A stretch of DNA of 52,490 bases from a bacterium (GTDB taxonomy: Bacteria; Patescibacteriota; Minisyncoccia; Phycocordibacterales; JAKAEA01), in contig JAJYGQ010000020.1 in the NCBI GenBank assembly GCA_021785065.1, positions 1 to 52,490 of the forward strand. Reading direction: 5' to 3'. A program made the translations under genes and the position numbers. The notes beneath the pieces were generated by a model. It saw only the letters and a program-made list of their open reading frames with translations, made no database searches and was not told the DNA's origin. Below are positions 1-52,490 of this stretch, in pieces; positions within the stretch are counted from its first letter, which is position 1, and the number at the start of each line of letters is the position of its first letter.

Positions 1-258
1 CATTTTACATGTGAAAATTGTAATACTAAGGTTCAAGGTGATGGTTTTACTAATCATTGCCCTAATTGTCTGTGGTCAAAACACGTTGATATATATCCTG
101 GAGACAGGGCTTGTGCTTGCGGTGGCCTTATGGAGCCAGTGGAAAGTATTCTTAAGAAACAAGAATATTTTGTAAAACAAAAATGTATTACGTGTGGATT
201 TTACCGGATCAATGGTTTAGCAAAAAATGATAACTTTTCAGTTTTACTGGGACTTTAG
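1..258 (+). CDS. RNHCP-domain zinc-ribbon-like protein (5' end cut off by window)
   Basis: Frame 1 is open from the window edge to TAG at 256-258, giving 85 visible residues; the start lies outside. The visible part has paired cysteines (C4/C7), the block TNHCPNCLWSKHVD (residues 17-30), then GDRACACGG and a closing KCITCG. This order matches the RNHCP domain family, small proteins of unknown function; here the first residue of the namesake motif is T, not R. The cysteine and histidine pattern suggests metal binding, which is inference. No catalytic role can be assigned. It is followed by about 66 bases and then a tRNA gene. Confidence 0.75.
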   Translation, partial: HFTCENCNTKVQGDGFTNHCPNCLWSKHVDIYPGDRACACGGLMEPVESILKKQEYFVKQKCITCGFYRINGLAKNDNFSVLLGL

Positions 259-324
259 CGTTTGCGTTCAGGAGAAAAAGCTAGTAGGGTAGTGGAGCAT
301 AGTAGAATATGTAGTGATAGTATT

Positions 325-395
325 GCGGGTGTAGTTTAGTGGTAGAATGACTGCCTTCCAAGCAGTATACGCGGGTTCGATTCCCGCCACCCGCA
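325..395 (+). tRNA. tRNA-Gly (anticodon UCC)
   Basis: A full cloverleaf can be drawn. The 7-bp acceptor stem GCGGGTG/CACCCGC is perfect. The anticodon stem ACTGC/GCAGT closes a CTTCCAA loop with anticodon TCC, and the T arm is GCGGG-TTCGATT-CCCGC. The discriminator base is A395. The following bases are CCT, so the CCA tail is not encoded and must be added after transcription. A terminator hairpin follows about 43 bases downstream. Confidence 0.95.
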
Positions 396-437
396 CCTCA
401 TGAATGAAAATATATAAGTTTCTTTACTAAGAAACAT

Positions 438-467
438 ACAAAAACCGCCCTGAAGGGCGGTTTTTGT
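438..467. terminator. Bidirectional intrinsic terminator between tRNA-Gly and hup
   Basis: The stem ACCGCCC-TGAA-GGGCGGT is flanked by a run of five A on the left and five T on the right, so it can end transcription in both directions. It sits between the plus-strand tRNA and the 3' end of the minus-strand hup gene. Confidence 0.85.
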
Positions 468-486
468 ATTCAATACTTCAATATTA

Positions 487-759
487 CTATTTTACACCCT
501 CTTTAAGGGCTTTAGCGGCACGGAATTTAGGAACGCGCATTGCAGGAACGTCAACCATTTCGCCAGTGCGAGGGTTGCGAGCCTTGCGGGCAGCACGCTG
601 CTTAACAGAGAAAATACCCAAACCAGCAATTGATACCTCGTTGCTCTTTTTGAGAGAATCAACAATGGAGCTGATCATTGTGTCTACTGCTTCTTCGGCT
701 TGAGTTTTGGTACCGCCGAGTTTTGCATGAACCGCATCTACGATACTTGCTTTATTCAT
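487..759 (-). CDS. hup: HU/IHF-family nucleoid DNA-binding protein
   Basis: The 90-residue product has the normal HU length. It opens with MNKASIVDAVHAKLGG, has the central helix pair, and carries the beta-arm signature GIFSVKQRAARKARNPRTGE, whose NPRTGE turn is typical of HU. It should bind and bend DNA as a dimer in the nucleoid. The start codon is preceded by GTACT with no Shine-Dalgarno sequence, related to the ACTACT element seen before several translation genes. The gene is monocistronic, with a shared terminator downstream. HU and IHF subtypes cannot be separated from sequence alone; HU is more likely. Confidence 0.95.
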   Translation of the reverse strand: MNKASIVDAVHAKLGGTKTQAEEAVDTMISSIVDSLKKSNEVSIAGLGIFSVKQRAARKARNPRTGEMVDVPAMRVPKFRAAKALKEGVK

Positions 760-805
760 AGTACGTTTAATTAACTATTAATTAGCGACCTGAGTCGTTA
801 GACAC

Positions 806-811
806 ATTATA
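806..811 (-). promoter_or_regulatory. Putative -10 box of hup
   Basis: On the minus strand this reads TATAAT, a perfect -10 hexamer, about 47 bases upstream of the hup ATG. No good -35 hexamer is visible at 16-18 bases spacing, so the call rests on the -10 alone. Confidence 0.4.
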
Positions 812-876
812 TAATAGGCCGTATTTTAGCGATAGCGATTAAAAACTACAAAACGAAAGTTGATTTTTGACAAATA

Positions 877-2400
877 TTAGCGAGCAAACTCAATTATTCG
901 ACTTTCGCGAATTACTACTACTTTTATTTCTCCTGGATATTTAAGCTCCTTTTCTATTTGGAGGGCTATATCTCGGGCTATTTTGCGAGCTTCAATATCA
1001 GAAATCTCTGTTGGTGTAACAAATACTCTAATTTCTCGGCCCGCTTGTAATGCGTAAGCTTTTTCCACTCCTTTCATTGTTGTGGCAATTGATTCCAGTT
1101 CTTCTAGACGTTTAAGATAATTTTCCATTGTATCGCGTCGAGCACCTGGACGAGATCCTGAAATAGCATCGGCAACTTGGACAATAATTGACTCAACAGT
1201 CTCAAACGGATACTCCCCATGATGAGCTTGCATCGCTTTAATAACCGATTCCTGAACCCCGAACTTTTGAAGAATTCTTCTACCTATTTCTACGTGCGTT
1301 CCTTGTACTTCATGATCGAGAGCCTTACCGATATCGTGTAAAAGAGCTCCCGCTTTAGCAACCGCAACATCGGCGCCTAGTTCTTCAGCAATCATGCCAG
1401 CAACATGAGACATTTCTACAGAGTGCTGTAAAACATTTTGACCATAGCTGGTACGGAAGTATAAACGGCCCAGTATAGCGATAATTCTTGGATCAAGATT
1501 AAATACTCCACACTCGTATGCAGCCTGCTCGCCCTTCTCTTTAATTGTTTTATTAATTTCGCTTTTAGCTTTCTCCACCACTTCCTCGATTTTTGCTGGC
1601 TGGATGCGACCATCAGCAATGAGGTATTCAAGAGCCATAACAGCGGTATGGCGACGAATTGGGTTAAAAGAGGAAATAGTAATAGTGCCTGGCGTATCGT
1701 CAACAATAACCTCAACACCGGTCGCACGCTCAAATGCTTTTATATTGCGACCTTCCTTACCAATTATTTTACCCTTTATTTCATCACCAGGAATAGCGAG
1801 GGTAGTGGACATAATTTCAGCGGGGATAGTGCTGCTGATACGTTGAATAGCAGTAGCAATAATTTCCTGAGCACGACGCTCAATCTTTTCCTCACTTTGA
1901 TTTTCTAACTTCTGCATTCGCACGAGCAAGTCTTCTTGGGAATTTTGCTCCACTTCAGTTAATAGCTGATTTTTAGCTTCATCACGACTCATTGCACTCA
2001 CTCTTTCAAGTTCCGCAACCTTCTCCTGTTTTATCGCCTGCACTTTTTCCTGAATCGTTTTTATTTCGTTAATTTTAACCTTTATATTTTCTACTTCAGT
2101 GTCAATGTCGTTTTGGCGTCTATCGAGCGTCTCTTCCTTTTTTACCAAACGCTCCTCCGTTTTTTTTAGGTTCTCTTCCTTCTCTTTTATTTCGCTTCTA
2201 ACCTCGCGTAACGTATCAATTGACTTTTTTTCCGCCTCAGCACTGATTTTTTTAGCCTCTTCCTGGGCATTTGACAGAAGTCTTTTTGTCTCTAATTCAA
2301 TAGAGTTTCGCTTCGATAATGAAATAAAAATACGACCAACATAGCCAATTACGGCCCCTATAACGGCCGCGGCAACCCCCACAATTAATTGTAATAACAT
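877..2400 (-). CDS. rny: Ribonuclease Y (membrane-anchored endoribonuclease)
   Basis: The 507 residues have the full RNase Y layout. An N-terminal membrane segment (LIVGVAAAVIGAVIGYV) is followed by a long charged coiled coil (about 30-190), a KH domain with GKIIGKEGRNIKAFE near residue 210, and an HD domain with LLHDIGKALDHE near residue 350, including the catalytic H-D pair. RNase Y starts bulk mRNA decay at the inner membrane in bacteria that use it in place of RNase E. Length is normal (about 510-520). The ATG is directly preceded by TTGACAT, which is too close to be this gene's own -35. No terminator is visible before hup. Confidence 0.97.
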   Translation of the reverse strand: MLLQLIVGVAAAVIGAVIGYVGRIFISLSKRNSIELETKRLLSNAQEEAKKISAEAEKKSIDTLREVRSEIKEKEENLKKTEERLVKKEETLDRRQNDIDTEVENIKVKINEIKTIQEKVQAIKQEKVAELERVSAMSRDEAKNQLLTEVEQNSQEDLLVRMQKLENQSEEKIERRAQEIIATAIQRISSTIPAEIMSTTLAIPGDEIKGKIIGKEGRNIKAFERATGVEVIVDDTPGTITISSFNPIRRHTAVMALEYLIADGRIQPAKIEEVVEKAKSEINKTIKEKGEQAAYECGVFNLDPRIIAILGRLYFRTSYGQNVLQHSVEMSHVAGMIAEELGADVAVAKAGALLHDIGKALDHEVQGTHVEIGRRILQKFGVQESVIKAMQAHHGEYPFETVESIIVQVADAISGSRPGARRDTMENYLKRLEELESIATTMKGVEKAYALQAGREIRVFVTPTEISDIEARKIARDIALQIEKELKYPGEIKVVVIRESRIIEFAR

Positions 2401-2627
2401 ATGTCAAGAACCCGCTCTCAGTTCATGTTTGCTCAGTGTATTGGAGACTCACATAACTCAACATCAAGGAAAAACTCAGTAGGTAATGTGACATGCTGGG
2501 TTACCGTTGTAGTACAGGAAATGAAAATCGGGTAATTATCTTTGATAATAAAAACACTTTAAATGAAAAAAACAATTTTGTCCAGGGTTGGAAGGACCGG
2601 GGTGAAAGCTCCCTATGAAAAGGCTAT
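2401..2627. other. 227-bp intergenic region between clpP and rny, no gene assigned
   Basis: Both flanking genes are on the minus strand. No credible ORF, tRNA or strong terminator is visible. Near 2587-2614 there is a G/C-rich patch that on the minus strand contains GGGAGCTTT and, a few bases on, CGGTCCT. The same two words occur in the same order in the structured RNA candidate at 43.58 kb. The region is long for this compact genome, so the rny promoter or a small RNA may lie here, but I cannot define either. Confidence 0.3.
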
Positions 2628-3233
2628 CTAAATTATTTTATCTACAATGCCGTATTTTTTAGCTTCTTCGGCGGTTAAGAAATAGTCACGGTCAACATCT
2701 TTTTCTATTTTAGAAAGTGGTTGGCCGGTGTTTTCAGAAAGAATTTTATTGAGGCGTTCGCGGGTGCGTAGAATTTGCTTGGTGGTAATTTCAATATCAG
2801 CAGCTCGGCCTTCAGCGCCGCCCCAAGGCTGGTGGATCATTACTTCGGCATTAGGGAGAATTAGACGCTTGCCTTTTTGACCGGCTGAGAGCAGGAGAGC
2901 GCCAGCGGAAGCAGCCATGCCTACGCAGACGGTCGACACTTCAGGCTTGATATGGTTCATGGTGTCGAGAATAGCGAGCGCTGAGGTTACTGACCCGCCT
3001 GGTGAGTTGATATAAAGTGAAATATCTTTTTTTGAATCTTCTGATTGAAGGAAAAGGAGTTCGGCAATAATAATGTTAGCGACGTGGTCATCGATACCAC
3101 CACCGAGGAAGATTATCCGCTCACGCAAAAGGCGAGAATAAATATCATAGGCACGCTCACCAAATTGCGACTTCTCGATAACTGTAGGAATAAGAATTTG
3201 GCTATTGATTTGATCGGTTTTTTCTGATTTCAT
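2628..3233 (-). CDS. clpP: ATP-dependent Clp protease proteolytic subunit
   Basis: The 201-residue product is a serine peptidase of family S14. The nucleophile Ser lies in [14 protein letters not shown], the catalytic His in VMIHQPWGG, and the Asp in [20 protein letters not shown]. The oxyanion strand INSPGGSV is present. It would form the tetradecameric degradation chamber fed by ClpX or ClpA/C. A longer frame opens at 3275, but I chose MKSEKTDQ at 3233. The upstream ATG overlaps the rsmE start and lies upstream of the predicted -10 box, while the internal ATG sits about 10 bases after it. No ClpX gene is in the window. Confidence 0.96.
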
Positions 3234-3243
3234 AGGTGTGCGT

Positions 3244-3252
3244 ATTCTAGCA
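3244..3252 (-). promoter_or_regulatory. Extended -10 promoter of clpP
   Basis: The minus strand reads TGCTAGAAT, an extended -10 box, 10 bases before the clpP ATG at 3233. Transcription would start only about 4 bases upstream of the start codon, giving a nearly leaderless mRNA. This also excludes the longer ORF start at 3275. Confidence 0.55.
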
Positions 3253-3273
3253 CGAATATAAAAAATATCCATC

Positions 3274-3987
3274 ATGCGTATACATCGTTTTTATGTTACT
3301 GAAAGTGTTTCCAATTCTTTTTCTATTGGTGACACAATCTCTGTGCGGTCCCTTCCACTTGTTCATCAGTGGAAAAATGTTTTCCGTTTTGGTAGGGGAG
3401 ACGAAATAATTATTTTTAATGGAATAAGTGGTGAACAATACAGAGTGAGATTTTCGGAACTTACAAGCAAGGAAGCTAATTTGGAAATTCTTGAAAAGCA
3501 AAATGGTTTCGGTAGTCCATCTCGAGAAGTTACGCTCTACAGTGCTCTTATTAAAAAAGAGCGTTTCGAATGGATGGTAGAAAAAGCGACAGAAATTGGC
3601 GTATCCCATTTTTGTCCGCTTATTACCGAGCGAATCAAAATGGAAACTCTAAAGATCGAGAGGGCCCAAAAAATTATTATTGAAGCGACAGAACAATCTG
3701 GTTGGTGTCGTGTGCCGACGATTGTCGAACCACTATCGCTCAGCGTTGCATTAGATCAAGCAAAAAATCCTTTTGTGTGTGATGTTGGAGAGCCAGCCGC
3801 GAGGGTTTTGCCCAAAACCGCCGATCTATCTGAAATTAGTTTGTTTATTGGTCCTGAAGGCGGCTGGTCAGTAGCAGAAAGGGAATTGTTTGCCCAGAAA
3901 AAAATCCCTACGATTTCTCTCGGTCGCCAAACACTCCGCGCAGAAACAGCGGCCCTTGTTGCGGCGGCATTTACCCTTTTACCGTAG
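3274..3987 (+). CDS. rsmE: 16S rRNA (uracil-1498-N3)-methyltransferase
   Basis: This 237-residue protein fits the RsmE family (SPOUT superfamily, knotted SAM-binding fold). It has an N-terminal PUA-like part ([26 protein letters not shown]), a middle segment with [18 protein letters not shown], and the C-terminal signatures [10 protein letters not shown] and [17 protein letters not shown] that form the SAM-binding knot. It methylates U1498 at the decoding region of the small subunit. It is divergent from clpP and convergent with tig, whose 3' end it overlaps by 17 bases, a sign of tight packing. Confidence 0.95.
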
Positions 3988-5071
3988 TCGTCTCCAAAAA
4001 CGCAATAGTTTTTTCTAGTGTAAGAATGTGGCTGACGTAGCCTTCAACTTGCGCCGTATCAAGATCGGCGTGTTGACTCTTTAAGCGTCGCACCTCCTGC
4101 TCAATTTCAGCTGAGGAGGCTCGCAAATTTTCTTTGCGGGCAATTTCTTCGAGAATGAGCGTAGTTCGAGCTCGTTTTTCTGCTTCAGGCAGCCATTCTT
4201 TTTGAATATCCTCTCGAGTTTTTTTGATATGAGAAAGGTAGCTGTCTACCGAAAGACCAAGACGTCGGACGTCTTCCTCAAATTGGCCAATCATTCTGTT
4301 AAGTTCGTAATCTATAAGGGGCTGGGGGACGGGAAATTTTGTTTCTGCTAGTAATTTCTCCAGAATTTTGGCGCGGCGTTTTTCTAGGTGACGTTGTTTT
4401 TTTTCTTGTAGTAAATTCTCTTTTATTTTCTCGCGAAAGTCGGCGACAGAGTTAAAGTTACCAAGCGTTTTTACAAAATCATCGGTAATTTCCGGTTTGT
4501 GTTTTTCTAGTTCAGCGTCAGTGTGGTTGTGATTAGCCGCAGTGTCATCATGGTGAGCCTCGGTGTGTTTGTGAAGTTCCTGATGGGCGTAATTACTTCG
4601 CATATGTTCTATAACATCAGCAACTTCTTTATCGCTGACCACGATTTTTTCTTGCTCGGCAGCACTATTGCTCGCCGCGATTTCTTCCGCGGCAATTTTT
4701 TTGTAATCAGGGAGCTGTAGTGTGGGGCGTACTGCTACAAGAATTGAAAAACCAAGGGGATTATTGGGGGCGAGTTTTGTAATGGTAATTTTAGGGCGGG
4801 CAATGTATTGTGCCGCATGTTTTTCTACAAGTTCTGGAACAACTGTCTGTAGCGCTAATTCGGCGGCGTTTTCTAAGATAGCAGCCCCACCAACTTTTTC
4901 TACGAGAACTTGCTCGGGAATATGGCCCTGGCGAAAGCCAGGGATTTTAGCAGTCTGTCCAATTTTTTCCAGAGCTTTTTGTCGAAACGGAGCAAGAGCG
5001 GCTGGAGAAATCATTCCCGTAATCTCTACCTGAGAATTTTCTTTTGGGGTAACTGTAATATCTTCGTACAT
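3971..5071 (-). CDS. tig: Trigger factor lacking the PPIase domain, with a His-rich insert
   Basis: The 366 residues are shorter than the usual 430 or so. The ribosome-binding domain is clear, with the signature GFRQGHIPEQVL near residues 45-56. The C-terminal SurA-like chaperone arms are also present (DDFVKTLGNFNSVADFREKIKENL and the helices that follow). The FKBP-type peptidyl-prolyl isomerase domain expected in between is missing. Its place is taken by a linker of about 35 residues rich in His, Glu and Asp (HQELHKHTEAHHDD, then AANHNHTDAELEKHKP). Holding of nascent chains should remain; proline isomerisation should not. The start overlaps the ppa stop as TAATG, so translation is probably coupled. 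Confidence 0.9.
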   Translation of the reverse strand: MYEDITVTPKENSQVEITGMISPAALAPFRQKALEKIGQTAKIPGFRQGHIPEQVLVEKVGGAAILENAAELALQTVVPELVEKHAAQYIARPKITITKLAPNNPLGFSILVAVRPTLQLPDYKKIAAEEIAASNSAAEQEKIVVSDKEVADVIEHMRSNYAHQELHKHTEAHHDDTAANHNHTDAELEKHKPEITDDFVKTLGNFNSVADFREKIKENLLQEKKQRHLEKRRAKILEKLLAETKFPVPQPLIDYELNRMIGQFEEDVRRLGLSVDSYLSHIKKTREDIQKEWLPEAEKRARTTLILEEIARKENLRASSAEIEQEVRRLKSQHADLDTAQVEGYVSHILTLEKTIAFLETTTVKG

Positions 5072-5640
5072 TATTTTTTAGTGTTGTTAGTACTGCCAAA
5101 TTTTTTTTCATAGAGTTTAATACCGCGCGCGATCGCCGCAACAGCTGCTGCTTTATCAAGAATTTTATTAACTGTTACTACTACCGGTTTTCCTTTTAGT
5201 TGTTTGTAGGTTTCGTAAAAATGAGAAAATTCTTTTAAAGAGTGAGGATTGATATCAGCTAAATCTTTTACGTGTTCCCAACGACGATCCTCAACAGGAA
5301 CAGTAATTATTTTGTAATCAGATTCCCCGGAATCAGTAATGTCCATAACGGCTACGGGCCGAACTTTTACGAGAATGCCAGGAAAGAGGGGAAACGTAGA
5401 GAGAATAATAACATCGAGAGGGTCACCATCGTCCCAGAGAGTGCGCGGTGCGAGGCCGTAGTCAAACGGAAAAGGAGCATAAGAATAGTTTGCTCGATCA
5501 AGAGCGATAAGGCCAGTTTTTTTATCAATTTCGTATTTATTGTGTGAGCCGCGGGGTATTTCGACAATGGCATTAAACTCTTCGGGCACTGAATCACCAA
5601 GGGGGATATCGTGCCAATAACTCATTGCTGTATGGGACAT
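5071..5640 (-). CDS. ppa: Inorganic pyrophosphatase, family I
   Basis: The 189-residue soluble family I pyrophosphatase hydrolyses PPi to two phosphates, pulling nucleic acid and protein synthesis forward. Signatures are VEIPRGSHNKYEIDKKTG near the N terminus, the DYGLAPRTLWDDGDPLDVI block with the Asp residues that bind Mg2+, and KIITVPVEDRRWEHVKD. A second ATG five codons in (MSYWHDIP) is an alternative start. The stop overlaps the tig start (TAATG). The pair lies downstream of nusA on the same strand, with a gap of about 32 bases. Confidence 0.96.
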   Translation of the reverse strand: MSHTAMSYWHDIPLGDSVPEEFNAIVEIPRGSHNKYEIDKKTGLIALDRANYSYAPFPFDYGLAPRTLWDDGDPLDVIILSTFPLFPGILVKVRPVAVMDITDSGESDYKIITVPVEDRRWEHVKDLADINPHSLKEFSHFYETYKQLKGKPVVVTVNKILDKAAAVAAIARGIKLYEKKFGSTNNTKK

Positions 5641-5672
5641 AGTATTTTCGTTTTATTTATAAGCAATATAAA

Positions 5673-6875
5673 TTATACATTTTCCTCCGGTAATGTTGTT
5701 GCCAGTGGTGTTGTTTTACCCTCGATTTTTTGGGGTGTTTCGCCGGTGTCAATATTTTCTCCTTGTACTGATTGAATGTCGATGCGCCAACCGGTGAGTT
5801 TTGCTGCTAGACGAACGTTTTGTCCGCCCTTACCAATAGCCAACGACTGCTGGTCTTCAGAAACTGAAACAGCGGCGGTTTTGTTTTCCTCATCAATTAC
5901 CACATTAAGTGCGTGTGCTGGTGAAATAGCCTCTTCAACGAATCGCTTAGGATCTTCTGACCATTCAATGATATCTATTTTTTCTCCACCAAGCTCGCTG
6001 GTGACAGTGGCAACGCGGACGCCACGCTGACCGACGAGTGAACCAACGGGATCAACGTGCGGGTCATTGGAAAGAACGGCGATTTTTGATCGAGAACCAG
6101 CTTCTCGCGCCACGCTTTTAACCTCTATAACACCACTGGCAATTTCAGGAACCTCCATTTCAAAAAGTTTAATGAGGAATTTGGGATGCGATCGAGAAAG
6201 GCGGAGAAAAATGCCTCGTGGCGTTTCTTCAACTCGATAGAGATAGGCGCGAACACGTTCGCCTTGACGATATCGCTCACCGGGGATTTGCTCCTCGTAG
6301 GGTAAAATGCCGCTGGCTCGCCCCATGTCAACAAAAATATTGCCGCGCTCAATACGCTGCACAGTACCAGAGACAATCTCGCCCTCTCGCTCTCCAAACT
6401 CACCAAGTACGGAAACTTTTTCCGCCTCGCGAATTTTTTGGATAATAGTTTGCTTAGCGGTCTGTGAAGCAATGCGGCCGAAATCATCGCGGGTTTCTAG
6501 AGGAAATACAATTTCGTCGCCAATCTGAGAACCACGCTTTATCTTTTGAGCATCGTCGAGCAAAATATGGCGCTCTGGATTGAAAAGCACCTTTTCTGGT
6601 TCGTCGTCAGTTGTTTCAGGAATTTCTGGGAGGGTGCCATCAGGGTTAGGGGTAATAATTTGCTGTGGGTCGACAACAACTTTTACTTGGAAAAACTCAC
6701 TTTTACCGCTCTGTATGTCAAAAGTAGCCCGAATAATCTGGTGTTTTTTGCCATATTCTTTTTTATAGGCACTAGCAAGCGCAGCTTCTATAGCCTCAAT
6801 AATTTTTTCTCGCGGTATACCGCGCTCTTCCTCAAGTTCACCAAGGACTGAATTTATGGTTTTTAGATCAAACAT
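5673..6875 (-). CDS. nusA: Transcription termination/antitermination factor NusA
   Basis: The 400 residues show an N-terminal RNA polymerase-binding domain (IEAIEAALASAYKKEYG), an S1 domain (GEIVSGTVQRIERGNIFVDMG, about 165-230), and tandem KH domains. KH1 contains VGSLVGQRGVRV and KH2 contains SLAIGKGGQNVRLAAKLTGW. The C-terminal acidic repeats of E. coli NusA are absent, as in many bacteria. An insert of about 20 residues rich in Pro and Glu lies near residue 75-95. It modulates pausing, termination and antitermination. The 5' leader carries a strong hairpin just before the start codon. Confidence 0.96.
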   Translation of the reverse strand: MFDLKTINSVLGELEEERGIPREKIIEAIEAALASAYKKEYGKKHQIIRATFDIQSGKSEFFQVKVVVDPQQIITPNPDGTLPEIPETTDDEPEKVLFNPERHILLDDAQKIKRGSQIGDEIVFPLETRDDFGRIASQTAKQTIIQKIREAEKVSVLGEFGEREGEIVSGTVQRIERGNIFVDMGRASGILPYEEQIPGERYRQGERVRAYLYRVEETPRGIFLRLSRSHPKFLIKLFEMEVPEIASGVIEVKSVAREAGSRSKIAVLSNDPHVDPVGSLVGQRGVRVATVTSELGGEKIDIIEWSEDPKRFVEEAISPAHALNVVIDEENKTAAVSVSEDQQSLAIGKGGQNVRLAAKLTGWRIDIQSVQGENIDTGETPQKIEGKTTPLATTLPEENV

Positions 6876-6891
6876 AATTTTCTTTTAAAAA

Positions 6892-6914
6892 GAATTCGCC
6901 TCGTCGGCGAATTC
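6892..6914 (-). promoter_or_regulatory. Stem-loop at the 5' end of the nusA mRNA
   Basis: On the minus strand GAATTCGCC-GACGA-GGCGAATTC forms a perfect 9-bp stem followed by TTTTT, 16 bases before the nusA ATG. With the predicted start near 6920, the hairpin is the first structure in the transcript. It looks like a terminator but is probably too close to the start site to terminate. A 5' mRNA stabiliser or autoregulatory element is as likely. Confidence 0.6.
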
Positions 6915-6926
6915 AGGATTACACAC

Positions 6927-6954
6927 AGTATACACCCATAGAGCAGATTGTCAA
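6927..6954 (-). promoter_or_regulatory. Sigma-70-type promoter of nusA
   Basis: The minus strand has TTGACA (6954-6949), a 16-base spacer and TATACT (6932-6927), close to consensus. The expected start is near 6920. The -35 box overlaps the plus-strand -35 of pilB. Confidence 0.75.
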
Positions 6955-6977
6955 TCCGATGCCTTTAGTCGTATAAT
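6948..6977 (+). promoter_or_regulatory. Sigma-70-type promoter of the pilus operon
   Basis: TTGTCA (6948-6953), an 18-base spacer and TATAAT (6972-6977) lie 18 bases before the pilB ATG. The expected start is near 6984, giving a leader of about 11 bases without a Shine-Dalgarno sequence. The -35 overlaps that of nusA on the other strand. Confidence 0.7.
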
Positions 6978-6995
6978 TAACGGTACTATTGTTCT

Positions 6996-8750
6996 ATGCA
7001 TGCTGAAGAAACTCAACTAGCAAATTTTATTGTTGACTCCGGGCTACTCTCGAGGAGTGACATTGATGCTGTGTTGATGAAAGCGACAAAAGGTCACGTT
7101 CCACTCGGCCCGCTCCTTGTTAAAACCGGAAAAATCACGGATGACGAGGTTCGCAAAGCACAAGCTCATGTGCTCGGCATCCCTTTTGTTGATTTGAAGG
7201 GTAAAAAGCTTGATATGGCCGTACTCTCGCTTATTCCCGAGCCTATTGCCCGCAATCATAACATTGTGGCATTCAAAAAAGAGAACGACACACTCGAAGT
7301 GGCAATGTTGGATACAGAAGATCTCTCGGCTATCGACTTCATTAAGAAGAAAACAGGCTTACGAATTCTTCCTCGTCTTACCGACAATGAGTCTATAAAA
7401 GCAGCCCTGGTGCAATATCAAAAGAGTCTTAAGGCGGAATTTGGCGATATTATTCAAAAGGAAGTTGGCTCTATAAAGACGCTTGCTGAGCAAATGGGCG
7501 GCGATGCTAATAACGAAGCTGATCTTAAAAAACTTGCCGAAGACCTTCCTGTTGTTCGGGTCGTCGATACGTTACTGAAGCACGCTATTATTCAAGACGC
7601 TTCCGATATTCACATTGAGTCAATGGAAGAAGAAGTGTTGGTGCGATATCGCATTGACGGTATTTTGCATGATGCGATGGTGCTGCCTAAAAATGCTGGG
7701 CCGTCTATCACGGCGCGTATCAAGGTGCTCTCTAATTTGAAGCTTGATGAAAAACGTTTGCCGCAAGACGGTCGTTTTAAAGTTGAGATGAACGGGGAAA
7801 AAGTTTCTTTCCGTGTTTCTTTATTGCCAACGTACTACGGTGAAAAAACGGTCATGCGTCTTCTACGAGAAAATGTTAAAGGTTTTACCTTGGAAGTGCT
7901 CGGTTTTCATGGTCGCAATCTCGAACTCATTCATGAGGCTACCCGGTTGACTACTGGCATGATTTTAACTACGGGCCCTACCGGGTCTGGTAAAACAACT
8001 ACGCTCTATACAGTGCTCGATATTTTAAACACGCCTGACGTTAATATTTCTACCATTGAAGATCCTATCGAGTATCAAATGAGTCGAATTAATCAAACCC
8101 AGGTTAAGCCGGAAATTGGTTTTACCTTTGGAAGCGGTTTGCGCTCGTTAGTGCGTCAGGATCCAGATATTATTATGGTGGGCGAAATTCGTGACAATGA
8201 AACCGCTTCGCTGGCGGTTAATGCTGCGCTCACGGGCCACTTGGTTTTATCTACGCTGCACACCAACTCATCGGCGGGCGCCATACCGCGTCTTGTAGAT
8301 ATGAAGGTTGAGCCATTTCTTATCGTCTCTACAGTAAGTATCGTCATCGGCCAGCGGCTCATTCGCCGGCTCACTGCTCAAAAAGAGGAATATTTTCTTT
8401 CTGACGCGGAAGTAAAACAACTTGAGCGGGTGGTCGATCTTGATCGCATGCTCCATATTTTAAAAGAAGAAAAAATTATCGGTAAAGATACCGATTGGAA
8501 AAAAATTCCTTTCTACAAAGCTAAGCCATCATCGGAGTCGGAGGATGGTTTCAAAGGGCGCGTTGGTATTCATGAAGTATTAAAAATGACGCCAACCATT
8601 CGCGATCTCGTTATGCGCGAAAGCAACTCGGCTGATATTGAAGCGCAAGCTAAAAAAGAAGGCATGATTACCATGGTTGAGGATGGTATTTTTAAAGCAG
8701 TGTCCGGTTTGACCACGATTGAGGAAGTATTGCGGGTGGTATCTGAATAA
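6996..8750 (+). CDS. pilB: Type IV pilus assembly ATPase PilB (GspE/PulE family)
   Basis: The 584-residue extension ATPase has an N-terminal MshEN-like region (1-150) and a RecA-like secretion ATPase core. The core shows Walker A GPTGSGKTTT, the Asp box (TIEDPIEYQ), Walker B region DPDIIMVGEIRD and the His box TGHLVLSTLHTNSS. The tetracysteine zinc motif present in many PilB proteins is missing; the matching C-terminal stretch (about 460-520) is a charged helical segment without Cys. It powers pilin polymerisation at the inner membrane. It is first in an operon with pilC and the minor pilins. No retraction ATPase PilT is in the window. Confidence 0.95.
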   Translation: MHAEETQLANFIVDSGLLSRSDIDAVLMKATKGHVPLGPLLVKTGKITDDEVRKAQAHVLGIPFVDLKGKKLDMAVLSLIPEPIARNHNIVAFKKENDTLEVAMLDTEDLSAIDFIKKKTGLRILPRLTDNESIKAALVQYQKSLKAEFGDIIQKEVGSIKTLAEQMGGDANNEADLKKLAEDLPVVRVVDTLLKHAIIQDASDIHIESMEEEVLVRYRIDGILHDAMVLPKNAGPSITARIKVLSNLKLDEKRLPQDGRFKVEMNGEKVSFRVSLLPTYYGEKTVMRLLRENVKGFTLEVLGFHGRNLELIHEATRLTTGMILTTGPTGSGKTTTLYTVLDILNTPDVNISTIEDPIEYQMSRINQTQVKPEIGFTFGSGLRSLVRQDPDIIMVGEIRDNETASLAVNAALTGHLVLSTLHTNSSAGAIPRLVDMKVEPFLIVSTVSIVIGQRLIRRLTAQKEEYFLSDAEVKQLERVVDLDRMLHILKEEKIIGKDTDWKKIPFYKAKPSSESEDGFKGRVGIHEVLKMTPTIRDLVMRESNSADIEAQAKKEGMITMVEDGIFKAVSGLTTIEEVLRVVSE

Positions 8751-8751
8751 T

Positions 8752-9972
8752 ATGACGACGTTTCAAGTTCACACTATTGATCGTGAGGGCGTGTCGCATG
8801 ACGAAACGATGGAGGTGGGGGATCGTGCTTCGCTCTATGCAAGTCTCAAGGCAAAAGGTTCAACGCTCGTGTCGCTTACCGAAACAGGAAAAAAATCGAA
8901 ATCAATACTTTCGATGGATATTCCGTTTCTCAGTAAAGTAAAGCTTCACGATAAGATTATTTTTAGCCGTAATCTGGCAGCGATGCTTGATGCTGGGTTG
9001 CCACTCTCTCGGGCATTAACGGTTATCGAAAAGCAGACAACGCAAAAAAAATTTAAGGATCTCGTTATCGCGCTGAACACGAGCATTAGTGGAGGCACTA
9101 CATTGAGCGCGGCTATGAAGGAGCATAGTGATACATTTTCTTCAATTATGATTTCGATGGTAAAGGCCGGTGAAGAATCCGGATCCCTTTCACAATCGCT
9201 CCGAATCGTTGCTAATCAAATGGAAAGTTCCTATACACTGTTGCGCAAGGTTCGAGGCGCGCTCATGTATCCAGTTATTGTACTCTCAGCTATGGTTGTT
9301 ATTGCTTTTTTTATGCTTACGAATGTTGTGCCCACTCTTGCTTCAACCTTTCAAAGTTTTCATGCGCAGCTGCCGCTGCAGACACAGCTCATTATTGATG
9401 TGAGTAATTTTCTAAAAACTTATATCGTGTATGTGTTGATCGCTATTGTTGCAGGAATTGCTTCACTCTATGTCTTTATGCGCACCGCATCAGGTAAAAG
9501 AACAATGAGTTTTGTATACCTGCATACGCCAGTGCTGGGAGAAATTGTTAAAGAAGTTAATTCGGCGCGAACAGCCAGGACACTTTCCTCGCTTTTGTCA
9601 TCCGGCGTTGATTTTTTAGTAGCGGTTCGTATTACCACTGACGTATTGCAAAATCCATACTACAAAGAAGTCATTGCCTTGGTTGAAAAGAAAGTTCAGA
9701 AAGGTGAACCGATTGCTGAAATTTTTAATGAACGAGCAAAACTCTATCCACCATTTGTTGGGGAAATGGTTTCGGTGGGCGAGGAAACCGGTCAATTACC
9801 ACAAATGCTTCTCGGTGTGGCGACGTTCTACGAAAACGATGTCGACCAAAAAACCAAAGACCTCTCCTCTATTATTGAGCCGGTGCTTATGATTATTATG
9901 GGTATTGCGGTCGGATTCTTTGCTATTTCGATCATTAGCCCAATTTATTCTCTCAGCAGTGTCATTTCATAA
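8752..9972 (+). CDS. pilC: Type IV pilus inner-membrane platform protein PilC (GspF family)
   Basis: The 406-residue protein has the duplicated T2SSF architecture: two helical cytosolic domains (about 60-185 and 265-390), each starting near a FSRNLAAMLDAGLPLSRAL or ARTLSSLLSSGVDFLVAV type helix. Hydrophobic spans include YPVIVLSAMVVIAFFMLT and the C-terminal IIEPVLMIIMGIAVGFFAISII. The start MTTFQVH at 8752 follows the pilB stop as TAATATG. A longer frame from 8719 would overlap pilB and is less likely. It forms the membrane platform on which PilB assembles the pilus. Confidence 0.95.
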   Translation: MTTFQVHTIDREGVSHDETMEVGDRASLYASLKAKGSTLVSLTETGKKSKSILSMDIPFLSKVKLHDKIIFSRNLAAMLDAGLPLSRALTVIEKQTTQKKFKDLVIALNTSISGGTTLSAAMKEHSDTFSSIMISMVKAGEESGSLSQSLRIVANQMESSYTLLRKVRGALMYPVIVLSAMVVIAFFMLTNVVPTLASTFQSFHAQLPLQTQLIIDVSNFLKTYIVYVLIAIVAGIASLYVFMRTASGKRTMSFVYLHTPVLGEIVKEVNSARTARTLSSLLSSGVDFLVAVRITTDVLQNPYYKEVIALVEKKVQKGEPIAEIFNERAKLYPPFVGEMVSVGEETGQLPQMLLGVATFYENDVDQKTKDLSSIIEPVLMIIMGIAVGFFAISIISPIYSLSSVIS

Positions 9973-10435
9973 TTTTAAAAAAAATAATGGCTTTACGCTT
10001 TTAGAACTGGTAATAGTAATTGCTATTCTAGTTATTCTTTCTGGAATTATTGTCGGAACATTTGTCATATTTAATCAAACGGCGGGCGTAAGTAAGGATG
10101 CGGAATTAGTGTTGGAAACGTTGCGTCTTGCTCGTAGTCAAACGCTCGCTTCAAAAAACGAAACCCAATATGGTGTCCACTTTTCGCCCACCAGCATTAC
10201 ACTTTTTAGTGGCTCGACGTATTCGCCTGCAGCCAGCGGAAATCAGATTTTTTCTCTGCATGCTGGCGACTCACTTTCAGTAAATCTTGTTTCTGGTGGT
10301 GATGACGTGGTGTTCGATCGTTTGACGGGCGCCACTCCTGACGCTGGCACCACCACTATTACCGTCGCTAATTCAGCAGCATCTAAAAGTGTTACAATAT
10401 ACAGCACTGGTTTGATTCAAAGTTCTTCTCTATGA
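9959..10435 (+). CDS. Minor prepilin, GspH/FimT-like
   Basis: The protein of about 158 residues starts at a GTG that overlaps the pilC end by 14 bases. The class III signal KKNNG|FTLLELVIVIAILVI is textbook: a short basic leader, a Gly before the cleavage site, Phe+1, Glu+5 and a hydrophobic helix. I chose the GTG because it gives a 10-residue leader; the longer frame from 9905 would put the processing site far inside. The C-terminal half is Ser/Thr/Gly-rich beta, as in GspH. A prepilin peptidase must be encoded elsewhere. The next gene overlaps as ATGA. Confidence 0.85.
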   Translation: MSFHNFKKNNGFTLLELVIVIAILVILSGIIVGTFVIFNQTAGVSKDAELVLETLRLARSQTLASKNETQYGVHFSPTSITLFSGSTYSPAASGNQIFSLHAGDSLSVNLVSGGDDVVFDRLTGATPDAGTTTITVANSAASKSVTIYSTGLIQSSSL

Positions 10436-10917
10436 AAAAAGTTTCTCAAGGAATTGGTTTGATAGAAATTCTCATTGGCGCGGCTATTATTGTCACGGGC
10501 ATTTTAGCGCTTATCATTGCATTCAATAGTTTTTTTGCTTTTGCATTAGCTAATGATCGAAACGTGCAAGCCGCGTATCTTGCCGAAGAAGGGCTGGAAG
10601 CCATGACGTTTCTAAGAGATGGTAGCTATACGGGCAACATTGCACCACTTTCCACATCGGCTAATTACTACCTAGCCTGGGATAGCGCAGCTAATAGTTG
10701 GGAAACAACAACAACGCCGCAATATGTTGACGGTGTTTTCTTGCGCAGTATAACACTTGCTCCTGTGTATCGTGACGAGAACGGTAATATTGTTTCATCA
10801 GATGGCACACTCGATCCTAATACGCGCTTGGTAACAGTAACGCTACACTATTTTCAAGGAAGTGGCACAACGACGCAAAGTATGTCTACCTACTTAACCA
10901 ATTTTTATGATAATTAA
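10432..10917 (+). CDS. Minor prepilin, PilV/GspI-like
   Basis: The 161 residues start with MKKVSQG|IGLIEILIGAAIIVTGI, a type IV prepilin signal with Glu at +5. They continue with LAEEGLEAMTFLRDG, a helix motif typical of PilV-like minor pilins. The rest is a polar beta-rich head. The start overlaps the previous stop as ATGA and its own end overlaps the next gene by 11 bases, so the three prepilins are translationally coupled. They probably prime and cap pilus assembly. The exact minor pilin class is uncertain. Confidence 0.8.
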   Translation: MKKVSQGIGLIEILIGAAIIVTGILALIIAFNSFFAFALANDRNVQAAYLAEEGLEAMTFLRDGSYTGNIAPLSTSANYYLAWDSAANSWETTTTPQYVDGVFLRSITLAPVYRDENGNIVSSDGTLDPNTRLVTVTLHYFQGSGTTTQSMSTYLTNFYDN

Positions 10918-11455
10918 AAATTCGCTTAAAAAAAATTCTCTAGCGGGTTTTTCTCTCATTGAAATGTTGATATATATTGCTGTACTCTCCATAATCTTTT
11001 TGATTGTGGTAGGTACCACGCTCTCGTTTGCGAGTTCGTATCGAACGCTTGCTGCTCTTCGTGCCGCTGACAATGCTGGTATAGACACGCTTGAACCGAT
11101 GACGCGAACTATTCGAGCGGCTGGCAGTGTACTCACTTCGCAAAGCGTTTTAGGTAGTAATCCGGGCACCCTGGCCCTTTATGAAGCTCATAACGGGAAT
11201 TCAACGACAACAACTTTTGATCTTCAGAATGGTGTCGTTGAAATGACAGTAATGGTGAATAATATAAAAGATGCCGCCCTTAGCGGTCCACTTACTTCTA
11301 GTAACGCAATGGTCACTAATTTAGTTTTTGATGCTCTTTCTACGAGTACGGCAAGCGCGGTAAAAATAGACATGACTGCTATTGGTATTAGTGGTTCAGT
11401 ACAAAAATCAAAGAATTTTTATTCCACAATAGTTTTGCGTGGCTCGACGAGTTAG
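10907..11455 (+). CDS. Minor prepilin, PilW/GspJ-like
   Basis: The 182-residue protein has the prepilin signal SLAG|FSLIEMLIYIAVLSIIF, with Gly-1, Phe+1 and Glu+5. This is followed by a helical spine and a Ser/Thr-rich beta domain with many aliphatic residues. The start ATG lies 11 bases inside the previous gene. Position and signal point to a PilW/GspJ role in the minor-pilin tip complex. It shows no cysteine pairs. Class assignment is by context and is less certain than the prepilin call itself. Confidence 0.78.
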   Translation: MIIKNSLKKNSLAGFSLIEMLIYIAVLSIIFLIVVGTTLSFASSYRTLAALRAADNAGIDTLEPMTRTIRAAGSVLTSQSVLGSNPGTLALYEAHNGNSTTTTFDLQNGVVEMTVMVNNIKDAALSGPLTSSNAMVTNLVFDALSTSTASAVKIDMTAIGISGSVQKSKNFYSTIVLRGSTS

Positions 11456-11469
11456 CATCTATAAAATAT

Positions 11470-13437
11470 ATGCATCCTCTTTTTAAAAACTCTCAACGCG
11501 GCCAAGCCATTTTAATAGCAGTTTTATTTTTCTTGGCTATTAGTTTGACGGTTGTATTGGGCGTTGCTACGCCTATTCTTCAAGCGGTTAAGATTGGCAA
11601 TGATCTCATTCATTCAAAAGCGAGTTATTTTCTAGCGGAGGGGGCGCTTGAGGATGCGGTATATCGTGTTAAAAACGGTGACATGGTTAATAATGGAGGC
11701 ACGATTACGGTAGATGGTTATACAACAACAATTTCCGTTGTTTCGGATGGCAGCGATCAGCAAACTATTGAGGCGAGTGCTGACTACAATAATGTCTATC
11801 GCAACATGCAGGCGACCGTTTCCGCCGGAACAGGGGCTTCGTTTAGCTACGGTCTCCAGGCCGGCGCCGGTGGTTTTTATATTAGTGGTGGTTCTACCAT
11901 TAACGGCAGTGTCTATTCTAATGGCCCGATTATCGGTAGTAGTGGCACTATCACCGGCGCGGCGATTTCAGCAAATAGCGCCTCGCTCACTGCCGATCAA
12001 ACCAATAATTCCCCAACGCCTATCACCACGTGCACGAGCGCAACGTGTATTTCTTTTGGAAATTCTTCAGCAACCCAGGATATCGCTCAGAGTTTTCAGG
12101 TTTCTACTGATGGACCGCTTCACGACATTCAATTTTATCTCAAAGAGGTTGGAAGTCCCTCGAATATTACCGTCAAAATTGTTGCTGACAATAATGGTTC
12201 ACCTAGTTCAAACGATCTACTTTCAACTGATGGCAGCATTGCTGCGTCAGCGGTTTCAACATCAGGTTTCGATTGGGTAGACGCGACGTTCCCCTCAAAT
12301 ATTACGCTCTACACCGGAGAAACCTACTGGGTAGTTCTCTATATGAGTAAAAATTCTAGTAAAAATTACTATATCACCGGCGCTAACAATGCGTATGCAA
12401 ATGGGGTTGCTAAAATTGGAAAATTTGGTAGTAGCTGGTCGAGTACATCGCCAGCCGGCCTGGATGCTTATTTTGAATTATATCTAGGGGGTGTTTATGG
12501 AACGGTCTGCGGTAGTGGTTCTGCGACGACATGTCAAAGTTCATATACGGGTCAGCTTACTGTCGGTTCCGGAGGATCGGGTATTGCGTGGGCTCATCAG
12601 GTAAGCGGTACCAGTGTCGCTGGTACGATGTATTGTGAGGTTGGAGGAACTGGCAGCCCTTATTATGATAATAAAACCTGTGATATAAGTCGATCTGATC
12701 CACCGGCAATAGCCATGCCGGTATCTGACGGCAATATTCAAGACTGGGAAAATCAGGTGACAAGTAGCATTAGCGGCGGTTGGACCTATCAGGGTGATTT
12801 GACTCCTAGTTGGCAAGGAACGACAACATCAACACTAACGCACATTACGGGCAATTTTAGTAGTGGTAGTGGCAATGATACATTTACGAGCGGTCTAGAA
12901 GTGGATGGCAATATGACTATTAGTAATGGTAGTAAAGTTACGGCTGGTCCATTATTAGTAAAGGGAAATTTAACGATAGGATCAACGGGACTTATTTTGA
13001 CCGGTATTTTGTGGGTTCAGGGGTCAATAACAGTTTCAAGCGGTGCTCATGTACAATTAGCCTCGTCCTACGGCTCTAATAGTGGCATTATCATCTCTAA
13101 TGGCCCGATGGATTTATCAGGTGGCGGCTCTCTCTCGGGCTCCGGCCAGTCGGGAAGCTATCTACTTCTTGTTACAACCAGTGATTGTCCTATTTCAGCA
13201 AGTTGTAATGGAGCCAGCGCAATTTCTATCAGCGGCGGCGCTGGCGCGGTAATTTTGTATGCGCCGCATGGCACGATGAGTATGTCAGGTGGTACTCACG
13301 TTAATGCGATGGCGGCAGATTATATCACTATAACGGGTGGTTCGGTCATAAATTATGACAGCGGCCTTGTAAATTTGAATTTTAGTAATGGTCCAAGTGG
13401 TGGCTGGAATGTTTCTGGTTGGGGGGAAGTGCCATAG
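11470..13437 (+). CDS. Large PilX-like surface protein, putative pilus-tip adhesin
   Basis: The 655 residues open with a PilX-type N terminus: QRGQAILIAVLFFLAISLTVVLG, then KASYFLAEGALEDAVYRVKNG. This is a membrane helix without a classical Glu+5 prepilin site. Residues of about 130-170 form Gly/Ser/Asn-rich repeats (SGGSTINGSVYSNGPI). Residues of about 185-340 look like a beta-sandwich of the choice-of-anchor type, with IAQSFQVSTDGPLHDIQFYL and YTGETYWVVLYM. After that come further Gly/Ser-rich strands of beta-helix or bactofilin flavour. It is last in the pilus operon. By analogy with PilX/PilY-type tip proteins it may present a sugar- or surface-binding domain; that is inference. Short Cys-x3-5-Cys pairs (TTCTSATCIS, GTVCGSGSATTCQ) suggest disulfides. 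Confidence 0.65.
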   Translation: MHPLFKNSQRGQAILIAVLFFLAISLTVVLGVATPILQAVKIGNDLIHSKASYFLAEGALEDAVYRVKNGDMVNNGGTITVDGYTTTISVVSDGSDQQTIEASADYNNVYRNMQATVSAGTGASFSYGLQAGAGGFYISGGSTINGSVYSNGPIIGSSGTITGAAISANSASLTADQTNNSPTPITTCTSATCISFGNSSATQDIAQSFQVSTDGPLHDIQFYLKEVGSPSNITVKIVADNNGSPSSNDLLSTDGSIAASAVSTSGFDWVDATFPSNITLYTGETYWVVLYMSKNSSKNYYITGANNAYANGVAKIGKFGSSWSSTSPAGLDAYFELYLGGVYGTVCGSGSATTCQSSYTGQLTVGSGGSGIAWAHQVSGTSVAGTMYCEVGGTGSPYYDNKTCDISRSDPPAIAMPVSDGNIQDWENQVTSSISGGWTYQGDLTPSWQGTTTSTLTHITGNFSSGSGNDTFTSGLEVDGNMTISNGSKVTAGPLLVKGNLTIGSTGLILTGILWVQGSITVSSGAHVQLASSYGSNSGIIISNGPMDLSGGGSLSGSGQSGSYLLLVTTSDCPISASCNGASAISISGGAGAVILYAPHGTMSMSGGTHVNAMAADYITITGGSVINYDSGLVNLNFSNGPSGGWNVSGWGEVP

Positions 13438-13449
13438 CCAAAAAAACTG

Positions 13450-13458
13450 TGATAAACT
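13450..13458 (+). promoter_or_regulatory. Extended -10 promoter of tpiA, leaderless arrangement
   Basis: TGA-TAAACT ends 6 bases before the tpiA ATG at 13465, so the predicted transcription start coincides with the start codon. No clear -35 is visible. Confidence 0.5.
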
Positions 13459-13464
13459 GGGGCA

Positions 13465-14283
13465 ATGGCTCAAAAGAAAAAATTCATTATTGGCAACTGG
13501 AAAATGAATCCAGAAAGCACGCGTCTGGCAACGGGTATTTTTAAAAGTATTCAAAAAGGAACAGCTGATCTTAGTAAAATACACACTGTTATTTGTCCTC
13601 CCTATGTGTATCTAGAAGCACTTGCCCGTCTTCAAACTTCGACAAAAGGAACACAAAAAAAACAAAAAGGAAAGAAAAAAGTTGCTGCTCAGCCAGAGCC
13701 CGTTGTGTTGGGTGCTCAAAACCTTAACCCTGAACCATTGGGTGCTCGCACCGGAGAAATTTCCGGTGAATTTCTTAAACAATTTAATGTAAAGTACGTC
13801 ATTATTGGTCATTCTGAGCGGCGAGATTTGGGGGAGACAGACGCCGTAGTAAATACTAAAATTTTAGCGGCACTGGGATGGAAATTCAAAACTATTTTAT
13901 GTATCGGAGAAAAGGTTCGCGACGACGATGGTCACTATTTTGCCTTCATCAAGAATCAGCTTGAGCAGGCTCTGATGGGAGTTAAAAAAGAGCAGCTCTC
14001 TTCGCTCGTTATAGCGTATGAGCCAGTGTGGACTATTGGCGCAACGGCTGCGATGACACCACCGCTCGTGCATGAAATGACGATATTTATCCGCAAAACA
14101 CTTTTCGATATGTACAAAACTCGTACACTTTCGACGCCGATTCTTTACGGCGGTTCAGTTGATCCAAGTAATGCACAAGAAATTTTGCAACAAGGAAGTG
14201 CCGACGGACTTTTAATTGGTCGACAAAGTCTTGACCCAGCCGGCTTCGTCTCTATTGCCACTATCGCTAATACCCTTTCATAA
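13465..14283 (+). CDS. tpiA: Triosephosphate isomerase
   Basis: The 272-residue TIM-barrel enzyme interconverts dihydroxyacetone phosphate and glyceraldehyde 3-phosphate. The catalytic residues are visible: Asn/Lys in IGNWKMN, His in VIIGHSERR, and the Glu in YEPVWTIG. The phosphate-binding YGGSV and GLLIGRQSL motifs are also present. It is about 20 residues longer than typical because of a Lys-rich insert (KGTQKKQKGKKKVAAQ, about residues 61-76) between PPYVYL and LGAQNL. It heads a plus-strand run tpiA-pgk-recJ-rnhA; pgk starts one base after its stop. Confidence 0.96.
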   Translation: MAQKKKFIIGNWKMNPESTRLATGIFKSIQKGTADLSKIHTVICPPYVYLEALARLQTSTKGTQKKQKGKKKVAAQPEPVVLGAQNLNPEPLGARTGEISGEFLKQFNVKYVIIGHSERRDLGETDAVVNTKILAALGWKFKTILCIGEKVRDDDGHYFAFIKNQLEQALMGVKKEQLSSLVIAYEPVWTIGATAAMTPPLVHEMTIFIRKTLFDMYKTRTLSTPILYGGSVDPSNAQEILQQGSADGLLIGRQSLDPAGFVSIATIANTLS

Positions 14284-14284
14284 T

Positions 14285-15442
14285 ATGCCACCAGACATTG
14301 CTACACTCGCTCATATACCTGATGTCCAAGCATTACCTGTATTAGTGCGCCTTGATTTTAATGTACCAGTTGCTGAGGGGCGTGTTGTAAACGATTACCG
14401 TATTAAAAAATCGTTGCCCACGATTGATTTTTTGCGTCAGCGCAAGGCAAAAGTTATTATTTTAAGCCATATTGAAGGCGCGAGTGATACATTGCGACCA
14501 GTTTACGAATATCTTAAACGTCATCTGCCTATTTCATTTTGTCCGGACATTTTAGCTGAAGGACCGTTGGGGGGTGCAGCTATGATTGAAAAAATGAAGG
14601 AGGGCGATGTACTGCTGTGTGAAAATATTCGCCAATATCCCGGTGAGAAAAAAAATGATCCGAGTTTTGCAAAAAAATTAGCGGCGCTCGGCACAGTGTA
14701 TGTAAATGACGCATTTTCTGTTGCTCACCGTGCTCACGCTTCGGTAGTTGGTCTTGCCGCGCTATTGCCTGGGTTCCTTGGTTTGCAATTTGAGAAAGAG
14801 ATTGCGGCACTCTCGTCTTGTTTTTCACCAGCACACCCCTTCTTGTTTATTCTTGCTGGTGCAAAGTTCGAAACAAAATTGCCGCTCGTGCAAAAGTTTT
14901 TAACAATTGCTGACAATATTTTTATTGGTGGTGCTCTCGCTAATGATATTTATAAGGTGCGCGGTTTGGGAGTGGGAATATCGCTCGTATCTGATATGGG
15001 CGGCGATGATTCTCTTGAGAAGCTAGCTACTGATAAGAAAATTACTGTACCCGCTGACGTGGTGGTGCATTCTGAACAGGGGACCCGTACGGTATTACCG
15101 GATCAAATTGGAACTGACGAAGCGGTTGTCGATGCTGGCCCCCAAACTTTGGAGGCATTACGTGCGCTTACGATGAGTGCGCGACATATTCTTTGGAATG
15201 GACCACTCGGTGCTTATGAGCGTGGATTTGTTGAGCCAACAAAAGCATTGGCAAAAATTGTGGCGGAGGCGACGGGTCGTGGTGCGAAGACAATCATCGG
15301 TGGTGGCGATACGCTTGCCGCCGCCGGTAACGAAAGTGCCGAATCGCTCTTCACCTTTGTCTCTACCGGCGGCGGCGCCATGCTCGATTTTCTTGCTGCC
15401 GGAACACTTCCTGGTCTAGAAGCGTTGAAGCGTCACCAGTAG
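14285..15442 (+). CDS. pgk: Phosphoglycerate kinase
   Basis: The 385-residue kinase makes ATP from 1,3-bisphosphoglycerate in lower glycolysis. Signatures include VRLDFNVPV near residue 20, VNDAFSVAHRAHASVVG, the hinge region AGAKFETKLPLVQKF, WNGPLGAYE, and the nucleotide-binding GGGDTLAAAG. The usual LSHLGRP loop reads LSHIEGA, so the Arg-Pro is not conserved. Length is slightly under the normal 390-400. I chose MPPDIATL at 14285, one base after the tpiA stop (TAATATG), over an earlier ATG inside tpiA. The pairing with tpiA is a typical glycolytic operon. Confidence 0.95.
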   Translation: MPPDIATLAHIPDVQALPVLVRLDFNVPVAEGRVVNDYRIKKSLPTIDFLRQRKAKVIILSHIEGASDTLRPVYEYLKRHLPISFCPDILAEGPLGGAAMIEKMKEGDVLLCENIRQYPGEKKNDPSFAKKLAALGTVYVNDAFSVAHRAHASVVGLAALLPGFLGLQFEKEIAALSSCFSPAHPFLFILAGAKFETKLPLVQKFLTIADNIFIGGALANDIYKVRGLGVGISLVSDMGGDDSLEKLATDKKITVPADVVVHSEQGTRTVLPDQIGTDEAVVDAGPQTLEALRALTMSARHILWNGPLGAYERGFVEPTKALAKIVAEATGRGAKTIIGGGDTLAAAGNESAESLFTFVSTGGGAMLDFLAAGTLPGLEALKRHQ

Positions 15443-15460
15443 TTTACGCTCGTGCTTGTT

Positions 15461-17209
15461 ATGCATACCGAATCGCCCGTCGAAAAAAAACCGCACAAAA
15501 AATACATTTTACGCGATCCGGTTAGTGGTGCGCACGATTTACTCAGTCAACTTTTAGCGTACCGGTCGATTACCACTGCTGCTGCCCGAAAAAATTTTTT
15601 ACAGCCGCGGTATGATGCCCACCTTCACAACCCCAAGCTGCTCCGAGGAATGTCTGAGGCCGTGGCAAGAATTAAAAAAGCTCTCGAAAAAAACGAGCAC
15701 ATTATTTTATATGCCGACTATGATGCCGACGGCATCCCCGGCGCTATAGTTCTCAGTGATTTTTTCAAGCTTATTGGATACGGTAATGTGGAAGTATACA
15801 TTCCTCATCGTCACCGTGAAGGTTTTGGTCTTCATCGTGAAGCAATTGATACGTTTACGACACCCGCGCTTCTCATTACTATTGACTGCGGCATTACTGA
15901 TAGCGCTGAGGTTGCGCATGCACGCACGCGAGGTATCGATGTCATTATTACCGATCATCACATGCCACCCGAAACATTGCCTTCGGCGGTGGCTATTATT
16001 GATCCTAAGCAGCCCGAGTGTGCCTATCCTTTTCGTGAACTTTGCGGTGCTGCAGTAGTGTTCAAGCTCGTGCAAGCGCTCATTGCTACGGGGCAATTTG
16101 CTCTATCGCCGGGAGCGGAAAAGTGGCTTCTTGATATGGTCGGTCTGGCAACGCTTTCTGACATGGTGCCGCTTGTTGATGAAAATCGTGTGCTTGCTCA
16201 CTACGGACTTATGGTTTTGCGTAAATCGCGGCGACCAGGTCTGCGTTCATTGCTGCGGTTGCTTAAAATTGATCAGCGATTTTTAACCGAAGATGATATT
16301 GGTTTTATGGTAACGCCACGTTTGAATGCAGCGTCACGAATGGCTGAGCCGATGGATGCTTTTACACTTTTGTCGACAACTGATCCAGCGGTTGCCGACA
16401 CAATGGCCGCTCACCTCAATCGCATCAACGATGAGCGCAAGGGTCTCGTCGGCTCACTCGTCAAAGAGGTAAAAAAAATTATGACGGAACGTGCCGATCA
16501 TTTTAAAAATCGGCAGGTTATTGTGCTGGGTAATCCTCGTTGGCGACCGGCAATTTTAGGGCTAGCCGCGGGGTCACTGGCGGAAGCGGTTGGCAAGCCG
16601 GTTTTCTTGTGGGGGCGGGAGACGGGAGCGACGATTAAGGGTTCGTGTCGTTCGGGTGGCGGTGCCGACGTTGTTGCTGTTATGAAAACAGCCCAAGCAA
16701 TGTCTGCTGACACCTTCCTTGATTTTGGTGGCCATCATTTTTCTGGCGGCTTTTCACTGAGTACTGATAAGGTGCACCACATAGAAGACACACTCGAAGA
16801 AGCATTTGCGACAGTTGCCTCAGACTCGTCGGATTCAATTATTGACGACGACACCTCGAACAATGTTTTTCTCGATGGATCGCTTACACTTCGTGATGTG
16901 CGACCCGAGACGTATGCAATGCTTGAACAATTGGCACCATTTGGCGTTGCTAATCCCAAGCCCCTTTTTATATTTAAACAGGTGATGATAAAATCGATGC
17001 GGCAGTTTGGAAAGCTTAATAATCACCTTGAGCTTATGGTGTCTCAAGATGGTGCGGCGGATGTGCGCGCTATAAGTTTTTTTACTTCGGCTGATAGTTT
17101 TAATGTGTTGCTTGCTGTAGGTAAAAAAATTGATCTCATTGCGTCGATAGAAAAAAGTTTTTTTCGGTCACGACCGGCGCTTAATTTGCGTATTAAAGAT
17201 GTTGTGTAA
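15461..17209 (+). CDS. recJ: Single-stranded-DNA-specific exonuclease RecJ
   Basis: The 582 residues carry the DHH phosphoesterase motifs in order: LYADYDADGIPGAIVL, LITIDCGIT, VIITDHHMPPE and LATLSDMVPL. The DHHA1 part has the GGHHFSGGFSL motif near residue 430, and a C-terminal OB-like part follows. RecJ degrades ssDNA 5' to 3' in recombination and mismatch or base excision repair. In a naturally competent cell it may also process incoming DNA. The start is taken as ATG 15461; an in-frame GTG at 15452 would add three residues. It lies between pgk and rnhA in a tight run. Confidence 0.95.
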   Translation: MHTESPVEKKPHKKYILRDPVSGAHDLLSQLLAYRSITTAAARKNFLQPRYDAHLHNPKLLRGMSEAVARIKKALEKNEHIILYADYDADGIPGAIVLSDFFKLIGYGNVEVYIPHRHREGFGLHREAIDTFTTPALLITIDCGITDSAEVAHARTRGIDVIITDHHMPPETLPSAVAIIDPKQPECAYPFRELCGAAVVFKLVQALIATGQFALSPGAEKWLLDMVGLATLSDMVPLVDENRVLAHYGLMVLRKSRRPGLRSLLRLLKIDQRFLTEDDIGFMVTPRLNAASRMAEPMDAFTLLSTTDPAVADTMAAHLNRINDERKGLVGSLVKEVKKIMTERADHFKNRQVIVLGNPRWRPAILGLAAGSLAEAVGKPVFLWGRETGATIKGSCRSGGGADVVAVMKTAQAMSADTFLDFGGHHFSGGFSLSTDKVHHIEDTLEEAFATVASDSSDSIIDDDTSNNVFLDGSLTLRDVRPETYAMLEQLAPFGVANPKPLFIFKQVMIKSMRQFGKLNNHLELMVSQDGAADVRAISFFTSADSFNVLLAVGKKIDLIASIEKSFFRSRPALNLRIKDVV

Positions 17210-17227
17210 CAAAAATATCTAGAATAT

Positions 17228-17992
17228 ATGAAAAAAAATATTGCAGACGTTATCATTTTTACCGACGGGGCCTCGTCGGGGAATCCTGGACCAGGTGGGT
17301 GGGGAGCTATCGTGGCCGAGCGGGGGAGGGGAGTTGTGGAGATTGGAGGTGGTGTTCTTGCCACAACGAACAATCGCATGGAGCTAACGGCTGCTATTGA
17401 AGCGCTTGAAAAAAATACCCACCGAACGGGGAGCGCGGTAGTGTATACCGATTCTACGTATCTGCGTGATGGTATCGAGCGGTGGGTGCCCGTGTGGCAA
17501 AAACGAGGTTGGAAGACTACGGCAAAAACCGAAGTGCTCAACCAAGATTTATGGCAGAAGCTCTCAGTACTCGTGGCACAGTACGAACGTGTCGGTTCAA
17601 TTGCTTGGCGACTTGTTGCTGGTCATGAGAACGTGCCGGCCAACGAGCGAGTTGATGTTATTGCTACCGCATACGCTGCTCGTAAGCAGCCAAAACTTTT
17701 TTCAGGATCATATGCTACGTACCCGATTGATCTCACGCCCTTTGCCGATATAGACGCACTCAATCAAAAACTGCTTGGCCTCGATCGTCCGGGGCGCACA
17801 CAAAAATCAACGAAGCGTACATCGTCCGCAAAAGCGTATTCGTATGTCAGTATGGTGGGTGGAGTTATTGCAACACACGCAACGTGGGCTGAGTGCTCTA
17901 GTCGAGTGACAGGTGTCTCCGGCGCACGCTTTAAAAAAGCGCTTTCAAGCGAAGATGAAAAAAATATTATCGCGACCTTTAAAAGTTTGTAA
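17228..17992 (+). CDS. rnhA: Ribonuclease HI with C-terminal viroplasmin/HBD-like domain
   Basis: The 254 residues contain a full RNase HI domain (about 5-152). It has FTDGASSGNPGPGGWG (Asp), NNRMELTAAIEAL (Glu), VVYTDSTYLRDGI (Asp) and GHENVPANERVDVIA (Asp), the complete D-E-D-D site. A linker with basic residues leads to a C-terminal segment (about 205-252) reading YSYVSMVGG, TWAECSSRVTGVSGARFKKA. This resembles the caulimovirus viroplasmin or RNase H1 hybrid-binding fold. In RNases HI that have this module it normally sits at the N terminus. The enzyme removes RNA from RNA-DNA hybrids; the extra domain should raise hybrid affinity (inference). Confidence 0.92.
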   Translation: MKKNIADVIIFTDGASSGNPGPGGWGAIVAERGRGVVEIGGGVLATTNNRMELTAAIEALEKNTHRTGSAVVYTDSTYLRDGIERWVPVWQKRGWKTTAKTEVLNQDLWQKLSVLVAQYERVGSIAWRLVAGHENVPANERVDVIATAYAARKQPKLFSGSYATYPIDLTPFADIDALNQKLLGLDRPGRTQKSTKRTSSAKAYSYVSMVGGVIATHATWAECSSRVTGVSGARFKKALSSEDEKNIIATFKSL

Positions 17993-18068
17993 AATCTTTA
18001 GGCGATCTACAGAATTTTTTTAATAAAAATTTACGAATATTTTATGCGCGCTGGGCTAGGGTGGCGAC

Positions 18069-19679
18069 ATGGAAATTTTGTCGCCGACTCATGCCTTTCG
18101 TCGCTCCCTTTTTTATCCTCTTATTGGTGGTTTTGTTTTAGGTACATTACTTGAGCCGCTGCTCCCATCAATTTTTTTCATTGTCTGGTCAGGTGTGTTG
18201 GCTATCGGTCTCTTGGGTTGGTCGTTCGCGACCAGCACAGTATACGAACATTCTTCTCGTCATCTCTTTTCTAAAATTTTTTTATTCGCATTAGTGCTCT
18301 TTGCGGCAGCCGCTGGAGCTTTTGCTTTTACTCTAGCATATAGTAATCATGGTGATCCAGTATTACAACAGTACGTTAATCAGTATGAACATTTTATCGG
18401 CATAGTAAGTGATGACCCAACTAGAAACGATACTGCGACACGAATCGTCGCGCGTCTTATATCTGTTGCTGGACGACCACTGTCGGAGCCGACGCGTATT
18501 ACATTTTCAGTTTCACCATACACCCCTGTTGTCTATGGTGACGAAATAGCTCTGAGTGGTGTTCTAGAAAAACCAACAGCATTTGAAACTGATACCGGGA
18601 GTGTATTTTCTTACGACACGTATCTTGCCGCTCGGCATATTTTTTATACGCTCGTAAGACCGAGTGTCACTATTCGTGCTCATGGTAAAGGTAATCCCAT
18701 TGTTGCTTCATTATTTATTTTGAAAAAAAATTTCATCGCCAAGCTTGATGCAATCATTCCCTTTCCAGAATCTCGTCTTGCTGCAGCACTTACCGTGGCT
18801 GGTAAAGAGGCGCTGCCAACCGACATTCGTACTGATTTTCTTCGGGCCGGTATCATTCCTATTGTGGTACTTTCAGGCTTCCACGTTGTAATTGTTGCCG
18901 AAGTAATTTCTTGGATTACAGGAATACTGTCTGTGTATGTGCTCGAGCGCATTGCTCCGTTGCTTGTGGCTCGGGCGGTACGGTATCTATTTCCCCTCAT
19001 CGGCATCGCACTTTTTTGTCTCATGGCTGGTGGGTCGGCTTCAGTTGTGCGGGGCGGCAGTATGGCTAGTCTAGTTATCATTGCAAAGCTATTTCACCGA
19101 CGTTACAGCGTCCATCGCGCCCTCTGGATATCGGCATTTTTAATGCTTTTGGTCAATCCCCTCTTGACAGTATACGATCCTTCTTTTCAATTTTCATTTT
19201 GCGCCGTTGCTGGCCTTATTTATGGTGGACCGATATTTTCACGGGCATTTCATTTTGTACCAGAACGATTTGGTATCCGCTCAGTTATAACATCTACGAC
19301 AGCTGCTCAATTTTTTGTGGCCCCGCTCATTTTCTATAGTATGGGGCAATTCAGTAGCGTCGCATTGATAACAAACTTGTTGATATTTTTTACAATACCA
19401 ATTGCTATGTTTGCAGTATTTATTGTGGGACTCGCCATGTTTTTCTCACCGCTTCTTGCTCTTCCTGTTGCAGGAGTTGCGTGGCTGTTACTTGCGTACG
19501 ATATCACCGTTGTCCATTTTATTTCTTCGCTACCGTTTGCTTTGTGGGAGTTGCCTGCTATGCCTCTGTGGGTACTTATCGCGGTCTATGGCAGTATCGT
19601 TTTTTTCGTTGTGCGGTGGTATACGCGACGGGCTACTGCATTGCCGCTGCCAGATTTTGTTCAACAACGTTCCAATTAA
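18069..19679 (+). CDS. comEC: ComEC/Rec2-type DNA-uptake channel (competence domain only)
   Basis: The 536-residue polytopic protein starts with two or three membrane helices, then an OB-like soluble segment (about 95-210). The Competence domain follows, with the hallmark IPIVVLSGFHVVIVAEVI near residue 270, SASVVRGGSMASLVIIAK, and PLLTVYDPSFQFSFCAVAG. ComEC carries single-stranded DNA through the inner membrane during natural transformation. Many ComEC proteins end in a metallo-beta-lactamase domain. Here the protein ends after the last helices, and a separate, degenerate version of that domain lies about 670 bases downstream, beyond the opposite-strand sod gene. Confidence 0.92.
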   Translation: MEILSPTHAFRRSLFYPLIGGFVLGTLLEPLLPSIFFIVWSGVLAIGLLGWSFATSTVYEHSSRHLFSKIFLFALVLFAAAAGAFAFTLAYSNHGDPVLQQYVNQYEHFIGIVSDDPTRNDTATRIVARLISVAGRPLSEPTRITFSVSPYTPVVYGDEIALSGVLEKPTAFETDTGSVFSYDTYLAARHIFYTLVRPSVTIRAHGKGNPIVASLFILKKNFIAKLDAIIPFPESRLAAALTVAGKEALPTDIRTDFLRAGIIPIVVLSGFHVVIVAEVISWITGILSVYVLERIAPLLVARAVRYLFPLIGIALFCLMAGGSASVVRGGSMASLVIIAKLFHRRYSVHRALWISAFLMLLVNPLLTVYDPSFQFSFCAVAGLIYGGPIFSRAFHFVPERFGIRSVITSTTAAQFFVAPLIFYSMGQFSSVALITNLLIFFTIPIAMFAVFIVGLAMFFSPLLALPVAGVAWLLLAYDITVVHFISSLPFALWELPAMPLWVLIAVYGSIVFFVVRWYTRRATALPLPDFVQQRSN

Positions 19680-20226
19680 GGTTTGCTAAAAATGCTTCAA
19701 TATATTTTTTCTTTTCAGTGCCGTAGTCCATATAATACGAATGCTCCCACATATCAATACCGACGATATACGATAGACCGTTTAATTGACCGAGATGTTG
19801 CTCGTCAATCCACGCATTGGTAAGTCGTCGAGCAATTGGATCATAGTAGAGAATCGCCCAGCCGACACCGCGAGTAGCAGCAATAGTTTTAAAACGAGCA
19901 AGCCAGGTCTCCCATGAACCCCACTCTTTTTCTATTTCGTGTTGCAGTATTCCGTTGGGAGTGTGGGGTGTAGCGCCTCCCTCTAAAGATTTGAAATAAT
20001 ATTCGTGATTGCGCATGCCATTAAATTCAAAACTAAAACGTCGCTGGAGTTCACCGAGAACATATGCGTGTTTATCACCTTCACTCGAATACTCTTTTAT
20101 TTTTTCTAAAATAAGATTGGTGCTCTTTACATAGCCGGCATAGAGTTTGAGATGTTCGCTTATCGACTTAGAAGAAATGCCAGCGAGCTCCGGTAAAGAA
20201 AAAGTTTGTTCAATGTAAGGGTTCAT
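19633..20226 (-). CDS. sodA: Superoxide dismutase, Fe/Mn family
   Basis: The 197-residue Fe/Mn superoxide dismutase has metal ligands at H25 (SISEHLKLYAGYV), the His of FNGMRNHEYYF, and the Asp and His of GIDMWEHSYYMDYG. The core motif GVGWAILYYDP is also present. It converts superoxide to oxygen and peroxide; metal choice cannot be told. I took MNPYIEQTF at 20226; the upstream in-frame ATG at 20283 lies beyond the predicted -10 box (TGGTATACT, minus strand, 20282-20274). Its 3' end overlaps comEC antisense by 47 bases. The gene sits between the two halves of the comEC system on the opposite strand, which suggests insertion. Confidence 0.93.
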   Translation of the reverse strand: MNPYIEQTFSLPELAGISSKSISEHLKLYAGYVKSTNLILEKIKEYSSEGDKHAYVLGELQRRFSFEFNGMRNHEYYFKSLEGGATPHTPNGILQHEIEKEWGSWETWLARFKTIAATRGVGWAILYYDPIARRLTNAWIDEQHLGQLNGLSYIVGIDMWEHSYYMDYGTEKKKYIEAFLANLNWNVVEQNLAAAMQ

Positions 20227-20273
20227 AAAATATATTTGTATAGTTAAAAATAATCTAACAAGACGACACTCTG

Positions 20274-20282
20274 AGTATACCA
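20274..20282 (-). promoter_or_regulatory. Extended -10 promoter of the superoxide dismutase gene
   Basis: The minus strand reads TGGTATACT, 47 bases before the ATG at 20226, giving a leader of about 41 bases. No clear -35 is visible. Confidence 0.5.
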
Positions 20283-20347
20283 CCTCTTACATTTTTCTTT
20301 AGAATTCTTTTATCATTTCTTTATGGAGGTTTTGGTATATGTAATGT

Positions 20348-21241
20348 ATGCAAGGGTATCATCCTGAAGCGGGAATACTCTGGCGATTCGTCGCCACAAG
20401 CGTACTTTTTATTGCATGTGTTCTTGTAGGCTACGCAATCTATCGCCAGTGGCCCACCGATTACATTACCGTAGCTATCCTCAATGTGGGAAAGGGTACT
20501 GCTCTATATATCGAGTCGCCGACACATCGGCGTTTTCTTATTGACGGTGGTCTTGATCATACGATTCTTGGTCAGTTGAGAAAACTTGTTCCGTTTTATA
20601 CCCGTTCACTTGATGGTGTTATTTTAACTAGCGCACACGATCAATCTATAGGCGGTTTAATCGATATCGCTCGAGCATACAAAATAAGAGTGGTATTGGA
20701 AGGTGCAACAACAAGTACTACGCTCTATAACCAGTTTTCACAGGAGCTTGTACATCGTGCCGTGCTAACGATTCCTGCTGTGATTGGAGATACTGTGTAT
20801 CTTGGTGGTGGTGCTCATCTCGCGGTAGTGTACTCTGCTATTCAAGGTGCTCACGACAATGCTTCTAAAGACACTGTCAGTCGAGTTATGTTAAAACTTA
20901 CCTTTGGTTCAAGTACAGTGCTGGTTACTGCTGGTGAACCTGCTCCTTTTGAGGATTATGTTTTGGCAAAAGACGGCACAAGTAGTCTTGCGGCAGATAT
21001 TTTAACGACATTTTATGATAGCGCACAAAATACCCCATCCGATAATTTTCTGCATGCTGTGCACCCTCGTTGGCTGATCGTATCGACAGGTTCAAAAAAA
21101 GCGACTGAGATACCAGCGCTTTCAAGTACAAAAAACTATACCGTGCTTACTACCGCACAATATGGGGCGATTATTTTCCATTGCTCCAAACAATCGTGTG
21201 TGCTTGTTTCGCCTCCAGTAGAAAAAAATTACTTACACTAA
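20348..21241 (+). CDS. Degenerate ComEC-type metallo-beta-lactamase domain protein, membrane-anchored
   Basis: The 297 residues start with one membrane helix (FVATSVLFIACVLVGYAIY), then a fold that tracks the ComEC beta-lactamase domain: VAILNVGKGTALYIESP, FLIDGGLDHTILGQLRKLVPFYT, and LDGVILTSAHDQSIGGLIDIA. In active members the last block reads THxxxDHxGG with the zinc ligands. Here the His and Asp ligands are replaced (TSAHDQSIGG). The later GD motif is TAGE. It is therefore probably not a zinc hydrolase. It may be a structural or DNA-guiding partner of ComEC (inference). The ATG lies 6 bases after a weak extended -10 (TGGTATATG). Confidence 0.75.
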   Translation: MQGYHPEAGILWRFVATSVLFIACVLVGYAIYRQWPTDYITVAILNVGKGTALYIESPTHRRFLIDGGLDHTILGQLRKLVPFYTRSLDGVILTSAHDQSIGGLIDIARAYKIRVVLEGATTSTTLYNQFSQELVHRAVLTIPAVIGDTVYLGGGAHLAVVYSAIQGAHDNASKDTVSRVMLKLTFGSSTVLVTAGEPAPFEDYVLAKDGTSSLAADILTTFYDSAQNTPSDNFLHAVHPRWLIVSTGSKKATEIPALSSTKNYTVLTTAQYGAIIFHCSKQSCVLVSPPVEKNYLH

Positions 21242-21475
21242 ACCAGCTTTCTTGAGTGTGGCGTACGCGCCGCGTTTATTAATTGTCTTTATAGCTTTTG
21301 TGGATAGAAAAAGACTTACTGTTTTATTCATTTCGGGTATAAATATCTTCTTTTTTTGGAGGTTGGGGTATTTTCTCACTTGGCCAGTTGGATTAAATTG
21401 AGTTGCGCGCGTACGATTAGAGTAGCCACCTCCAACGCGAGACCCCTTTTTAGTTATAGGACAAATTTTTGCCAT
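21233..21475 (-). CDS. rpmB: 50S ribosomal protein bL28
   Basis: The 80-residue basic protein has the bL28 pattern: MAKICPITKKGSRVGGGYSN, RTRATQFNPTG, RKYPNLQKKKIFIPE. The usual second zinc cysteine is missing. It is a large-subunit protein near the E site. It overlaps the preceding plus-strand gene by 9 bases at their 3' ends. It is divergent from the site-2 protease gene, with which it shares an overlapping -10 region. Confidence 0.93.
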   Translation of the reverse strand: MAKICPITKKGSRVGGGYSNRTRATQFNPTGQVRKYPNLQKKKIFIPEMNKTVSLFLSTKAIKTINKRGAYATLKKAGLV

Positions 21476-21496
21476 TTTTTTTGCGTATTACAGGGT

Positions 21497-21509
21497 TGCT
21501 ATAGTATCA
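21497..21509. promoter_or_regulatory. Overlapping divergent extended -10 boxes (rpmB / site-2 protease)
   Basis: The plus strand reads TGC-TATAGT (21497-21505) toward the protease gene. The minus strand reads TGA-TACTAT (21509-21501) toward rpmB. The two -10 hexamers share five base pairs, so one symmetric element can drive both directions. Confidence 0.6.
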
Positions 21510-21515
21510 TGGACT

Positions 21516-21531
21516 AGTTGCAAAGGCAACT
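21516..21531 (+). promoter_or_regulatory. Small stem-loop in the 5' leader of the site-2 protease mRNA
   Basis: AGTTGC-AAAG-GCAACT lies just after the predicted start site (about 21512) and 12 bases before the ATG. As at nusA, the hairpin would be the first structure on the transcript. Confidence 0.4.
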
Positions 21532-21543
21532 CTATTTTAATTT

Positions 21544-22158
21544 ATGTCACTTTCACCTCTCGAAATAGTATTTTTTATCGTTATTTTAGTTATGTCTATT
21601 GTTATTCATGAGGTTTCGCATGGTTATGCGGCATTTATTCAAGGCGACTCAACTGCGGAGCGAGCTGGTCGACTCACGCTCAACCCTTTTAAACACCTCG
21701 ATCCTATAGGCTCTTTAATCGTACCCATTATTACCTACTTACTTGCAGGAATTCCTTTCGGATGGGCAAAACCAGTGCCATTTAACCCCTACAATCTCCG
21801 CAGTCAACGTTGGGGAGAAACTATTGTTGCGGCTGCCGGCCCAGCTTCTAATTTTCTTATCGCTTTAGTTTTTGCGGCTTTTGTTCACCTAGCTCCAGTA
21901 TTCTCATTACCTAGTTCATTCATTACTATTTGTGCCAGCGTAGTGCTTATAAATATAGCTCTCGGTCTTTTTAATCTTGTTCCTATACCACCACTCGATG
22001 GCTCAAAAATCCTCTTTGGTTTATTGCCCTTCCAATATAGCCATCCATTTCGCCGATTGTATGAGCGTTACTCACTTATTTTATTGCTTGTTTTTGTATT
22101 TTTTCTATCGTACATCCTAAATCCGGTTATATCTTTTATATTTAATCATATCGTGTAG
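21544..22158 (+). CDS. Site-2 protease family (M50) intramembrane metalloprotease
   Basis: The 204-residue polytopic protein has the zinc motif HEVSHG inside the first membrane helix ([16 protein letters not shown], about 17-32) and the second signature [19 protein letters not shown] near residue 145, containing the third ligand Asp. About five hydrophobic spans are visible. It is of the short form without a PDZ domain. These proteases cut within or near membranes; the substrate is unknown. The gene has its own leader with a small hairpin and precedes the rpsL cluster. Confidence 0.9.
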
Positions 22159-22178
22159 AGCTTTAAGTGTTCGACTTC

Positions 22179-22207
22179 TTGCGTTTTTTAACCACTTCTG
22201 CTACAGT
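22179..22207 (+). promoter_or_regulatory. Promoter of the rpsL-rpsG-fusA operon
   Basis: TTGCGT (22179-22184), a 17-base spacer ending in TGC, then TACAGT (22202-22207), combine -35 and extended -10 elements. Transcription would start near 22214, about 9 bases before the rpsL ATG. Confidence 0.65.
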
Positions 22208-22222
22208 ACATCTTCAAAATAT

Positions 22223-22639
22223 ATGCCAACAGTAAATCAACTCGTACGTCGGCGCCGTCAAAAAGTATCTCGCAAACCGCAAGCGGTTGCTTTGCAGCGT
22301 TCGTTTAACGTACTCAAAAATCGTCCTGTATATTTTCCTTCTCCTTTTAAGCGTGGTGTGTGTACAAAAGTAACTACTAAGACGCCGAAAAAGCCAAACT
22401 CAGCTATTCGAAAGATTGCTCGTGTTCGCCTTACTAATGGCATGGAAGTGACCGCCTACATTCCTGGTATTGGTCACAATCTTCAAGAACACTCCGTAGT
22501 AATTCTTCGTGGCGGTAAAGTAAAGGATGTTGGCTTGCGCTATACTATTGTACGCGGTCGACTTGATGCGGGAGGTGTGGAAAATCGTCGTAAAGAACGC
22601 AGTAACTACGGCGCTAAAAAGCCCAAAGAACAAAAATAG
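22223..22639 (+). CDS. rpsL: 30S ribosomal protein uS12
   Basis: The 138-residue decoding-centre protein has [39 protein letters not shown] and the basic tail [10 protein letters not shown]. The normally near-invariant loop KDLPGVRYH is altered and one residue shorter (KDVGLRYTI), losing the Pro at the position where substitutions affect streptomycin response in E. coli. First gene of the str-type operon rpsL-rpsG-fusA, with its own promoter just upstream. Confidence 0.96.
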
Positions 22640-22657
22640 ATTTTTATATAATTCACT

Positions 22658-23128
22658 ATGCGCCGAAAAATAAAACGAAAATATCCTGTTGTTGCTGATT
22701 CTCAGTATAACTCCGAGAAAATTGCCAAGTTTATTAATTATGTCATGCTTAGTGGCAAGAAAAATGCTGCTCGCAAGGTAGTATATGGAGCCCTTAATTC
22801 CATTAAAGAAAAGGCTAAGGTTGAGGATCCGTTAGCTCTTTTCGACGAAGCGCTTCGTAATGTTGGGCCAGCTATGGAAGTTCGATCGCGTCGTGTTGGT
22901 GGGGCCAACTATCAAGTGCCCCGCGAAGTGCGACCTGAGCGAAAACAGGCTTTAGCCATTCGCTGGATTATTGCTGCTGCTCGATCAAAAAAGGGTCAAC
23001 CTATGGCTATAAAACTTGCTGACGAGCTTATTGCTGCATCAAAAAATGAAGGTGAAGCAATTAAAAAACGAGAAAATACTATTAAAATGGCCGAGGCCAA
23101 TAAGGCGTTTGCTCATTTTGCTTGGTAA
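22658..23128 (+). CDS. rpsG: 30S ribosomal protein uS7
   Basis: The 156-residue primary 16S rRNA-binding protein nucleates the 30S head. Typical segments are KFINYVMLSGKKNAARKVVYGAL, VGPAMEVRSRRVGGANYQVP and the C-terminal EANKAFAHFAW. Length matches the family. It lies 18 bases after rpsL and 12 bases before fusA. The start is preceded by TTCACT, related to the ACTACT element, with no Shine-Dalgarno sequence. Confidence 0.97.
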   Translation: MRRKIKRKYPVVADSQYNSEKIAKFINYVMLSGKKNAARKVVYGALNSIKEKAKVEDPLALFDEALRNVGPAMEVRSRRVGGANYQVPREVRPERKQALAIRWIIAAARSKKGQPMAIKLADELIAASKNEGEAIKKRENTIKMAEANKAFAHFAW

Positions 23129-23140
23129 GATGTATTTTTT

Positions 23141-25285
23141 ATGAACCGCGACTATCCGCTCGAGCGAGTTAGAAATTTCGGAATTATTGCTCACATTGAT
23201 GCTGGTAAAACCACGACATCTGAGCGTATTTTGTACTACACCGGCATGAGCCATAAAATCGGCGAAGTCCATGAAGGTGACACAGTAACTGATTGGATGG
23301 AGCAGGAACGTGAGCGCGGTATTACTATTACTGCGGCTGCTATTACGTGTTTTTGGAATCCTACATATTTGAATGGCAATACGTCTCTTAAACATCGCTT
23401 CAATATTATTGATACTCCTGGTCACATTGATTTTACTGCTGAAGTAAAACGATCACTGCGTGTTTTGGATGGCGCAGTGGTTGTTTTTGATGGTGTAGCT
23501 GGTGTTGAACCTCAATCAGAAACTAACTGGCGCTATGCCGATGATGGTAATGTGCCGCGCATTTGTTTTATTAATAAACTCGATCGTATGGGCGCTAGTT
23601 TCGAGCGATCATTCCAGTCAATTTTAGATCGTCTCAATAAAAATGCCGTTCGAATGCAAATTCCTATTGGTGCTGAAGAAAATTTTGAAGGGGTTATTGA
23701 CCTCTTAAAGATGAAAGCCTTCTATTTTGAGGGCGATATGGGTAATAAAATTCGAGAAGAAGATATCCCCGCAGAATATCTTGATGAGGCAAAAAAGCGG
23801 CGCGGTGAATTAATTGAAAAAGTAGTTGAGCAAGATGATGTGCTCATGAGCGCGTATTTAGAAGGTAAGGAACCATCCTTAGAAGATCTCAAAAAAACGC
23901 TCCGTAAAGCCACTATTGAAGTAAAAATTATCCCGGTTTTTACTGGATCGGCTCTTAAAAATAAGGGTGTCCAGCTCGTGTTGGACGCGGTGGTCGATTA
24001 TTTACCGTCACCAATGGAAATTCCTCCTATTCACGGTATTGATCCTAAAAATGGAGAAACTATTTATCGTCACACATCAGACACTGAACCGTTTGCGGCG
24101 CTGGCGTTTAAATTACAAAATGATCCTTTTGTTGGCGCATTGACCTTCTTCCGTGTTTACTCTGGAACGATTGAAGCGGGTAGTTATGTATACAATTCCT
24201 CAACAGGCGAAAGAGAGCGTTTAGGGCGTATTGTTCGTCTTCAGGCTGATAAGCGAGAGGAAGTAAAAAAAGTTTTTGCTGGTGAAATTGCTGCTGCCGT
24301 TGGTCTTAAAGATACTAAAACCTCTCATACACTCTGTGATGAGGCAAACCCTATTATTCTCGACCCAATTAAATTCGTTGAGCCGGTTGTTTCTTTGCGT
24401 ATTGAACCAAAAACGAAAGCAGATCAAGAAAAAATGGGCTTGGCGCTCAAAAAACTCTCTGACGAAGACCCGACTTTTAAAATTAGTTCAAATACAGAGA
24501 CTGGCGAGACGATTATTTCCGGAATGGGTGAGTTGCACCTCGATATTATGGTTGATCGCATGAAGCGAGAGTTTAGTGTTGAGGCAAATGTTGGTAAACC
24601 ACAAGTGGCGTACCGAGAAACTATTACTGCTAGTGCTGAAGCGGAACATAAATATATCAAACAATCGGGCGGTAAGGGTCAATATGGTCACGTTAAAATT
24701 ACCTTGAAGCCGATGGAAAAACTCGAAGAGGGAGCAAAAATCCCCAAAAACGTTCATCGCTATGACGATTTCGAGTTCATCGATTCTATTAAAGGTGGTG
24801 TTATTCCTCAAGAATTTATCCCGGCCGTTGAAAAAGGCGTCCGTGAAGCTATGGGACGTGGTATCGTCGCCGGTTTCCCTATGGTAGATGTGTCTTGTGA
24901 ACTAACGTATGGTTCTTACCACGATGTTGACTCTTCAGAAATTGCTTACAAAATCGCCGCTTCTCAAGCATTTCAAGATGGTGCTAAGCGTGCCAAACCG
25001 GTTATTCTTGAGCCAATTATGAAAGTTGAAGTTTCTGTACCGGAGAAGTTTTTCGGTGATATTACAGGTAATCTTTCTGGAAAAAGGGCTCAAATAGAGG
25101 GTTTTGAAGATAGACCGGGTGGCATCAAGATTATTCGAGCCACGGTTCCTCTCGCTGAAATGTTTGGATATACCACACAGCTCCGTTCAATGACTGAGGG
25201 CCGCGGTAATGCCCCTATGGAATTTTCTCACTACGCTATCGTTCCTCCACAAGTGGAGAAACAAATCGTAGAGGGGAAAAAGTAA
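23141..25285 (+). CDS. fusA: Elongation factor G
   Basis: The 714-residue translocation GTPase has G1 [12 protein letters not shown], switch [11 protein letters not shown], and G4 NKLDRMG. Domains II-V follow, with [19 protein letters not shown] and [10 protein letters not shown] in the domain III/IV region. It moves tRNA and mRNA through the ribosome after peptide transfer and helps recycle ribosomes. Length is slightly above the usual 690-700. Third gene of the rpsL operon. A long gap with a new promoter separates it from tuf. Confidence 0.98.
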
Positions 25286-25296
25286 CTCCGCCACTA

Positions 25297-25326
25297 TTGA
25301 CGGATGGAGGCCTTTTCTGATAGGAT
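25297..25326 (+). promoter_or_regulatory. Promoter of tuf
   Basis: TTGACG (25297-25302), an 18-base spacer ending in TGA, and TAGGAT (25321-25326). The predicted start near 25333 leaves a leader of about 117 bases, the longest in the window apart from RNA genes. Confidence 0.6.
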
Positions 25327-25350
25327 GGCGAGTACCGCTTGTGCGTCGTT

Positions 25351-25382
25351 TTTTGTATCTCGTGTACTTTGAGAATACAAAA
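25351..25382 (+). promoter_or_regulatory. Stem-loop in the tuf 5' leader
   Basis: TTTTGTAT-CTC pairs with GAG-A-ATACAAAA across a 9-base loop (11 pairs with one bulge). It lies mid-leader, about 67 bases before the ATG, and is not followed by a T run, so it is not an intrinsic terminator. It may be a regulatory or stabilising structure. Confidence 0.45.
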
Positions 25383-25449
25383 CGTCTCTATCGGTGTGTT
25401 CGTTCATTAGTAGTTTTTTTATTAACTAAAAATTTAACAAAACGAATTT

Positions 25450-26640
25450 ATGACAACTTTTGATAGATCAAAGCCGCACGTTAACGTTGGCACGATTGGT
25501 CACGTTGACCACGGCAAAACTACGTTAACTGCCGCCATTTTGCACGTCCTCAAACTTTCTGGTCAGGACGTTACCGAGAAAGGCGTTGATGCCATTGACT
25601 CTGCTCCAGAGGAGAAGGCTCGTGGTATTACGATCGCGCTCTCACACAACGAGTACTCCACGGTGAATCGTCACTACGCGCACATTGATGCTCCTGGTCA
25701 CGCCGACTACATCAAGAACATGATTACCGGTGCGGCCCAAATGGACGGTGCCGTTCTTGTGGTTGCCGCTACTGACGGTGTTATGCCTCAGACTCGCGAA
25801 CACATCCTCCTTGCTCACCAAGTTGGTGTGCCTAAAATAATTGTCTTTCTCAATAAATGCGATATGGTCGCTGAACAAGATCTCATTGACCTCGTTGAAG
25901 AAGAGGTTCGCGATGAATTAACAAAACAAGGCTATGACGGCAAAGTTACTCCTGTTATTCGAGGTTCTGCTCTTAAGGCTCTTGAAGCAGCGGACATTAA
26001 TGATCAGTGGGCTCAAAAAGTTTTGGAGCTCACCAAAACTCTTGATGAATACATTCCTCTCCCCGTTCGCGAAACCGACAAGCCGTTCCTCATGCCGGTT
26101 GAAGATATTTTCTCTATTGAAGGCCGTGGTACGGTCGCTACAGGTCGTATCGAGCGCGGCATTGTTAAAGTTGGTGAAGAAATTGAAATTGTTGGTCTCA
26201 AACCTCTTCAAAAGACAACGGTTACTGGTATTGAAATGTTTAATAAACAGCTCAATGAAGGTATGGCTGGCGACAACGCCGGTATTCTCTTGCGTGGTTT
26301 GAAAAAAGAGGATATAACTCGTGGTCAGGTTCTTGCAAAACCTGGCTCGGTACACCCACATACTGAATTCGAATCAGAAGTCTATATCTTGAAGAAAGAA
26401 GAAGGCGGTCGTCACACTCCCTTTTTCAGCGGCTACAAGCCTCAGTTTTATGTTCGCACCACGGACGTTACGGGTGAAGTTACTCTTAAGGAAGGTGTAG
26501 AAATGGTTATGCCGGGTGATACGGTAACCTTTAAGGTTAAACTTGTTGCTCCCGTTGCTCTCGAAGAAAAACAGCGTTTTGCTATTCGCGAAGGAGGTCA
26601 CACTGTAGGCGCTGGTGTCGTTACAAAAATTATTGCTTAA
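25450..26640 (+). CDS. tuf: Elongation factor Tu
   Basis: The 396-residue GTPase delivers aminoacyl-tRNA to the ribosomal A site. Visible motifs are [14 protein letters not shown] (P loop), RGITI (switch I), [22 protein letters not shown] (G3), NKCDM (G4) and GSALKALE. Domains II and III are complete, with [12 protein letters not shown] and [14 protein letters not shown]. Length is normal. It is the only tuf copy in the window. It has its own promoter and long leader, then leads into the S10 cluster after 27 bases. Confidence 0.98.
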
Positions 26641-26667
26641 CGAAAAAATCGCTCCTTAATCACTACT

Positions 26668-27036
26668 ATGGCCGAAACAACCGTTAAAAAAACCAGAACA
26701 TCTAAAAAAGCTGTTCCGGCCAAGGAGGGTATTCAACGCTTGCGCATTCGCGTGCGAGCATATGAATACAAAGTGCTCGATGTTTCTGTCCGTCAAATTA
26801 TCGACACAGCATCGCGATATGATGCTGAGCTGGTTGGTCCTATTCCACTGCCAACAGAGATAAAAAAGTACACCGTCAATCGCTCTTCGTTTGTGCATAA
26901 GAATGCCCGCGAGCAATTTGAGATGCGCATTCACAAGCGTCTCATTGACATTATTAACCCATCCGCAAAGCTGGTTGAGTCGCTCACGAATCTTAGCCTG
27001 CCTTCCGGAGTAACTATCGATGTAAAGATCCTGTAA
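26668..27036 (+). CDS. rpsJ: 30S ribosomal protein uS10
   Basis: The 122 residues contain the uS10 core of about 100 residues (IRVRAYEYKVLDVSVRQI, GPIPLPTEIKKYTVNRS, REQFEMRIHKRLIDI). A basic N-terminal extension of about 20 residues (KKTRTSKKAVPAKEG) precedes it. uS10 (NusE) belongs to the 30S head and also partners NusB in antitermination. The start ATG is directly preceded by ACTACT with no Shine-Dalgarno sequence. First gene of the S10 cluster, after tuf. Confidence 0.96.
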   Translation: MAETTVKKTRTSKKAVPAKEGIQRLRIRVRAYEYKVLDVSVRQIIDTASRYDAELVGPIPLPTEIKKYTVNRSSFVHKNAREQFEMRIHKRLIDIINPSAKLVESLTNLSLPSGVTIDVKIL

Positions 27037-27064
27037 CACGCACTACGGATGCTACACCACTACT

Positions 27065-27694
27065 ATGACGCAAAAATCAGTAAAAAAATTCGCTTTGGGC
27101 GTAAAGCAGCAGATGTCCCAGGTCTTCATGGAAGACGGTAGTGTGCGGCCAATCACGGTGCTTAGTACGGGACCGATGACGGTTACTGCGGTCAAGACAA
27201 AAGAAAAGGATGGCTACAAAGCCATTCAAGTAGGTTTTGGAGAACGTCGCGAAAAAAATATTGCCAAGTCTCAACGTGGTCAATTCAGTGCTCTTGGTAA
27301 TTTTCGCTACGTTAAAGAATTTCGTCTTGCTTCTGATGCAGAAGTTAAAAATATTGGTGACAAAGTGGATATTTCTAATTTTACCGCGGGCGACACGGTT
27401 ATGGTCTCAGCTGTTTCAAAAGGTAAAGGTTTTCAAGGCGTCGTGAAGCGCCACGGTTTTAAGGGTGGCCCGCGATCGCATGGTCAGAAACATTCTGAAC
27501 GCGAGCCAGGCTCAATTTCCGGAGGTTTGCGCACCGTGCTTCGTCACGGTATGCGTATGGCCGGCAGAATGGGTGGTGAGCGCATAACGGTAAAAAATTT
27601 GAAAGTTAATAGTATTGATACTGCCGCTGGTACTATTTCTTTGGTCGGCGCAGTACCTGGTCGCCGCGGTACGCTTGTGGAAATCCGCGGTTAA
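27065..27694 (+). CDS. rplC: 50S ribosomal protein uL3
   Basis: The 209-residue protein has the uL3 signature GKGFQGVVKRHGFKGGPRSHG, then EREPGSISGG and the C-terminal VPGRRGTLVEI. It binds near the peptidyl transferase centre and starts large-subunit assembly. The usual GQ site for glutamine methylation is not conserved (GSISGGLRTVL). Preceded by ACTACT-ATG. Order rpsJ-rplC-rplD-rplW-rplB is the standard S10 order. Confidence 0.96.
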   Translation: MTQKSVKKFALGVKQQMSQVFMEDGSVRPITVLSTGPMTVTAVKTKEKDGYKAIQVGFGERREKNIAKSQRGQFSALGNFRYVKEFRLASDAEVKNIGDKVDISNFTAGDTVMVSAVSKGKGFQGVVKRHGFKGGPRSHGQKHSEREPGSISGGLRTVLRHGMRMAGRMGGERITVKNLKVNSIDTAAGTISLVGAVPGRRGTLVEIRG

Positions 27695-27720
27695 TGGTAA
27701 TTTAGGACGCCGCACACATT

Positions 27721-28374
27721 ATGAAAGCAAAAGTATACAACCAAAAAGGTAAAGAAGTTGAGGAACTCACTCTCCCCGATAATCTTTTTGCTATTCCCTG
27801 GAACGCTGATCTCGTGCATCAGGTTGTTACGTCGCTTGCTTCAAGCGCTCGTCCTCCGGTGGCGCACGCAAAAACTCGCGGTGAGGTTTCGGGCGGTGGT
27901 AAGAAACCTTGGCGCCAGAAGGGTACGGGTCGCGCTCGCCACGGCTCAACTCGTTCGCCAATTTGGGTACACGGTGGTGTTGCTCATGGTCCGCGCAATG
28001 AAAAGAATTATATTCGCAAGGTTAATAAAAAAGCCAAAAGCAAAGCGCTTCTCGCTATTTTGTCACGAAAATTTAAAGACAACGAAATTATTTTTGTAGA
28101 CAATTTAGTTTTTGCAGAACCAAAAACAAAAGAGGCGCGTATCGTTGTTGACGCTCTGGCAAGTATTACAGGATATGAACGTCTTGGTTCTAAAAAAATT
28201 AACGCCGCCTTCATCGCATTGCCCAAAAAAGATAAGGCTGTTGAAAAAAGTTTCAGCAATTTCAGTAATGTTGAAGTAGGAGAAGCGCGAAATCTTAATC
28301 CTTTCAGTATTTTGAATTACAAGTTTCTTATTTTGGCCAATCCTCAAGAGTCGTTTAAACATATTCCTCAATAA
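27721..28374 (+). CDS. rplD: 50S ribosomal protein uL4
   Basis: The 217-residue protein has the conserved loop region ARPPVAHAKTRGEVSGGGKKPWRQKGTGRARHGSTRSPIW, shown here only as its key parts: KTRGEVSGGGKKPW, KGTGRARHGS and GGVAHGP. This loop reaches the exit tunnel. In some bacteria uL4 represses its own operon; whether that happens here cannot be seen. The start is preceded by CACATT, not the ACTACT element. Length is normal. Confidence 0.95.
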   Translation: MKAKVYNQKGKEVEELTLPDNLFAIPWNADLVHQVVTSLASSARPPVAHAKTRGEVSGGGKKPWRQKGTGRARHGSTRSPIWVHGGVAHGPRNEKNYIRKVNKKAKSKALLAILSRKFKDNEIIFVDNLVFAEPKTKEARIVVDALASITGYERLGSKKINAAFIALPKKDKAVEKSFSNFSNVEVGEARNLNPFSILNYKFLILANPQESFKHIPQ

Positions 28375-28382
28375 TCTTTACT

Positions 28383-28739
28383 ATGGCCCTCTTTCGATCA
28401 AAACAGAAAAGCGACGATAAAAAAACAAAGGGAGATGTAGTATCCCCCATTACGCACCGCTCTCCGGGTACCGCGTCGGTGCTTCGTGGACCGCGTATTA
28501 CAGAAAAGGCCAGTCGGGTGGCTGAAAAAAATGTGTACGTATTTAACGTAACCCCCGCTGCGACGAAAAAAAGCGTTTCCTTTGCTATAGAGACTCGCTA
28601 CAATGTTCGACCAAGAAATGTTCGAATAGTTTCTGTTAAAAAAAAGAAAGTGTTTAGTCGTGGTAAACAAGGTATGCACGGTGGCGGTAAAAAAGCCTAC
28701 ATATACTTGGCGGCTGGTGAGACTATTCAACTTACATAA
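28383..28739 (+). CDS. rplW: 50S ribosomal protein uL23
   Basis: The 118 residues contain a normal uL23 core (RGPRITEKASRVAEKNVYVF, VSFAIETRYNVRPRNVRIV, KKAYIYLAAGETI) with an N-terminal extension of about 35 basic and polar residues. uL23 borders the exit tunnel and is the docking site for trigger factor and SRP. The start is preceded by TTTACT. It sits 8 bases after rplD. Confidence 0.94.
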   Translation: MALFRSKQKSDDKKTKGDVVSPITHRSPGTASVLRGPRITEKASRVAEKNVYVFNVTPAATKKSVSFAIETRYNVRPRNVRIVSVKKKKVFSRGKQGMHGGGKKAYIYLAAGETIQLT

Positions 28740-28744
28740 TATTT

Positions 28745-29596
28745 ATGAAAACATACCGCCCCTATACTAAATCACGTCGAAAAATGTCTACGGTTTCTTA
28801 CCGAAATTCGTTGACTACTGATCGTCCGCACAAATCCCTAACCTCTGGTTTTAAGCGATCGTATGGCCGAGCGGGTGGTTTTATCACGACCCGCCATAAA
28901 GGTGGTGGTCATAAGCGTCTCTGGCGAGCCGTTGATTTTTCTTATACAAAAATTGATATTCCCGCGAAAATTGTTAGTATCGAATATGACCCTAACCGCA
29001 CCGGATTCATTGCTCTTGTACATTATGCTGATGGCGAAAAACGCTACATTTTAGCGCCGAAGTCGCTCAAAGTTGGCGATACGTTCTTGGTTTCTGAGAA
29101 AGCGGAAATCAAATCGGGTAACCGTCTGCCGCTTAAAAATATCCCTGTCGGTACGTTTGTATACAATATTGAACTTAAACCACGCGGTGGTGCAAAAATG
29201 GGTCGGGCGGCTGGTAATTATGCCGAAGTCATTGCTCACGATGCTGGCTATGTGCATCTCAAGATGCCATCAACCGAAGTGCGCCGCGTTCTCGATACTT
29301 GTTGGGCTTCAGTTGGTGAAGTTTCTAATGACGAAAATCGCCTGGTGAATATTGGTAAAGCTGGTCGGTCGCGTTGGCTTGGTATTCGTCCAACGGTTCG
29401 TGGTACGGCTATGAACCCCGTTGATCACCCACATGGTGGCGGTGAAGGTCGTCAGGGAAGAGGTCGTCGTCGAGCGATTTCTGTATATGGTAAGCCAACG
29501 GGCAAGGGACAAAAATCTCGTCGCACCAAGAAATATTCCAGTGCGCTTATTGTTTCCCGTCGCAAGGTCGGTCAAAGTCGCTCAACAACGGCCTAA
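28745..29596 (+). CDS. rplB: 50S ribosomal protein uL2
   Basis: The 283-residue protein is close to the family length of about 275. Landmarks are GGFITTRHKGGGHKRLWR near the N terminus, PVGTFVYNIELKPRGGAKMGRAAG, and the functional His in MNPVDHPHGGGEGRQGRG. uL2 binds 23S rRNA at the subunit interface and supports peptidyl transfer. It ends the first part of the cluster; a separate promoter lies before rpsS. Confidence 0.97.
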   Translation: MKTYRPYTKSRRKMSTVSYRNSLTTDRPHKSLTSGFKRSYGRAGGFITTRHKGGGHKRLWRAVDFSYTKIDIPAKIVSIEYDPNRTGFIALVHYADGEKRYILAPKSLKVGDTFLVSEKAEIKSGNRLPLKNIPVGTFVYNIELKPRGGAKMGRAAGNYAEVIAHDAGYVHLKMPSTEVRRVLDTCWASVGEVSNDENRLVNIGKAGRSRWLGIRPTVRGTAMNPVDHPHGGGEGRQGRGRRRAISVYGKPTGKGQKSRRTKKYSSALIVSRRKVGQSRSTTA

Positions 29597-29598
29597 AT

Positions 29599-29627
29599 TT
29601 GACACTTTTTTGATTTTTAGATAAGAT
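29599..29627 (+). promoter_or_regulatory. Internal promoter before rpsS
   Basis: TTGACA (29599-29604), a 17-base spacer, and TAAGAT (29622-29627), near consensus. Predicted start near 29634, about 8 bases before the rpsS ATG. It lets the second part of the S10 cluster be transcribed separately from rpsJ-rplB. Confidence 0.65.
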
Positions 29628-29641
29628 AGGCACCTTACGTT

Positions 29642-30001
29642 ATGGCACGATCACTTAAAAAAGGCCCCTATGTGGACGAAAAACTCTTTAAAAAGATTTC
29701 CGGTAAGAAGCCGGGCTCTTTGAGTGCAATCAAAACATGGGCACGTGCCAGCCAAATTCCCCCAGAGTTTGTTGGTTTTACCTTTGGTGTGCACAATGGA
29801 AAAGATCACATAGAGGTGCTAGTAACAGAAGAAATGGTTGGTCATCGTCTCGGAGAATTTTCGCCGACTCGAAAATTCGTTAAGCATGGCGGTAAAATGC
29901 AGAAAGAACTCGAACAAAAGGCGAAGGAAGCCGAGATGGCCGCTGCCGCTGCTGCAAAGGCTGCCACGGATGCAAAAACCAATACTGCTCCTGCTAAATA
30001 A
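29642..30001 (+). CDS. rpsS: 30S ribosomal protein uS19
   Basis: The 119 residues hold the uS19 core ([56 protein letters not shown]) followed by a C-terminal tail of about 30 residues rich in Ala and Lys. The tail is not part of the usual family (about 90 residues). uS19 lies in the 30S head and pairs with uS13. It follows its own promoter. Confidence 0.95.
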
Positions 30002-30009
30002 TCACCATC

Positions 30010-30354
30010 ATGTCTACGGCCACCCTTTCTAATTATCGTCAGTCCCCGCGTAAGGTGCGCTCTGTAGCTAATCTTATTCGTGGAAAAAGCGTTGCTGCTG
30101 CCCAGGCCCAATTACGTTTCTTGCCGAAACGTGCCGCCGCACCAATTGCTAAATTACTTGCTTCAGCGTTGGCAAACGCAAAAGCAGCTGATGTTGCTGT
30201 CACTGAAGAAAATATTTTTGTACATACGCTACGTGTCGATAGTGGGGTAACGCTAAAACGCATTATGCCACGCGCTCGGGGTTCCGCTGCTCGTATTAAT
30301 AAGCGCTCTAGCCACGTTGTAATAACATTAAGCCAGAACCCTAAAAAGAAATAA
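30010..30354 (+). CDS. rplV: 50S ribosomal protein uL22
   Basis: The 114-residue protein has the uL22 framework: YRQSPRKVRSVANLIRGKSV, AQLRFLPKRAAAPIAKLLASALANA, and the tip-loop region LKRIMPRARGSAARINKRSSHV that lines the exit tunnel. Family length is about 110. It starts 8 bases after rpsS and ends one base before the rpsC ATG. Confidence 0.95.
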   Translation: MSTATLSNYRQSPRKVRSVANLIRGKSVAAAQAQLRFLPKRAAAPIAKLLASALANAKAADVAVTEENIFVHTLRVDSGVTLKRIMPRARGSAARINKRSSHVVITLSQNPKKK

Positions 30355-30355
30355 C

Positions 30356-31015
30356 ATGTCTCATTCTGTTCATCCATATTCACATCGTTTAGGTATTTTG
30401 CGAGATTGGAAGTCGCGATGGTTTTCTGCTGATAAAAAATTCCGTGATTTTTTGCAGTGCGATGTTTTACTGCGCGAGTTTCTGCAGAAACGCTTACGCG
30501 GAATGTATGTAAGCTCTATCGATATTGAGCGTAGCGAAAAAACCATGCGCGTTATCATTCGCACCTCTCGTCCAGGAATGATCATTGGTCGTTCCGGTGA
30601 GGGTGCGACGAAGCTCCGTTCTGATATTAATGAATTCATCAAAAAGCTTAAGCTCTCATTTAATCAGGAGCTCAAGGTTGATATTGAAGAAGTGCGCTCG
30701 CCCGAATCAAATGCTGCCATTGTTGGCTACATGATTGCCGAAGGTCTCGAAAAGCGTTTACCGTTTCGCCGAGTTTTGAAGCAGATGGTCGACAAAGTTA
30801 TGGCTAATCGCGATGTGAAGGGGGTTCGAATTGACCTCGGCGGCCGCCTGGGTGGTGCCGACATGGCTCGTCAAGAGAGCCTTAAAAAGGGCCAAATTCC
30901 CCTCCAAACACTACGTGCCGATATAGATTTTGCTCGCGAAAAAGCCCATATGCCTTATGGCGATATCGGTATCAAGGTTTGGATTTATAAAGGCGAAGTT
31001 TTTGCTAAGAAATAA
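30356..31015 (+). CDS. rpsC: 30S ribosomal protein uS3
   Basis: The 219 residues show the KH-type motif RPGMIIGRSGEGATKLR and the C-terminal GGRLGGADMARQESLKKGQIPLQTLRADI. The N terminus HSVHPYSHRLGILRDWKSRWF is of the type I associate with Parcubacteria, where typical bacteria have KVNPxGxRLG. uS3 guards the mRNA entry site. The core and length (about 210-230) are normal. Confidence 0.96.
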   Translation: MSHSVHPYSHRLGILRDWKSRWFSADKKFRDFLQCDVLLREFLQKRLRGMYVSSIDIERSEKTMRVIIRTSRPGMIIGRSGEGATKLRSDINEFIKKLKLSFNQELKVDIEEVRSPESNAAIVGYMIAEGLEKRLPFRRVLKQMVDKVMANRDVKGVRIDLGGRLGGADMARQESLKKGQIPLQTLRADIDFAREKAHMPYGDIGIKVWIYKGEVFAKK

Positions 31016-31024
31016 AAAACGACC

Positions 31025-31447
31025 ATGCAATTTTTTCCCAAAAAAGTCCTTCATCGAAAATGGCACACTATGCGCCGCAATCCAGCTCGCGCACGCATGG
31101 AAAATCGTGGAAGCGTGCTTGCTTTTGGCTCATTTGGATTAAAAGCAATGGGTGAGGCTCGAGTTCGTTCCAACCAAGTTGAAGCGGCTCGTAAAGTTAT
31201 TGCCCGTTCACTAGGAAAAACCGGTAAGACGTGGGTCCGAGTATTTCCTGATATGCCGTACACTCAAAAACCAGCTGAAGTAAAAATGGGTAAGGGTAAA
31301 GGAGAGCCTGCTGGTTACCAAGTACAGGTATGGCCTGGTCGAATCGTATTTGAAATTGACGGCATTACGGAAGCAGCTGCTCGCGAAGCATTGCGCAAGG
31401 CGGGTACAAAGTTGCCCATGAAGACAAAAGTAATTACTCGCGTATAA
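31025..31447 (+). CDS. rplP: 50S ribosomal protein uL16
   Basis: The 140-residue protein is of usual length. Landmarks are KVLHRKWHTMRRNPARARMENRG at the N terminus (key parts KWHTMRRN and ARMENRG), SFGLKAMGEARVRSNQVEAARKVIAR, VFPDMPYTQKPAEVKMGKGKGEP, and EAAAREALRKAGTKLPMKTKVI. It helps position A-site tRNA. It sits between rpsC and rpmC as in the standard order. Confidence 0.96.
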   Translation: MQFFPKKVLHRKWHTMRRNPARARMENRGSVLAFGSFGLKAMGEARVRSNQVEAARKVIARSLGKTGKTWVRVFPDMPYTQKPAEVKMGKGKGEPAGYQVQVWPGRIVFEIDGITEAAAREALRKAGTKLPMKTKVITRV

Positions 31448-31450
31448 AAC

Positions 31451-31630
31451 ATGTCTGAATTTAAAGCAAAAACCAAAGAAGAGTTGCAAAAAATTCTCAC
31501 TGAGAAGCGTGCTTCGCTACAAGAATTTCGTTTTAATGCTTCTGGATCAAAAAGTCGCAACGTTAAAGAAGGTCGCAATCTCCGTCGCGATATCGCTCGA
31601 ATTTTGACAGAACTCAATAAAAAAGTGTAG
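31451..31630 (+). CDS. rpmC: 50S ribosomal protein uL29
   Basis: A 59-residue ORF, ATG 31451 to TAG 31628-31630, fills the gap between rplP and rpsQ. It reads MSEFKAKTKEELQKILTEKR, then ASLQEFRFNASGSKSRNVKE and GRNLRRDIARILTELNKK, the two-helix hairpin of uL29 (the LREFRF..A.G.....RN..+...IARI.T pattern). uL29 sits near the tunnel exit beside uL23. Start three bases after the rplP stop. Confidence 0.95.
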   Translation: MSEFKAKTKEELQKILTEKRASLQEFRFNASGSKSRNVKEGRNLRRDIARILTELNKKV

Positions 31631-31636
31631 AATCCC

Positions 31637-31957
31637 ATGCCTATGCAAACAACTACCCCCACAACCACTACCGCACCAAGCGCTCACCTCAAGCGCTTTG
31701 TTGGCACGGTTGTTTCCAATAAAATGAAAGACACGGCGGTAGTTGTCGTTGAGCGTTTTGAGAAACACTCGAAGTACCAAAAGTACCTTCGTTTGCGTAA
31801 GCGTTACAAGGTTGACGATAAGGGTAATACGGTAGGAATTGGTGACCGCGTGGCGATCGAAGAGACTCGACCAATTTCTCGTCACAAACATTTTAAGATT
31901 GTTGAGATCCTTGGTCGGGGACAAGAAGAAGGTGCAGAAATAGAAGCAGCAGTCTAA
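31637..31957 (+). CDS. rpsQ: 30S ribosomal protein uS17
   Basis: The 106 residues contain the OB-fold uS17 core (FVGTVVSNKMKDTAVVVVERF, YLRLRKRYKVDD, VGIGDRVAIEETRPISRHKHFKI), with a Thr/Pro-rich N-terminal extension of about 18 residues and an acidic tail (GQEEGAEIEAAV). It binds the 16S 5' domain. It starts 6 bases after rpmC. Confidence 0.95.
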   Translation: MPMQTTTPTTTTAPSAHLKRFVGTVVSNKMKDTAVVVVERFEKHSKYQKYLRLRKRYKVDDKGNTVGIGDRVAIEETRPISRHKHFKIVEILGRGQEEGAEIEAAV

Positions 31958-31968
31958 ATGTAACTACC

Positions 31969-32346
31969 ATGATTCAACCACGTTCAATTGTTACCGTCGC
32001 TGATAATACTGGTGCCAAAATAGGTCGTATTTTTAAAGTGTTGGGTAGTTCTAAAAAACGCTACGCAGAAATCGGTGAAGTAGTAGTTCTTTCTGTGCAA
32101 AAAGCCGAACCCCGAAAGTCTGTGAAGAAAAAAGATGTTCTAAAGGCTGTTGTGGTCCGTCAGCGCAAACCGTTTCGCCGAAAAGATGGTTCCTACATTC
32201 GTTTTGATGACAATGCGGTCGTGGTCGTTTCATTGCAAAAGAAAGAATATGTACCGGTTGGCAATCGAGTCTTTGGTCCCGTGCCACGAGAACTTTCCGA
32301 ACATGGTTTCCAGGGCGTTGCTTCATTGGCTCCTGAAGTTGTTTAA
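31969..32346 (+). CDS. rplN: 50S ribosomal protein uL14
   Basis: The 125-residue protein starts MIQPRSIVTVADNTGAKIGR, which is typical of uL14, and has VVLSVQKAEPRKSVKKKDVLKAVVVR and FGPVPRELSEHGFQGVASLAPEV at the end. uL14 forms subunit bridge B8. The ATG is preceded by ACTACC, one base off the ACTACT element. Confidence 0.96.
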   Translation: MIQPRSIVTVADNTGAKIGRIFKVLGSSKKRYAEIGEVVVLSVQKAEPRKSVKKKDVLKAVVVRQRKPFRRKDGSYIRFDDNAVVVVSLQKKEYVPVGNRVFGPVPRELSEHGFQGVASLAPEVV

Positions 32347-32357
32347 TTTTTACTACT

Positions 32358-32576
32358 ATGCATATTAAAACAGGTGACACCGTTACTATAATCACAGGAA
32401 AAGATAAGGGCCGCAGCGGTAAGGTGGTGCGCGCTTTTCCTCGTCAGAATAAAGTTGTTGTCGAGGGTATGAATCTTAAAAAACGTCACGAGCGTTCACG
32501 TCGAGAAGATAGCAAGGGTCAAATCGTAGAAAAACCGCACCCTATTCATGCGTCAAATGTAAAAAAGAATTCCTAA
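32358..32576 (+). CDS. rplX: 50S ribosomal protein uL24 (short form)
   Basis: The 72 residues hold the KOW motif (IKTGDTVTIITGKDKGRSGKV) and the uL24 middle part (VVVEGMNLKKRHERSR, PHPIHASNVKK). The C-terminal portion present in typical bacterial uL24 of about 100 residues is missing, a short form that fits this lineage. The start is preceded by ACTACT. Confidence 0.93.
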   Translation: MHIKTGDTVTIITGKDKGRSGKVVRAFPRQNKVVVEGMNLKKRHERSRREDSKGQIVEKPHPIHASNVKKNS

Positions 32577-32582
32577 TCTACT

Positions 32583-33197
32583 ATGGCTACTCTATCTACT
32601 AAAGAAAAATTATTTTCCACCTTTTCGAGTTTAAAAGGTCGTTTTGGTTGGAAAAATGTTATGCAGGCACCACGAATTTCCAAAATTGTTGTTTCGGTTG
32701 GTGTTGGTTCTCAAAAAGATAAGAAAAAACTCGAACTTATTACTGATCGTCTTGAAAAAATAACTGGTCAGAAAGCGGCACCGCGCGGGGCCAAGCAGGC
32801 CATTTCTAATTTTAAAACAAGACAGGGTGACGTTGTTGGTTATCAAATAACTCTTCGAGGCAAGCGTATGAACGATTTTCTCGATCGTTTGGTTAATGTT
32901 GCCCTGCCTCGCACTCGAGATTTTCGTGGCCTCTCGCCCAAAAGTATTGATAGTATGGGTAATTACACCTTTGGTATTCGTGAGCACACCATTTTTCCCG
33001 AAACAGCCGATGAAGATATTCGCGATATTTTTGGCTTAGCGGTAACGCTTGTCACTACAGGTCGAGATAAAGCAGAAATTCAAGCCTTCCTCGAACATTT
33101 GGGTTTGCCGCTTAAAAAGGTTGATGTCGGACCAGATTTGGAGCTTGCTCCGTCCGCCGCCGATCGTTCTAAGAAACCCAAAAAGGCCAAGAAATAA
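32583..33197 (+). CDS. rplE: 50S ribosomal protein uL5
   Basis: The 204-residue protein has APRISKIVVSVGVGSQKDKK, KITGQKAAPRGAKQAISNFKTRQGD, LPRTRDFRGLSPKSID and NYTFGIREHTIFPE. uL5 binds 5S rRNA and P-site tRNA. It has a short Lys-rich C-terminal tail. The start is preceded by TCTACT. A hairpin and a new promoter follow before rpsN. Confidence 0.96.
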   Translation: MATLSTKEKLFSTFSSLKGRFGWKNVMQAPRISKIVVSVGVGSQKDKKKLELITDRLEKITGQKAAPRGAKQAISNFKTRQGDVVGYQITLRGKRMNDFLDRLVNVALPRTRDFRGLSPKSIDSMGNYTFGIREHTIFPETADEDIRDIFGLAVTLVTTGRDKAEIQAFLEHLGLPLKKVDVGPDLELAPSAADRSKKPKKAKK

Positions 33198-33207
33198 GAG
33201 TTAAAAA

Positions 33208-33231
33208 CAAAGCGCCTCTAAAGGCGCTTTG
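33208..33231. terminator. Hairpin between rplE and rpsN (weak terminator or attenuator)
   Basis: CAAAGCGCC-TCTAAA-GGCGCTTTG is a perfect 9-bp stem. On the plus strand it is followed by only TT; on the minus strand by a run of five T. It may reduce read-through inside the spc cluster, directly before an internal promoter. Confidence 0.5.
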
Positions 33232-33260
33232 TTGACAGAGAAAACACTTCTTGATAGAGT
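33232..33260 (+). promoter_or_regulatory. Internal promoter before rpsN
   Basis: TTGACA (33232-33237), a 17-base spacer and TAGAGT (33255-33260). The -35 touches the end of the hairpin. The expected start is near 33267, about 7 bases before the rpsN ATG. Confidence 0.6.
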
Positions 33261-33273
33261 AGCTTGCACTTAT

Positions 33274-33460
33274 ATGGCAAAAACATCAACAGTTGCCCGG
33301 TCGAAAAAGAAGCCAAAATTTTCAACTCGGGATTGTCCGACGCTGTTTTCGTTGTGGTCGCAAGCGCGCCTATATGCGTGAATTTGATATGTGCCGCATC
33401 TGTTTTCGTGAATTAGCTAATGAAGGCATGATTCCTGGCGTTAAAAAATCCTCCTGGTAG
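33274..33460 (+). CDS. rpsN: 30S ribosomal protein uS14, zinc-binding form, frameshifted in this sequence
   Basis: From ATG 33274 the frame reads [19 protein letters not shown] and then runs to an early TGA at codon 36. Removing one G from the GGG at 33329-33331 restores a 61-residue uS14: after STR comes [18 protein letters not shown], then [14 protein letters not shown] and the end PGVKKSSW, stopping at TAG 33458-33460. The two Cys-x2-Cys pairs mark the zinc-containing form. The gene is essential and sits in its normal place between rplE and rpsH, so a homopolymer sequencing or assembly error is more likely than a real loss. A +1 programmed frameshift cannot be excluded. Confidence 0.88.
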
Positions 33461-33461
33461 T

Positions 33462-33851
33462 ATGACTGATCCAATTGCTGATTTTATTACACGTATTCGT
33501 AATGCCAGTGCGGTAGGCAAGGATATTGTTGCTATTTCGTATTCTCGTATCAAGGAAGAGATCGCTAATCTTTTGGTTACTGAGGGGTATATAAAAATGG
33601 TTACTAAAAAGGGTAAAAAAATTAATAAAACCCTCGAGCTCACTTTAGCTTACGACGAATTCGGCCCTCGCGTGAAAGGGGTAGAGCGAGTTTCTAAACT
33701 TTCTAAGAGAATTTATAAAGGTATGCGAGACATTCGTCCAGTAAAACAAGGTCATGGCATTTCTGTTCTTACTACTTCAAAGGGTATTATGACTGATGCT
33801 CAGGCGCGAAAACAAAAGGTTGGCGGCGAACTACTTTTCCAAATTTGGTAA
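33462..33851 (+). CDS. rpsH: 30S ribosomal protein uS8
   Basis: The 129-residue protein has TDPIADFITRIRNAS at the N terminus, SRIKEEIANLLVTEGYIK, and the C-terminal GHGISVLTTSKGIMTDAQARKQKVGGELL (key parts ISVLTTSKGIMTD and GGELL). uS8 binds the central 16S domain. It begins one base after the rpsN stop, which supports the restored rpsN frame. Confidence 0.97.
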   Translation: MTDPIADFITRIRNASAVGKDIVAISYSRIKEEIANLLVTEGYIKMVTKKGKKINKTLELTLAYDEFGPRVKGVERVSKLSKRIYKGMRDIRPVKQGHGISVLTTSKGIMTDAQARKQKVGGELLFQIW

Positions 33852-33861
33852 TACATCATCT

Positions 33862-34398
33862 ATGTCACGAATCGGCAAAAAAATCATAAAACTTCCGGCA
33901 AATGTTGAAATGAATGTTTCTGCAGGAAAAGTAACGGTAAAAGGACCAAAGACAACGCTAGAGCGTCCCATTTCTCCTCTCGTGTTTGTAGATATTTCTG
34001 GAAAAGAAGTCAAGGTAACACCCGTTGATGTTGATAATAGTGCCGCAGACATTGTTTCTGGTACTACTGTTTCTCATTTAGAAAATATGATACAAGGTGT
34101 CGTAAGTGGCTACACTAAAAAATTAATTATCGAAGGTATTGGCTATAAGGCCGAGGTAAAAGGAAAGGAACTTGTACTTGGTCTTGGTCTTTCCCATCCA
34201 GTTGCCGTGCCAATTCCGGCGTCAATTAAAGTAGAATCAGAAAAGGGTGTACTCACTATTACTGGTAGTAATAAAGAAGAAGTTGGTCAATTTGCCGCTA
34301 GTATTCGTGCCCTCAAGAAACCAGAGCCGTACAAAGGCAAGGGTATTCGCTACGAAGATGAAGTTATTCGTCGCAAACAGGGTAAAAAGACCGCGTAA
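33862..34398 (+). CDS. rplF: 50S ribosomal protein uL6
   Basis: The 178-residue protein starts MSRIGKKIIKLPANVEMNVS, the usual uL6 beginning. It has GYTKKLIIEGIGYKAEVKGKEL and the C-terminal RALKKPEPYKGKGIRYEDEVIRRKQGKK (key part EPYKGKGIRY). A longer frame begins inside rpsH but the MSRIGKK start at 33862 matches the family. uL6 lies near the GTPase factor site. Confidence 0.97.
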   Translation: MSRIGKKIIKLPANVEMNVSAGKVTVKGPKTTLERPISPLVFVDISGKEVKVTPVDVDNSAADIVSGTTVSHLENMIQGVVSGYTKKLIIEGIGYKAEVKGKELVLGLGLSHPVAVPIPASIKVESEKGVLTITGSNKEEVGQFAASIRALKKPEPYKGKGIRYEDEVIRRKQGKKTA

Positions 34399-34403
34399 TA
34401 TTT

Positions 34404-34754
34404 ATGAAAAACACTCGCGTTAAAACAGAAAAACGAGATCGTCGCCACAATCGCATCCGCGCGAAGGTTAGCGGTACAGCTACAAAGCCGCGCTTGTCTG
34501 TTTATCGTTCCAATAAATATGTGTATGCTCAGCTTATTGATGATGAACGAGGTGTGACCATTGCCGCCAGTTCAACAAAAACAGCAAGCGGTAAGGGAAT
34601 GTTAGAAAAAGCAAAAAATGCTGGCGTCACTCTGGCAAAAACCGCAACAGGATTAAAAGTTAAGAAGGTCGTTTTTGATCGCGGTGGCTTTATTTATACT
34701 GGTCGTGTTCGAGCTCTCGCAGAGGGCGCGCGCGAGGGCGGTCTAGAATTTTAA
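34404..34754 (+). CDS. rplR: 50S ribosomal protein uL18
   Basis: The 116-residue 5S rRNA-binding protein has RDRRHNRIRAKVSGTATKPRLSVYRSNKYVYAQLIDD (key parts RLSVYRSNKYVYAQLIDD), a Lys/Ala-rich middle and the C-terminal VVFDRGGFIYTGRVRALAEGAREGGLEF ending. Normal length. It starts 5 bases after rplF. Confidence 0.96.
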   Translation: MKNTRVKTEKRDRRHNRIRAKVSGTATKPRLSVYRSNKYVYAQLIDDERGVTIAASSTKTASGKGMLEKAKNAGVTLAKTATGLKVKKVVFDRGGFIYTGRVRALAEGAREGGLEF

Positions 34755-34765
34755 TTATTGCTTAT

Positions 34766-35458
34766 ATGACTGATGAACAGAAAAAAGATACTCAAGAGAA
34801 TTTAGATGCCGAAGGCGTCAATGTAATCACTGGTCAGGGTGAGGTAGCTGCTCCCGTGTCTGTTGAATCTGTGGTAACACCTGCTCGCAATCAACAACGT
34901 CGCAATCAGCAGCGCGATCGTGCTGCGTCTACAGGGGCGCCACGTCGAAATTCGCGCCGTCAACGTTCTGAAGGGAAGGTTCGCCCAGAATTTGATCAAA
35001 AAATCATTGATATTCGTCGCGTGGCTCGTGTCGTTGCTGGCGGTCGTCGTTTTAATTTTTCAGTTAGTCTCGTTATTGGCGATCATAAGGGTTCTGTTGG
35101 TGTCGGCCTCGGTAAGGGCGGTGACACTGCGCTTGCTATTGAAAAAGCTCTCCGTAATGCCAAAAAGAATCTCGTCAAAATTCCTGTGACAAAAACAATG
35201 TCGATTCCGTATGAAGTTACTGCAAAGTATGGCGCCTCGCGCGTAACGATTATGCCAACACCTGGTCGTGGTGTTGTCGCGGGCAGCTCAGTGCGTAGCG
35301 TTGTTGAGTTGGCAGGACTTCGTGATGTCGGCGCTAAATTACGATCGAGTCCGAAAAATAGTCTTAACAATGCTCGCGTTGCTGTGCTTGCCCTCCGCAA
35401 ATTAACACCGCATCGCCGCGTCTTGATTGCTACTCGTAAAGCAGCGATGGCGGCTTAG
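34766..35458 (+). CDS. rpsE: 30S ribosomal protein uS5 with long N-terminal extension
   Basis: The 230 residues contain the uS5 core (FDQKIIDIRRVARVVAGGRRF, GSVGVGLGKGGDTALAIEKAL, PGRGVVAGSSVRSVVELAGL). An N-terminal extension of about 70 residues precedes it. That part is first acidic, then Gln/Arg-rich (NQQRRNQQRDRAAS), probably disordered. uS5 lies at the mRNA entry and acts in decoding fidelity. The next gene is rplO directly; rpmD (uL30), usually found between them, is absent. Confidence 0.96.
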   Translation: MTDEQKKDTQENLDAEGVNVITGQGEVAAPVSVESVVTPARNQQRRNQQRDRAASTGAPRRNSRRQRSEGKVRPEFDQKIIDIRRVARVVAGGRRFNFSVSLVIGDHKGSVGVGLGKGGDTALAIEKALRNAKKNLVKIPVTKTMSIPYEVTAKYGASRVTIMPTPGRGVVAGSSVRSVVELAGLRDVGAKLRSSPKNSLNNARVAVLALRKLTPHRRVLIATRKAAMAA

Positions 35459-35474
35459 TTTTTACTTTACTACT

Positions 35475-35906
35475 ATGCAAATGCACAATATTGTCAGGGT
35501 TCATAAAAATAAGAAGAGCGCGGCTGTTGGTCGGGGCGGTAAGCGTGGTAAAACCGCTGGCCGTGGTACCAAGGGTCAAAAAGCTCGTGCTGGTCACAAA
35601 ATTCGTCCAGAATTTCGCGACATTATTAAGAAACTTCCTAAGATGCGCGGCCGCGGCAAAAATAGCAACCTCAGTATTCAGCAGAAACCAGCGATCATTA
35701 ACATCAGTGTTTTAGAGAAGCATTTTGAAGATGGTGACGTGGTAAGTCGTGCAACGCTCGCCGCTAAGGGTCTTATTGCAAAACGAGGTGGCCTTCTGCC
35801 AGAGGTAAAAATTCTTAGCATGGGCACGTTAACAAAAAAGCTCACCTTTCAAGGAATTAATTTTTCCGGATCTGCTCGAGAAAAAGTCGTCGGTAAGAAA
35901 AAATAA
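35475..35906 (+). CDS. rplO: 50S ribosomal protein uL15
   Basis: The 143-residue protein has the Gly/Arg/Lys-rich start AVGRGGKRGKTAGRGTKGQKA and the later core (GGLLPEVKILSMGTLTKKLTF). The start ATG 35475 is preceded by ACTACT; the longer frame from 35427 runs inside rpsE and is unlikely. A second ATG two codons in is an alternative. Its stop overlaps the secY ATG as TAATG. Confidence 0.94.
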   Translation: MQMHNIVRVHKNKKSAAVGRGGKRGKTAGRGTKGQKARAGHKIRPEFRDIIKKLPKMRGRGKNSNLSIQQKPAIINISVLEKHFEDGDVVSRATLAAKGLIAKRGGLLPEVKILSMGTLTKKLTFQGINFSGSAREKVVGKKK

Positions 35907-37177
35907 TGTCTATCTTTACCGCCAAACTCAAGACAATTTTTAGCGATCGCAACTTACGTAATCGCATTCTTATTACGGTAGGTTTGCTTGGTATTTTCCG
36001 TGTGCTTGCGGCAATACCGGTACCGGGAGTTAATCAAGCAGCTCTCAATCAATTTTTTTCTAACAACCAATTTTTTGGTTTGCTGAACGTTTTTTCTGGT
36101 GGCGGCCTCTCGCACTTTTCGATAGTGATGCTTGGTGTCGGGCCGTACATTACCGCGGTCATTATTATGCAGTTGCTCACCATGATTTCGCCTCGATTAA
36201 AATCACTCTATCAAGAGGAGGGTGAAGCGGGCCGTATGAAGTTTACCCAATATTCTCGCATGCTCACCGTGCCCTTAGCGATGGTGCAATCGTTCGGTTT
36301 CATTACGCTACTCAGTCAACAAAATATTGTTGCACACCTAACACCTTTTGCTATGGCGGTAAACGTTGCTATCGTGACGGGCGGTTCTATGCTCCTTGTA
36401 TGGATCGGTGAGCGCATCAGTGAATTTGGTGCTGGCAATGGTACCTCGCTCATCATTTTTGCTGGTATTGTCGCCGCGCTGCCCCAAGCTATTAGCCAGA
36501 GCGTGCTCTCGTTTAGTACAGCGCAGATTCCGACATACGCCCTCATTTTAGTCGGGTCTGTTTTTGTGGTGTATGCAGTAGTGTTCATTACTGAAGCTGA
36601 ACGCCCGATCCCCGTAACCTATGCAAAACGTATACGGGGCAATAAAGTGTATGGTGGTATCTCGACGTATATTCCTCTCCGCCTTAATCAAGCGGGCGTT
36701 ATTCCCATTATCTTTGCTCTATCGGTGCTACTTTTTCCGCAAGTAGTCTTTAAATATCTTGCTACGATTCATTATGCGCTTGTGGCAAATGTTTCTAATT
36801 GGATAGAAAATGCTTTACAAAATCAGTGGGTCTACGATATTTTCTACTTCCTGCTCGTTTTTGCTTTTACCTACTTCTATACCGCGGTCACCTTTGATCC
36901 GCACCAGCTTTCGGAAAATCTTCAGAAGAACGGAGCTTTTATTCCTGGTGTTCGTCCTGGTCAATCAACTGCGGTATATATTTCTAAAATTCTAACTCGC
37001 TTAACGACGTTTGGTGCTGTTTTTCTTGGTGTTATTGCTGTGTTACCACTCATTATTCGTTCTTTCACCAATCAAACTTCGCTGGCCATTGGCGGCACCG
37101 CTCTCCTTATCGTTGTCTCTGTTGTTATTGATACCATTAAGCGTATTGAGGCGCAGGTGACGATGAAGGAGTACTAA
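35906..37177 (+). CDS. secY: Preprotein translocase channel subunit SecY
   Basis: The 423-residue protein has about ten membrane helices. Signatures include VLAAIPVPGVNQAAL near TM1, the plug region FFGLLNVFSGGGLSHFSIVMLGVGPYITAVI (key part GGLSHFSIVMLGVGPYI), ISEFGAGNGTSLIIF, and the cytosolic loop ERPIPVTYAKR. It forms the channel for protein export and insertion. It closes the spc cluster, coupled to rplO, and is followed by adk and map, the classic order. Confidence 0.97.
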   Translation: MSIFTAKLKTIFSDRNLRNRILITVGLLGIFRVLAAIPVPGVNQAALNQFFSNNQFFGLLNVFSGGGLSHFSIVMLGVGPYITAVIIMQLLTMISPRLKSLYQEEGEAGRMKFTQYSRMLTVPLAMVQSFGFITLLSQQNIVAHLTPFAMAVNVAIVTGGSMLLVWIGERISEFGAGNGTSLIIFAGIVAALPQAISQSVLSFSTAQIPTYALILVGSVFVVYAVVFITEAERPIPVTYAKRIRGNKVYGGISTYIPLRLNQAGVIPIIFALSVLLFPQVVFKYLATIHYALVANVSNWIENALQNQWVYDIFYFLLVFAFTYFYTAVTFDPHQLSENLQKNGAFIPGVRPGQSTAVYISKILTRLTTFGAVFLGVIAVLPLIIRSFTNQTSLAIGGTALLIVVSVVIDTIKRIEAQVTMKEY

Positions 37178-37207
37178 ACCCCCGTTGCGTCGCTATGAGG
37201 CGCAATA

Positions 37208-37216
37208 TGGTACAAT
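37208..37216 (+). promoter_or_regulatory. Extended -10 promoter of adk
   Basis: TGG-TACAAT lies 12 bases before the adk ATG at 37229. The expected start is near 37223, leaving a leader of about 6 bases. Confidence 0.5.
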
Positions 37217-37228
37217 TTTCTCATTGTA

Positions 37229-37828
37229 ATGGTTCCACAAACTTTTATTTTCTTTGGTCGCTCTGGTTCAGGAAAAGGCACACAGGCGCAGCTTCTTATT
37301 GATTGGCTAAAAGCCCACGATCCGTCTCGAAAAACCCTTTATATTCAAACAGGCCAGAAGGGTCGGGATTTTGCGCAGCAGGGAAATTTTTCGGCGCGGT
37401 TAGTGCAGGATGTTATTAATCACGGCCAGTTATTTCCCGCATTCATCCCTATTTATTTTTGGACACAAGTACTTGTAGAGAGTATTCAAGAGGGGACTGA
37501 GCATCTTGTGCTTGATGGTTTATGTCGTCGGCCAGAAGAGGCCCCGATTCTTGATGGTGCTTTCCAATTTTATAAACGAGCGCGACCGATTGTTGTGGTT
37601 ATTAATGTTTCTGAAGCGTGGGCCACAAAGCGCCTGCTCGAGCGTCAACGAGCTGATGATATTCCCGCTGACATTAAAAATCGTCTTAGCTGGTACGATA
37701 CTCAGGTGGTTCCCGCTATCAAACATTTTCGAGACCATAGTGAGTACTACAAAGTCGTTGATCTTAATGGTGAGCAAAGTATCGAGGCTATACACCAGGC
37801 ACTCTTGCAAAACGCCGGTCTTATATGA
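37229..37828 (+). CDS. adk: Adenylate kinase
   Basis: The 199 residues show the P loop GRSGSGKGTQ (10-19), the NMP-binding part (YIQTGQKGRDFAQQ) and LVLDGLCRRPEEA, equivalent to the DGFPR motif. A short lid (ERQRADDIPADIKNRLSWYD) has no zinc cysteines. Enzyme balances AMP, ADP and ATP. Sequence is divergent from model adenylate kinases, as common in this phylum, so a related NMP kinase is possible. Position after secY and before map supports adk. The stop overlaps the map start as ATGA. Confidence 0.88.
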   Translation: MVPQTFIFFGRSGSGKGTQAQLLIDWLKAHDPSRKTLYIQTGQKGRDFAQQGNFSARLVQDVINHGQLFPAFIPIYFWTQVLVESIQEGTEHLVLDGLCRRPEEAPILDGAFQFYKRARPIVVVINVSEAWATKRLLERQRADDIPADIKNRLSWYDTQVVPAIKHFRDHSEYYKVVDLNGEQSIEAIHQALLQNAGLI

Positions 37829-38598
37829 TTTCTATAAAAACAGTAAAAGATATTGCATTACTACGGGAGGGCGGCAAGCGACTGGCAGATATTTTGGCGG
37901 AGGTGGCAGCTAAAGCGCAACCGGGTGTCAGTACGGATTATTTAAACGATTTTGCCGAGTCGCTTATTCAGCAACACGCTGATAGATCAGCTTTTTTAAA
38001 CTATCGCCCGAGTGGAGCCAGGCGTCCCTATCCAGCCAGTCTCTGTATTTCGCTCAATGACGAAGTGGTACACGGTATCCCTAATGAAAAACCGCGACAA
38101 CTTCTCGAAGGTGACGTGGTAAGTCTCGACCTCGGTCTTATCCATGAGGGACTTATTACTGATCATGCTGTTACTGTTGGTGTCGGTAATATTTCTTCCG
38201 CGGCAAAAAAATTACTGGCGGTGACACAGGAAGCGCTGGCTGTTGGCATTAAAGCGGCCTGCGCTGGTAACACCACGGGCGATATTGGCTACGCTATTAG
38301 TAGCTTTGTTCGCAGTAAGGGTGACTACGGTATCATTGAGGAGCTTACTGGTCATGGTGTTGGATATAGTGTTCATGAGGACCCTTTTGTCCCTAATTTT
38401 GGTAAGCGGGGACAAGGAGCGTTACTTAAGCCAGGCATGGTTATTGCTATCGAGCCAATGCTTACGCTTGGTAGTAAAAATATTTTACTCGATGAAGATG
38501 GCTACACTATTCGTACCAGCGATGGCTCTCTGGCTGCTCACTTCGAACATACTATCCTGATAACCAAAACGAGTCCCGAAATTTTAACGAAGGCGTAA
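37825..38598 (+). CDS. map: Methionine aminopeptidase, type I
   Basis: The 257-residue pita-bread metallopeptidase removes the start methionine from nascent proteins. All five metal ligands are visible in order: Asp in VSLDLGLIHEG, Asp in ITDHAVTVG, His in GHGVGYSVHEDP, Glu in AIEPMLTLG and Glu in AHFEHTILIT. The substrate His is in DEVVHGIP. The start overlaps the adk stop (ATGA). The usual followers infA, rpmJ, rpsM, rpsK, rpoA and rplQ are not here. Confidence 0.96.
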   Translation: MISIKTVKDIALLREGGKRLADILAEVAAKAQPGVSTDYLNDFAESLIQQHADRSAFLNYRPSGARRPYPASLCISLNDEVVHGIPNEKPRQLLEGDVVSLDLGLIHEGLITDHAVTVGVGNISSAAKKLLAVTQEALAVGIKAACAGNTTGDIGYAISSFVRSKGDYGIIEELTGHGVGYSVHEDPFVPNFGKRGQGALLKPGMVIAIEPMLTLGSKNILLDEDGYTIRTSDGSLAAHFEHTILITKTSPEILTKA

Positions 38599-38612
38599 TA
38601 TAGCTGAAAATT

Positions 38613-38621
38613 TGCTATAAT
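38613..38621 (+). promoter_or_regulatory. Extended -10 promoter, leaderless arrangement (ATPase gene)
   Basis: TGC-TATAAT, a perfect extended -10 box, ends 6 bases before the ATG at 38628, so transcription is expected to start at the start codon. No -35 match is visible. Confidence 0.6.
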
Positions 38622-38627
38622 GCCCGC

Positions 38628-41471
38628 ATGGAAGTTACCAAAAACCCTGAAGGAGCGCCTGGACGGGGGGCGATGACGCCAGCAGAAGAGCTCGAATATT
38701 TACGTCGTGAAGTAGCGCGCCGAGAAAAAGAATTAGGTGGTAGTGGTGTACCGTTAGAGCGTGACGCGGTTATTACTGAACAAATCCACCACTATAAAGC
38801 GGCTCCAGTCGAAAAAGTACTCCATCCGGTAGCGCGTATGGAATCAGGGGCGGTGCAAAAAGTAGTGCTCAATCTTTCACCTGAGCCGCACGATGCAAAA
38901 ATGACTGAGCTCCTGGCAATTCTTAATGAAAAAGGAATTAAAAACGCGCTGCGTGTTGTCGAGGGCCTCAATGATCCGCACGTGGAAGACGACTTCCATC
39001 GTTTTTTGGTGCAGTATGTGAAGAGTGGTTATCCAGTAACTGGCCTCGTACCACGCTCCGAGCTTTTTCAAGCGCTACACATGACACTATATGAAGTGTC
39101 ATTACCTGATGCCGAGACCAGTAATCAGCGTCCCCTTAAGGAACTCATTTCGGCAATGGAACAATTTTACGCGGGTATGTTTTTTGTCGATACTGTTAAA
39201 AAAGGAGGGCTAGCAAGGTTTTTTGATAGTGAAAAAAAATATCCCCCGCCCTTTTCCCTTGAAATCGCCAAACCTAATCATAGCCAAGAAGCTGTTATTT
39301 TTGCGGGAATTCCTGATGATCAGAAAGTTCTCTTTGAAAAACAAATTGTGGCATTATTTCCACGAGCAAAAATTAAAGAGGTTGCCGACGACTATAATAT
39401 TTTTACCGAGCCGAGTGATACGGCTGGCGCCGTGGCTACATTTGCTAAGTACGCAGCATATCCACTTAAAACATACGAAAAATTTGACCATGACCCACTC
39501 AATGTCATTTTAAATACTTTTTCGAAGATTCAAAAGGACAATGAGGGGGCGGCGGTGCAGATTGTCTTTCGTTCTAGCCGGACAAAATATCAGGAAAATT
39601 ATCAGCGTATTATTGAAGGCGTTAGTAAGGGTAAGCCCATTAAAGAGCTGTTGCCTAAAGGCTGGAGTGAGGAATTTTGGGGTGAATTAAAGGAGACATT
39701 TTTTGAAAAATCAGCTGAAGAAAAGAAGAAGAGTGAACCTGTGACGGTCGATCAAAATCTCTTGACGGTGTTAAACGAAAAAGTGAGTGCGCCGATGTGT
39801 GAGGTTAATATTCGCTTACTTGTCTCTGCTGCAATACCTATGGATGCTGAACGAATTTTAAATGAATTGGAAGCCTCATTTAATCAATTTGAAAATACGC
39901 TCGGTAATAAACTTATTTTTAAGCGAGTAACAGGAAAAAAAGTGGAAAAACTTGCCGAGAAATTTTCTTTTCGAGAGTTTTCCGAAGAAAATATTGTACC
40001 GATCAATTTTAAAGAGGCAACGACACTTTTCCATTTTCCGGAGCGAATTGCCGGCGCCGCGCCGCAGGTGCGGCAGGCTCGGTCCGGCGCGGCGCCGGCC
40101 CCCATAGATTTACCGCAAGAAGGCACATTGCTCGGCGTGAATCGTTTTCGCAATCTCGACACCAAAGCTTACATAACCAAAGAAGATCGCTTACGCCACT
40201 TCTACGTCATTGGTCAAACTGGCACCGGTAAAACCACGTTGCTTAAAAACATGATTGTCCAGGATATCGAGCAGGGTGAGGGAGTGTGTATGATTGATCC
40301 TCACGGGACCGACATCGTTGACGTCTTAGCAAACATACCGAAGAGTCGCTATGAAGATGTTATTTATTTTGATCCAAGCTATACCCCGCGCCCCATGGGG
40401 CTCAATATGCTCGAATATGACCAAAATTTTCCTGAGCAAAAAACTTTCGTCGTTAACGAATTACTCAGTATCTTTAAAAAACTTTATGGGGCGGTGCCAG
40501 AGAGTATGGGGCCAGCCTTCGAACAATATTTTCGTAACTCAGCGCTCCTGGTAATGGATCATCCTGAATCGGGCAATACACTTCTCGACGTATCACGCGT
40601 CCTTTCGGACAAGGAATACAGAAAATTCAAACTTTCCGTATGTAAAAATCCGCTGGTCAGCCAATTTTGGACCAATGCTGAAAAAACCACCGGTGAGCAG
40701 GGCCTTGCTAACTACGTGCAATATGTCACTAATAAATTCGATGTCTTTTTGGCGAACGATATTATGCGACCAGTGGTGGCTCAAGAACATTCCTCATTCA
40801 ATTTCCGCGATATTATGGATAATCGCAAGATTTTGCTGGTGAATCTGGCGAAGGGCAAACTTGGCGACATTAACGCTAATCTGATCGGCCTTATTTTAAT
40901 CGGCAAGATTTTAATGGCTGCACTTTCGCGTGTTGATTCTGTTGGTAAAAATCTGCCACCTTTTTATCTCTATGTTGATGAATTTCAAAATGTGACGACC
41001 GATTCAATCGCTACCATTCTTTCGGAAGCTCGCAAGTATAAATTGTCGCTTTCTATTGCTCACCAGTTTATTGCCCAGCTGCAAGAGAGTATTCGTGACG
41101 CGGTATTTGGTAACGTCGGCTCACTCGGTGTGTTTCGAGTGGGAAGCGCTGACGCAGAATTTTTAGAAAAACAGTTTGCACCAACGTTTAAAGCAACTGA
41201 TATTGTAAATATTGAGAATCGTAACGCATATCTTAAATTACTGGTGAACGGCCGGCCGGCGGCGCCCTTTAACATTGAAACCTTGCCGCCGCCGGCCGGC
41301 GACCCCACTAAGCTCGATGCTCTGAAACAGCTTTCGTACCTTAAATATGGTCGCGACAGAGCCACGGTTGAGGCGGAAATAATGGCAAAATACAAAAAAG
41401 TTGAAACTCTCTCAAACTCTCCCGCAGCTGTTCGCCGCTTAGAAACTAAGCCGATAGAATTAACAGACTGA
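38628..41471 (+). CDS. HerA/TraG-like conjugative-type ATPase with C-terminal DNA-pump domain
   Basis: The 947-residue protein has a soluble N-terminal half (to about 490) with an acidic and charged start and no clear membrane helix. The C-terminal half is an FtsK/HerA/TraG-class motor: Walker A FYVIGQTGTGKTTLLKN near residue 530, GVCMIDPHGTD, Walker B LYVDEFQNVTTDSIATILSEARKY, and a Gln-rich sensor region IAHQFIAQLQESIRDAVFG. The family appears in type IV secretion coupling and in pili-associated DNA or protein pumps; exact role unknown. An Ala/Pro-rich linker (about 475-500) is encoded by a GC-rich inverted repeat, and a second such repeat lies near the 3' end. No relaxase or other secretion genes are visible nearby. 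Confidence 0.85.
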   Translation: MEVTKNPEGAPGRGAMTPAEELEYLRREVARREKELGGSGVPLERDAVITEQIHHYKAAPVEKVLHPVARMESGAVQKVVLNLSPEPHDAKMTELLAILNEKGIKNALRVVEGLNDPHVEDDFHRFLVQYVKSGYPVTGLVPRSELFQALHMTLYEVSLPDAETSNQRPLKELISAMEQFYAGMFFVDTVKKGGLARFFDSEKKYPPPFSLEIAKPNHSQEAVIFAGIPDDQKVLFEKQIVALFPRAKIKEVADDYNIFTEPSDTAGAVATFAKYAAYPLKTYEKFDHDPLNVILNTFSKIQKDNEGAAVQIVFRSSRTKYQENYQRIIEGVSKGKPIKELLPKGWSEEFWGELKETFFEKSAEEKKKSEPVTVDQNLLTVLNEKVSAPMCEVNIRLLVSAAIPMDAERILNELEASFNQFENTLGNKLIFKRVTGKKVEKLAEKFSFREFSEENIVPINFKEATTLFHFPERIAGAAPQVRQARSGAAPAPIDLPQEGTLLGVNRFRNLDTKAYITKEDRLRHFYVIGQTGTGKTTLLKNMIVQDIEQGEGVCMIDPHGTDIVDVLANIPKSRYEDVIYFDPSYTPRPMGLNMLEYDQNFPEQKTFVVNELLSIFKKLYGAVPESMGPAFEQYFRNSALLVMDHPESGNTLLDVSRVLSDKEYRKFKLSVCKNPLVSQFWTNAEKTTGEQGLANYVQYVTNKFDVFLANDIMRPVVAQEHSSFNFRDIMDNRKILLVNLAKGKLGDINANLIGLILIGKILMAALSRVDSVGKNLPPFYLYVDEFQNVTTDSIATILSEARKYKLSLSIAHQFIAQLQESIRDAVFGNVGSLGVFRVGSADAEFLEKQFAPTFKATDIVNIENRNAYLKLLVNGRPAAPFNIETLPPPAGDPTKLDALKQLSYLKYGRDRATVEAEIMAKYKKVETLSNSPAAVRRLETKPIELTD
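40050..40099. repeat. 50-bp GC-rich inverted repeat inside the ATPase gene
   Basis: Arms of 15 bp (GCCGGCGCCGCGCCG at 40050-40064 and its exact complement at 40085-40099) flank a 20-base loop. It encodes part of the Ala/Pro/Arg linker between the two halves of the ATPase. The G+C richness differs strongly from flanking AT-rich codons. Confidence 0.9.
41251..41300. repeat. Second 50-bp GC-rich inverted repeat inside the ATPase gene
   Basis: Arms of 14 bp (GCCGGCCGGCGGCG at 41251-41264 and its exact complement at 41287-41300) flank a 22-base loop. It encodes GRPAAPFN and PPPAGD near the C terminus. It spans 50 bases like the first repeat and begins 1201 bases after it. Confidence 0.9.
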
Positions 41472-41481
41472 TCTAAAAATG

Positions 41482-41490
41482 TGCTACAAT
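41482..41490 (+). promoter_or_regulatory. Extended -10 promoter of the small paralog cassette
   Basis: TGC-TACAAT lies 29 bases before the ATG at 41520, giving a leader of about 23 bases. Confidence 0.5.
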
Positions 41491-41519
41491 GGGCTTGTTA
41501 ATATAAAATACATAAATTT

Positions 41520-41810
41520 ATGGAGGGAATGGAAAGCCAACAGGATCTTGTAAAACGAAGTCCGGAACAGGCTGGGAATATAGAAAAAATTGTTGAAACG
41601 CACCAAGAGCGTCGCGCCGGTCTGTTTCGTCGCGTTGTTAGTGGCGGTTTAGACATTGTGCCCGGCGTTGGTATGGTAAAAACGGGTATTGAGGCAATAG
41701 CCGGTAGAACTATGGGTGGAAGAAAATTGACAGGCACGGGTCGTCTTGTACACGCTGGGCTTGGTCTAACTGGAGTGGGTGGTTTTGTACAGGCTGCTGA
41801 AGAACTATAG
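41520..41810 (+). CDS. Unknown 96-residue protein, paralog A (single hydrophobic hairpin domain)
   Basis: I do not recognise a named function. The first 35 residues are charged (QERRAGLFRRVV); then a Gly-rich amphipathic or hydrophobic stretch reads GLDIVPGVGMVKTGIEAIAG, RKLTGTGRLVHAGLGLTGVG. This part is homologous to residues 20-85 of the next gene. The pattern DIVPGVGxxK...EAIxG....G.KLT..R resembles the pre-toxin TG motif of polymorphic toxins; this rests on memory, not a search. It lies 7 bases before the next gene and after the ATPase, in a small cluster of short proteins. A membrane-active or scaffold role is possible. Confidence 0.7.
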   Translation: MEGMESQQDLVKRSPEQAGNIEKIVETHQERRAGLFRRVVSGGLDIVPGVGMVKTGIEAIAGRTMGGRKLTGTGRLVHAGLGLTGVGGFVQAAEEL

Positions 41811-41817
41811 CACCGTC

Positions 41818-42342
41818 ATGACAAAAGAAGGATCACCGGAAAGAACACAAAACAAACAAACCTCTCCCGAGAAACTTGAACGAGACCGAGTCATCGAAGA
41901 GGCGCAAAAAAAGCGCAGTGGTATTTTTATGCGAAACTTAAGCAGAGGTTTTAATTTCGTGCCAGTTCTTGGTGGTGTAAAAATGGCTGCCGAAGCGGCT
42001 GTCGGCTCGACATTGGAAAGGGGGAAAATGAGCGGCACTCAGCGCCTTATTCATGGAGCTGTGGGTGTGGGTAGTATTATTTTAGACGCGAGTGATCTCG
42101 TTGATTTTGGTGCTGGCACAGTCGAAGGAGAAGGTTTAAAAGTGGCTGGTATGGAAGCTGAAATGACAACTGAAAAGGTAGCGACCGTTCTGGAAAAGAC
42201 AAGCTCGATGCTGGCTGAACGTGGCCAATCGGGTATTGCTAAGATTTTTCTTCGCACAGGGCGGTTGATAAGGGATAATCCTAAATTTGCTCAAAAAGCC
42301 GTGGCCGCCATTAAGGATTATAAGTCTAAGCCGGAGAAGTAA
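41818..42342 (+). CDS. Unknown 174-residue protein, paralog B (hairpin domain plus helical C-terminal domain)
   Basis: The start is taken at MTKEGSPERTQ (41818), 7 bases after the previous stop; a longer frame from 41779 overlaps that gene. Residues of about 27-95 (KKRSGIFMRNLSRGFNFVPVL, MAAEAAVG, GKMSGTQRLIHGAVGVGS) are clearly related to paralog A. The C-terminal part of about 45 residues (ERGQSGIAKIFLRTGRLIRD, AQKAVAAIKDYKS) is related to the separate 68-residue protein encoded next. The gene is thus a two-domain version of its neighbours. Function unknown; no enzyme motif is visible. Confidence 0.75.
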   Translation: MTKEGSPERTQNKQTSPEKLERDRVIEEAQKKRSGIFMRNLSRGFNFVPVLGGVKMAAEAAVGSTLERGKMSGTQRLIHGAVGVGSIILDASDLVDFGAGTVEGEGLKVAGMEAEMTTEKVATVLEKTSSMLAERGQSGIAKIFLRTGRLIRDNPKFAQKAVAAIKDYKSKPEK

Positions 42343-42380
42343 AAAGTGTTGAAAGAGGAGATTGCTTAAAAGTATCAGCG

Positions 42381-42389
42381 TGCTACGAT
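42381..42389 (+). promoter_or_regulatory. Extended -10 promoter, leaderless arrangement (68-residue ORF)
   Basis: TGC-TACGAT ends 6 bases before the ATG at 42396, the same geometry as the ATPase gene. Confidence 0.5.
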
Positions 42390-42395
42390 AGTAAC

Positions 42396-42602
42396 ATGGG
42401 TACCATGAGTAAACAAAATAGTGCGGTAGAAAAACATATTGCTCTTTTAAAAGCCGCGGCTCATGCTGCAAAAGAGAAAGGCAACATTCCAATGGCCAAA
42501 ATACTACAGCGCACGGCTCAATTTATTGCCGACCACTCGGTAATTGCCAATGAGGCGCTTGAGACCTATGCAGCACAACTTATTTCAAATAGTAAAGAAT
42601 AA
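42396..42602 (+). CDS. Unknown 68-residue helical protein, paralog C
   Basis: The product is all-helical and Ala/Lys-rich. Its segment KEKGNIPMAKILQRTAQFIAD, ANEAL lines up with the C-terminal end of paralog B (E.G....AKI..RT...I.D......A), about one third identical over 33 positions by eye. A second ATG at 42405 is an alternative start. It has its own predicted promoter. No function known. Confidence 0.7.
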   Translation: MGTMSKQNSAVEKHIALLKAAAHAAKEKGNIPMAKILQRTAQFIADHSVIANEALETYAAQLISNSKE

Positions 42603-42614
42603 TAAAACAGTATC

Positions 42615-42806
42615 ATGACCAAAGACGAACGCGAAAATGTGGTGAATCAGCTGGTGGCTCTTGGAGAAGATAGCGATGAACTCCAATACTGGCTGGATAT
42701 TTATGAATATTTATCACCGGAGTTACAGAAAGAATTGGCAGACAATCTCAACGAAGAATTAGAAGCTATTAAAGCTGAAGATGGTAAGAGTAAAAAAAAC
42801 GAGTGA
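42615..42806 (+). CDS. Unknown 63-residue acidic helical protein
   Basis: The small ORF reads MTKDERENVVNQLVALGEDS and continues ELQYWLDIYEYLSPELQKEL, ending with an acidic then Lys-rich tail. It is likely real: it starts 12 bases after the previous stop and its end overlaps ndk by 26 bases in another frame. It is predicted to be mostly helix and could be a small adaptor. No family is recognised. Confidence 0.6.
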   Translation: MTKDERENVVNQLVALGEDSDELQYWLDIYEYLSPELQKELADNLNEELEAIKAEDGKSKKNE

Positions 42807-43431
42807 CGCGGATATACTGAAGCCCAATCCTCATCCGTCGCGTGAACGCACACTCGTTCTCATCAAGCCCGATGGTGTTCAGCGTTCGCTCGTTGGTGAA
42901 ATTATCCGTCGCTATGAGCGTGCTGGCCTCAAGCTCATCGCTCTTAAAATGCTTGTTCCCACTAAAGAGCAGATCGAAGGTCACTACACCCTCGATCCCC
43001 AATGGCGCCGCGTAACAGGTGAGAAAACTATTAAAAGCTACCTTGATAAAGGTATTGAGCCACCCACTAAAGATCCGTTAGAAGTAACGAAAATTCTCCT
43101 TGAACGGTTAGCTCGCTATATGACCTCGGGACCAATTATTGCCGCTATTTGGCAGGGAGCTCATGCGGTAGCTATTGTTCGGAAGTTGACAGGCAGTACC
43201 GAGCCACTTACTTCTGATGTAGGAACTATTCGGGGTGATTTTGTGCTCGACTCATATCAAATGACTGATGCTGATGGTCGTTGTATTCGCAACCTCGTGC
43301 ACGCATCGGGTTCACCAGCTGAAGCAGAGCAAGAGATTGTCCACTGGTTTTCGCCGGCCGAACTCATTAATTATCGCCTTATTGCTGAACAAATTCTCTA
43401 TGACGTTAATCTGGACGGTATGCTTGAATAA
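42781..43431 (+). CDS. ndk: Nucleoside diphosphate kinase (extended form)
   Basis: The 216 residues are longer than the usual 140-150. The core is clear: RTLVLIKPDGVQRSLVGEIIRRYERAGL (key parts TLVLIKPDGVQR and GEIIRRYE), AHAVAIVRKLTGSTEP, GTIRGDF, and the active-site His in NLVHASGSPAEAEQEIVHWF. The family motif SDS reads SGS here. The added length lies in a 30-40-residue insert (YLDKGIEPPTKDPLEVTKIL) in the middle and at both ends. The enzyme transfers phosphate between nucleoside di- and triphosphates through the phospho-His. It overlaps the upstream small ORF by 26 bases. Confidence 0.92.
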   Translation: MVRVKKTSDADILKPNPHPSRERTLVLIKPDGVQRSLVGEIIRRYERAGLKLIALKMLVPTKEQIEGHYTLDPQWRRVTGEKTIKSYLDKGIEPPTKDPLEVTKILLERLARYMTSGPIIAAIWQGAHAVAIVRKLTGSTEPLTSDVGTIRGDFVLDSYQMTDADGRCIRNLVHASGSPAEAEQEIVHWFSPAELINYRLIAEQILYDVNLDGMLE

Positions 43432-43541
43432 TTCAGTAACAAAACTGCGTGATTGAAAGTACAGTAGCGGCAATTCTCTTTCTTGTGTTCCAGTAGTAAA
43501 AAATCTTGTCTTGATACTCTCTGCGGCGGTATACTACTTCT
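43432..43541. other. Intergenic stretch before the structured RNA, with its promoter
   Basis: This 110-base stretch after ndk has no ORF. Near its end TTGTCT (43506-43511), an 18-base spacer and TATACT (43530-43535) form a sigma-70-like promoter pointing at the RNA candidate. Nothing else is recognised in it. Confidence 0.55.
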
Positions 43542-43690
43542 AGTCGCGAAGGTATTGCTTTAGATTAAATTTTTTTTCAGGGAGCTTTACATCGTGTCGG
43601 TCCTATGGGGATTCTTCGGAATCTACAGACGAACGGCGCTGCGAGCACCCACCTAGTTTATACTAGGGACAATATCGCGCGACTATCTAA
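43542..43690 (+). ncRNA. Structured RNA candidate, 6S RNA-like (ssrS)
   Basis: A non-coding stretch of about 150 bases sits between a good promoter and an intrinsic terminator. Its ends pair: TAGTCGCG (43541-43548) with CGCGACTA (43678-43685), a closing stem. Inside lie an apical hairpin GATTC-TTCG-GAATC (about 43610-43624), long imperfect arms, and a small hairpin CCTAGT-TTAT-ACTAGG (about 43652-43667) on the 3' side. A rod with an open middle and a small 3'-side hairpin is the 6S layout, and GAGCACCCACCT looks like a 6S 3'-arm motif. 6S RNA binds sigma-70 RNA polymerase. Another structured RNA class is possible; a covariance search would decide. Confidence 0.45.
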
Positions 43691-43692
43691 AC

Positions 43693-43715
43693 ACCACTCA
43701 TCTCGAGTGGTTTTT
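43693..43715 (+). terminator. Intrinsic terminator of the structured RNA
   Basis: ACCACTC-ATCTC-GAGTGGT with a T run (TTTTT from 43711) directly after the closing stem of the RNA candidate. Confidence 0.85.
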
Positions 43716-43732
43716 AGATGTATCATAACGCG

Positions 43733-43741
43733 TGGTATACT
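43733..43741 (+). promoter_or_regulatory. Extended -10 promoter, leaderless arrangement (membrane protein)
   Basis: TGG-TATACT ends 7 bases before the ATG at 43749, so the mRNA should start at or next to the start codon. Confidence 0.6.
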
Positions 43742-43748
43742 AAAATTC

Positions 43749-44126
43749 ATGAAGATATCGCGAGCTTTTTTGGTAGTGAGTTTGGCTGGCCTCGTCCTTT
43801 TTTTATATGCAATCGGCCTCGTTCTCGAGTTTCATTGGCGAGTGAGTTGGTATGATCATGTGGTACATATTCTTGCTGGTGCCACCGCTTCGCTCACAAT
43901 ATTTTCATTACAGATAATGCACCGCATGGCAAAACGAGCCTCTACTCTTTTTATTGGAACACTTCTCGTATCGCTCATCGTTGGCGGTCTTTGGGAAATT
44001 TTTGAATTAAGTGTCGGAATTACCTCGACGGCAAGCCACCATTACGCATTTGATACTACTCTCGATTTAATTTTTGATGTTATTGGAGGTTTTCTCGGTG
44101 GCATATATATAGTAATCTTTAAATAA
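43749..44126 (+). CDS. Small polytopic membrane protein, DUF2238/VanZ-like
   Basis: The 125-residue protein has four membrane helices (AFLVVSLAGLVLFLYAIGLVL, VHILAGATASLTIFSL, LFIGTLLVSLIVGGLWEIFEL, FDVIGGFLGGIYIVIF). Conserved-looking polar residues sit at helix ends: WYDHVVH, GGLWEIFEL and FDTTLDLIFDVIGG. This H...G...WE..E...D...D pattern resembles the YjdF/DUF2238 and VanZ-like families; function unknown. I chose MKISRAFL at 43749 because the longer frame from 43605 runs through the RNA candidate and its terminator. Confidence 0.75.
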   Translation: MKISRAFLVVSLAGLVLFLYAIGLVLEFHWRVSWYDHVVHILAGATASLTIFSLQIMHRMAKRASTLFIGTLLVSLIVGGLWEIFELSVGITSTASHHYAFDTTLDLIFDVIGGFLGGIYIVIFK

Positions 44127-44127
44127 T

Positions 44128-45624
44128 ATGGCCACGGCACAGAAAAAATTAATCACGCCGCATATCTCGATAATGTTTTGCGGGGGTACTGGTTCAGTGA
44201 CGGGTGCAAATTTTTTACTCGAAGTTGCTATATCTAACAGTAACGATACAGATAAAACATTCAAAGTGCTCATCGACTGTGGTTTGGAGCAGGGGAGCGA
44301 GGCCGCGGAAAAATTTAACCGCCAGCCGTTTCCCTACACACCTGCCGACATCGACGTATTACTGGTTACCCATGCTCACGCTGATCATATTGGTCGCATT
44401 CCAAAATTAGTAAAAGATGGTTTTCAGGGGGTTATTTATTCTACGCCAGCAACCCGTGATTTAACCGAGGTGATGCTGGCGGATGCTGTGCATTTGCTAA
44501 CCGAAGAGGCAAGTCATCTGCATCAACCGCCCCTCTATGAAGAGGGTGACGTGCAGGCCGCATTTAAATTATGGCATACCATTCCTTACTATACGCCGAC
44601 CGATATTGGCGGATGTATCTCTATGCTCGCTAAGGATTCCGGGCACATCTTGGGCGCGGCTATGTACGAGCTACACATTGGCACCAATGTCTGCCCGACG
44701 CTGGGAGCATTTGCACCTAAAGCTGGAACGGCCACCTCTATTGCGACGAAAAAATATGGCGAAACAGTTGTGGTATTTACAGGTGACCTTGGCAATTCGC
44801 CGGCCCTTTTTCTTCGTGATACCGATAGCGTTGCCGGTGCAAACTATATTGTGATGGAATCGGTGTATGGTGACCGCAATCATCAATCAAAAGAAAGCCG
44901 CCGCGCGGAATTAACCGCTGTCATCGCTGATACAATTGCGCGTAAACGCACCCTCATCATCCCCACATTTTCTTTGGAGCGCACGCAAGACATTCTTTTT
45001 GAAATCAATGAATTAGAGCATGCTGGAAAAATTCCGAGTATTCCCGTGTATATGGATTCGCCGCTCGCCGAGCGGGTGACCGATATTTATCGCCAATATA
45101 GTACCGACTACAATGACCAGGCAAAAAAATTGATAGCCTCGGGCGATAAAGATATTTTTGCGGTACCCAAGCTCGAGCGTATTCAGAATAATCGCGAGTC
45201 TGAGCGCGTCGATAGTTTACCCAATCCCAAAATCATTATGGCTGGCTCGGGAATGTCGGTTGGCGGGCGAATTATTCGTCATGAGCAGCATTTTCTACCC
45301 AATCGCGATACGACGCTGCTTTTGGTGGGATATCAGGCAGTGGGCACGCTCGGCCGAGCGCTTCAAGACGGCGTCAAAGAGGTGACTATTGGCGGCGAAC
45401 ACGTACCGGTGCGCGCCGAAATAAAAGCAATCCTCGGCTATTCATCGCACAAAGACTCCGATCATTTAGTAGAATTTGTCAGCACAGCCGGGCCGTCACT
45501 CAAAAAAGTTTTTGTGGCAATGGGCGAACCAAAATCAGAGCTTTTCTTAGCCCAGCGCCTTCACGACTATCTCGGCGTGAATGCGGTGGTGCCCAAACTA
45601 GGGGACACTATTGAATTGTCGTAA
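44128..45624 (+). CDS. Beta-CASP metallo-beta-lactamase RNA nuclease (CPSF/Ysh1-like)
   Basis: The 498-residue protein has the zinc motif HAHADHIGR near residue 80, SGHILGAAMYEL, and FTGDLG. The beta-CASP motifs A (IPTFSLERTQDIL), B (MAGSGMSVGGRIIRHEQHFL) and C (LGYSSHKDSDHLVEFV) follow in order. These enzymes cut or trim RNA; this subgroup resembles the archaeal/eukaryotic CPSF73 type more than RNase J. An insert (about 185-210) separates the core. It starts one base after the membrane-protein stop (TAATATG), so the two are cotranscribed. Convergent with rplT. Confidence 0.9.
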   Translation: MATAQKKLITPHISIMFCGGTGSVTGANFLLEVAISNSNDTDKTFKVLIDCGLEQGSEAAEKFNRQPFPYTPADIDVLLVTHAHADHIGRIPKLVKDGFQGVIYSTPATRDLTEVMLADAVHLLTEEASHLHQPPLYEEGDVQAAFKLWHTIPYYTPTDIGGCISMLAKDSGHILGAAMYELHIGTNVCPTLGAFAPKAGTATSIATKKYGETVVVFTGDLGNSPALFLRDTDSVAGANYIVMESVYGDRNHQSKESRRAELTAVIADTIARKRTLIIPTFSLERTQDILFEINELEHAGKIPSIPVYMDSPLAERVTDIYRQYSTDYNDQAKKLIASGDKDIFAVPKLERIQNNRESERVDSLPNPKIIMAGSGMSVGGRIIRHEQHFLPNRDTTLLLVGYQAVGTLGRALQDGVKEVTIGGEHVPVRAEIKAILGYSSHKDSDHLVEFVSTAGPSLKKVFVAMGEPKSELFLAQRLHDYLGVNAVVPKLGDTIELS

Positions 45625-45641
45625 ATCAAAGCCCTTGTAAA

Positions 45642-45986
45642 CTATTTCGTGGCAGCGATAACTTGAGAAAAGACAGCTGGGTTATTGGCAGCCAGGTCAG
45701 AAAGAATTTTGCGATCCAAAGAAATATTTTTCTTTTTCAAAGCACCGATGAATTTACTATAGGAAAGACCTTCAGCTTCGAGCGCGGCATTGATGCGCAC
45801 AATCCAGATTTTGCGAATATCATTCTTTTTGTCGCGGCGGTGGGCAAAAGCATACGCACCAGCGTGCATGAGAGCTTCCGAAGCAGCGCGCTCTTTCTTA
45901 GAGCGGCCAAACCGAAAGCCCTTTGCTTGGCGCAAAATATTGCGGCGACTTTTAAGAGCATTAACACCTTTTTTAACGCGGGTCAT
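45642..45986 (-). CDS. rplT: 50S ribosomal protein bL20
   Basis: The 114-residue protein starts MTRVKKGVNALKSRRNILRQ and has AKGFRFGRSKKERAASEALM, AYAFAHRRDKKNDIRKIWIVRINAA, as expected for bL20, an early assembly protein. Preceded by TACTACT directly before ATG. Last gene of infC-rpmI-rplT. In other bacteria bL20 represses this operon; no such operator is evident here. Confidence 0.97.
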   Translation of the reverse strand: MTRVKKGVNALKSRRNILRQAKGFRFGRSKKERAASEALMHAGAYAFAHRRDKKNDIRKIWIVRINAALEAEGLSYSKFIGALKKKNISLDRKILSDLAANNPAVFSQVIAATK

Positions 45987-45999
45987 AGTAGTATAAAAA

Positions 46000-46188
46000 T
46001 TATTTAGTAGCTAAAAAACGCGACACGTCTTTATTTTTCATAAACAACGAAGCAGAGCGGCGGCGACCGAGGCGCTTGTTGCGGCTTTCTTTGGCATTAA
46101 AATGATTTTGGCCAGCTTTACGGGCAATCAACTTGCCGCGGCGCGTCACTTTAATTCTTTTTGTATATGATTTATTTGTCTTAATCAT
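46000..46188 (-). CDS. rpmI: 50S ribosomal protein bL35
   Basis: The 62-residue basic protein has KRIKVTRRGKLIARKAGQNHF, NAKESRNKRLGRRRS and the ending KDVSRFLATK. It matches bL35 in length and in position between infC and rplT. It is 8 bases after infC and 13 before rplT. Confidence 0.95.
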   Translation of the reverse strand: MIKTNKSYTKRIKVTRRGKLIARKAGQNHFNAKESRNKRLGRRRSASLFMKNKDVSRFLATK

Positions 46189-46196
46189 GTTGCGTT

Positions 46197-46706
46197 TTAC
46201 TTTTTCTCAATGACGACGATAAGACCCTTTGGCCCTTTTTTAGGCGCTTCGGCGATCTTATATTCTTCGCTGATGAGGTGCAGTACGCGCTCCATTCGTT
46301 CCTTGAGGAAGTTGAAGTCCATGTACTTAGACCGGCCAATTAAAAAGAGCTCAATCTTGACCCGATGGCCTTCGCGAAGCCATTCTGAGGCTTTTCTGGC
46401 CTTAAGATCAAGGTCGTGCTCGCCAGTACCGATTTTGACCTGGATATTCTTAGTTTCCGTGGTCTTACTTTTGGCTTTAGCGGCTCGCTCTTTCTTGCTT
46501 TCAGCGTACAGAAATTTACCATATTCCATCAATTTTGCAATAGGTGGCACAGTATTGGGAGAAATTTCAATTAAATCAACGCCTCGCTCCTCGGCAAGCT
46601 TGAGTGCGTCCGAAAGTGGCATTACTCCAATATTTCCCTCATCGCCGATAACCCGGATTTCCGGGGCGATGATTTGATGGTTGATGCGTGTGCGAGGTTT
46701 AGGCAG
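46197..46706 (-). CDS. infC: Translation initiation factor IF-3, likely CTG start
   Basis: The first ATG (46622) would lose the N terminus. In frame upstream the sequence continues as PKPRTRINHQIIAPEIRVIG and DEGNIGV, the conserved IF-3 opening, up to a TAG. No ATG, GTG or TTG occurs between that stop and RIN. CTG at 46706 is the only near-standard start in this stretch. It is directly preceded by ACTACT, the element found before other translation genes. The 169-residue product then matches the family in length and domains (YGKFLYAESKKE, IGTGEHDLDLKARKASEWLREGHRVKI). E. coli infC uses AUU, which allows IF-3 to repress its own start; the same control is likely here. Confidence 0.9.
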   Translation of the reverse strand: MPKPRTRINHQIIAPEIRVIGDEGNIGVMPLSDALKLAEERGVDLIEISPNTVPPIAKLMEYGKFLYAESKKERAAKAKSKTTETKNIQVKIGTGEHDLDLKARKASEWLREGHRVKIELFLIGRSKYMDFNFLKERMERVLHLISEEYKIAEAPKKGPKGLIVVIEKK

Positions 46707-46795
46707 AGTAGTGAAAAATGATTGCTAAATTAGCGTCGGAATTGTGTGCTAGGATAATAGGACTATACCATAAGAGGGTTTACTACTCAATAATG

Positions 46796-47180
46796 TGGTG
46801 GAGATGGGCGGAATCGAACCGCCGTGCAGGAGGGATTCAAAAGATGATTCTACGATGTGTAGCTGCTTTTAAAAGTTTAGGCTAAGCGGATAAGAAAGAA
46901 GCAAAATTTCCAAAAAGCCGAGTCGCTTACATTCGGCGGGCCGCGCGACGCTGGCTAGCTATAGTCCGGAAATGAGCATCGACTACCAGCGGACGGACGC
47001 CGCTGGCGCGATGTCGCTTAGGCCGTAGCGTAAGCGAATGCAGGAGCGCCCTTAAAGTAAGGGGAGGCTACGCTGCCAAGTGCTGTAGTGGCACTTAAAA
47101 GTTTGTGTCGGATTTAGGAGCGGACACCGCTCCACATCGCTCATCAAGTGAACAAACTCCTGTCTAGGCCGATCATCCCC
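46796..47180 (-). ncRNA. ssrA: Transfer-messenger RNA (tmRNA)
   Basis: The 3' end reads GGTTCGATTCCGCCCATCTCCACCA in part (T arm, then CATCTCC-ACCA); the 5' GGGGATG pairs with CATCTCC with one G-T. CCA is encoded. Pseudoknot 1 is clear: GAGCG/CGCTC and GTGTC/GACAC interleaved near 47107-47136. Twelve bases after it a 24-codon frame (47092-47018) begins with GCC and ends in TAA: the tag starts ATTALGSV and ends PAFAYATA. It ends in -ATA instead of the usual -LAA. tmRNA rescues stalled ribosomes and tags the chain for proteolysis. smpB lies just upstream on the same strand. Confidence 0.96.
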
Positions 47181-47286
47181 CGCCAGAGTTCAAGAAAAAA
47201 TAAAATTTTTCTAAAACACTCGCGGTGGAAGACTTCCCGACAGAATTTAATTTTCAAAGACTCTTTTATATATACGAACGACCAGG

Positions 47287-47748
47287 CTATCGGTCACTAT
47301 ATTCTCGGCGGATGGCGCGCTCGGTGTCACGTCGCTTGATGGTTTCGCGTTTGTCGAATTTTTTCTTGCCGCGCGCCAAAACGATTTCAAGCTTTAGTTT
47401 ACGGCCTTTATTATACACTGAAATAGGCACTATTGTCAATCCTTTGGCAGAGCCGGTGCCGACGCTTGCCAGGCGGCTGATTTCAGGGCGAGTGAGCAGG
47501 AGTTTGCGCGGTCGATCGCTGGCCGCTTCGCTATTGCCGCCGGCAATGTTGCCAGGCTGATAGGGAGGAATGTCTAATTTTTCTAGCCATGCTTGGCTGC
47601 CACGCACGATAACATAGGCACCATCAAGCGAGCCGCGCCCGGCGCGGAGCGATTTTACCTCAGCGCCGCCAAGTTCAATACCAGCTTCAAAATGCTCGAG
47701 AAACTCGTAATTGAAACTGGCTTTGCGGTTAGAAATTAAAGTTGCCAT
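47287..47748 (-). CDS. smpB: tmRNA-binding protein SmpB
   Basis: The 153-residue protein has SNRKASFNYEFLEHFEAGIELGG (key parts ISNRKASFNYEF, AGIELGGAEVKSLRAG), LDIPPYQPGN, and the C-terminal LVLARGKKKFDKRETIKRRD type tail (LARGKKKFDKRETIKRRD). SmpB escorts tmRNA into stalled ribosomes. I chose MATLISNR at 47748; the earlier in-frame ATGs lie upstream of the predicted start site of the extended -10 box at 47770-47762. Divergent from ftsH and 106 bases from ssrA. Confidence 0.95.
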   Translation of the reverse strand: MATLISNRKASFNYEFLEHFEAGIELGGAEVKSLRAGRGSLDGAYVIVRGSQAWLEKLDIPPYQPGNIAGGNSEAASDRPRKLLLTRPEISRLASVGTGSAKGLTIVPISVYNKGRKLKLEIVLARGKKKFDKRETIKRRDTERAIRREYSDR

Positions 47749-47761
47749 AGGCAATAACATC

Positions 47762-47770
47762 ATCCTAGCA
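47762..47770 (-). promoter_or_regulatory. Extended -10 promoter of smpB
   Basis: The minus strand reads TGC-TAGGAT 13 bases before the ATG at 47748. The expected start near 47755 excludes the upstream in-frame ATGs. Confidence 0.5.
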
Positions 47771-47788
47771 AATCTTTGGCCACTGTTG

Positions 47789-47794
47789 TAGAAT
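47789..47794 (+). promoter_or_regulatory. -10 box of ftsH
   Basis: TAGAAT lies 9 bases before the ftsH ATG; the expected start is about 3 bases upstream of the start codon. No strong -35 is visible. Confidence 0.45.
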
Positions 47795-47803
47795 GTAGAC
47801 CCT

Positions 47804-49855
47804 ATGGAAGAAAATCTCTCTTTAGAAAAAAACGAAGAGTCTGAGATGTCGCCGGAAGAAAATACGGATCCAGCTGACTTTGACGATTCGTTTCTTACTA
47901 CTCATCAGGGCCAGGAATCATCCTCTGGACGTCATCGCGAATTGCCACCACGACTACCAACCGGTCCGCGTCAACCTAATCGCCGCCCTACCAATCAATT
48001 CATTCGTAATATTTTAACAGGGCTCTTCATTTTGCTTATTATTGTAAGTGTCTATTCGCTTATCGCTGGAAATCCAAACAAAAATAATGAAATTCCTTTA
48101 ACACAAGTAGCAAGCGATGTGATGGCGGGGAAGGTTACGGCAATTGATGTAAACGGCGACGCTTTAACCGTGCACTATGACACCACTGATACAGTTGTTA
48201 AACAATCGCAAAAAGAAGATCAAAGCTCGCTTATTGCGCAGTTGCAAGGTCTCGGTGTTCCCTCAAGTAAGATTGCGGCCGTAACTATTAATGTACAAAG
48301 TCCGAGTGGTTGGAGTTACTGGCTTTCCAATATTATTATTCCTGTTATTTTGCCACTCGTGGTGCTGTTGGTGCTGGCCTGGTTTATTGTTCGCCAAATG
48401 CGCGGGGCGGGTATGCAAGCGTTTACCTTTGGCCAATCGAAAGCCCGTATCATTTCGCCTGATGATACGAAACAACGTGTGACCTTTAAAGATGTTGCGG
48501 GCGCTAAAGAAGCTAAAGAGGAGCTTATGGAAATCGTCGATTTTCTGAAAAATCCGCGGAAGTTTATTGAAATTGGCGCGCGTATCCCGAAAGGTATTAT
48601 TTTGATGGGGCCGCCGGGCTCTGGTAAAACGCTGCTCGCTCGGGCGGTGAGCGGGGAAGCGCGCGTCGCGTTCTTCTCCATTTCCGGTAGCGAGTTCGTG
48701 GAAATGTTTGTTGGCGTCGGTGCGTCACGGGTGCGCGATCTTTTTAAACTCGCTAAGCAAGCGGCGCCGGCCATTATTTTCGTTGATGAAATTGATGCAG
48801 TCGGCCGGGTGCGTGGCACGGGCGTGGGCGGCGGCAATGACGAGCGTGAACAAACACTCAATCAAATTCTCGTGGAGATGGATGGTTTCGAGCCGAATGA
48901 AAAGGTGATTGTAATGGCCGCGACCAATCGCCCCGATGTTCTGGATCCGGCTCTTTTGCGTCCCGGTCGCTTTGACCGCCGCGTGGTAATTGATTTACCC
49001 GATCGGCAAGATCGTCTCGAAATTTTACGTATCCATGCCCGTATGAAGCCGTTTGCTGAAGATGTTAACCTGGAAGTTATTGCCGAGCGCACGCCAGGTT
49101 TTAGCGGCGCCGATCTCTATTCGCTGATGAATGAAGGTGCTATTTTGGCGGCGCGGGAAAATCGCACCAAGGTTTCTCAATATGATCTAATTCGTTCCAT
49201 TGAAAAGGTAATGCTTGGTCCAGAGCGCAAGAGCCATATTCTTTCCAAGCACGAAAAAGAAATTACCGCCTACCACGAAGCTGGTCATGCGCTCGTTGCC
49301 TCTGTGTTACCTAACGCCGACCCGGTGCATAAAATTTCTATTATTTCTCGCGGGCGAGCCGCCGGCTACACCTTGAAGCTACCGCTTGAAGATCGCAAGC
49401 TTCAGTCGCGCAAAGAATTTCTTGATGATATTGCTATGTCGCTCGGTGGTTACGTGACCGAGAAACTCGTCTTTGGTGATGTCACCACTGGTCCTTCCAA
49501 TGATCTTCAGGTTTCGACGGCGATGGCGCGCGATATGGTGACGCGCTACGGTATGAGCGACAAGCTCGGCGCGATTGCCTTAGAAGGTGAAGGTGGTCGC
49601 GCACTTTTTGGCCGCGGCGTAGAAGAAAAAGAACACTCCGAAAAAGTAGCGGGGGAAATTGATGCTGAAGTCTCGCGCATTATGAGCGATGCTCTTAAAC
49701 GCGCTGAAGATATCGTCAAAAAATACCGTCCATTGCTCGATGTGATTGCAAAGCGTCTTATTGCGGTGGAAACTATTGAGCGAACAGAATTTGATCAAAT
49801 GCTCACGGCGCATGGTGTTACTCTCAAAAAGAAAATAGCCGAGTCAGAAAAATAA
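47804..49855 (+). CDS. ftsH: ATP-dependent zinc metalloprotease FtsH
   Basis: The 683 residues show an acidic, Pro/Arg-rich N-terminal extension (about 65), TM1 ([19 protein letters not shown]), a periplasmic domain, TM2 ([20 protein letters not shown]), then an AAA+ module with Walker A GPPGSGKT, Walker B IIFVDEID, and the SRH with RPGRFDRR. The zinc protease domain has HEAGH and, further on, the third ligand region (GPSNDLQ). FtsH removes damaged and short-lived membrane and cytosolic proteins. The extension before TM1 is longer than typical, where TM1 lies near the N terminus. Confidence 0.97.
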
Positions 49856-49862
49856 TTACGTA

Positions 49863-49891
49863 TTGCTAAGTATCGTGGCGGCCTGTATACT
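49863..49891 (+). promoter_or_regulatory. Sigma-70-type promoter of the 154-residue membrane protein
   Basis: TTGCTA (49863-49868), a 17-base spacer, TATACT (49886-49891). Expected start near 49898, so the leader of about 45 bases includes a strong Shine-Dalgarno sequence. Confidence 0.6.
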
Positions 49892-49930
49892 GCGGGCGGA
49901 CGCATTGTTACGATTGATTGTCCTTTTACA

Positions 49931-49936
49931 AGGAGG
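49931..49936 (+). promoter_or_regulatory. Strong Shine-Dalgarno sequence (AGGAGG), decides a GTG start
   Basis: AGGAGG with a 6-base spacer precedes GTG 49943. An ATG at 49938 in another frame meets a stop after four codons. This is the clearest Shine-Dalgarno sequence in the window; most neighbours have none. Confidence 0.75.
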
Positions 49937-49942
49937 AATGTT

Positions 49943-50407
49943 GTGTTCTTGAATATTCTATTGACGGTTGAATTTGTTGTTGGATGTGTAGCACTGCTCA
50001 GTATCGCTTGTTACTTGTTGTACAAAACAGCGCATCGGGGACGGTTATTGGCTCGTAAAAAAATTGAGCGAACGCCAGCTACGCTGGCTACTCACCAAAA
50101 AACAGCGCGATATACTGTGTTCACATTACTTTGTCTGCTCGTGTATTTAGAGGGAAATCTTATACTCACTGGAGTTCGGGCAACAGATAATGGTGTGATT
50201 CCTGTTTGGTATCTGCTGATGCATGTTTTTGGTTTGGCTGTTCCTGCATTTATCGGACTCTCGCTCGCTGCTTTTGTGTTTACTGGTGAGAGGGTGTCGT
50301 GGCACAATCGCTTAGTGTATACCAGCATCACTCTTTTTTGTCTCGCAGTGCTTACTGGCGTTCCTATGTTTCTCTGGGATGCTTGGCAGATACTGACGCG
50401 ACACTAG
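49943..50407 (+). CDS. Unknown four-helix membrane protein
   Basis: The 154-residue protein starts with GTG after AGGAGG. Four membrane helices are visible: VEFVVGCVALLSIACYLLY, YTVFTLLCLLVYLEGNLIL, YLLMHVFGLAVPAFIGLSLAAFVF, and VYTSITLFCLAVLTGVPMFL. His residues lie at helix borders (ATHQKTARY, LLMHVFG, VSWHNRLVY), a layout that recalls small heme- or copper-associated membrane families such as DUF420; I cannot confirm this. It has its own promoter and terminator, so it is a single gene. Confidence 0.75.
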   Translation: MFLNILLTVEFVVGCVALLSIACYLLYKTAHRGRLLARKKIERTPATLATHQKTARYTVFTLLCLLVYLEGNLILTGVRATDNGVIPVWYLLMHVFGLAVPAFIGLSLAAFVFTGERVSWHNRLVYTSITLFCLAVLTGVPMFLWDAWQILTRH

Positions 50408-50423
50408 AAGAAAATTTCCTACG

Positions 50424-50455
50424 CGGCTTGTGGAATAAACCACACGCCGTTTTTT
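50424..50455 (+). terminator. Intrinsic terminator after the membrane protein gene
   Basis: CGGC-T-TGTGG pairs with CCACA-C-GCCG with one mismatch, closing an AATAAA loop, followed by six T. Confidence 0.85.
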
Positions 50456-50468
50456 ATATGCAAAAATA

Positions 50469-50491
50469 AACCGACCTTATGATGGTCGGTT
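50469..50491 (-). terminator. Intrinsic terminator of the 61-residue ORF
   Basis: On the minus strand ACCGACC-ATCATAA-GGTCGGT is followed by TTATTTTT, about 22 bases after the stop at 50513. Confidence 0.75.
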
Positions 50492-50512
50492 GGTTGATAC
50501 ACCCCTTATTAA

Positions 50513-50698
50513 TTATGTGTCATTGAACACCGCGGTGGCAATTGCAATGTGGTGTTCGGTTGGTGCGGTGATGGTCACTTTTCCATCTTTAGTTACACCT
50601 ATTTGTACGTTAGAAATTCGATCCTGTACTCTCTGTAAAAAACGCTCCCGTCTTTCTGGGTCGGGTATCAAAAACACTTTTTGTTCCATTACTTCCAT
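50513..50698 (-). CDS. Unknown 61-residue protein
   Basis: The ORF reads MEVMEQKVFLIPDPERRERF, then LQRVQDRISNVQIGVTKDGK and VTITAPTEHHIAIATAVFND. It has the full set of expression signals: a promoter (TTGCAA-16-TACTAT), a Shine-Dalgarno sequence AAGGAG 6 bases before ATG, and a terminator. It is therefore very likely a real gene despite its size. It looks like a small alpha/beta domain; no family is recognised. Confidence 0.75.
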   Translation of the reverse strand: MEVMEQKVFLIPDPERRERFLQRVQDRISNVQIGVTKDGKVTITAPTEHHIAIATAVFNDT

Positions 50699-50731
50699 GG
50701 CTAACTCCTTATAAAACAGTGTTCTGTCGCT

Positions 50732-50759
50732 ATAGTAGCTCTTTTTCCAATAATTGCAA
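50732..50759 (-). promoter_or_regulatory. Sigma-70-type promoter of the 61-residue ORF
   Basis: On the minus strand TTGCAA (50759-50754), a 16-base spacer, and TACTAT (50737-50732). The expected start near 50725 leaves a leader that includes AAGGAG. Confidence 0.55.
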
Positions 50760-50854
50760 GAAGAAAAAATTACTAGAAAATAGTGTTTTATTCTTTCCTA
50801 TCGGTATAATTAGCCTCCATTTTTCTTGGAAATTACTCCACGTTTAAGTCATTA

Positions 50855-50863
50855 TGCTACTAT
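50855..50863 (+). promoter_or_regulatory. Extended -10 promoter, leaderless arrangement (DUF167 gene)
   Basis: TGC-TACTAT ends 6 bases before ATG 50870, the same geometry as at several other genes in the window. Confidence 0.55.
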
Positions 50864-50869
50864 CTATTT

Positions 50870-51094
50870 ATGTATATAAAAGCGCGTGTTGCTGCTGGTG
50901 CCAGAATTGATCGCTTAACCCAAACCTCAAAAGACCATTTTGAGATATCGGTTAAAGAAAAAGCTGAGCGCAACTTGGCAAATATGAAAGTTATTGAGCT
51001 TGTCGCTTGTCATTATTCTATACCAAAGGGGAAGGTAAGAATTGTTACCGGTCACCATTCGGCAAGTAAAATAATGTCTATTGAGGTATCATAA
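50870..51094 (+). CDS. DUF167 family protein (YggU-like)
   Basis: The 74 residues match the small DUF167 fold: MYIKARVAAGARIDRLTQTS, FEISVKEKAERNLANMKVIEL and KGKVRIVTGHHSASKIMSIE. Known pattern is V.P.A+...I.......+.I.+.A.P..GKAN..+I..LA......+..V.+..G..S+.K. The function is unknown. Here the usual GKAN reads RNLAN. Next gene starts 5 bases after its stop, so they are probably cotranscribed. Confidence 0.9.
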   Translation: MYIKARVAAGARIDRLTQTSKDHFEISVKEKAERNLANMKVIELVACHYSIPKGKVRIVTGHHSASKIMSIEVS

Positions 51095-51099
51095 AAAAC

Positions 51100-51843
51100 A
51101 TGCATAAAATTTTTCAATTCTTCAATAATCAATTTGTGCCAGTAGGAGCAATTCTTGGTCTGGCTCTTATTATCGCTGCGCTTATTGGTGCCTGGACAGC
51201 GATTACGGTTAAAAATGCCAACAATACGCTAACGGTTACTGGCTCGGCAACAGCAAATGTTTCGGCTGACACTGCAAAATGGACGGTGACTGACAATCGT
51301 ACAGTATTTCAAGCGGACATCCCTTCGGCTACGACACAGGTAATTGCTGACACTAAATTAATCACCGCTTTTTTCACTGACGCAGGTATTTCCGCATCAA
51401 ATATTACCCTTGGTGCCGTTCACACTAACCAGGATTATTCCTACATGAAGTCTGACGTAAATACGCCAACACAATATACAGTGTCACAAAGTGTTACCGT
51501 CACTTCTGATAATCCTAAACTTATTCAAAAACTATCGCAGAATACGTCGTCACTTACTGATAAGGGTCTGATTCTAAATGTTCAAGATCCACAATACTTT
51601 CTCTCAAATTTGCCACAGTATCGTATTTCGTTAGCAGGTGCGGCTATGCAAGACGCGCGAGCGCGTGCAGAACAGATTGTGAAGGGAAGCGGGTCGGTTG
51701 GCCCACTTCGTTCAGCGTCAACGGGAGCGGTGCAGGTAATGGCTGCTAATTCTATTGATGTCTCTGATTTTGGTACTTACGACACGAGTACTATTGAAAA
51801 AACTGTGATGGTTACGGTTCGCGCTACGTTTTCAGTGAACTAA
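51100..51843 (+). CDS. SIMPL-domain (DUF541) membrane-anchored surface protein
   Basis: The 247 residues start with an N-terminal membrane helix (FVPVGAILGLALIIAALIGAW), then TLTVTGSATANVSADTAKWTV, which is the typical SIMPL opening. Core elements follow (ITAFFTDAGISASNITLGAV, YTVSQSVTVTS, AAMQDARARAEQIVKGSG, MVTVRATFSV). SIMPL proteins are periplasmic or surface proteins of unclear role. Its end overlaps the convergent PAP2 gene by 4 bases. Confidence 0.9.
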   Translation: MHKIFQFFNNQFVPVGAILGLALIIAALIGAWTAITVKNANNTLTVTGSATANVSADTAKWTVTDNRTVFQADIPSATTQVIADTKLITAFFTDAGISASNITLGAVHTNQDYSYMKSDVNTPTQYTVSQSVTVTSDNPKLIQKLSQNTSSLTDKGLILNVQDPQYFLSNLPQYRISLAGAAMQDARARAEQIVKGSGSVGPLRSASTGAVQVMAANSIDVSDFGTYDTSTIEKTVMVTVRATFSVN

Positions 51844-52316
51844 AAGGAGTGTCGCATCTTGTTTTTAGTGCGACGAGCGAGGATCCAATGCCATGCTGAT
51901 ACAGCAATGAGGGCGAAGAGTATGCTCGCTAACACATCCAGAGGATGGTGGACGCCGACATATACACGAGCGACGGCAATGATGCCGGTGATAATCCATA
52001 AGACAGTACCTAACCATTTATTCCAATACATACCAACCGCCGCGAAAGCTGCTGCCAAGAGTGTGTGGTCTGAAGGAAAACCATTGTCAGAAGTGTGGGA
52101 AATAAGGGGAATAAAATGATCGACAACGAACGGTCGCGGATCAACGTATACGTGATTAGCAATGAGGCCAAATATCCACGTTAGCAATCCCGCCGGCACG
52201 GCAAAAAGTGCCAGGCGTAACCACGATGCTCGCGGTTGGTGTATAAAATATGCGCCCAGGATAATAATCGGTGCTATAAAAAGATATTCCGCCGAGAAAA
52301 TAAAAAATAAATTCAT
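51840..52316 (-). CDS. PAP2-family membrane phosphatase (undecaprenyl-diphosphatase-like)
   Basis: The 158-residue protein has about five membrane helices and the three phosphatase motifs: VYVDPRPF (motif 1 region, with the Arg-Pro but no clear Lys), GFPSDHTLLAAA (motif 2 with the PSDH core), and ARVYVGVHHPLDVLAS (motif 3 with R...GVHHPLDV, catalytic His). It is small for the family. It probably removes a phosphate from a lipid phosphate such as undecaprenyl diphosphate (inference). Convergent with the SIMPL gene. Confidence 0.9.
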   Translation of the reverse strand: MNLFFIFSAEYLFIAPIIILGAYFIHQPRASWLRLALFAVPAGLLTWIFGLIANHVYVDPRPFVVDHFIPLISHTSDNGFPSDHTLLAAAFAAVGMYWNKWLGTVLWIITGIIAVARVYVGVHHPLDVLASILFALIAVSAWHWILARRTKNKMRHSF

Positions 52317-52367
52317 TATATGTTTGTAGCACGTTTTGCGTTGGTAAACTAGAGGTTGAGCAAAGTT

Positions 52368-52396
52368 AAAAAATCAACCGCTGCGGTTGATTTTTT
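52368..52396. terminator. Bidirectional intrinsic terminator
   Basis: AATCAACCG-CTG-CGGTTGATT with A and T runs on both sides. It lies upstream of the minus-strand PAP2 gene, so on the plus strand it isolates the last gene from transcription coming from the left. Confidence 0.7.
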
Positions 52397-52435
52397 GTAA
52401 TAAAGAAGCTCACATTCACGAAACAGTATGGTATT

Positions 52436-52444
52436 TGTTATAGT
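52436..52444 (+). promoter_or_regulatory. Extended -10 promoter, leaderless arrangement (last gene)
   Basis: TGT-TATAGT ends 6 bases before ATG 52451, again placing the expected transcription start at the start codon. Confidence 0.5.
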
Positions 52445-52450
52445 ATAGTT

Positions 52451-52490
52451 ATGGAAAACTTAGAACATCTTACAGAAGATCATCATTTCA
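52451..52490 (+). CDS. Start of an unknown gene (3' end outside window)
   Basis: ATG 52451 opens a frame reading MENLEHLTEDHHF up to the window edge. The leaderless promoter geometry upstream supports a real start. Too little is visible to assign a family. Confidence 0.45.
   Translation, partial: MENLEHLTEDHHF

What the first reader, a model, noticed from the sequence alone, without database searches (positions are those of the whole stretch)
41520..42602. Three-gene cassette built from two swappable domains beside a HerA/TraG-like ATPase
Gene A (96 residues) carries only a Gly-rich hairpin domain. Gene B (174 residues) carries the same domain plus a helical C-terminal domain. Gene C (68 residues) carries only the helical domain. 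The hairpin resembles a pre-toxin TG motif (D-I-V-P-G-V-G...K...EAI.G), but no toxin domain follows. This modular split next to a conjugation-type motor, plus a small acidic protein, suggests an undescribed secreted or membrane-active system.
Basis: partly seen in the sequence, partly recalled or inferred. Interest (0 to 1): 0.68.

Follow-up and report, generated by a model that had tools for sequence, protein, structure and literature searches.

The report
Undescribed two-gene module, locally duplicated
Four tiny genes inserted between two housekeeping genes of a small-genome bacterium turn out to be an expanded copy of an undescribed, patchily spread two-gene module: a helical protein built on a 'pre-toxin' hairpin, paired with a small acidic partner.

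Summary
Gene A (N-helix + TG hairpin), gene B (N-helix + TG hairpin + three-helix domain) and gene C (three-helix domain alone) are real and related; A passes Pfam's PT-TG cut-off. The neighbouring ATPase is a backbone VirD4-like gene, found in 31 of 31 relatives, typically in a secY-adk-map-ATPase-ndk block. In a same-genus genome it runs straight into ndk, so the cassette is a ~1.44 kb insertion. The same module elsewhere has no such ATPase beside it.

The true partner is the 'small acidic protein' D (63 aa). I found 12 further D loci in 11 genomes; D directly follows a B-like gene (once only a B remnant), overlapping it by 4-26 nt in 8 of 12. In 384 class genomes, exactly the same six carry B and D. 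D has no significant match in Pfam, NCBIfam, PHROGs, PDB or PADLOC. The pair is sporadic and sits at unrelated sites, once beside a serine recombinase and a tRNA.

Best reading: an accessory, mobile, effector-like module in which the coupled acidic partner D holds B (antidote or chaperone). Here A and C are partial duplicates of B. Co-inheritance is shown; toxicity and binding are inferred.

The parts
41520..41810 (+). gene A: N-terminal helix + PT-TG hairpin only (partial paralogue of B)
   Evidence: PF14449 27.1 bits vs cut-off 23.5; 39% identical to B
41818..42342 (+). gene B: N-helix + TG hairpin + C-terminal three-helix domain (core member of the module)
   Evidence: full-length homologues upstream of D in 11 other loci; AF2 pLDDT 71.9
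42396..42602 (+). gene C: three-helix domain alone (partial paralogue of the B C-terminus)
   Evidence: profile of B/L062/L107 C-terminal domain hits C at E 5.2e-7, best of 5000 shuffles 0.042
42615..42806 (+). gene D: 63-aa acidic protein (pI 4.2), partner of B-like proteins
   Evidence: strong profile hits only beside B-like genes; invariant L13 G17 E22 W26 Q38 E48 in 12 sequences
41400..42843 (.). approximate limits of the insertion relative to the same-genus genome G001
   Evidence: blastn collinearity with G001 stops at 41399 and resumes at 42844; no flanking repeats
41480..41492 (+). TGTGCTACAATGG, extended -10-like motif upstream of A (consensus match only)
   Evidence: only two matches in the window, 0.23 expected
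42379..42391 (+). CGTGCTACGATAG, same motif immediately upstream of C (consensus match only)
38628..41471 (+). VirD4/TraG/HerA-like ATPase; conserved backbone gene, not part of the module
42781..43431 (+). nucleoside diphosphate kinase (ndk), backbone gene on the other side of the insertion; its annotated start overlaps the end of D
   Evidence: next to the ATPase in many relatives and overlapping it in G001; the name rests on general knowledge of the sequence

Best explanation
The cassette is an expanded copy of a sporadic, horizontally moving two-gene module, here called B-D. Shown: B has a conserved N-terminal helix (E-x-A-x3-R pattern), a PT-TG hairpin and usually a helical C-terminal domain (all-helical in the predicted model). 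D is a ~60-residue acidic protein encoded immediately downstream, usually overlapping. The two are co-inherited and occur in 1-2% of sampled genomes at unrelated sites. In this genome the module lies inserted between the ATPase and ndk genes, and B is partly duplicated: A resembles its N-terminal half, C its C-terminal half. Inferred: D binds the newly made, often basic and partly hydrophobic B and keeps it soluble and inactive; without D, B would engage the membrane or another target. B-D thus works like an effector with its cognate antidote/chaperone, used against competitors or mobile elements, or as self-maintaining cargo.
For: Co-occurrence: B-like profile in 6 of 384 class genomes and D profile with strong hits in exactly the same 6; chance of a full match about 2e-13 if independent. 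Phylum sample: five further genomes with strong D hits, full-length B directly upstream in four (G855 with two copies) and an N-terminal remnant in the fifth; G914 added. Gene spacing from 26 nt overlap to 6 nt gap. B and D distances correlate, Mantel r 0.61, p 1e-4, n 12. D always acidic (pI 4.2-4.9); 6 of 12 B-like proteins, A included, have pI above 8. Patchy inside genera and families: G855 yes, G684 no; 1 of 6 in the family of G326; 1 of 8 in genus g552. B core 58% identical between genomes of two different classes (G914 and G316). In G316 the module is followed by a serine recombinase and a tRNA-Arg. Clean insertion in the window against G001. PT-TG is at home in bacterial toxins (PMC10941976, PMC3482391).
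Against: No toxic domain was recognised; no canonical glycine zipper in any member. D is more conserved than B (mean column identity 41% in A6; 28% in A7), whereas immunity proteins usually diverge with their toxins. Hydrophobicity of B is modest (best 19-residue mean 1.2-1.8 where above 1.2). B in several genomes is not basic (pI 4.9-6.2). No binding or toxicity data exist.
Confidence: 0.42

Rival explanations
1. D is a dedicated chaperone/export partner and B is a secreted or surface substrate (as LXG toxins carry small helical partners that bind their transport region). The TG + helix region is the carrier and may bear cargo domains in some genomes.
For: In G316 the B-like core heads a much longer protein (465-aa ORF, with a second ORF before D) and in G914 it has a ~115-aa N-terminal extension, while D stays the same, so D follows the TG core and not the cargo. 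D is better conserved than B. In the PT-TG protein EsaD, small helical partners bind the N-terminal transport region (PMC10653861).
Against: No LXG, WXG100, signal peptide or secretion gene is linked to the module. Most B-like proteins carry no cargo at all. The linked ATPase is a fixed backbone gene.
Confidence: 0.25
2. B-D is a non-toxic accessory complex, for instance a membrane-associated or regulatory pair, spread by ordinary gene gain and loss.
For: All-helical model without an evident active site; no toxic or enzymatic domain recognised; G564 keeps D with only the N-terminal segment of B, suggesting that D acts through that segment.
Against: Extreme patchiness within genera and the mobile-element context fit conflict or selfish cargo better than a physiological role.
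Confidence: 0.25
3. A and C are decaying remnants of B copies with no function of their own; the working unit in this genome is just B-D. (Compatible with any of the readings above.)
For: Outside the window no locus read has separate A- or C-like genes; A is like the N-terminal half and C like the C-terminal half of B.
Against: Both are open with plausible starts. A scores better against PT-TG than B does. A and C share an extended -10-like motif found nowhere else in the window.
Confidence: 0.4
4. One reading: a secreted or membrane-active system coupled to the HerA/TraG-like motor.
For: Adjacency in this one genome; the ATPase is VirD4-like.
Against: The ATPase is in 31/31 relatives, none of those read having the cassette, and the module is elsewhere beside secA-like, rplT-infC, recombinase and other genes. 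VirD4 homologues are very common in Patescibacteria and rarely near virB4 (PMC12102498).
Confidence: 0.03

Closest known systems
PT-TG (pre-toxin TG) domain, Pfam PF14449, of polymorphic toxins such as EsaD and RHS-type toxins
   Same: A passes the family cut-off; B, L107 and others match below it; shared pattern of a hydrophobic-Pro-Gly start, K, E-A-x-x-G and a later R
   Different: Here the domain is the core of a small standalone protein with a dedicated downstream partner; no trafficking domain before it and no toxin domain after it
LXG/T7SSb effectors with small partner proteins (EsaD-EsaE-EsxBCD-EsaG; PMC10653861)
   Same: PT-TG protein encoded beside small partners
   Different: No LXG domain found and no WXG100-like partner; D matches none of the profiles searched
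Glycine-zipper membrane toxins with immunity proteins (TelE-TipE, PMC10434224; EsxX-ExiAB, PMC12744356)
   Same: A Gly-rich, partly hydrophobic helical segment plus a small neutralising partner is a possible way of working
   Different: No GxxxGxxxG motif in any member; D is ~60 aa, TipE is 151 aa
Type II toxin-antitoxin operons
   Same: Two small overlapping genes, acidic partner, sporadic distribution, links to mobile DNA, D with truncated B in G564
   Different: No known toxin or antitoxin domain; toxicity untested

Membership tests
PT-TG domain (PF14449) | profile score above Pfam's gathering cut-off | tested here: met
   gene A 27.1 bits vs 23.5. Gene B alone is 13.4 bits, below the cut-off, but is 39% identical to A.
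Polymorphic toxin | C-terminal toxin domain after the pre-toxin domain | tested here: not met
   no Pfam, NCBIfam or PADLOC match after the TG region in A or B
Polymorphic toxin | N-terminal trafficking domain (LXG, RHS, PAAR, signal peptide) | tested here: not met
   no family match in A or B apart from PT-TG; N-termini are charged, with no hydrophobic leader
Polymorphic toxin | immunity gene directly downstream | tested here: inconclusive
   D lies directly downstream of B-like genes, but its function is untested
Glycine-zipper pore-forming toxin | GxxxGxxxG motif in a hydrophobic helix | tested here: not met
   no match in A, B or 13 relatives
Type II toxin-antitoxin | two small, overlapping or adjacent, co-inherited genes | tested here: met
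Type II toxin-antitoxin | known toxin or antitoxin domain | tested here: not met
   no significant match in Pfam, NCBIfam or PADLOC
Type II toxin-antitoxin | one product toxic, the other neutralises it by binding | not testable with these tools
   needs expression and co-purification
Conjugation / type IV secretion cargo tied to the neighbouring ATPase | conserved ATPase-A-B-C neighbourhood | tested here: not met
   ATPase in 31/31 relatives, B found in G000 only of 98 relatives; homologous modules lie elsewhere

The most novel reading that the evidence does not exclude
B-D is a new kind of mobile conflict module of small-genome bacteria: the PT-TG hairpin, elsewhere only a linker before toxins, is itself the active, membrane-engaging part, held in check by a new acidic antidote family (D). 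It can be split and duplicated into separate hairpin (A) and helical (C) subunits.
Probability: 0.2. Interest if true: 0.8.

Novelty: new variant of a known kind. Interest (0 to 1): 0.5.

Why it matters
The PT-TG domain is found in many bacterial toxins and its function is described as unknown (PMC10941976). A short natural protein that is little more than this domain, with one constant partner, is a simple system in which to learn what the domain does. If B is toxic and D its antidote, it would be a new conflict module in bacteria that are thought to live on other bacteria. Even if it is not toxic, D defines a new protein family with a clear partner, so its function can be tested directly.

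Tried and rejected
Scans of genome contigs and viral contigs with B, A and D found no relatives, nor did tblastn in plasmids and phages. A weak PT-TG hit in G103 (L004) looks like chance: no other feature of the module is there. Fold searches with the B model gave no significant match (Foldseek E >= 0.19; best VIA-align Z 5.4 over 46 residues of the three-helix part only; viral library E >= 0.33); helical pairs of this kind are common and I draw nothing from them. The first AF2 run with 8 sequences was poor (pLDDT 56). Base composition of the insertion does not stand out in G+C, only in GC skew. No flanking direct or inverted repeats. Promoter-like sites from the generic scan were no more than chance. 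No Rfam element in the region apart from the tmRNA. PADLOC hits of the ATPase (HerA, mad8) I take to reflect the generic ATPase domain. D-like hits in G699, G245 and G292 are weak or broken and were not counted.

Full report
What is there. On the + strand between a 947-residue ATPase gene (38628-41471) and ndk (42781-43431) lie four small genes: A 41520-41810, B 41818-42342, C 42396-42602 and D 42615-42806. A and B share an N-terminal helix and a Gly-rich hairpin (39% identity over 83 columns, E 2e-15). A passes Pfam's cut-off for PT-TG, PF14449, with 27.1 bits against 23.5; B falls below it. C resembles only the C-terminal part of B. Pairwise this is weak, but a profile made from B and two distant relatives finds C at E 5.2e-7, while the best of 5000 shuffles reaches 0.042.

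The ATPase is not part of it. It matches HerA, VirD4 and TraG profiles and a relative is present in 31 of 31 genomes searched. In many of them it lies in a block secY-adk-map-ATPase-ndk-membrane protein-beta-CASP hydrolase (names and general knowledge of the sequences). In the same-genus genome G001 (secY 96% identical) the ATPase end overlaps the ndk start and nothing lies between. Nucleotide collinearity stops at window position 41399 and resumes at 42844. The cassette is thus an insertion of about 1.44 kb, without flanking repeats. A published survey found 5,713 VirD4 homologues in 2,918 Patescibacteria genomes, only a minority near virB4 (PMC12102498), which fits a general backbone gene.

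The conserved unit is B plus D. A profile of A and B over 384 genomes of the class found six genomes. In each of the five other loci the TG protein is followed directly by a homologue of D; in G316 a second ORF, apparently the continuation of a split gene, comes between. A D profile over the same 384 genomes gave strong hits (E < 1e-25) in exactly the same six and two weak ones elsewhere. The chance of such a match is about 2e-13 if the two were independent. The D profile was built from D genes found beside B, so what this shows is the absence of recognisable D elsewhere, not an independent discovery. A D profile over 380 genomes of the phylum found five further genomes with strong hits: G564, G597, G855 with two copies, G870 and G878. 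In all but G564 a full-length B-like protein of 177-196 residues lies directly upstream. In G564 only a 75-residue N-terminal remnant remains. G914, found in the class of G855, has B with a ~115-residue N-terminal extension and D one base further on. In all there are 12 loci in 11 genomes outside the window. The genes overlap by 4-26 nt in 8 loci and are 1-6 nt apart in the other 4. Distance matrices of B and D correlate (Mantel r 0.61, p 1e-4, n 12), as expected for genes that travel together.

D. All members are 55-69 residues, pI 4.2-4.9 where computed (G914 member), with L13, G17, E22, W26, Q38 and E48 (window numbering) invariant in twelve sequences. There is no significant match in Pfam, NCBIfam, PHROGs, the PDB or PADLOC.

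B. The AlphaFold2 model with 14 sequences (pLDDT 71.9) is all-helical: N-helix 17-45, TG hairpin as helix 49-62, tight turn, helix 73-97, and a three-helix domain 118-170 at pLDDT about 85. Gene C corresponds to this last domain. Fold searches were not informative. No member has the GxxxGxxxG glycine zipper, and no toxin domain is recognised. Most B-like proteins have one moderately hydrophobic segment after the hairpin turn.

Distribution and mobility. The module is rare (about 1-2% of genomes in each broad sample) and patchy at close range: present in G855 but not G684 of the same genus, in 1 of 6 genomes of one family, in 1 of 8 genomes of genus g552. The B core of G914 is 58% identical to that of G316 in another class, against 38% to the window's B. 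In G316 D is followed by a serine recombinase and then a tRNA-Arg. In G914 a tRNA-Arg lies ~560 bases before the first small gene of the cluster, and in G455 a tRNA-Ser ~100 bases before B. The tRNA associations were not tested against background. Together these facts point to horizontal movement.

PT-TG proteins without D also exist in the phylum: RHS-type proteins with C-terminal extensions (G621, G827), large proteins over 1000 residues (G666, G719, G823) and a 340-residue protein in G855. The D-paired branch is therefore one use of the domain among several.

How it most likely works. Shown: a constant, closely coupled gene pair spread sporadically, partly duplicated here into A and C. Inferred: D binds B as it is made and keeps a sticky or harmful helical protein in check. 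The antidote reading is favoured by the sporadic, mobile distribution, the pre-toxin homology and the G564 locus with D and only a B remnant. The chaperone/export reading is favoured by the better conservation of D and by D accompanying the TG core whatever extension B carries, as in G316 and G914. I give the antidote-or-chaperone reading 0.42 as the leading statement and list the purer export and non-toxic readings as rivals. That B-D is a real conserved module I hold at about 0.95.

Limits.

Noticed in passing
L062 (G316:C22) 4702-7346: The B-like protein here is part of a long gene (465-aa ORF, then a 284-aa ORF) that looks split; the second ORF has no Pfam match above cut-off. It is followed by D, a serine recombinase and a tRNA-Arg.
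   Followed up: partly
L084 (G855:C7) 5034-6056 (-): A 340-aa protein with a good PT-TG match (29.9 bits), no toxin domain after it and no D beside it, in a genome that has two B-D modules elsewhere.
   Followed up: partly
L117 (G914) 9139-9312: A 57-aa helical-looking ORF overlaps the start of the B gene; a possible third partner in that genome.
   Followed up: no
L085 (G245) 3856-4035: A 59-aa protein weakly like D (E 2e-5) without a B gene, after a short basic ORF; possibly an orphan D.
   Followed up: partly
L070, L072, L073 (G823, G666, G719): Proteins over 1000 residues with a PT-TG domain in the middle and no evident toxin domain; not searched further.
   Followed up: no
window 41480-41492 and 42379-42391: The same extended -10-like motif (GTGCTAC[AG]AT[AG]G) precedes A and C and, within one mismatch of the pattern used, is found nowhere else in the window; C would then have an almost leaderless transcript.
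   Followed up: partly
L053 (G003) 3184-3591 (-), L043 (G010) 6755-7060, L048 (G023) 6914-7216 (-): Other, apparently unrelated small ORFs occupy the same ATPase-ndk gap in other relatives, so this junction may be a minor insertion hot spot.
   Followed up: partly
window 41500-42500: GC skew is clearly higher (0.23-0.26) inside the cassette than in its immediate flanks, while G+C is about the same.
   Followed up: no

Follow-up and report, generated by a model that had tools for sequence, protein, structure and literature searches.

The infC gene, which encodes translation initiation factor IF3, is the textbook case of a gene with a weak start codon repressed by its own product. CUG has reportedly been tested directly against IF3, by Sacerdot and by Sussman, both in 1996. 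In E. coli infC starts at AUU and in Streptomyces at AUC, and IF3 represses starts other than AUG, GUG and UUG, including that of its own gene (PMC5472188); the S. aureus gene starts at AUA (PMC13009471). For E. coli IF3, the codons that escape discrimination are AUG, GUG and UUG (PMC4611024). The factor also inhibits leaderless mRNAs in E. coli (PMC9031893), as well as re-initiation without an upstream Shine–Dalgarno (SD) sequence, even at AUG (PMC2268962). CUG starts are very rare: among 36 genome groups, one of 2,468 UUG starts had switched to CUG, a frequency of 4e-4 (PMC5622118). The published weak-start infC cases that we found all use SD pairing or come from organisms that possess it.

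Here we describe an infC gene in a 52,490-nt stretch of DNA from a bacterium with a small genome, analysed at its full length and called the window below. It resembles E. coli infC in having a start other than AUG, GUG or UUG, in the gene order infC-rpmI-rplT and in the N and C domains of its product. It differs in that the codon is CUG and not AUU, that SD and anti-SD are absent and that a tmRNA gene lies directly upstream; autoregulation is established for the E. coli gene. A non-canonical start, thought to permit self-regulation, is also found in infC of S. aureus (AUA, PMC13009471) and Streptomyces (AUC, PMC5472188), but both codons differ from the one found here, and the extended SD that the S. 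aureus site needs cannot operate in this genome. Streptomyces sigR, which has a GTC start and is repressed by IF3 (PMC5472188), shares the weak start codon, which in sigR sets a low, IF3-responsive level; it is not an autoregulatory gene, and its codon differs. An infC gene with an atypical start is thus known, and what is new is the CTG, the SD-free setting and the Patescibacteria lineage.

Results

The gene lies on the minus strand, where the ORF listing gives an open frame at 46724..46197 that reads QSFFTTLPKPRTRINHQIIAPEIRVIGDEGNIGVMPLSD.... Profile searches identify the product as IF3, with PF05198 at E 1.4e-27 and PF00707 at E 2.4e-12; the N and C domains both exceed the curated cut-offs, and TIGR00168 scores 145 bits against a cut-off of 60. 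Residues 6-143, counted from the CTG, align with E. coli IF3 from its residue 13, and the alignment begins at TRIN. Downstream on the same strand follow rpmI (L35; 46000..46188, from the ORF listing and relatives) and rplT (L20; 45642..45986, with ACTACT directly before its start), both with ATG starts; these are the neighbors by which an IF3 locus is recognized.

An in-frame TAG (46725..46727, minus strand), also present in the same-genus genome G002, closes the infC frame upstream. The first in-frame ATG (46620..46622, minus strand) comes 28 codons into the protein. It sits within the IF3 N domain and is not the start, which agrees with the initial annotation in placing the conserved N terminus upstream of the first ATG. 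That annotation had also reported an open frame free of ATG, GTG and TTG up to the TAG, and our reading from TAG 46727-46725 to ATG 46622 likewise finds none of the three in frame. The only near-cognate codon sensibly placed between the two is the CTG whose first base is 46706. This CTG (46704..46706, minus strand) is the sole candidate start common to the family; the only plausible start of infC is CTG 46706-46704, and we regard it as almost certainly the one used. From it, the coding sequence (46197..46706, minus strand, stop codon included, matching PF05198, PF00707 and TIGR00168) specifies 169 residues. As proposed at the outset, this is the right length for IF3, and ACTACT abuts the codon at 46712-46707.

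We compared infC in five genomes of the family: the genome of the window (G000), G002 of the same genus, G004, G001 and G003. At the equivalent position the codon is CTG in four (G000, G002, G004 and G001) and TTG in G003, and in all five it sits 7-8 codons upstream of a conserved TRIN or IRIN. The four CTG-bearing genomes span the genus itself (two genomes) and two other genera, and over its whole infC frame none of them offers a standard start codon. The TAG at codon -7 is kept in G002, and in G004 and G001 a TAA lies a few codons before the CTG. Nucleotide identity between G000 and G002 is 28% at -160 to -30 and 83% from -24 onward. Codons +1 to +27 of this pair carry 10 synonymous and three non-synonymous differences (hand count), and in the gene as a whole there are 54 codons with synonymous and five with non-synonymous differences. 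The synonymous bias in codons +1 to +27, together with the low identity at -160 to -30, argues that the region before the first ATG is translated. Given such translation and the TAG at codon -7 common to both members of the genus, the CTG remains as the start.

These comparisons bear on three other accounts of the start. A shortened IF3 from ATG 46622, the first standard start codon in frame, is very improbable, because it would lose the first 28 residues, including the conserved stretch, alignable with IF3 of E. coli and Thermus, with which the N domain begins; the codons before this ATG are under purifying selection and the relatives start upstream of it. The peptide segment at issue is RINHQIIAPEIR. 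We give just as little credence to a start supplied by another upstream codon or by readthrough of the TAG, since that stop is kept in G002, a TAA takes its place in G004 and G001, and no other candidate codon is shared. The window comes from a draft assembly of 20 contigs, but independent genomes from both the genus and the family carry this start codon too, so that a miscalled base or a misassembly there can be practically dismissed. A resequenced genome with an ATG or another start had been named as evidence against the CTG; G002 matches a separately deposited assembly, JAKAEA010000001.1, and has CTG at the equivalent place, which excludes a base error.

We then surveyed infC starts across Patescibacteria, taking one infC per genome from 64 genomes of the order and 76 of the rest of the class. 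Each gene was assigned the standard start nearest the expected place, or else a near-cognate codon, which leaves a few calls arguable: L271 has CAT CTG at the expected place, yet was scored as TTG further upstream. The order has TTG in 45 genes, GTG in seven, CTG in six, ATG in five and one unassigned; the rest of the class has TTG in 21, ATG in 13, CTG and ATC in 12 each, ATT in nine, ATA in five, GTG in two and two unassigned. The control genes at the same loci start with ATG in 127 of 130 cases for rpmI and in all 65 for rplT (infC versus rpmI, Fisher p about 3e-52, a statistic that ignores relatedness). The notion that the atypical-start logic of IF3 is preserved therefore stands as far as ATG avoidance is concerned, which is class-wide in infC, unlike in rpmI and rplT; self-repression by IF3 would be a further, plausible step. 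CTG, ATC, ATT and ATA together account for about a third of infC genes in the class. We also judged by eye 27 genomes from elsewhere in the phylum, in classes other than this one: about half have no standard infC start and use ATT, ATC or ATA there, and none requires CTG. On a tree of 139 IF3 proteins, the distinction between CTG and other codons takes 12 changes, at least seven of them forced by well-supported branches, so that CTG is a recurrent state in the class. As to direction, we infer from these sequences that CTG was derived from ATH or TTG starts.

The initial annotation had taken the genome to lack SD sequences, and both sides of the pairing agree with this. The 3' tail of its 16S rRNA is GTGGAACATTTCAAGG instead of GTGGATCACCTCC; the 3' end reads ...GCTCGTGGAACATTTCAAGG, and that of relatives in other orders ...GTGGATCACCTCC. 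AGGAG occurs within 22 nt upstream of the start in only four of 317 genes, so that SD-led initiation, defined by CCUCC at the 16S 3' end together with upstream SD motifs, is not what the genome displays. The anti-SD pattern is found in none of 60 order genomes, 42 of which contain the upstream 16S anchor, and CCTCC is absent from all 30 order 16S tails that were read. In the class the anti-SD pattern occurs in 32 of 112 genomes sampled, of which G171 looks like a chance match and G172 is placed in the order. From these sequences nearly the whole order seems to be without the anti-SD CCUCC, G172 having matched the pattern. The 16S of the genome itself corresponds to L115 3060-3125, and the order loci to L286-L315; in the order 3' ends, GGAA(T/C)A(T/A)TTCAA replaces CCUCC, often followed by an A/T-rich palindrome (TTCAAATTGAA). 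A simple link in the class between loss of the anti-SD and the infC start codon was considered and rejected, as non-standard starts occur both with and without an anti-SD. Even class genomes with an intact anti-SD (e.g. L150, L243, L254 and L265) have an infC that shows neither a standard start nor an obvious SD.

The context of the CTG is that of other starts in the genome. We counted contexts in 332 genes with starts backed by comparison with G002. ACTACT, which lies directly before the infC CTG at 46707..46712 (minus strand), directly precedes the ATG of six of the 332 other genes, rplT and others in the window included (0.16 expected), and 36 of the 332 have ACT immediately before their start codon (six expected). 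Scored with a position matrix built from 316 starts, the 20 nt upstream of the CTG rank above 90% of real starts and, of the 765 internal CTG codons, above 96%. The matrix holds little signal per position, chiefly T at -1, and the score is therefore support for the CTG and not proof. It is possible, judging from these counts, that ACT or ACTACT acts as a substitute initiation element in this SD-free genome.

Upstream of infC we find a probable extended -10 box (TGG-TATAGT; 46762..46767, minus strand, from the sequence and a -10 scan) and, 17 nt before it and read by eye, a possible -35 box TTGAGT (46785..46790, minus strand). The predicted -10 box ends 55 nt before the CTG, giving a predicted leader of about 50 nt (roughly 48 nt from the box), in which no RNA structure is detected (z 0.24). 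A leaderless infC mRNA was rejected here on account of this distance. Across the order, a -10 box 3-11 nt before the infC start is found in nine of 55 loci against 17% expected from shuffled sequence, which is no excess. At four infC loci of other families (L087, L089, L101 and L123) a TATAAT -10 box ends 4-9 nt before the TTG or ATG, and these sequences suggest that their mRNAs may be leaderless, a UUG start among them; E. coli ribosomes hardly use leaderless UUG starts. In both members of the genus, the gene immediately upstream of infC is that for tmRNA (ssrA; 46796..47180 in the window, minus strand as infC). ARAGORN finds no tmRNA beside infC in 32 other loci of the order, but about half of the loci scanned elsewhere in the class have a tmRNA at most 3 kb from infC.

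Discussion

The sequences show where infC starts, that this place is conserved, that ATG is avoided there and that the anti-SD is missing; on them we build a proposal in which we infer weak initiation and feedback. Taken as a whole, a CUG-initiated, SD-free and weakly translated infC with probable feedback by IF3 is the account that we favor with reasonable confidence. The ordinary initiator tRNA would start infC at CUG 46706, yielding the 169-residue IF3, and initiation would proceed without an SD helix at a CUG that lies in a leader of about 50 nt free of RNA structure and has ACT, this genome's own start context, immediately before it. As CUG is a weak start, synthesis of IF3 would be low. 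Since IF3 destabilizes initiation complexes on codons besides AUG, GUG and UUG in E. coli and Streptomyces, its own CUG is probably repressed by it as well, which would hold the amount of IF3 steady. The codons used where a standard start is absent are those known or expected to be sensitive to IF3 (PMC5472188; AUA of S. aureus infC), and by analogy with the described systems we think self-repression at the CUG somewhat more probable than its absence.

Feedback need not be part of the explanation. The CTG could instead be a fixed start of low efficiency that sets a low dose of IF3, TTG and CTG being interchangeable; we consider this a serious but less probable reading. In its favor, 45 of the 64 infC genes in the order start with TTG, more than with any other codon, this codon is insensitive to IF3 in E. 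coli, and G003 has TTG where the other family members have CTG. Because TTG is canonical to E. coli IF3, it may be weak initiation that is conserved and not sensitivity of the codon to IF3. Against it, a low dose would not call for starts anywhere near as rare and weak as CTG, ATC, ATT and ATA (UUG-to-CUG switches, 4e-4, PMC5622118), yet they make up about a third of infC genes in the class. The avoidance of ATG in infC hints that the cell needs IF3 synthesis to be weak or self-limiting. By analogy with its effects in E. coli, the range of starts against which IF3 discriminates may well be wider where ribosomes do not pair with an SD; if so, as a conjecture, UUG might become sensitive too.

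A weak start that is kept, with CUG recurring, on ribosomes without an anti-SD separates the start-codon check of IF3 from recruitment by the SD. We tentatively suggest, giving it rather less than even chances, that IF3 homeostasis in a lineage that has lost the anti-SD depends on nothing but start-codon discrimination, acting on an SD-free leader: infC would have moved repeatedly among ATH, TTG and CTG, ACTACT would mark the start, and codon and context alone would set IF3-sensitive initiation.

Because automatic annotation seeks ATG, GTG or TTG, infC is expected to be shortened or misplaced in many Patescibacteria. Such starts are rare within the genome, where comparison assigns ATG to 262, GTG to 29 and TTG to 26 of 317 genes. 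Among 363 ORF pairs conserved between this genome and G002, infC alone of the clearly identified protein genes has, in both members of the pair, a conserved N terminus before the first ATG, GTG or TTG. Most other high-scoring pairs were discarded, being either conserved sequence preceding an ATG or spurious ORFs from the rRNA part of contig C10. An ORF on another contig of the genome (C19:40794-41346, plus strand) has a conserved signal-peptide-like N terminus (VYYH..SRII..LLLSTTLA) before its first ATG, GTG or TTG in both members of the genus. From its sequence we would guess at a secreted, transglycosylase-like product, and the gene may have a second non-standard start, with ATT and ATA as candidates, or a decayed N terminus.
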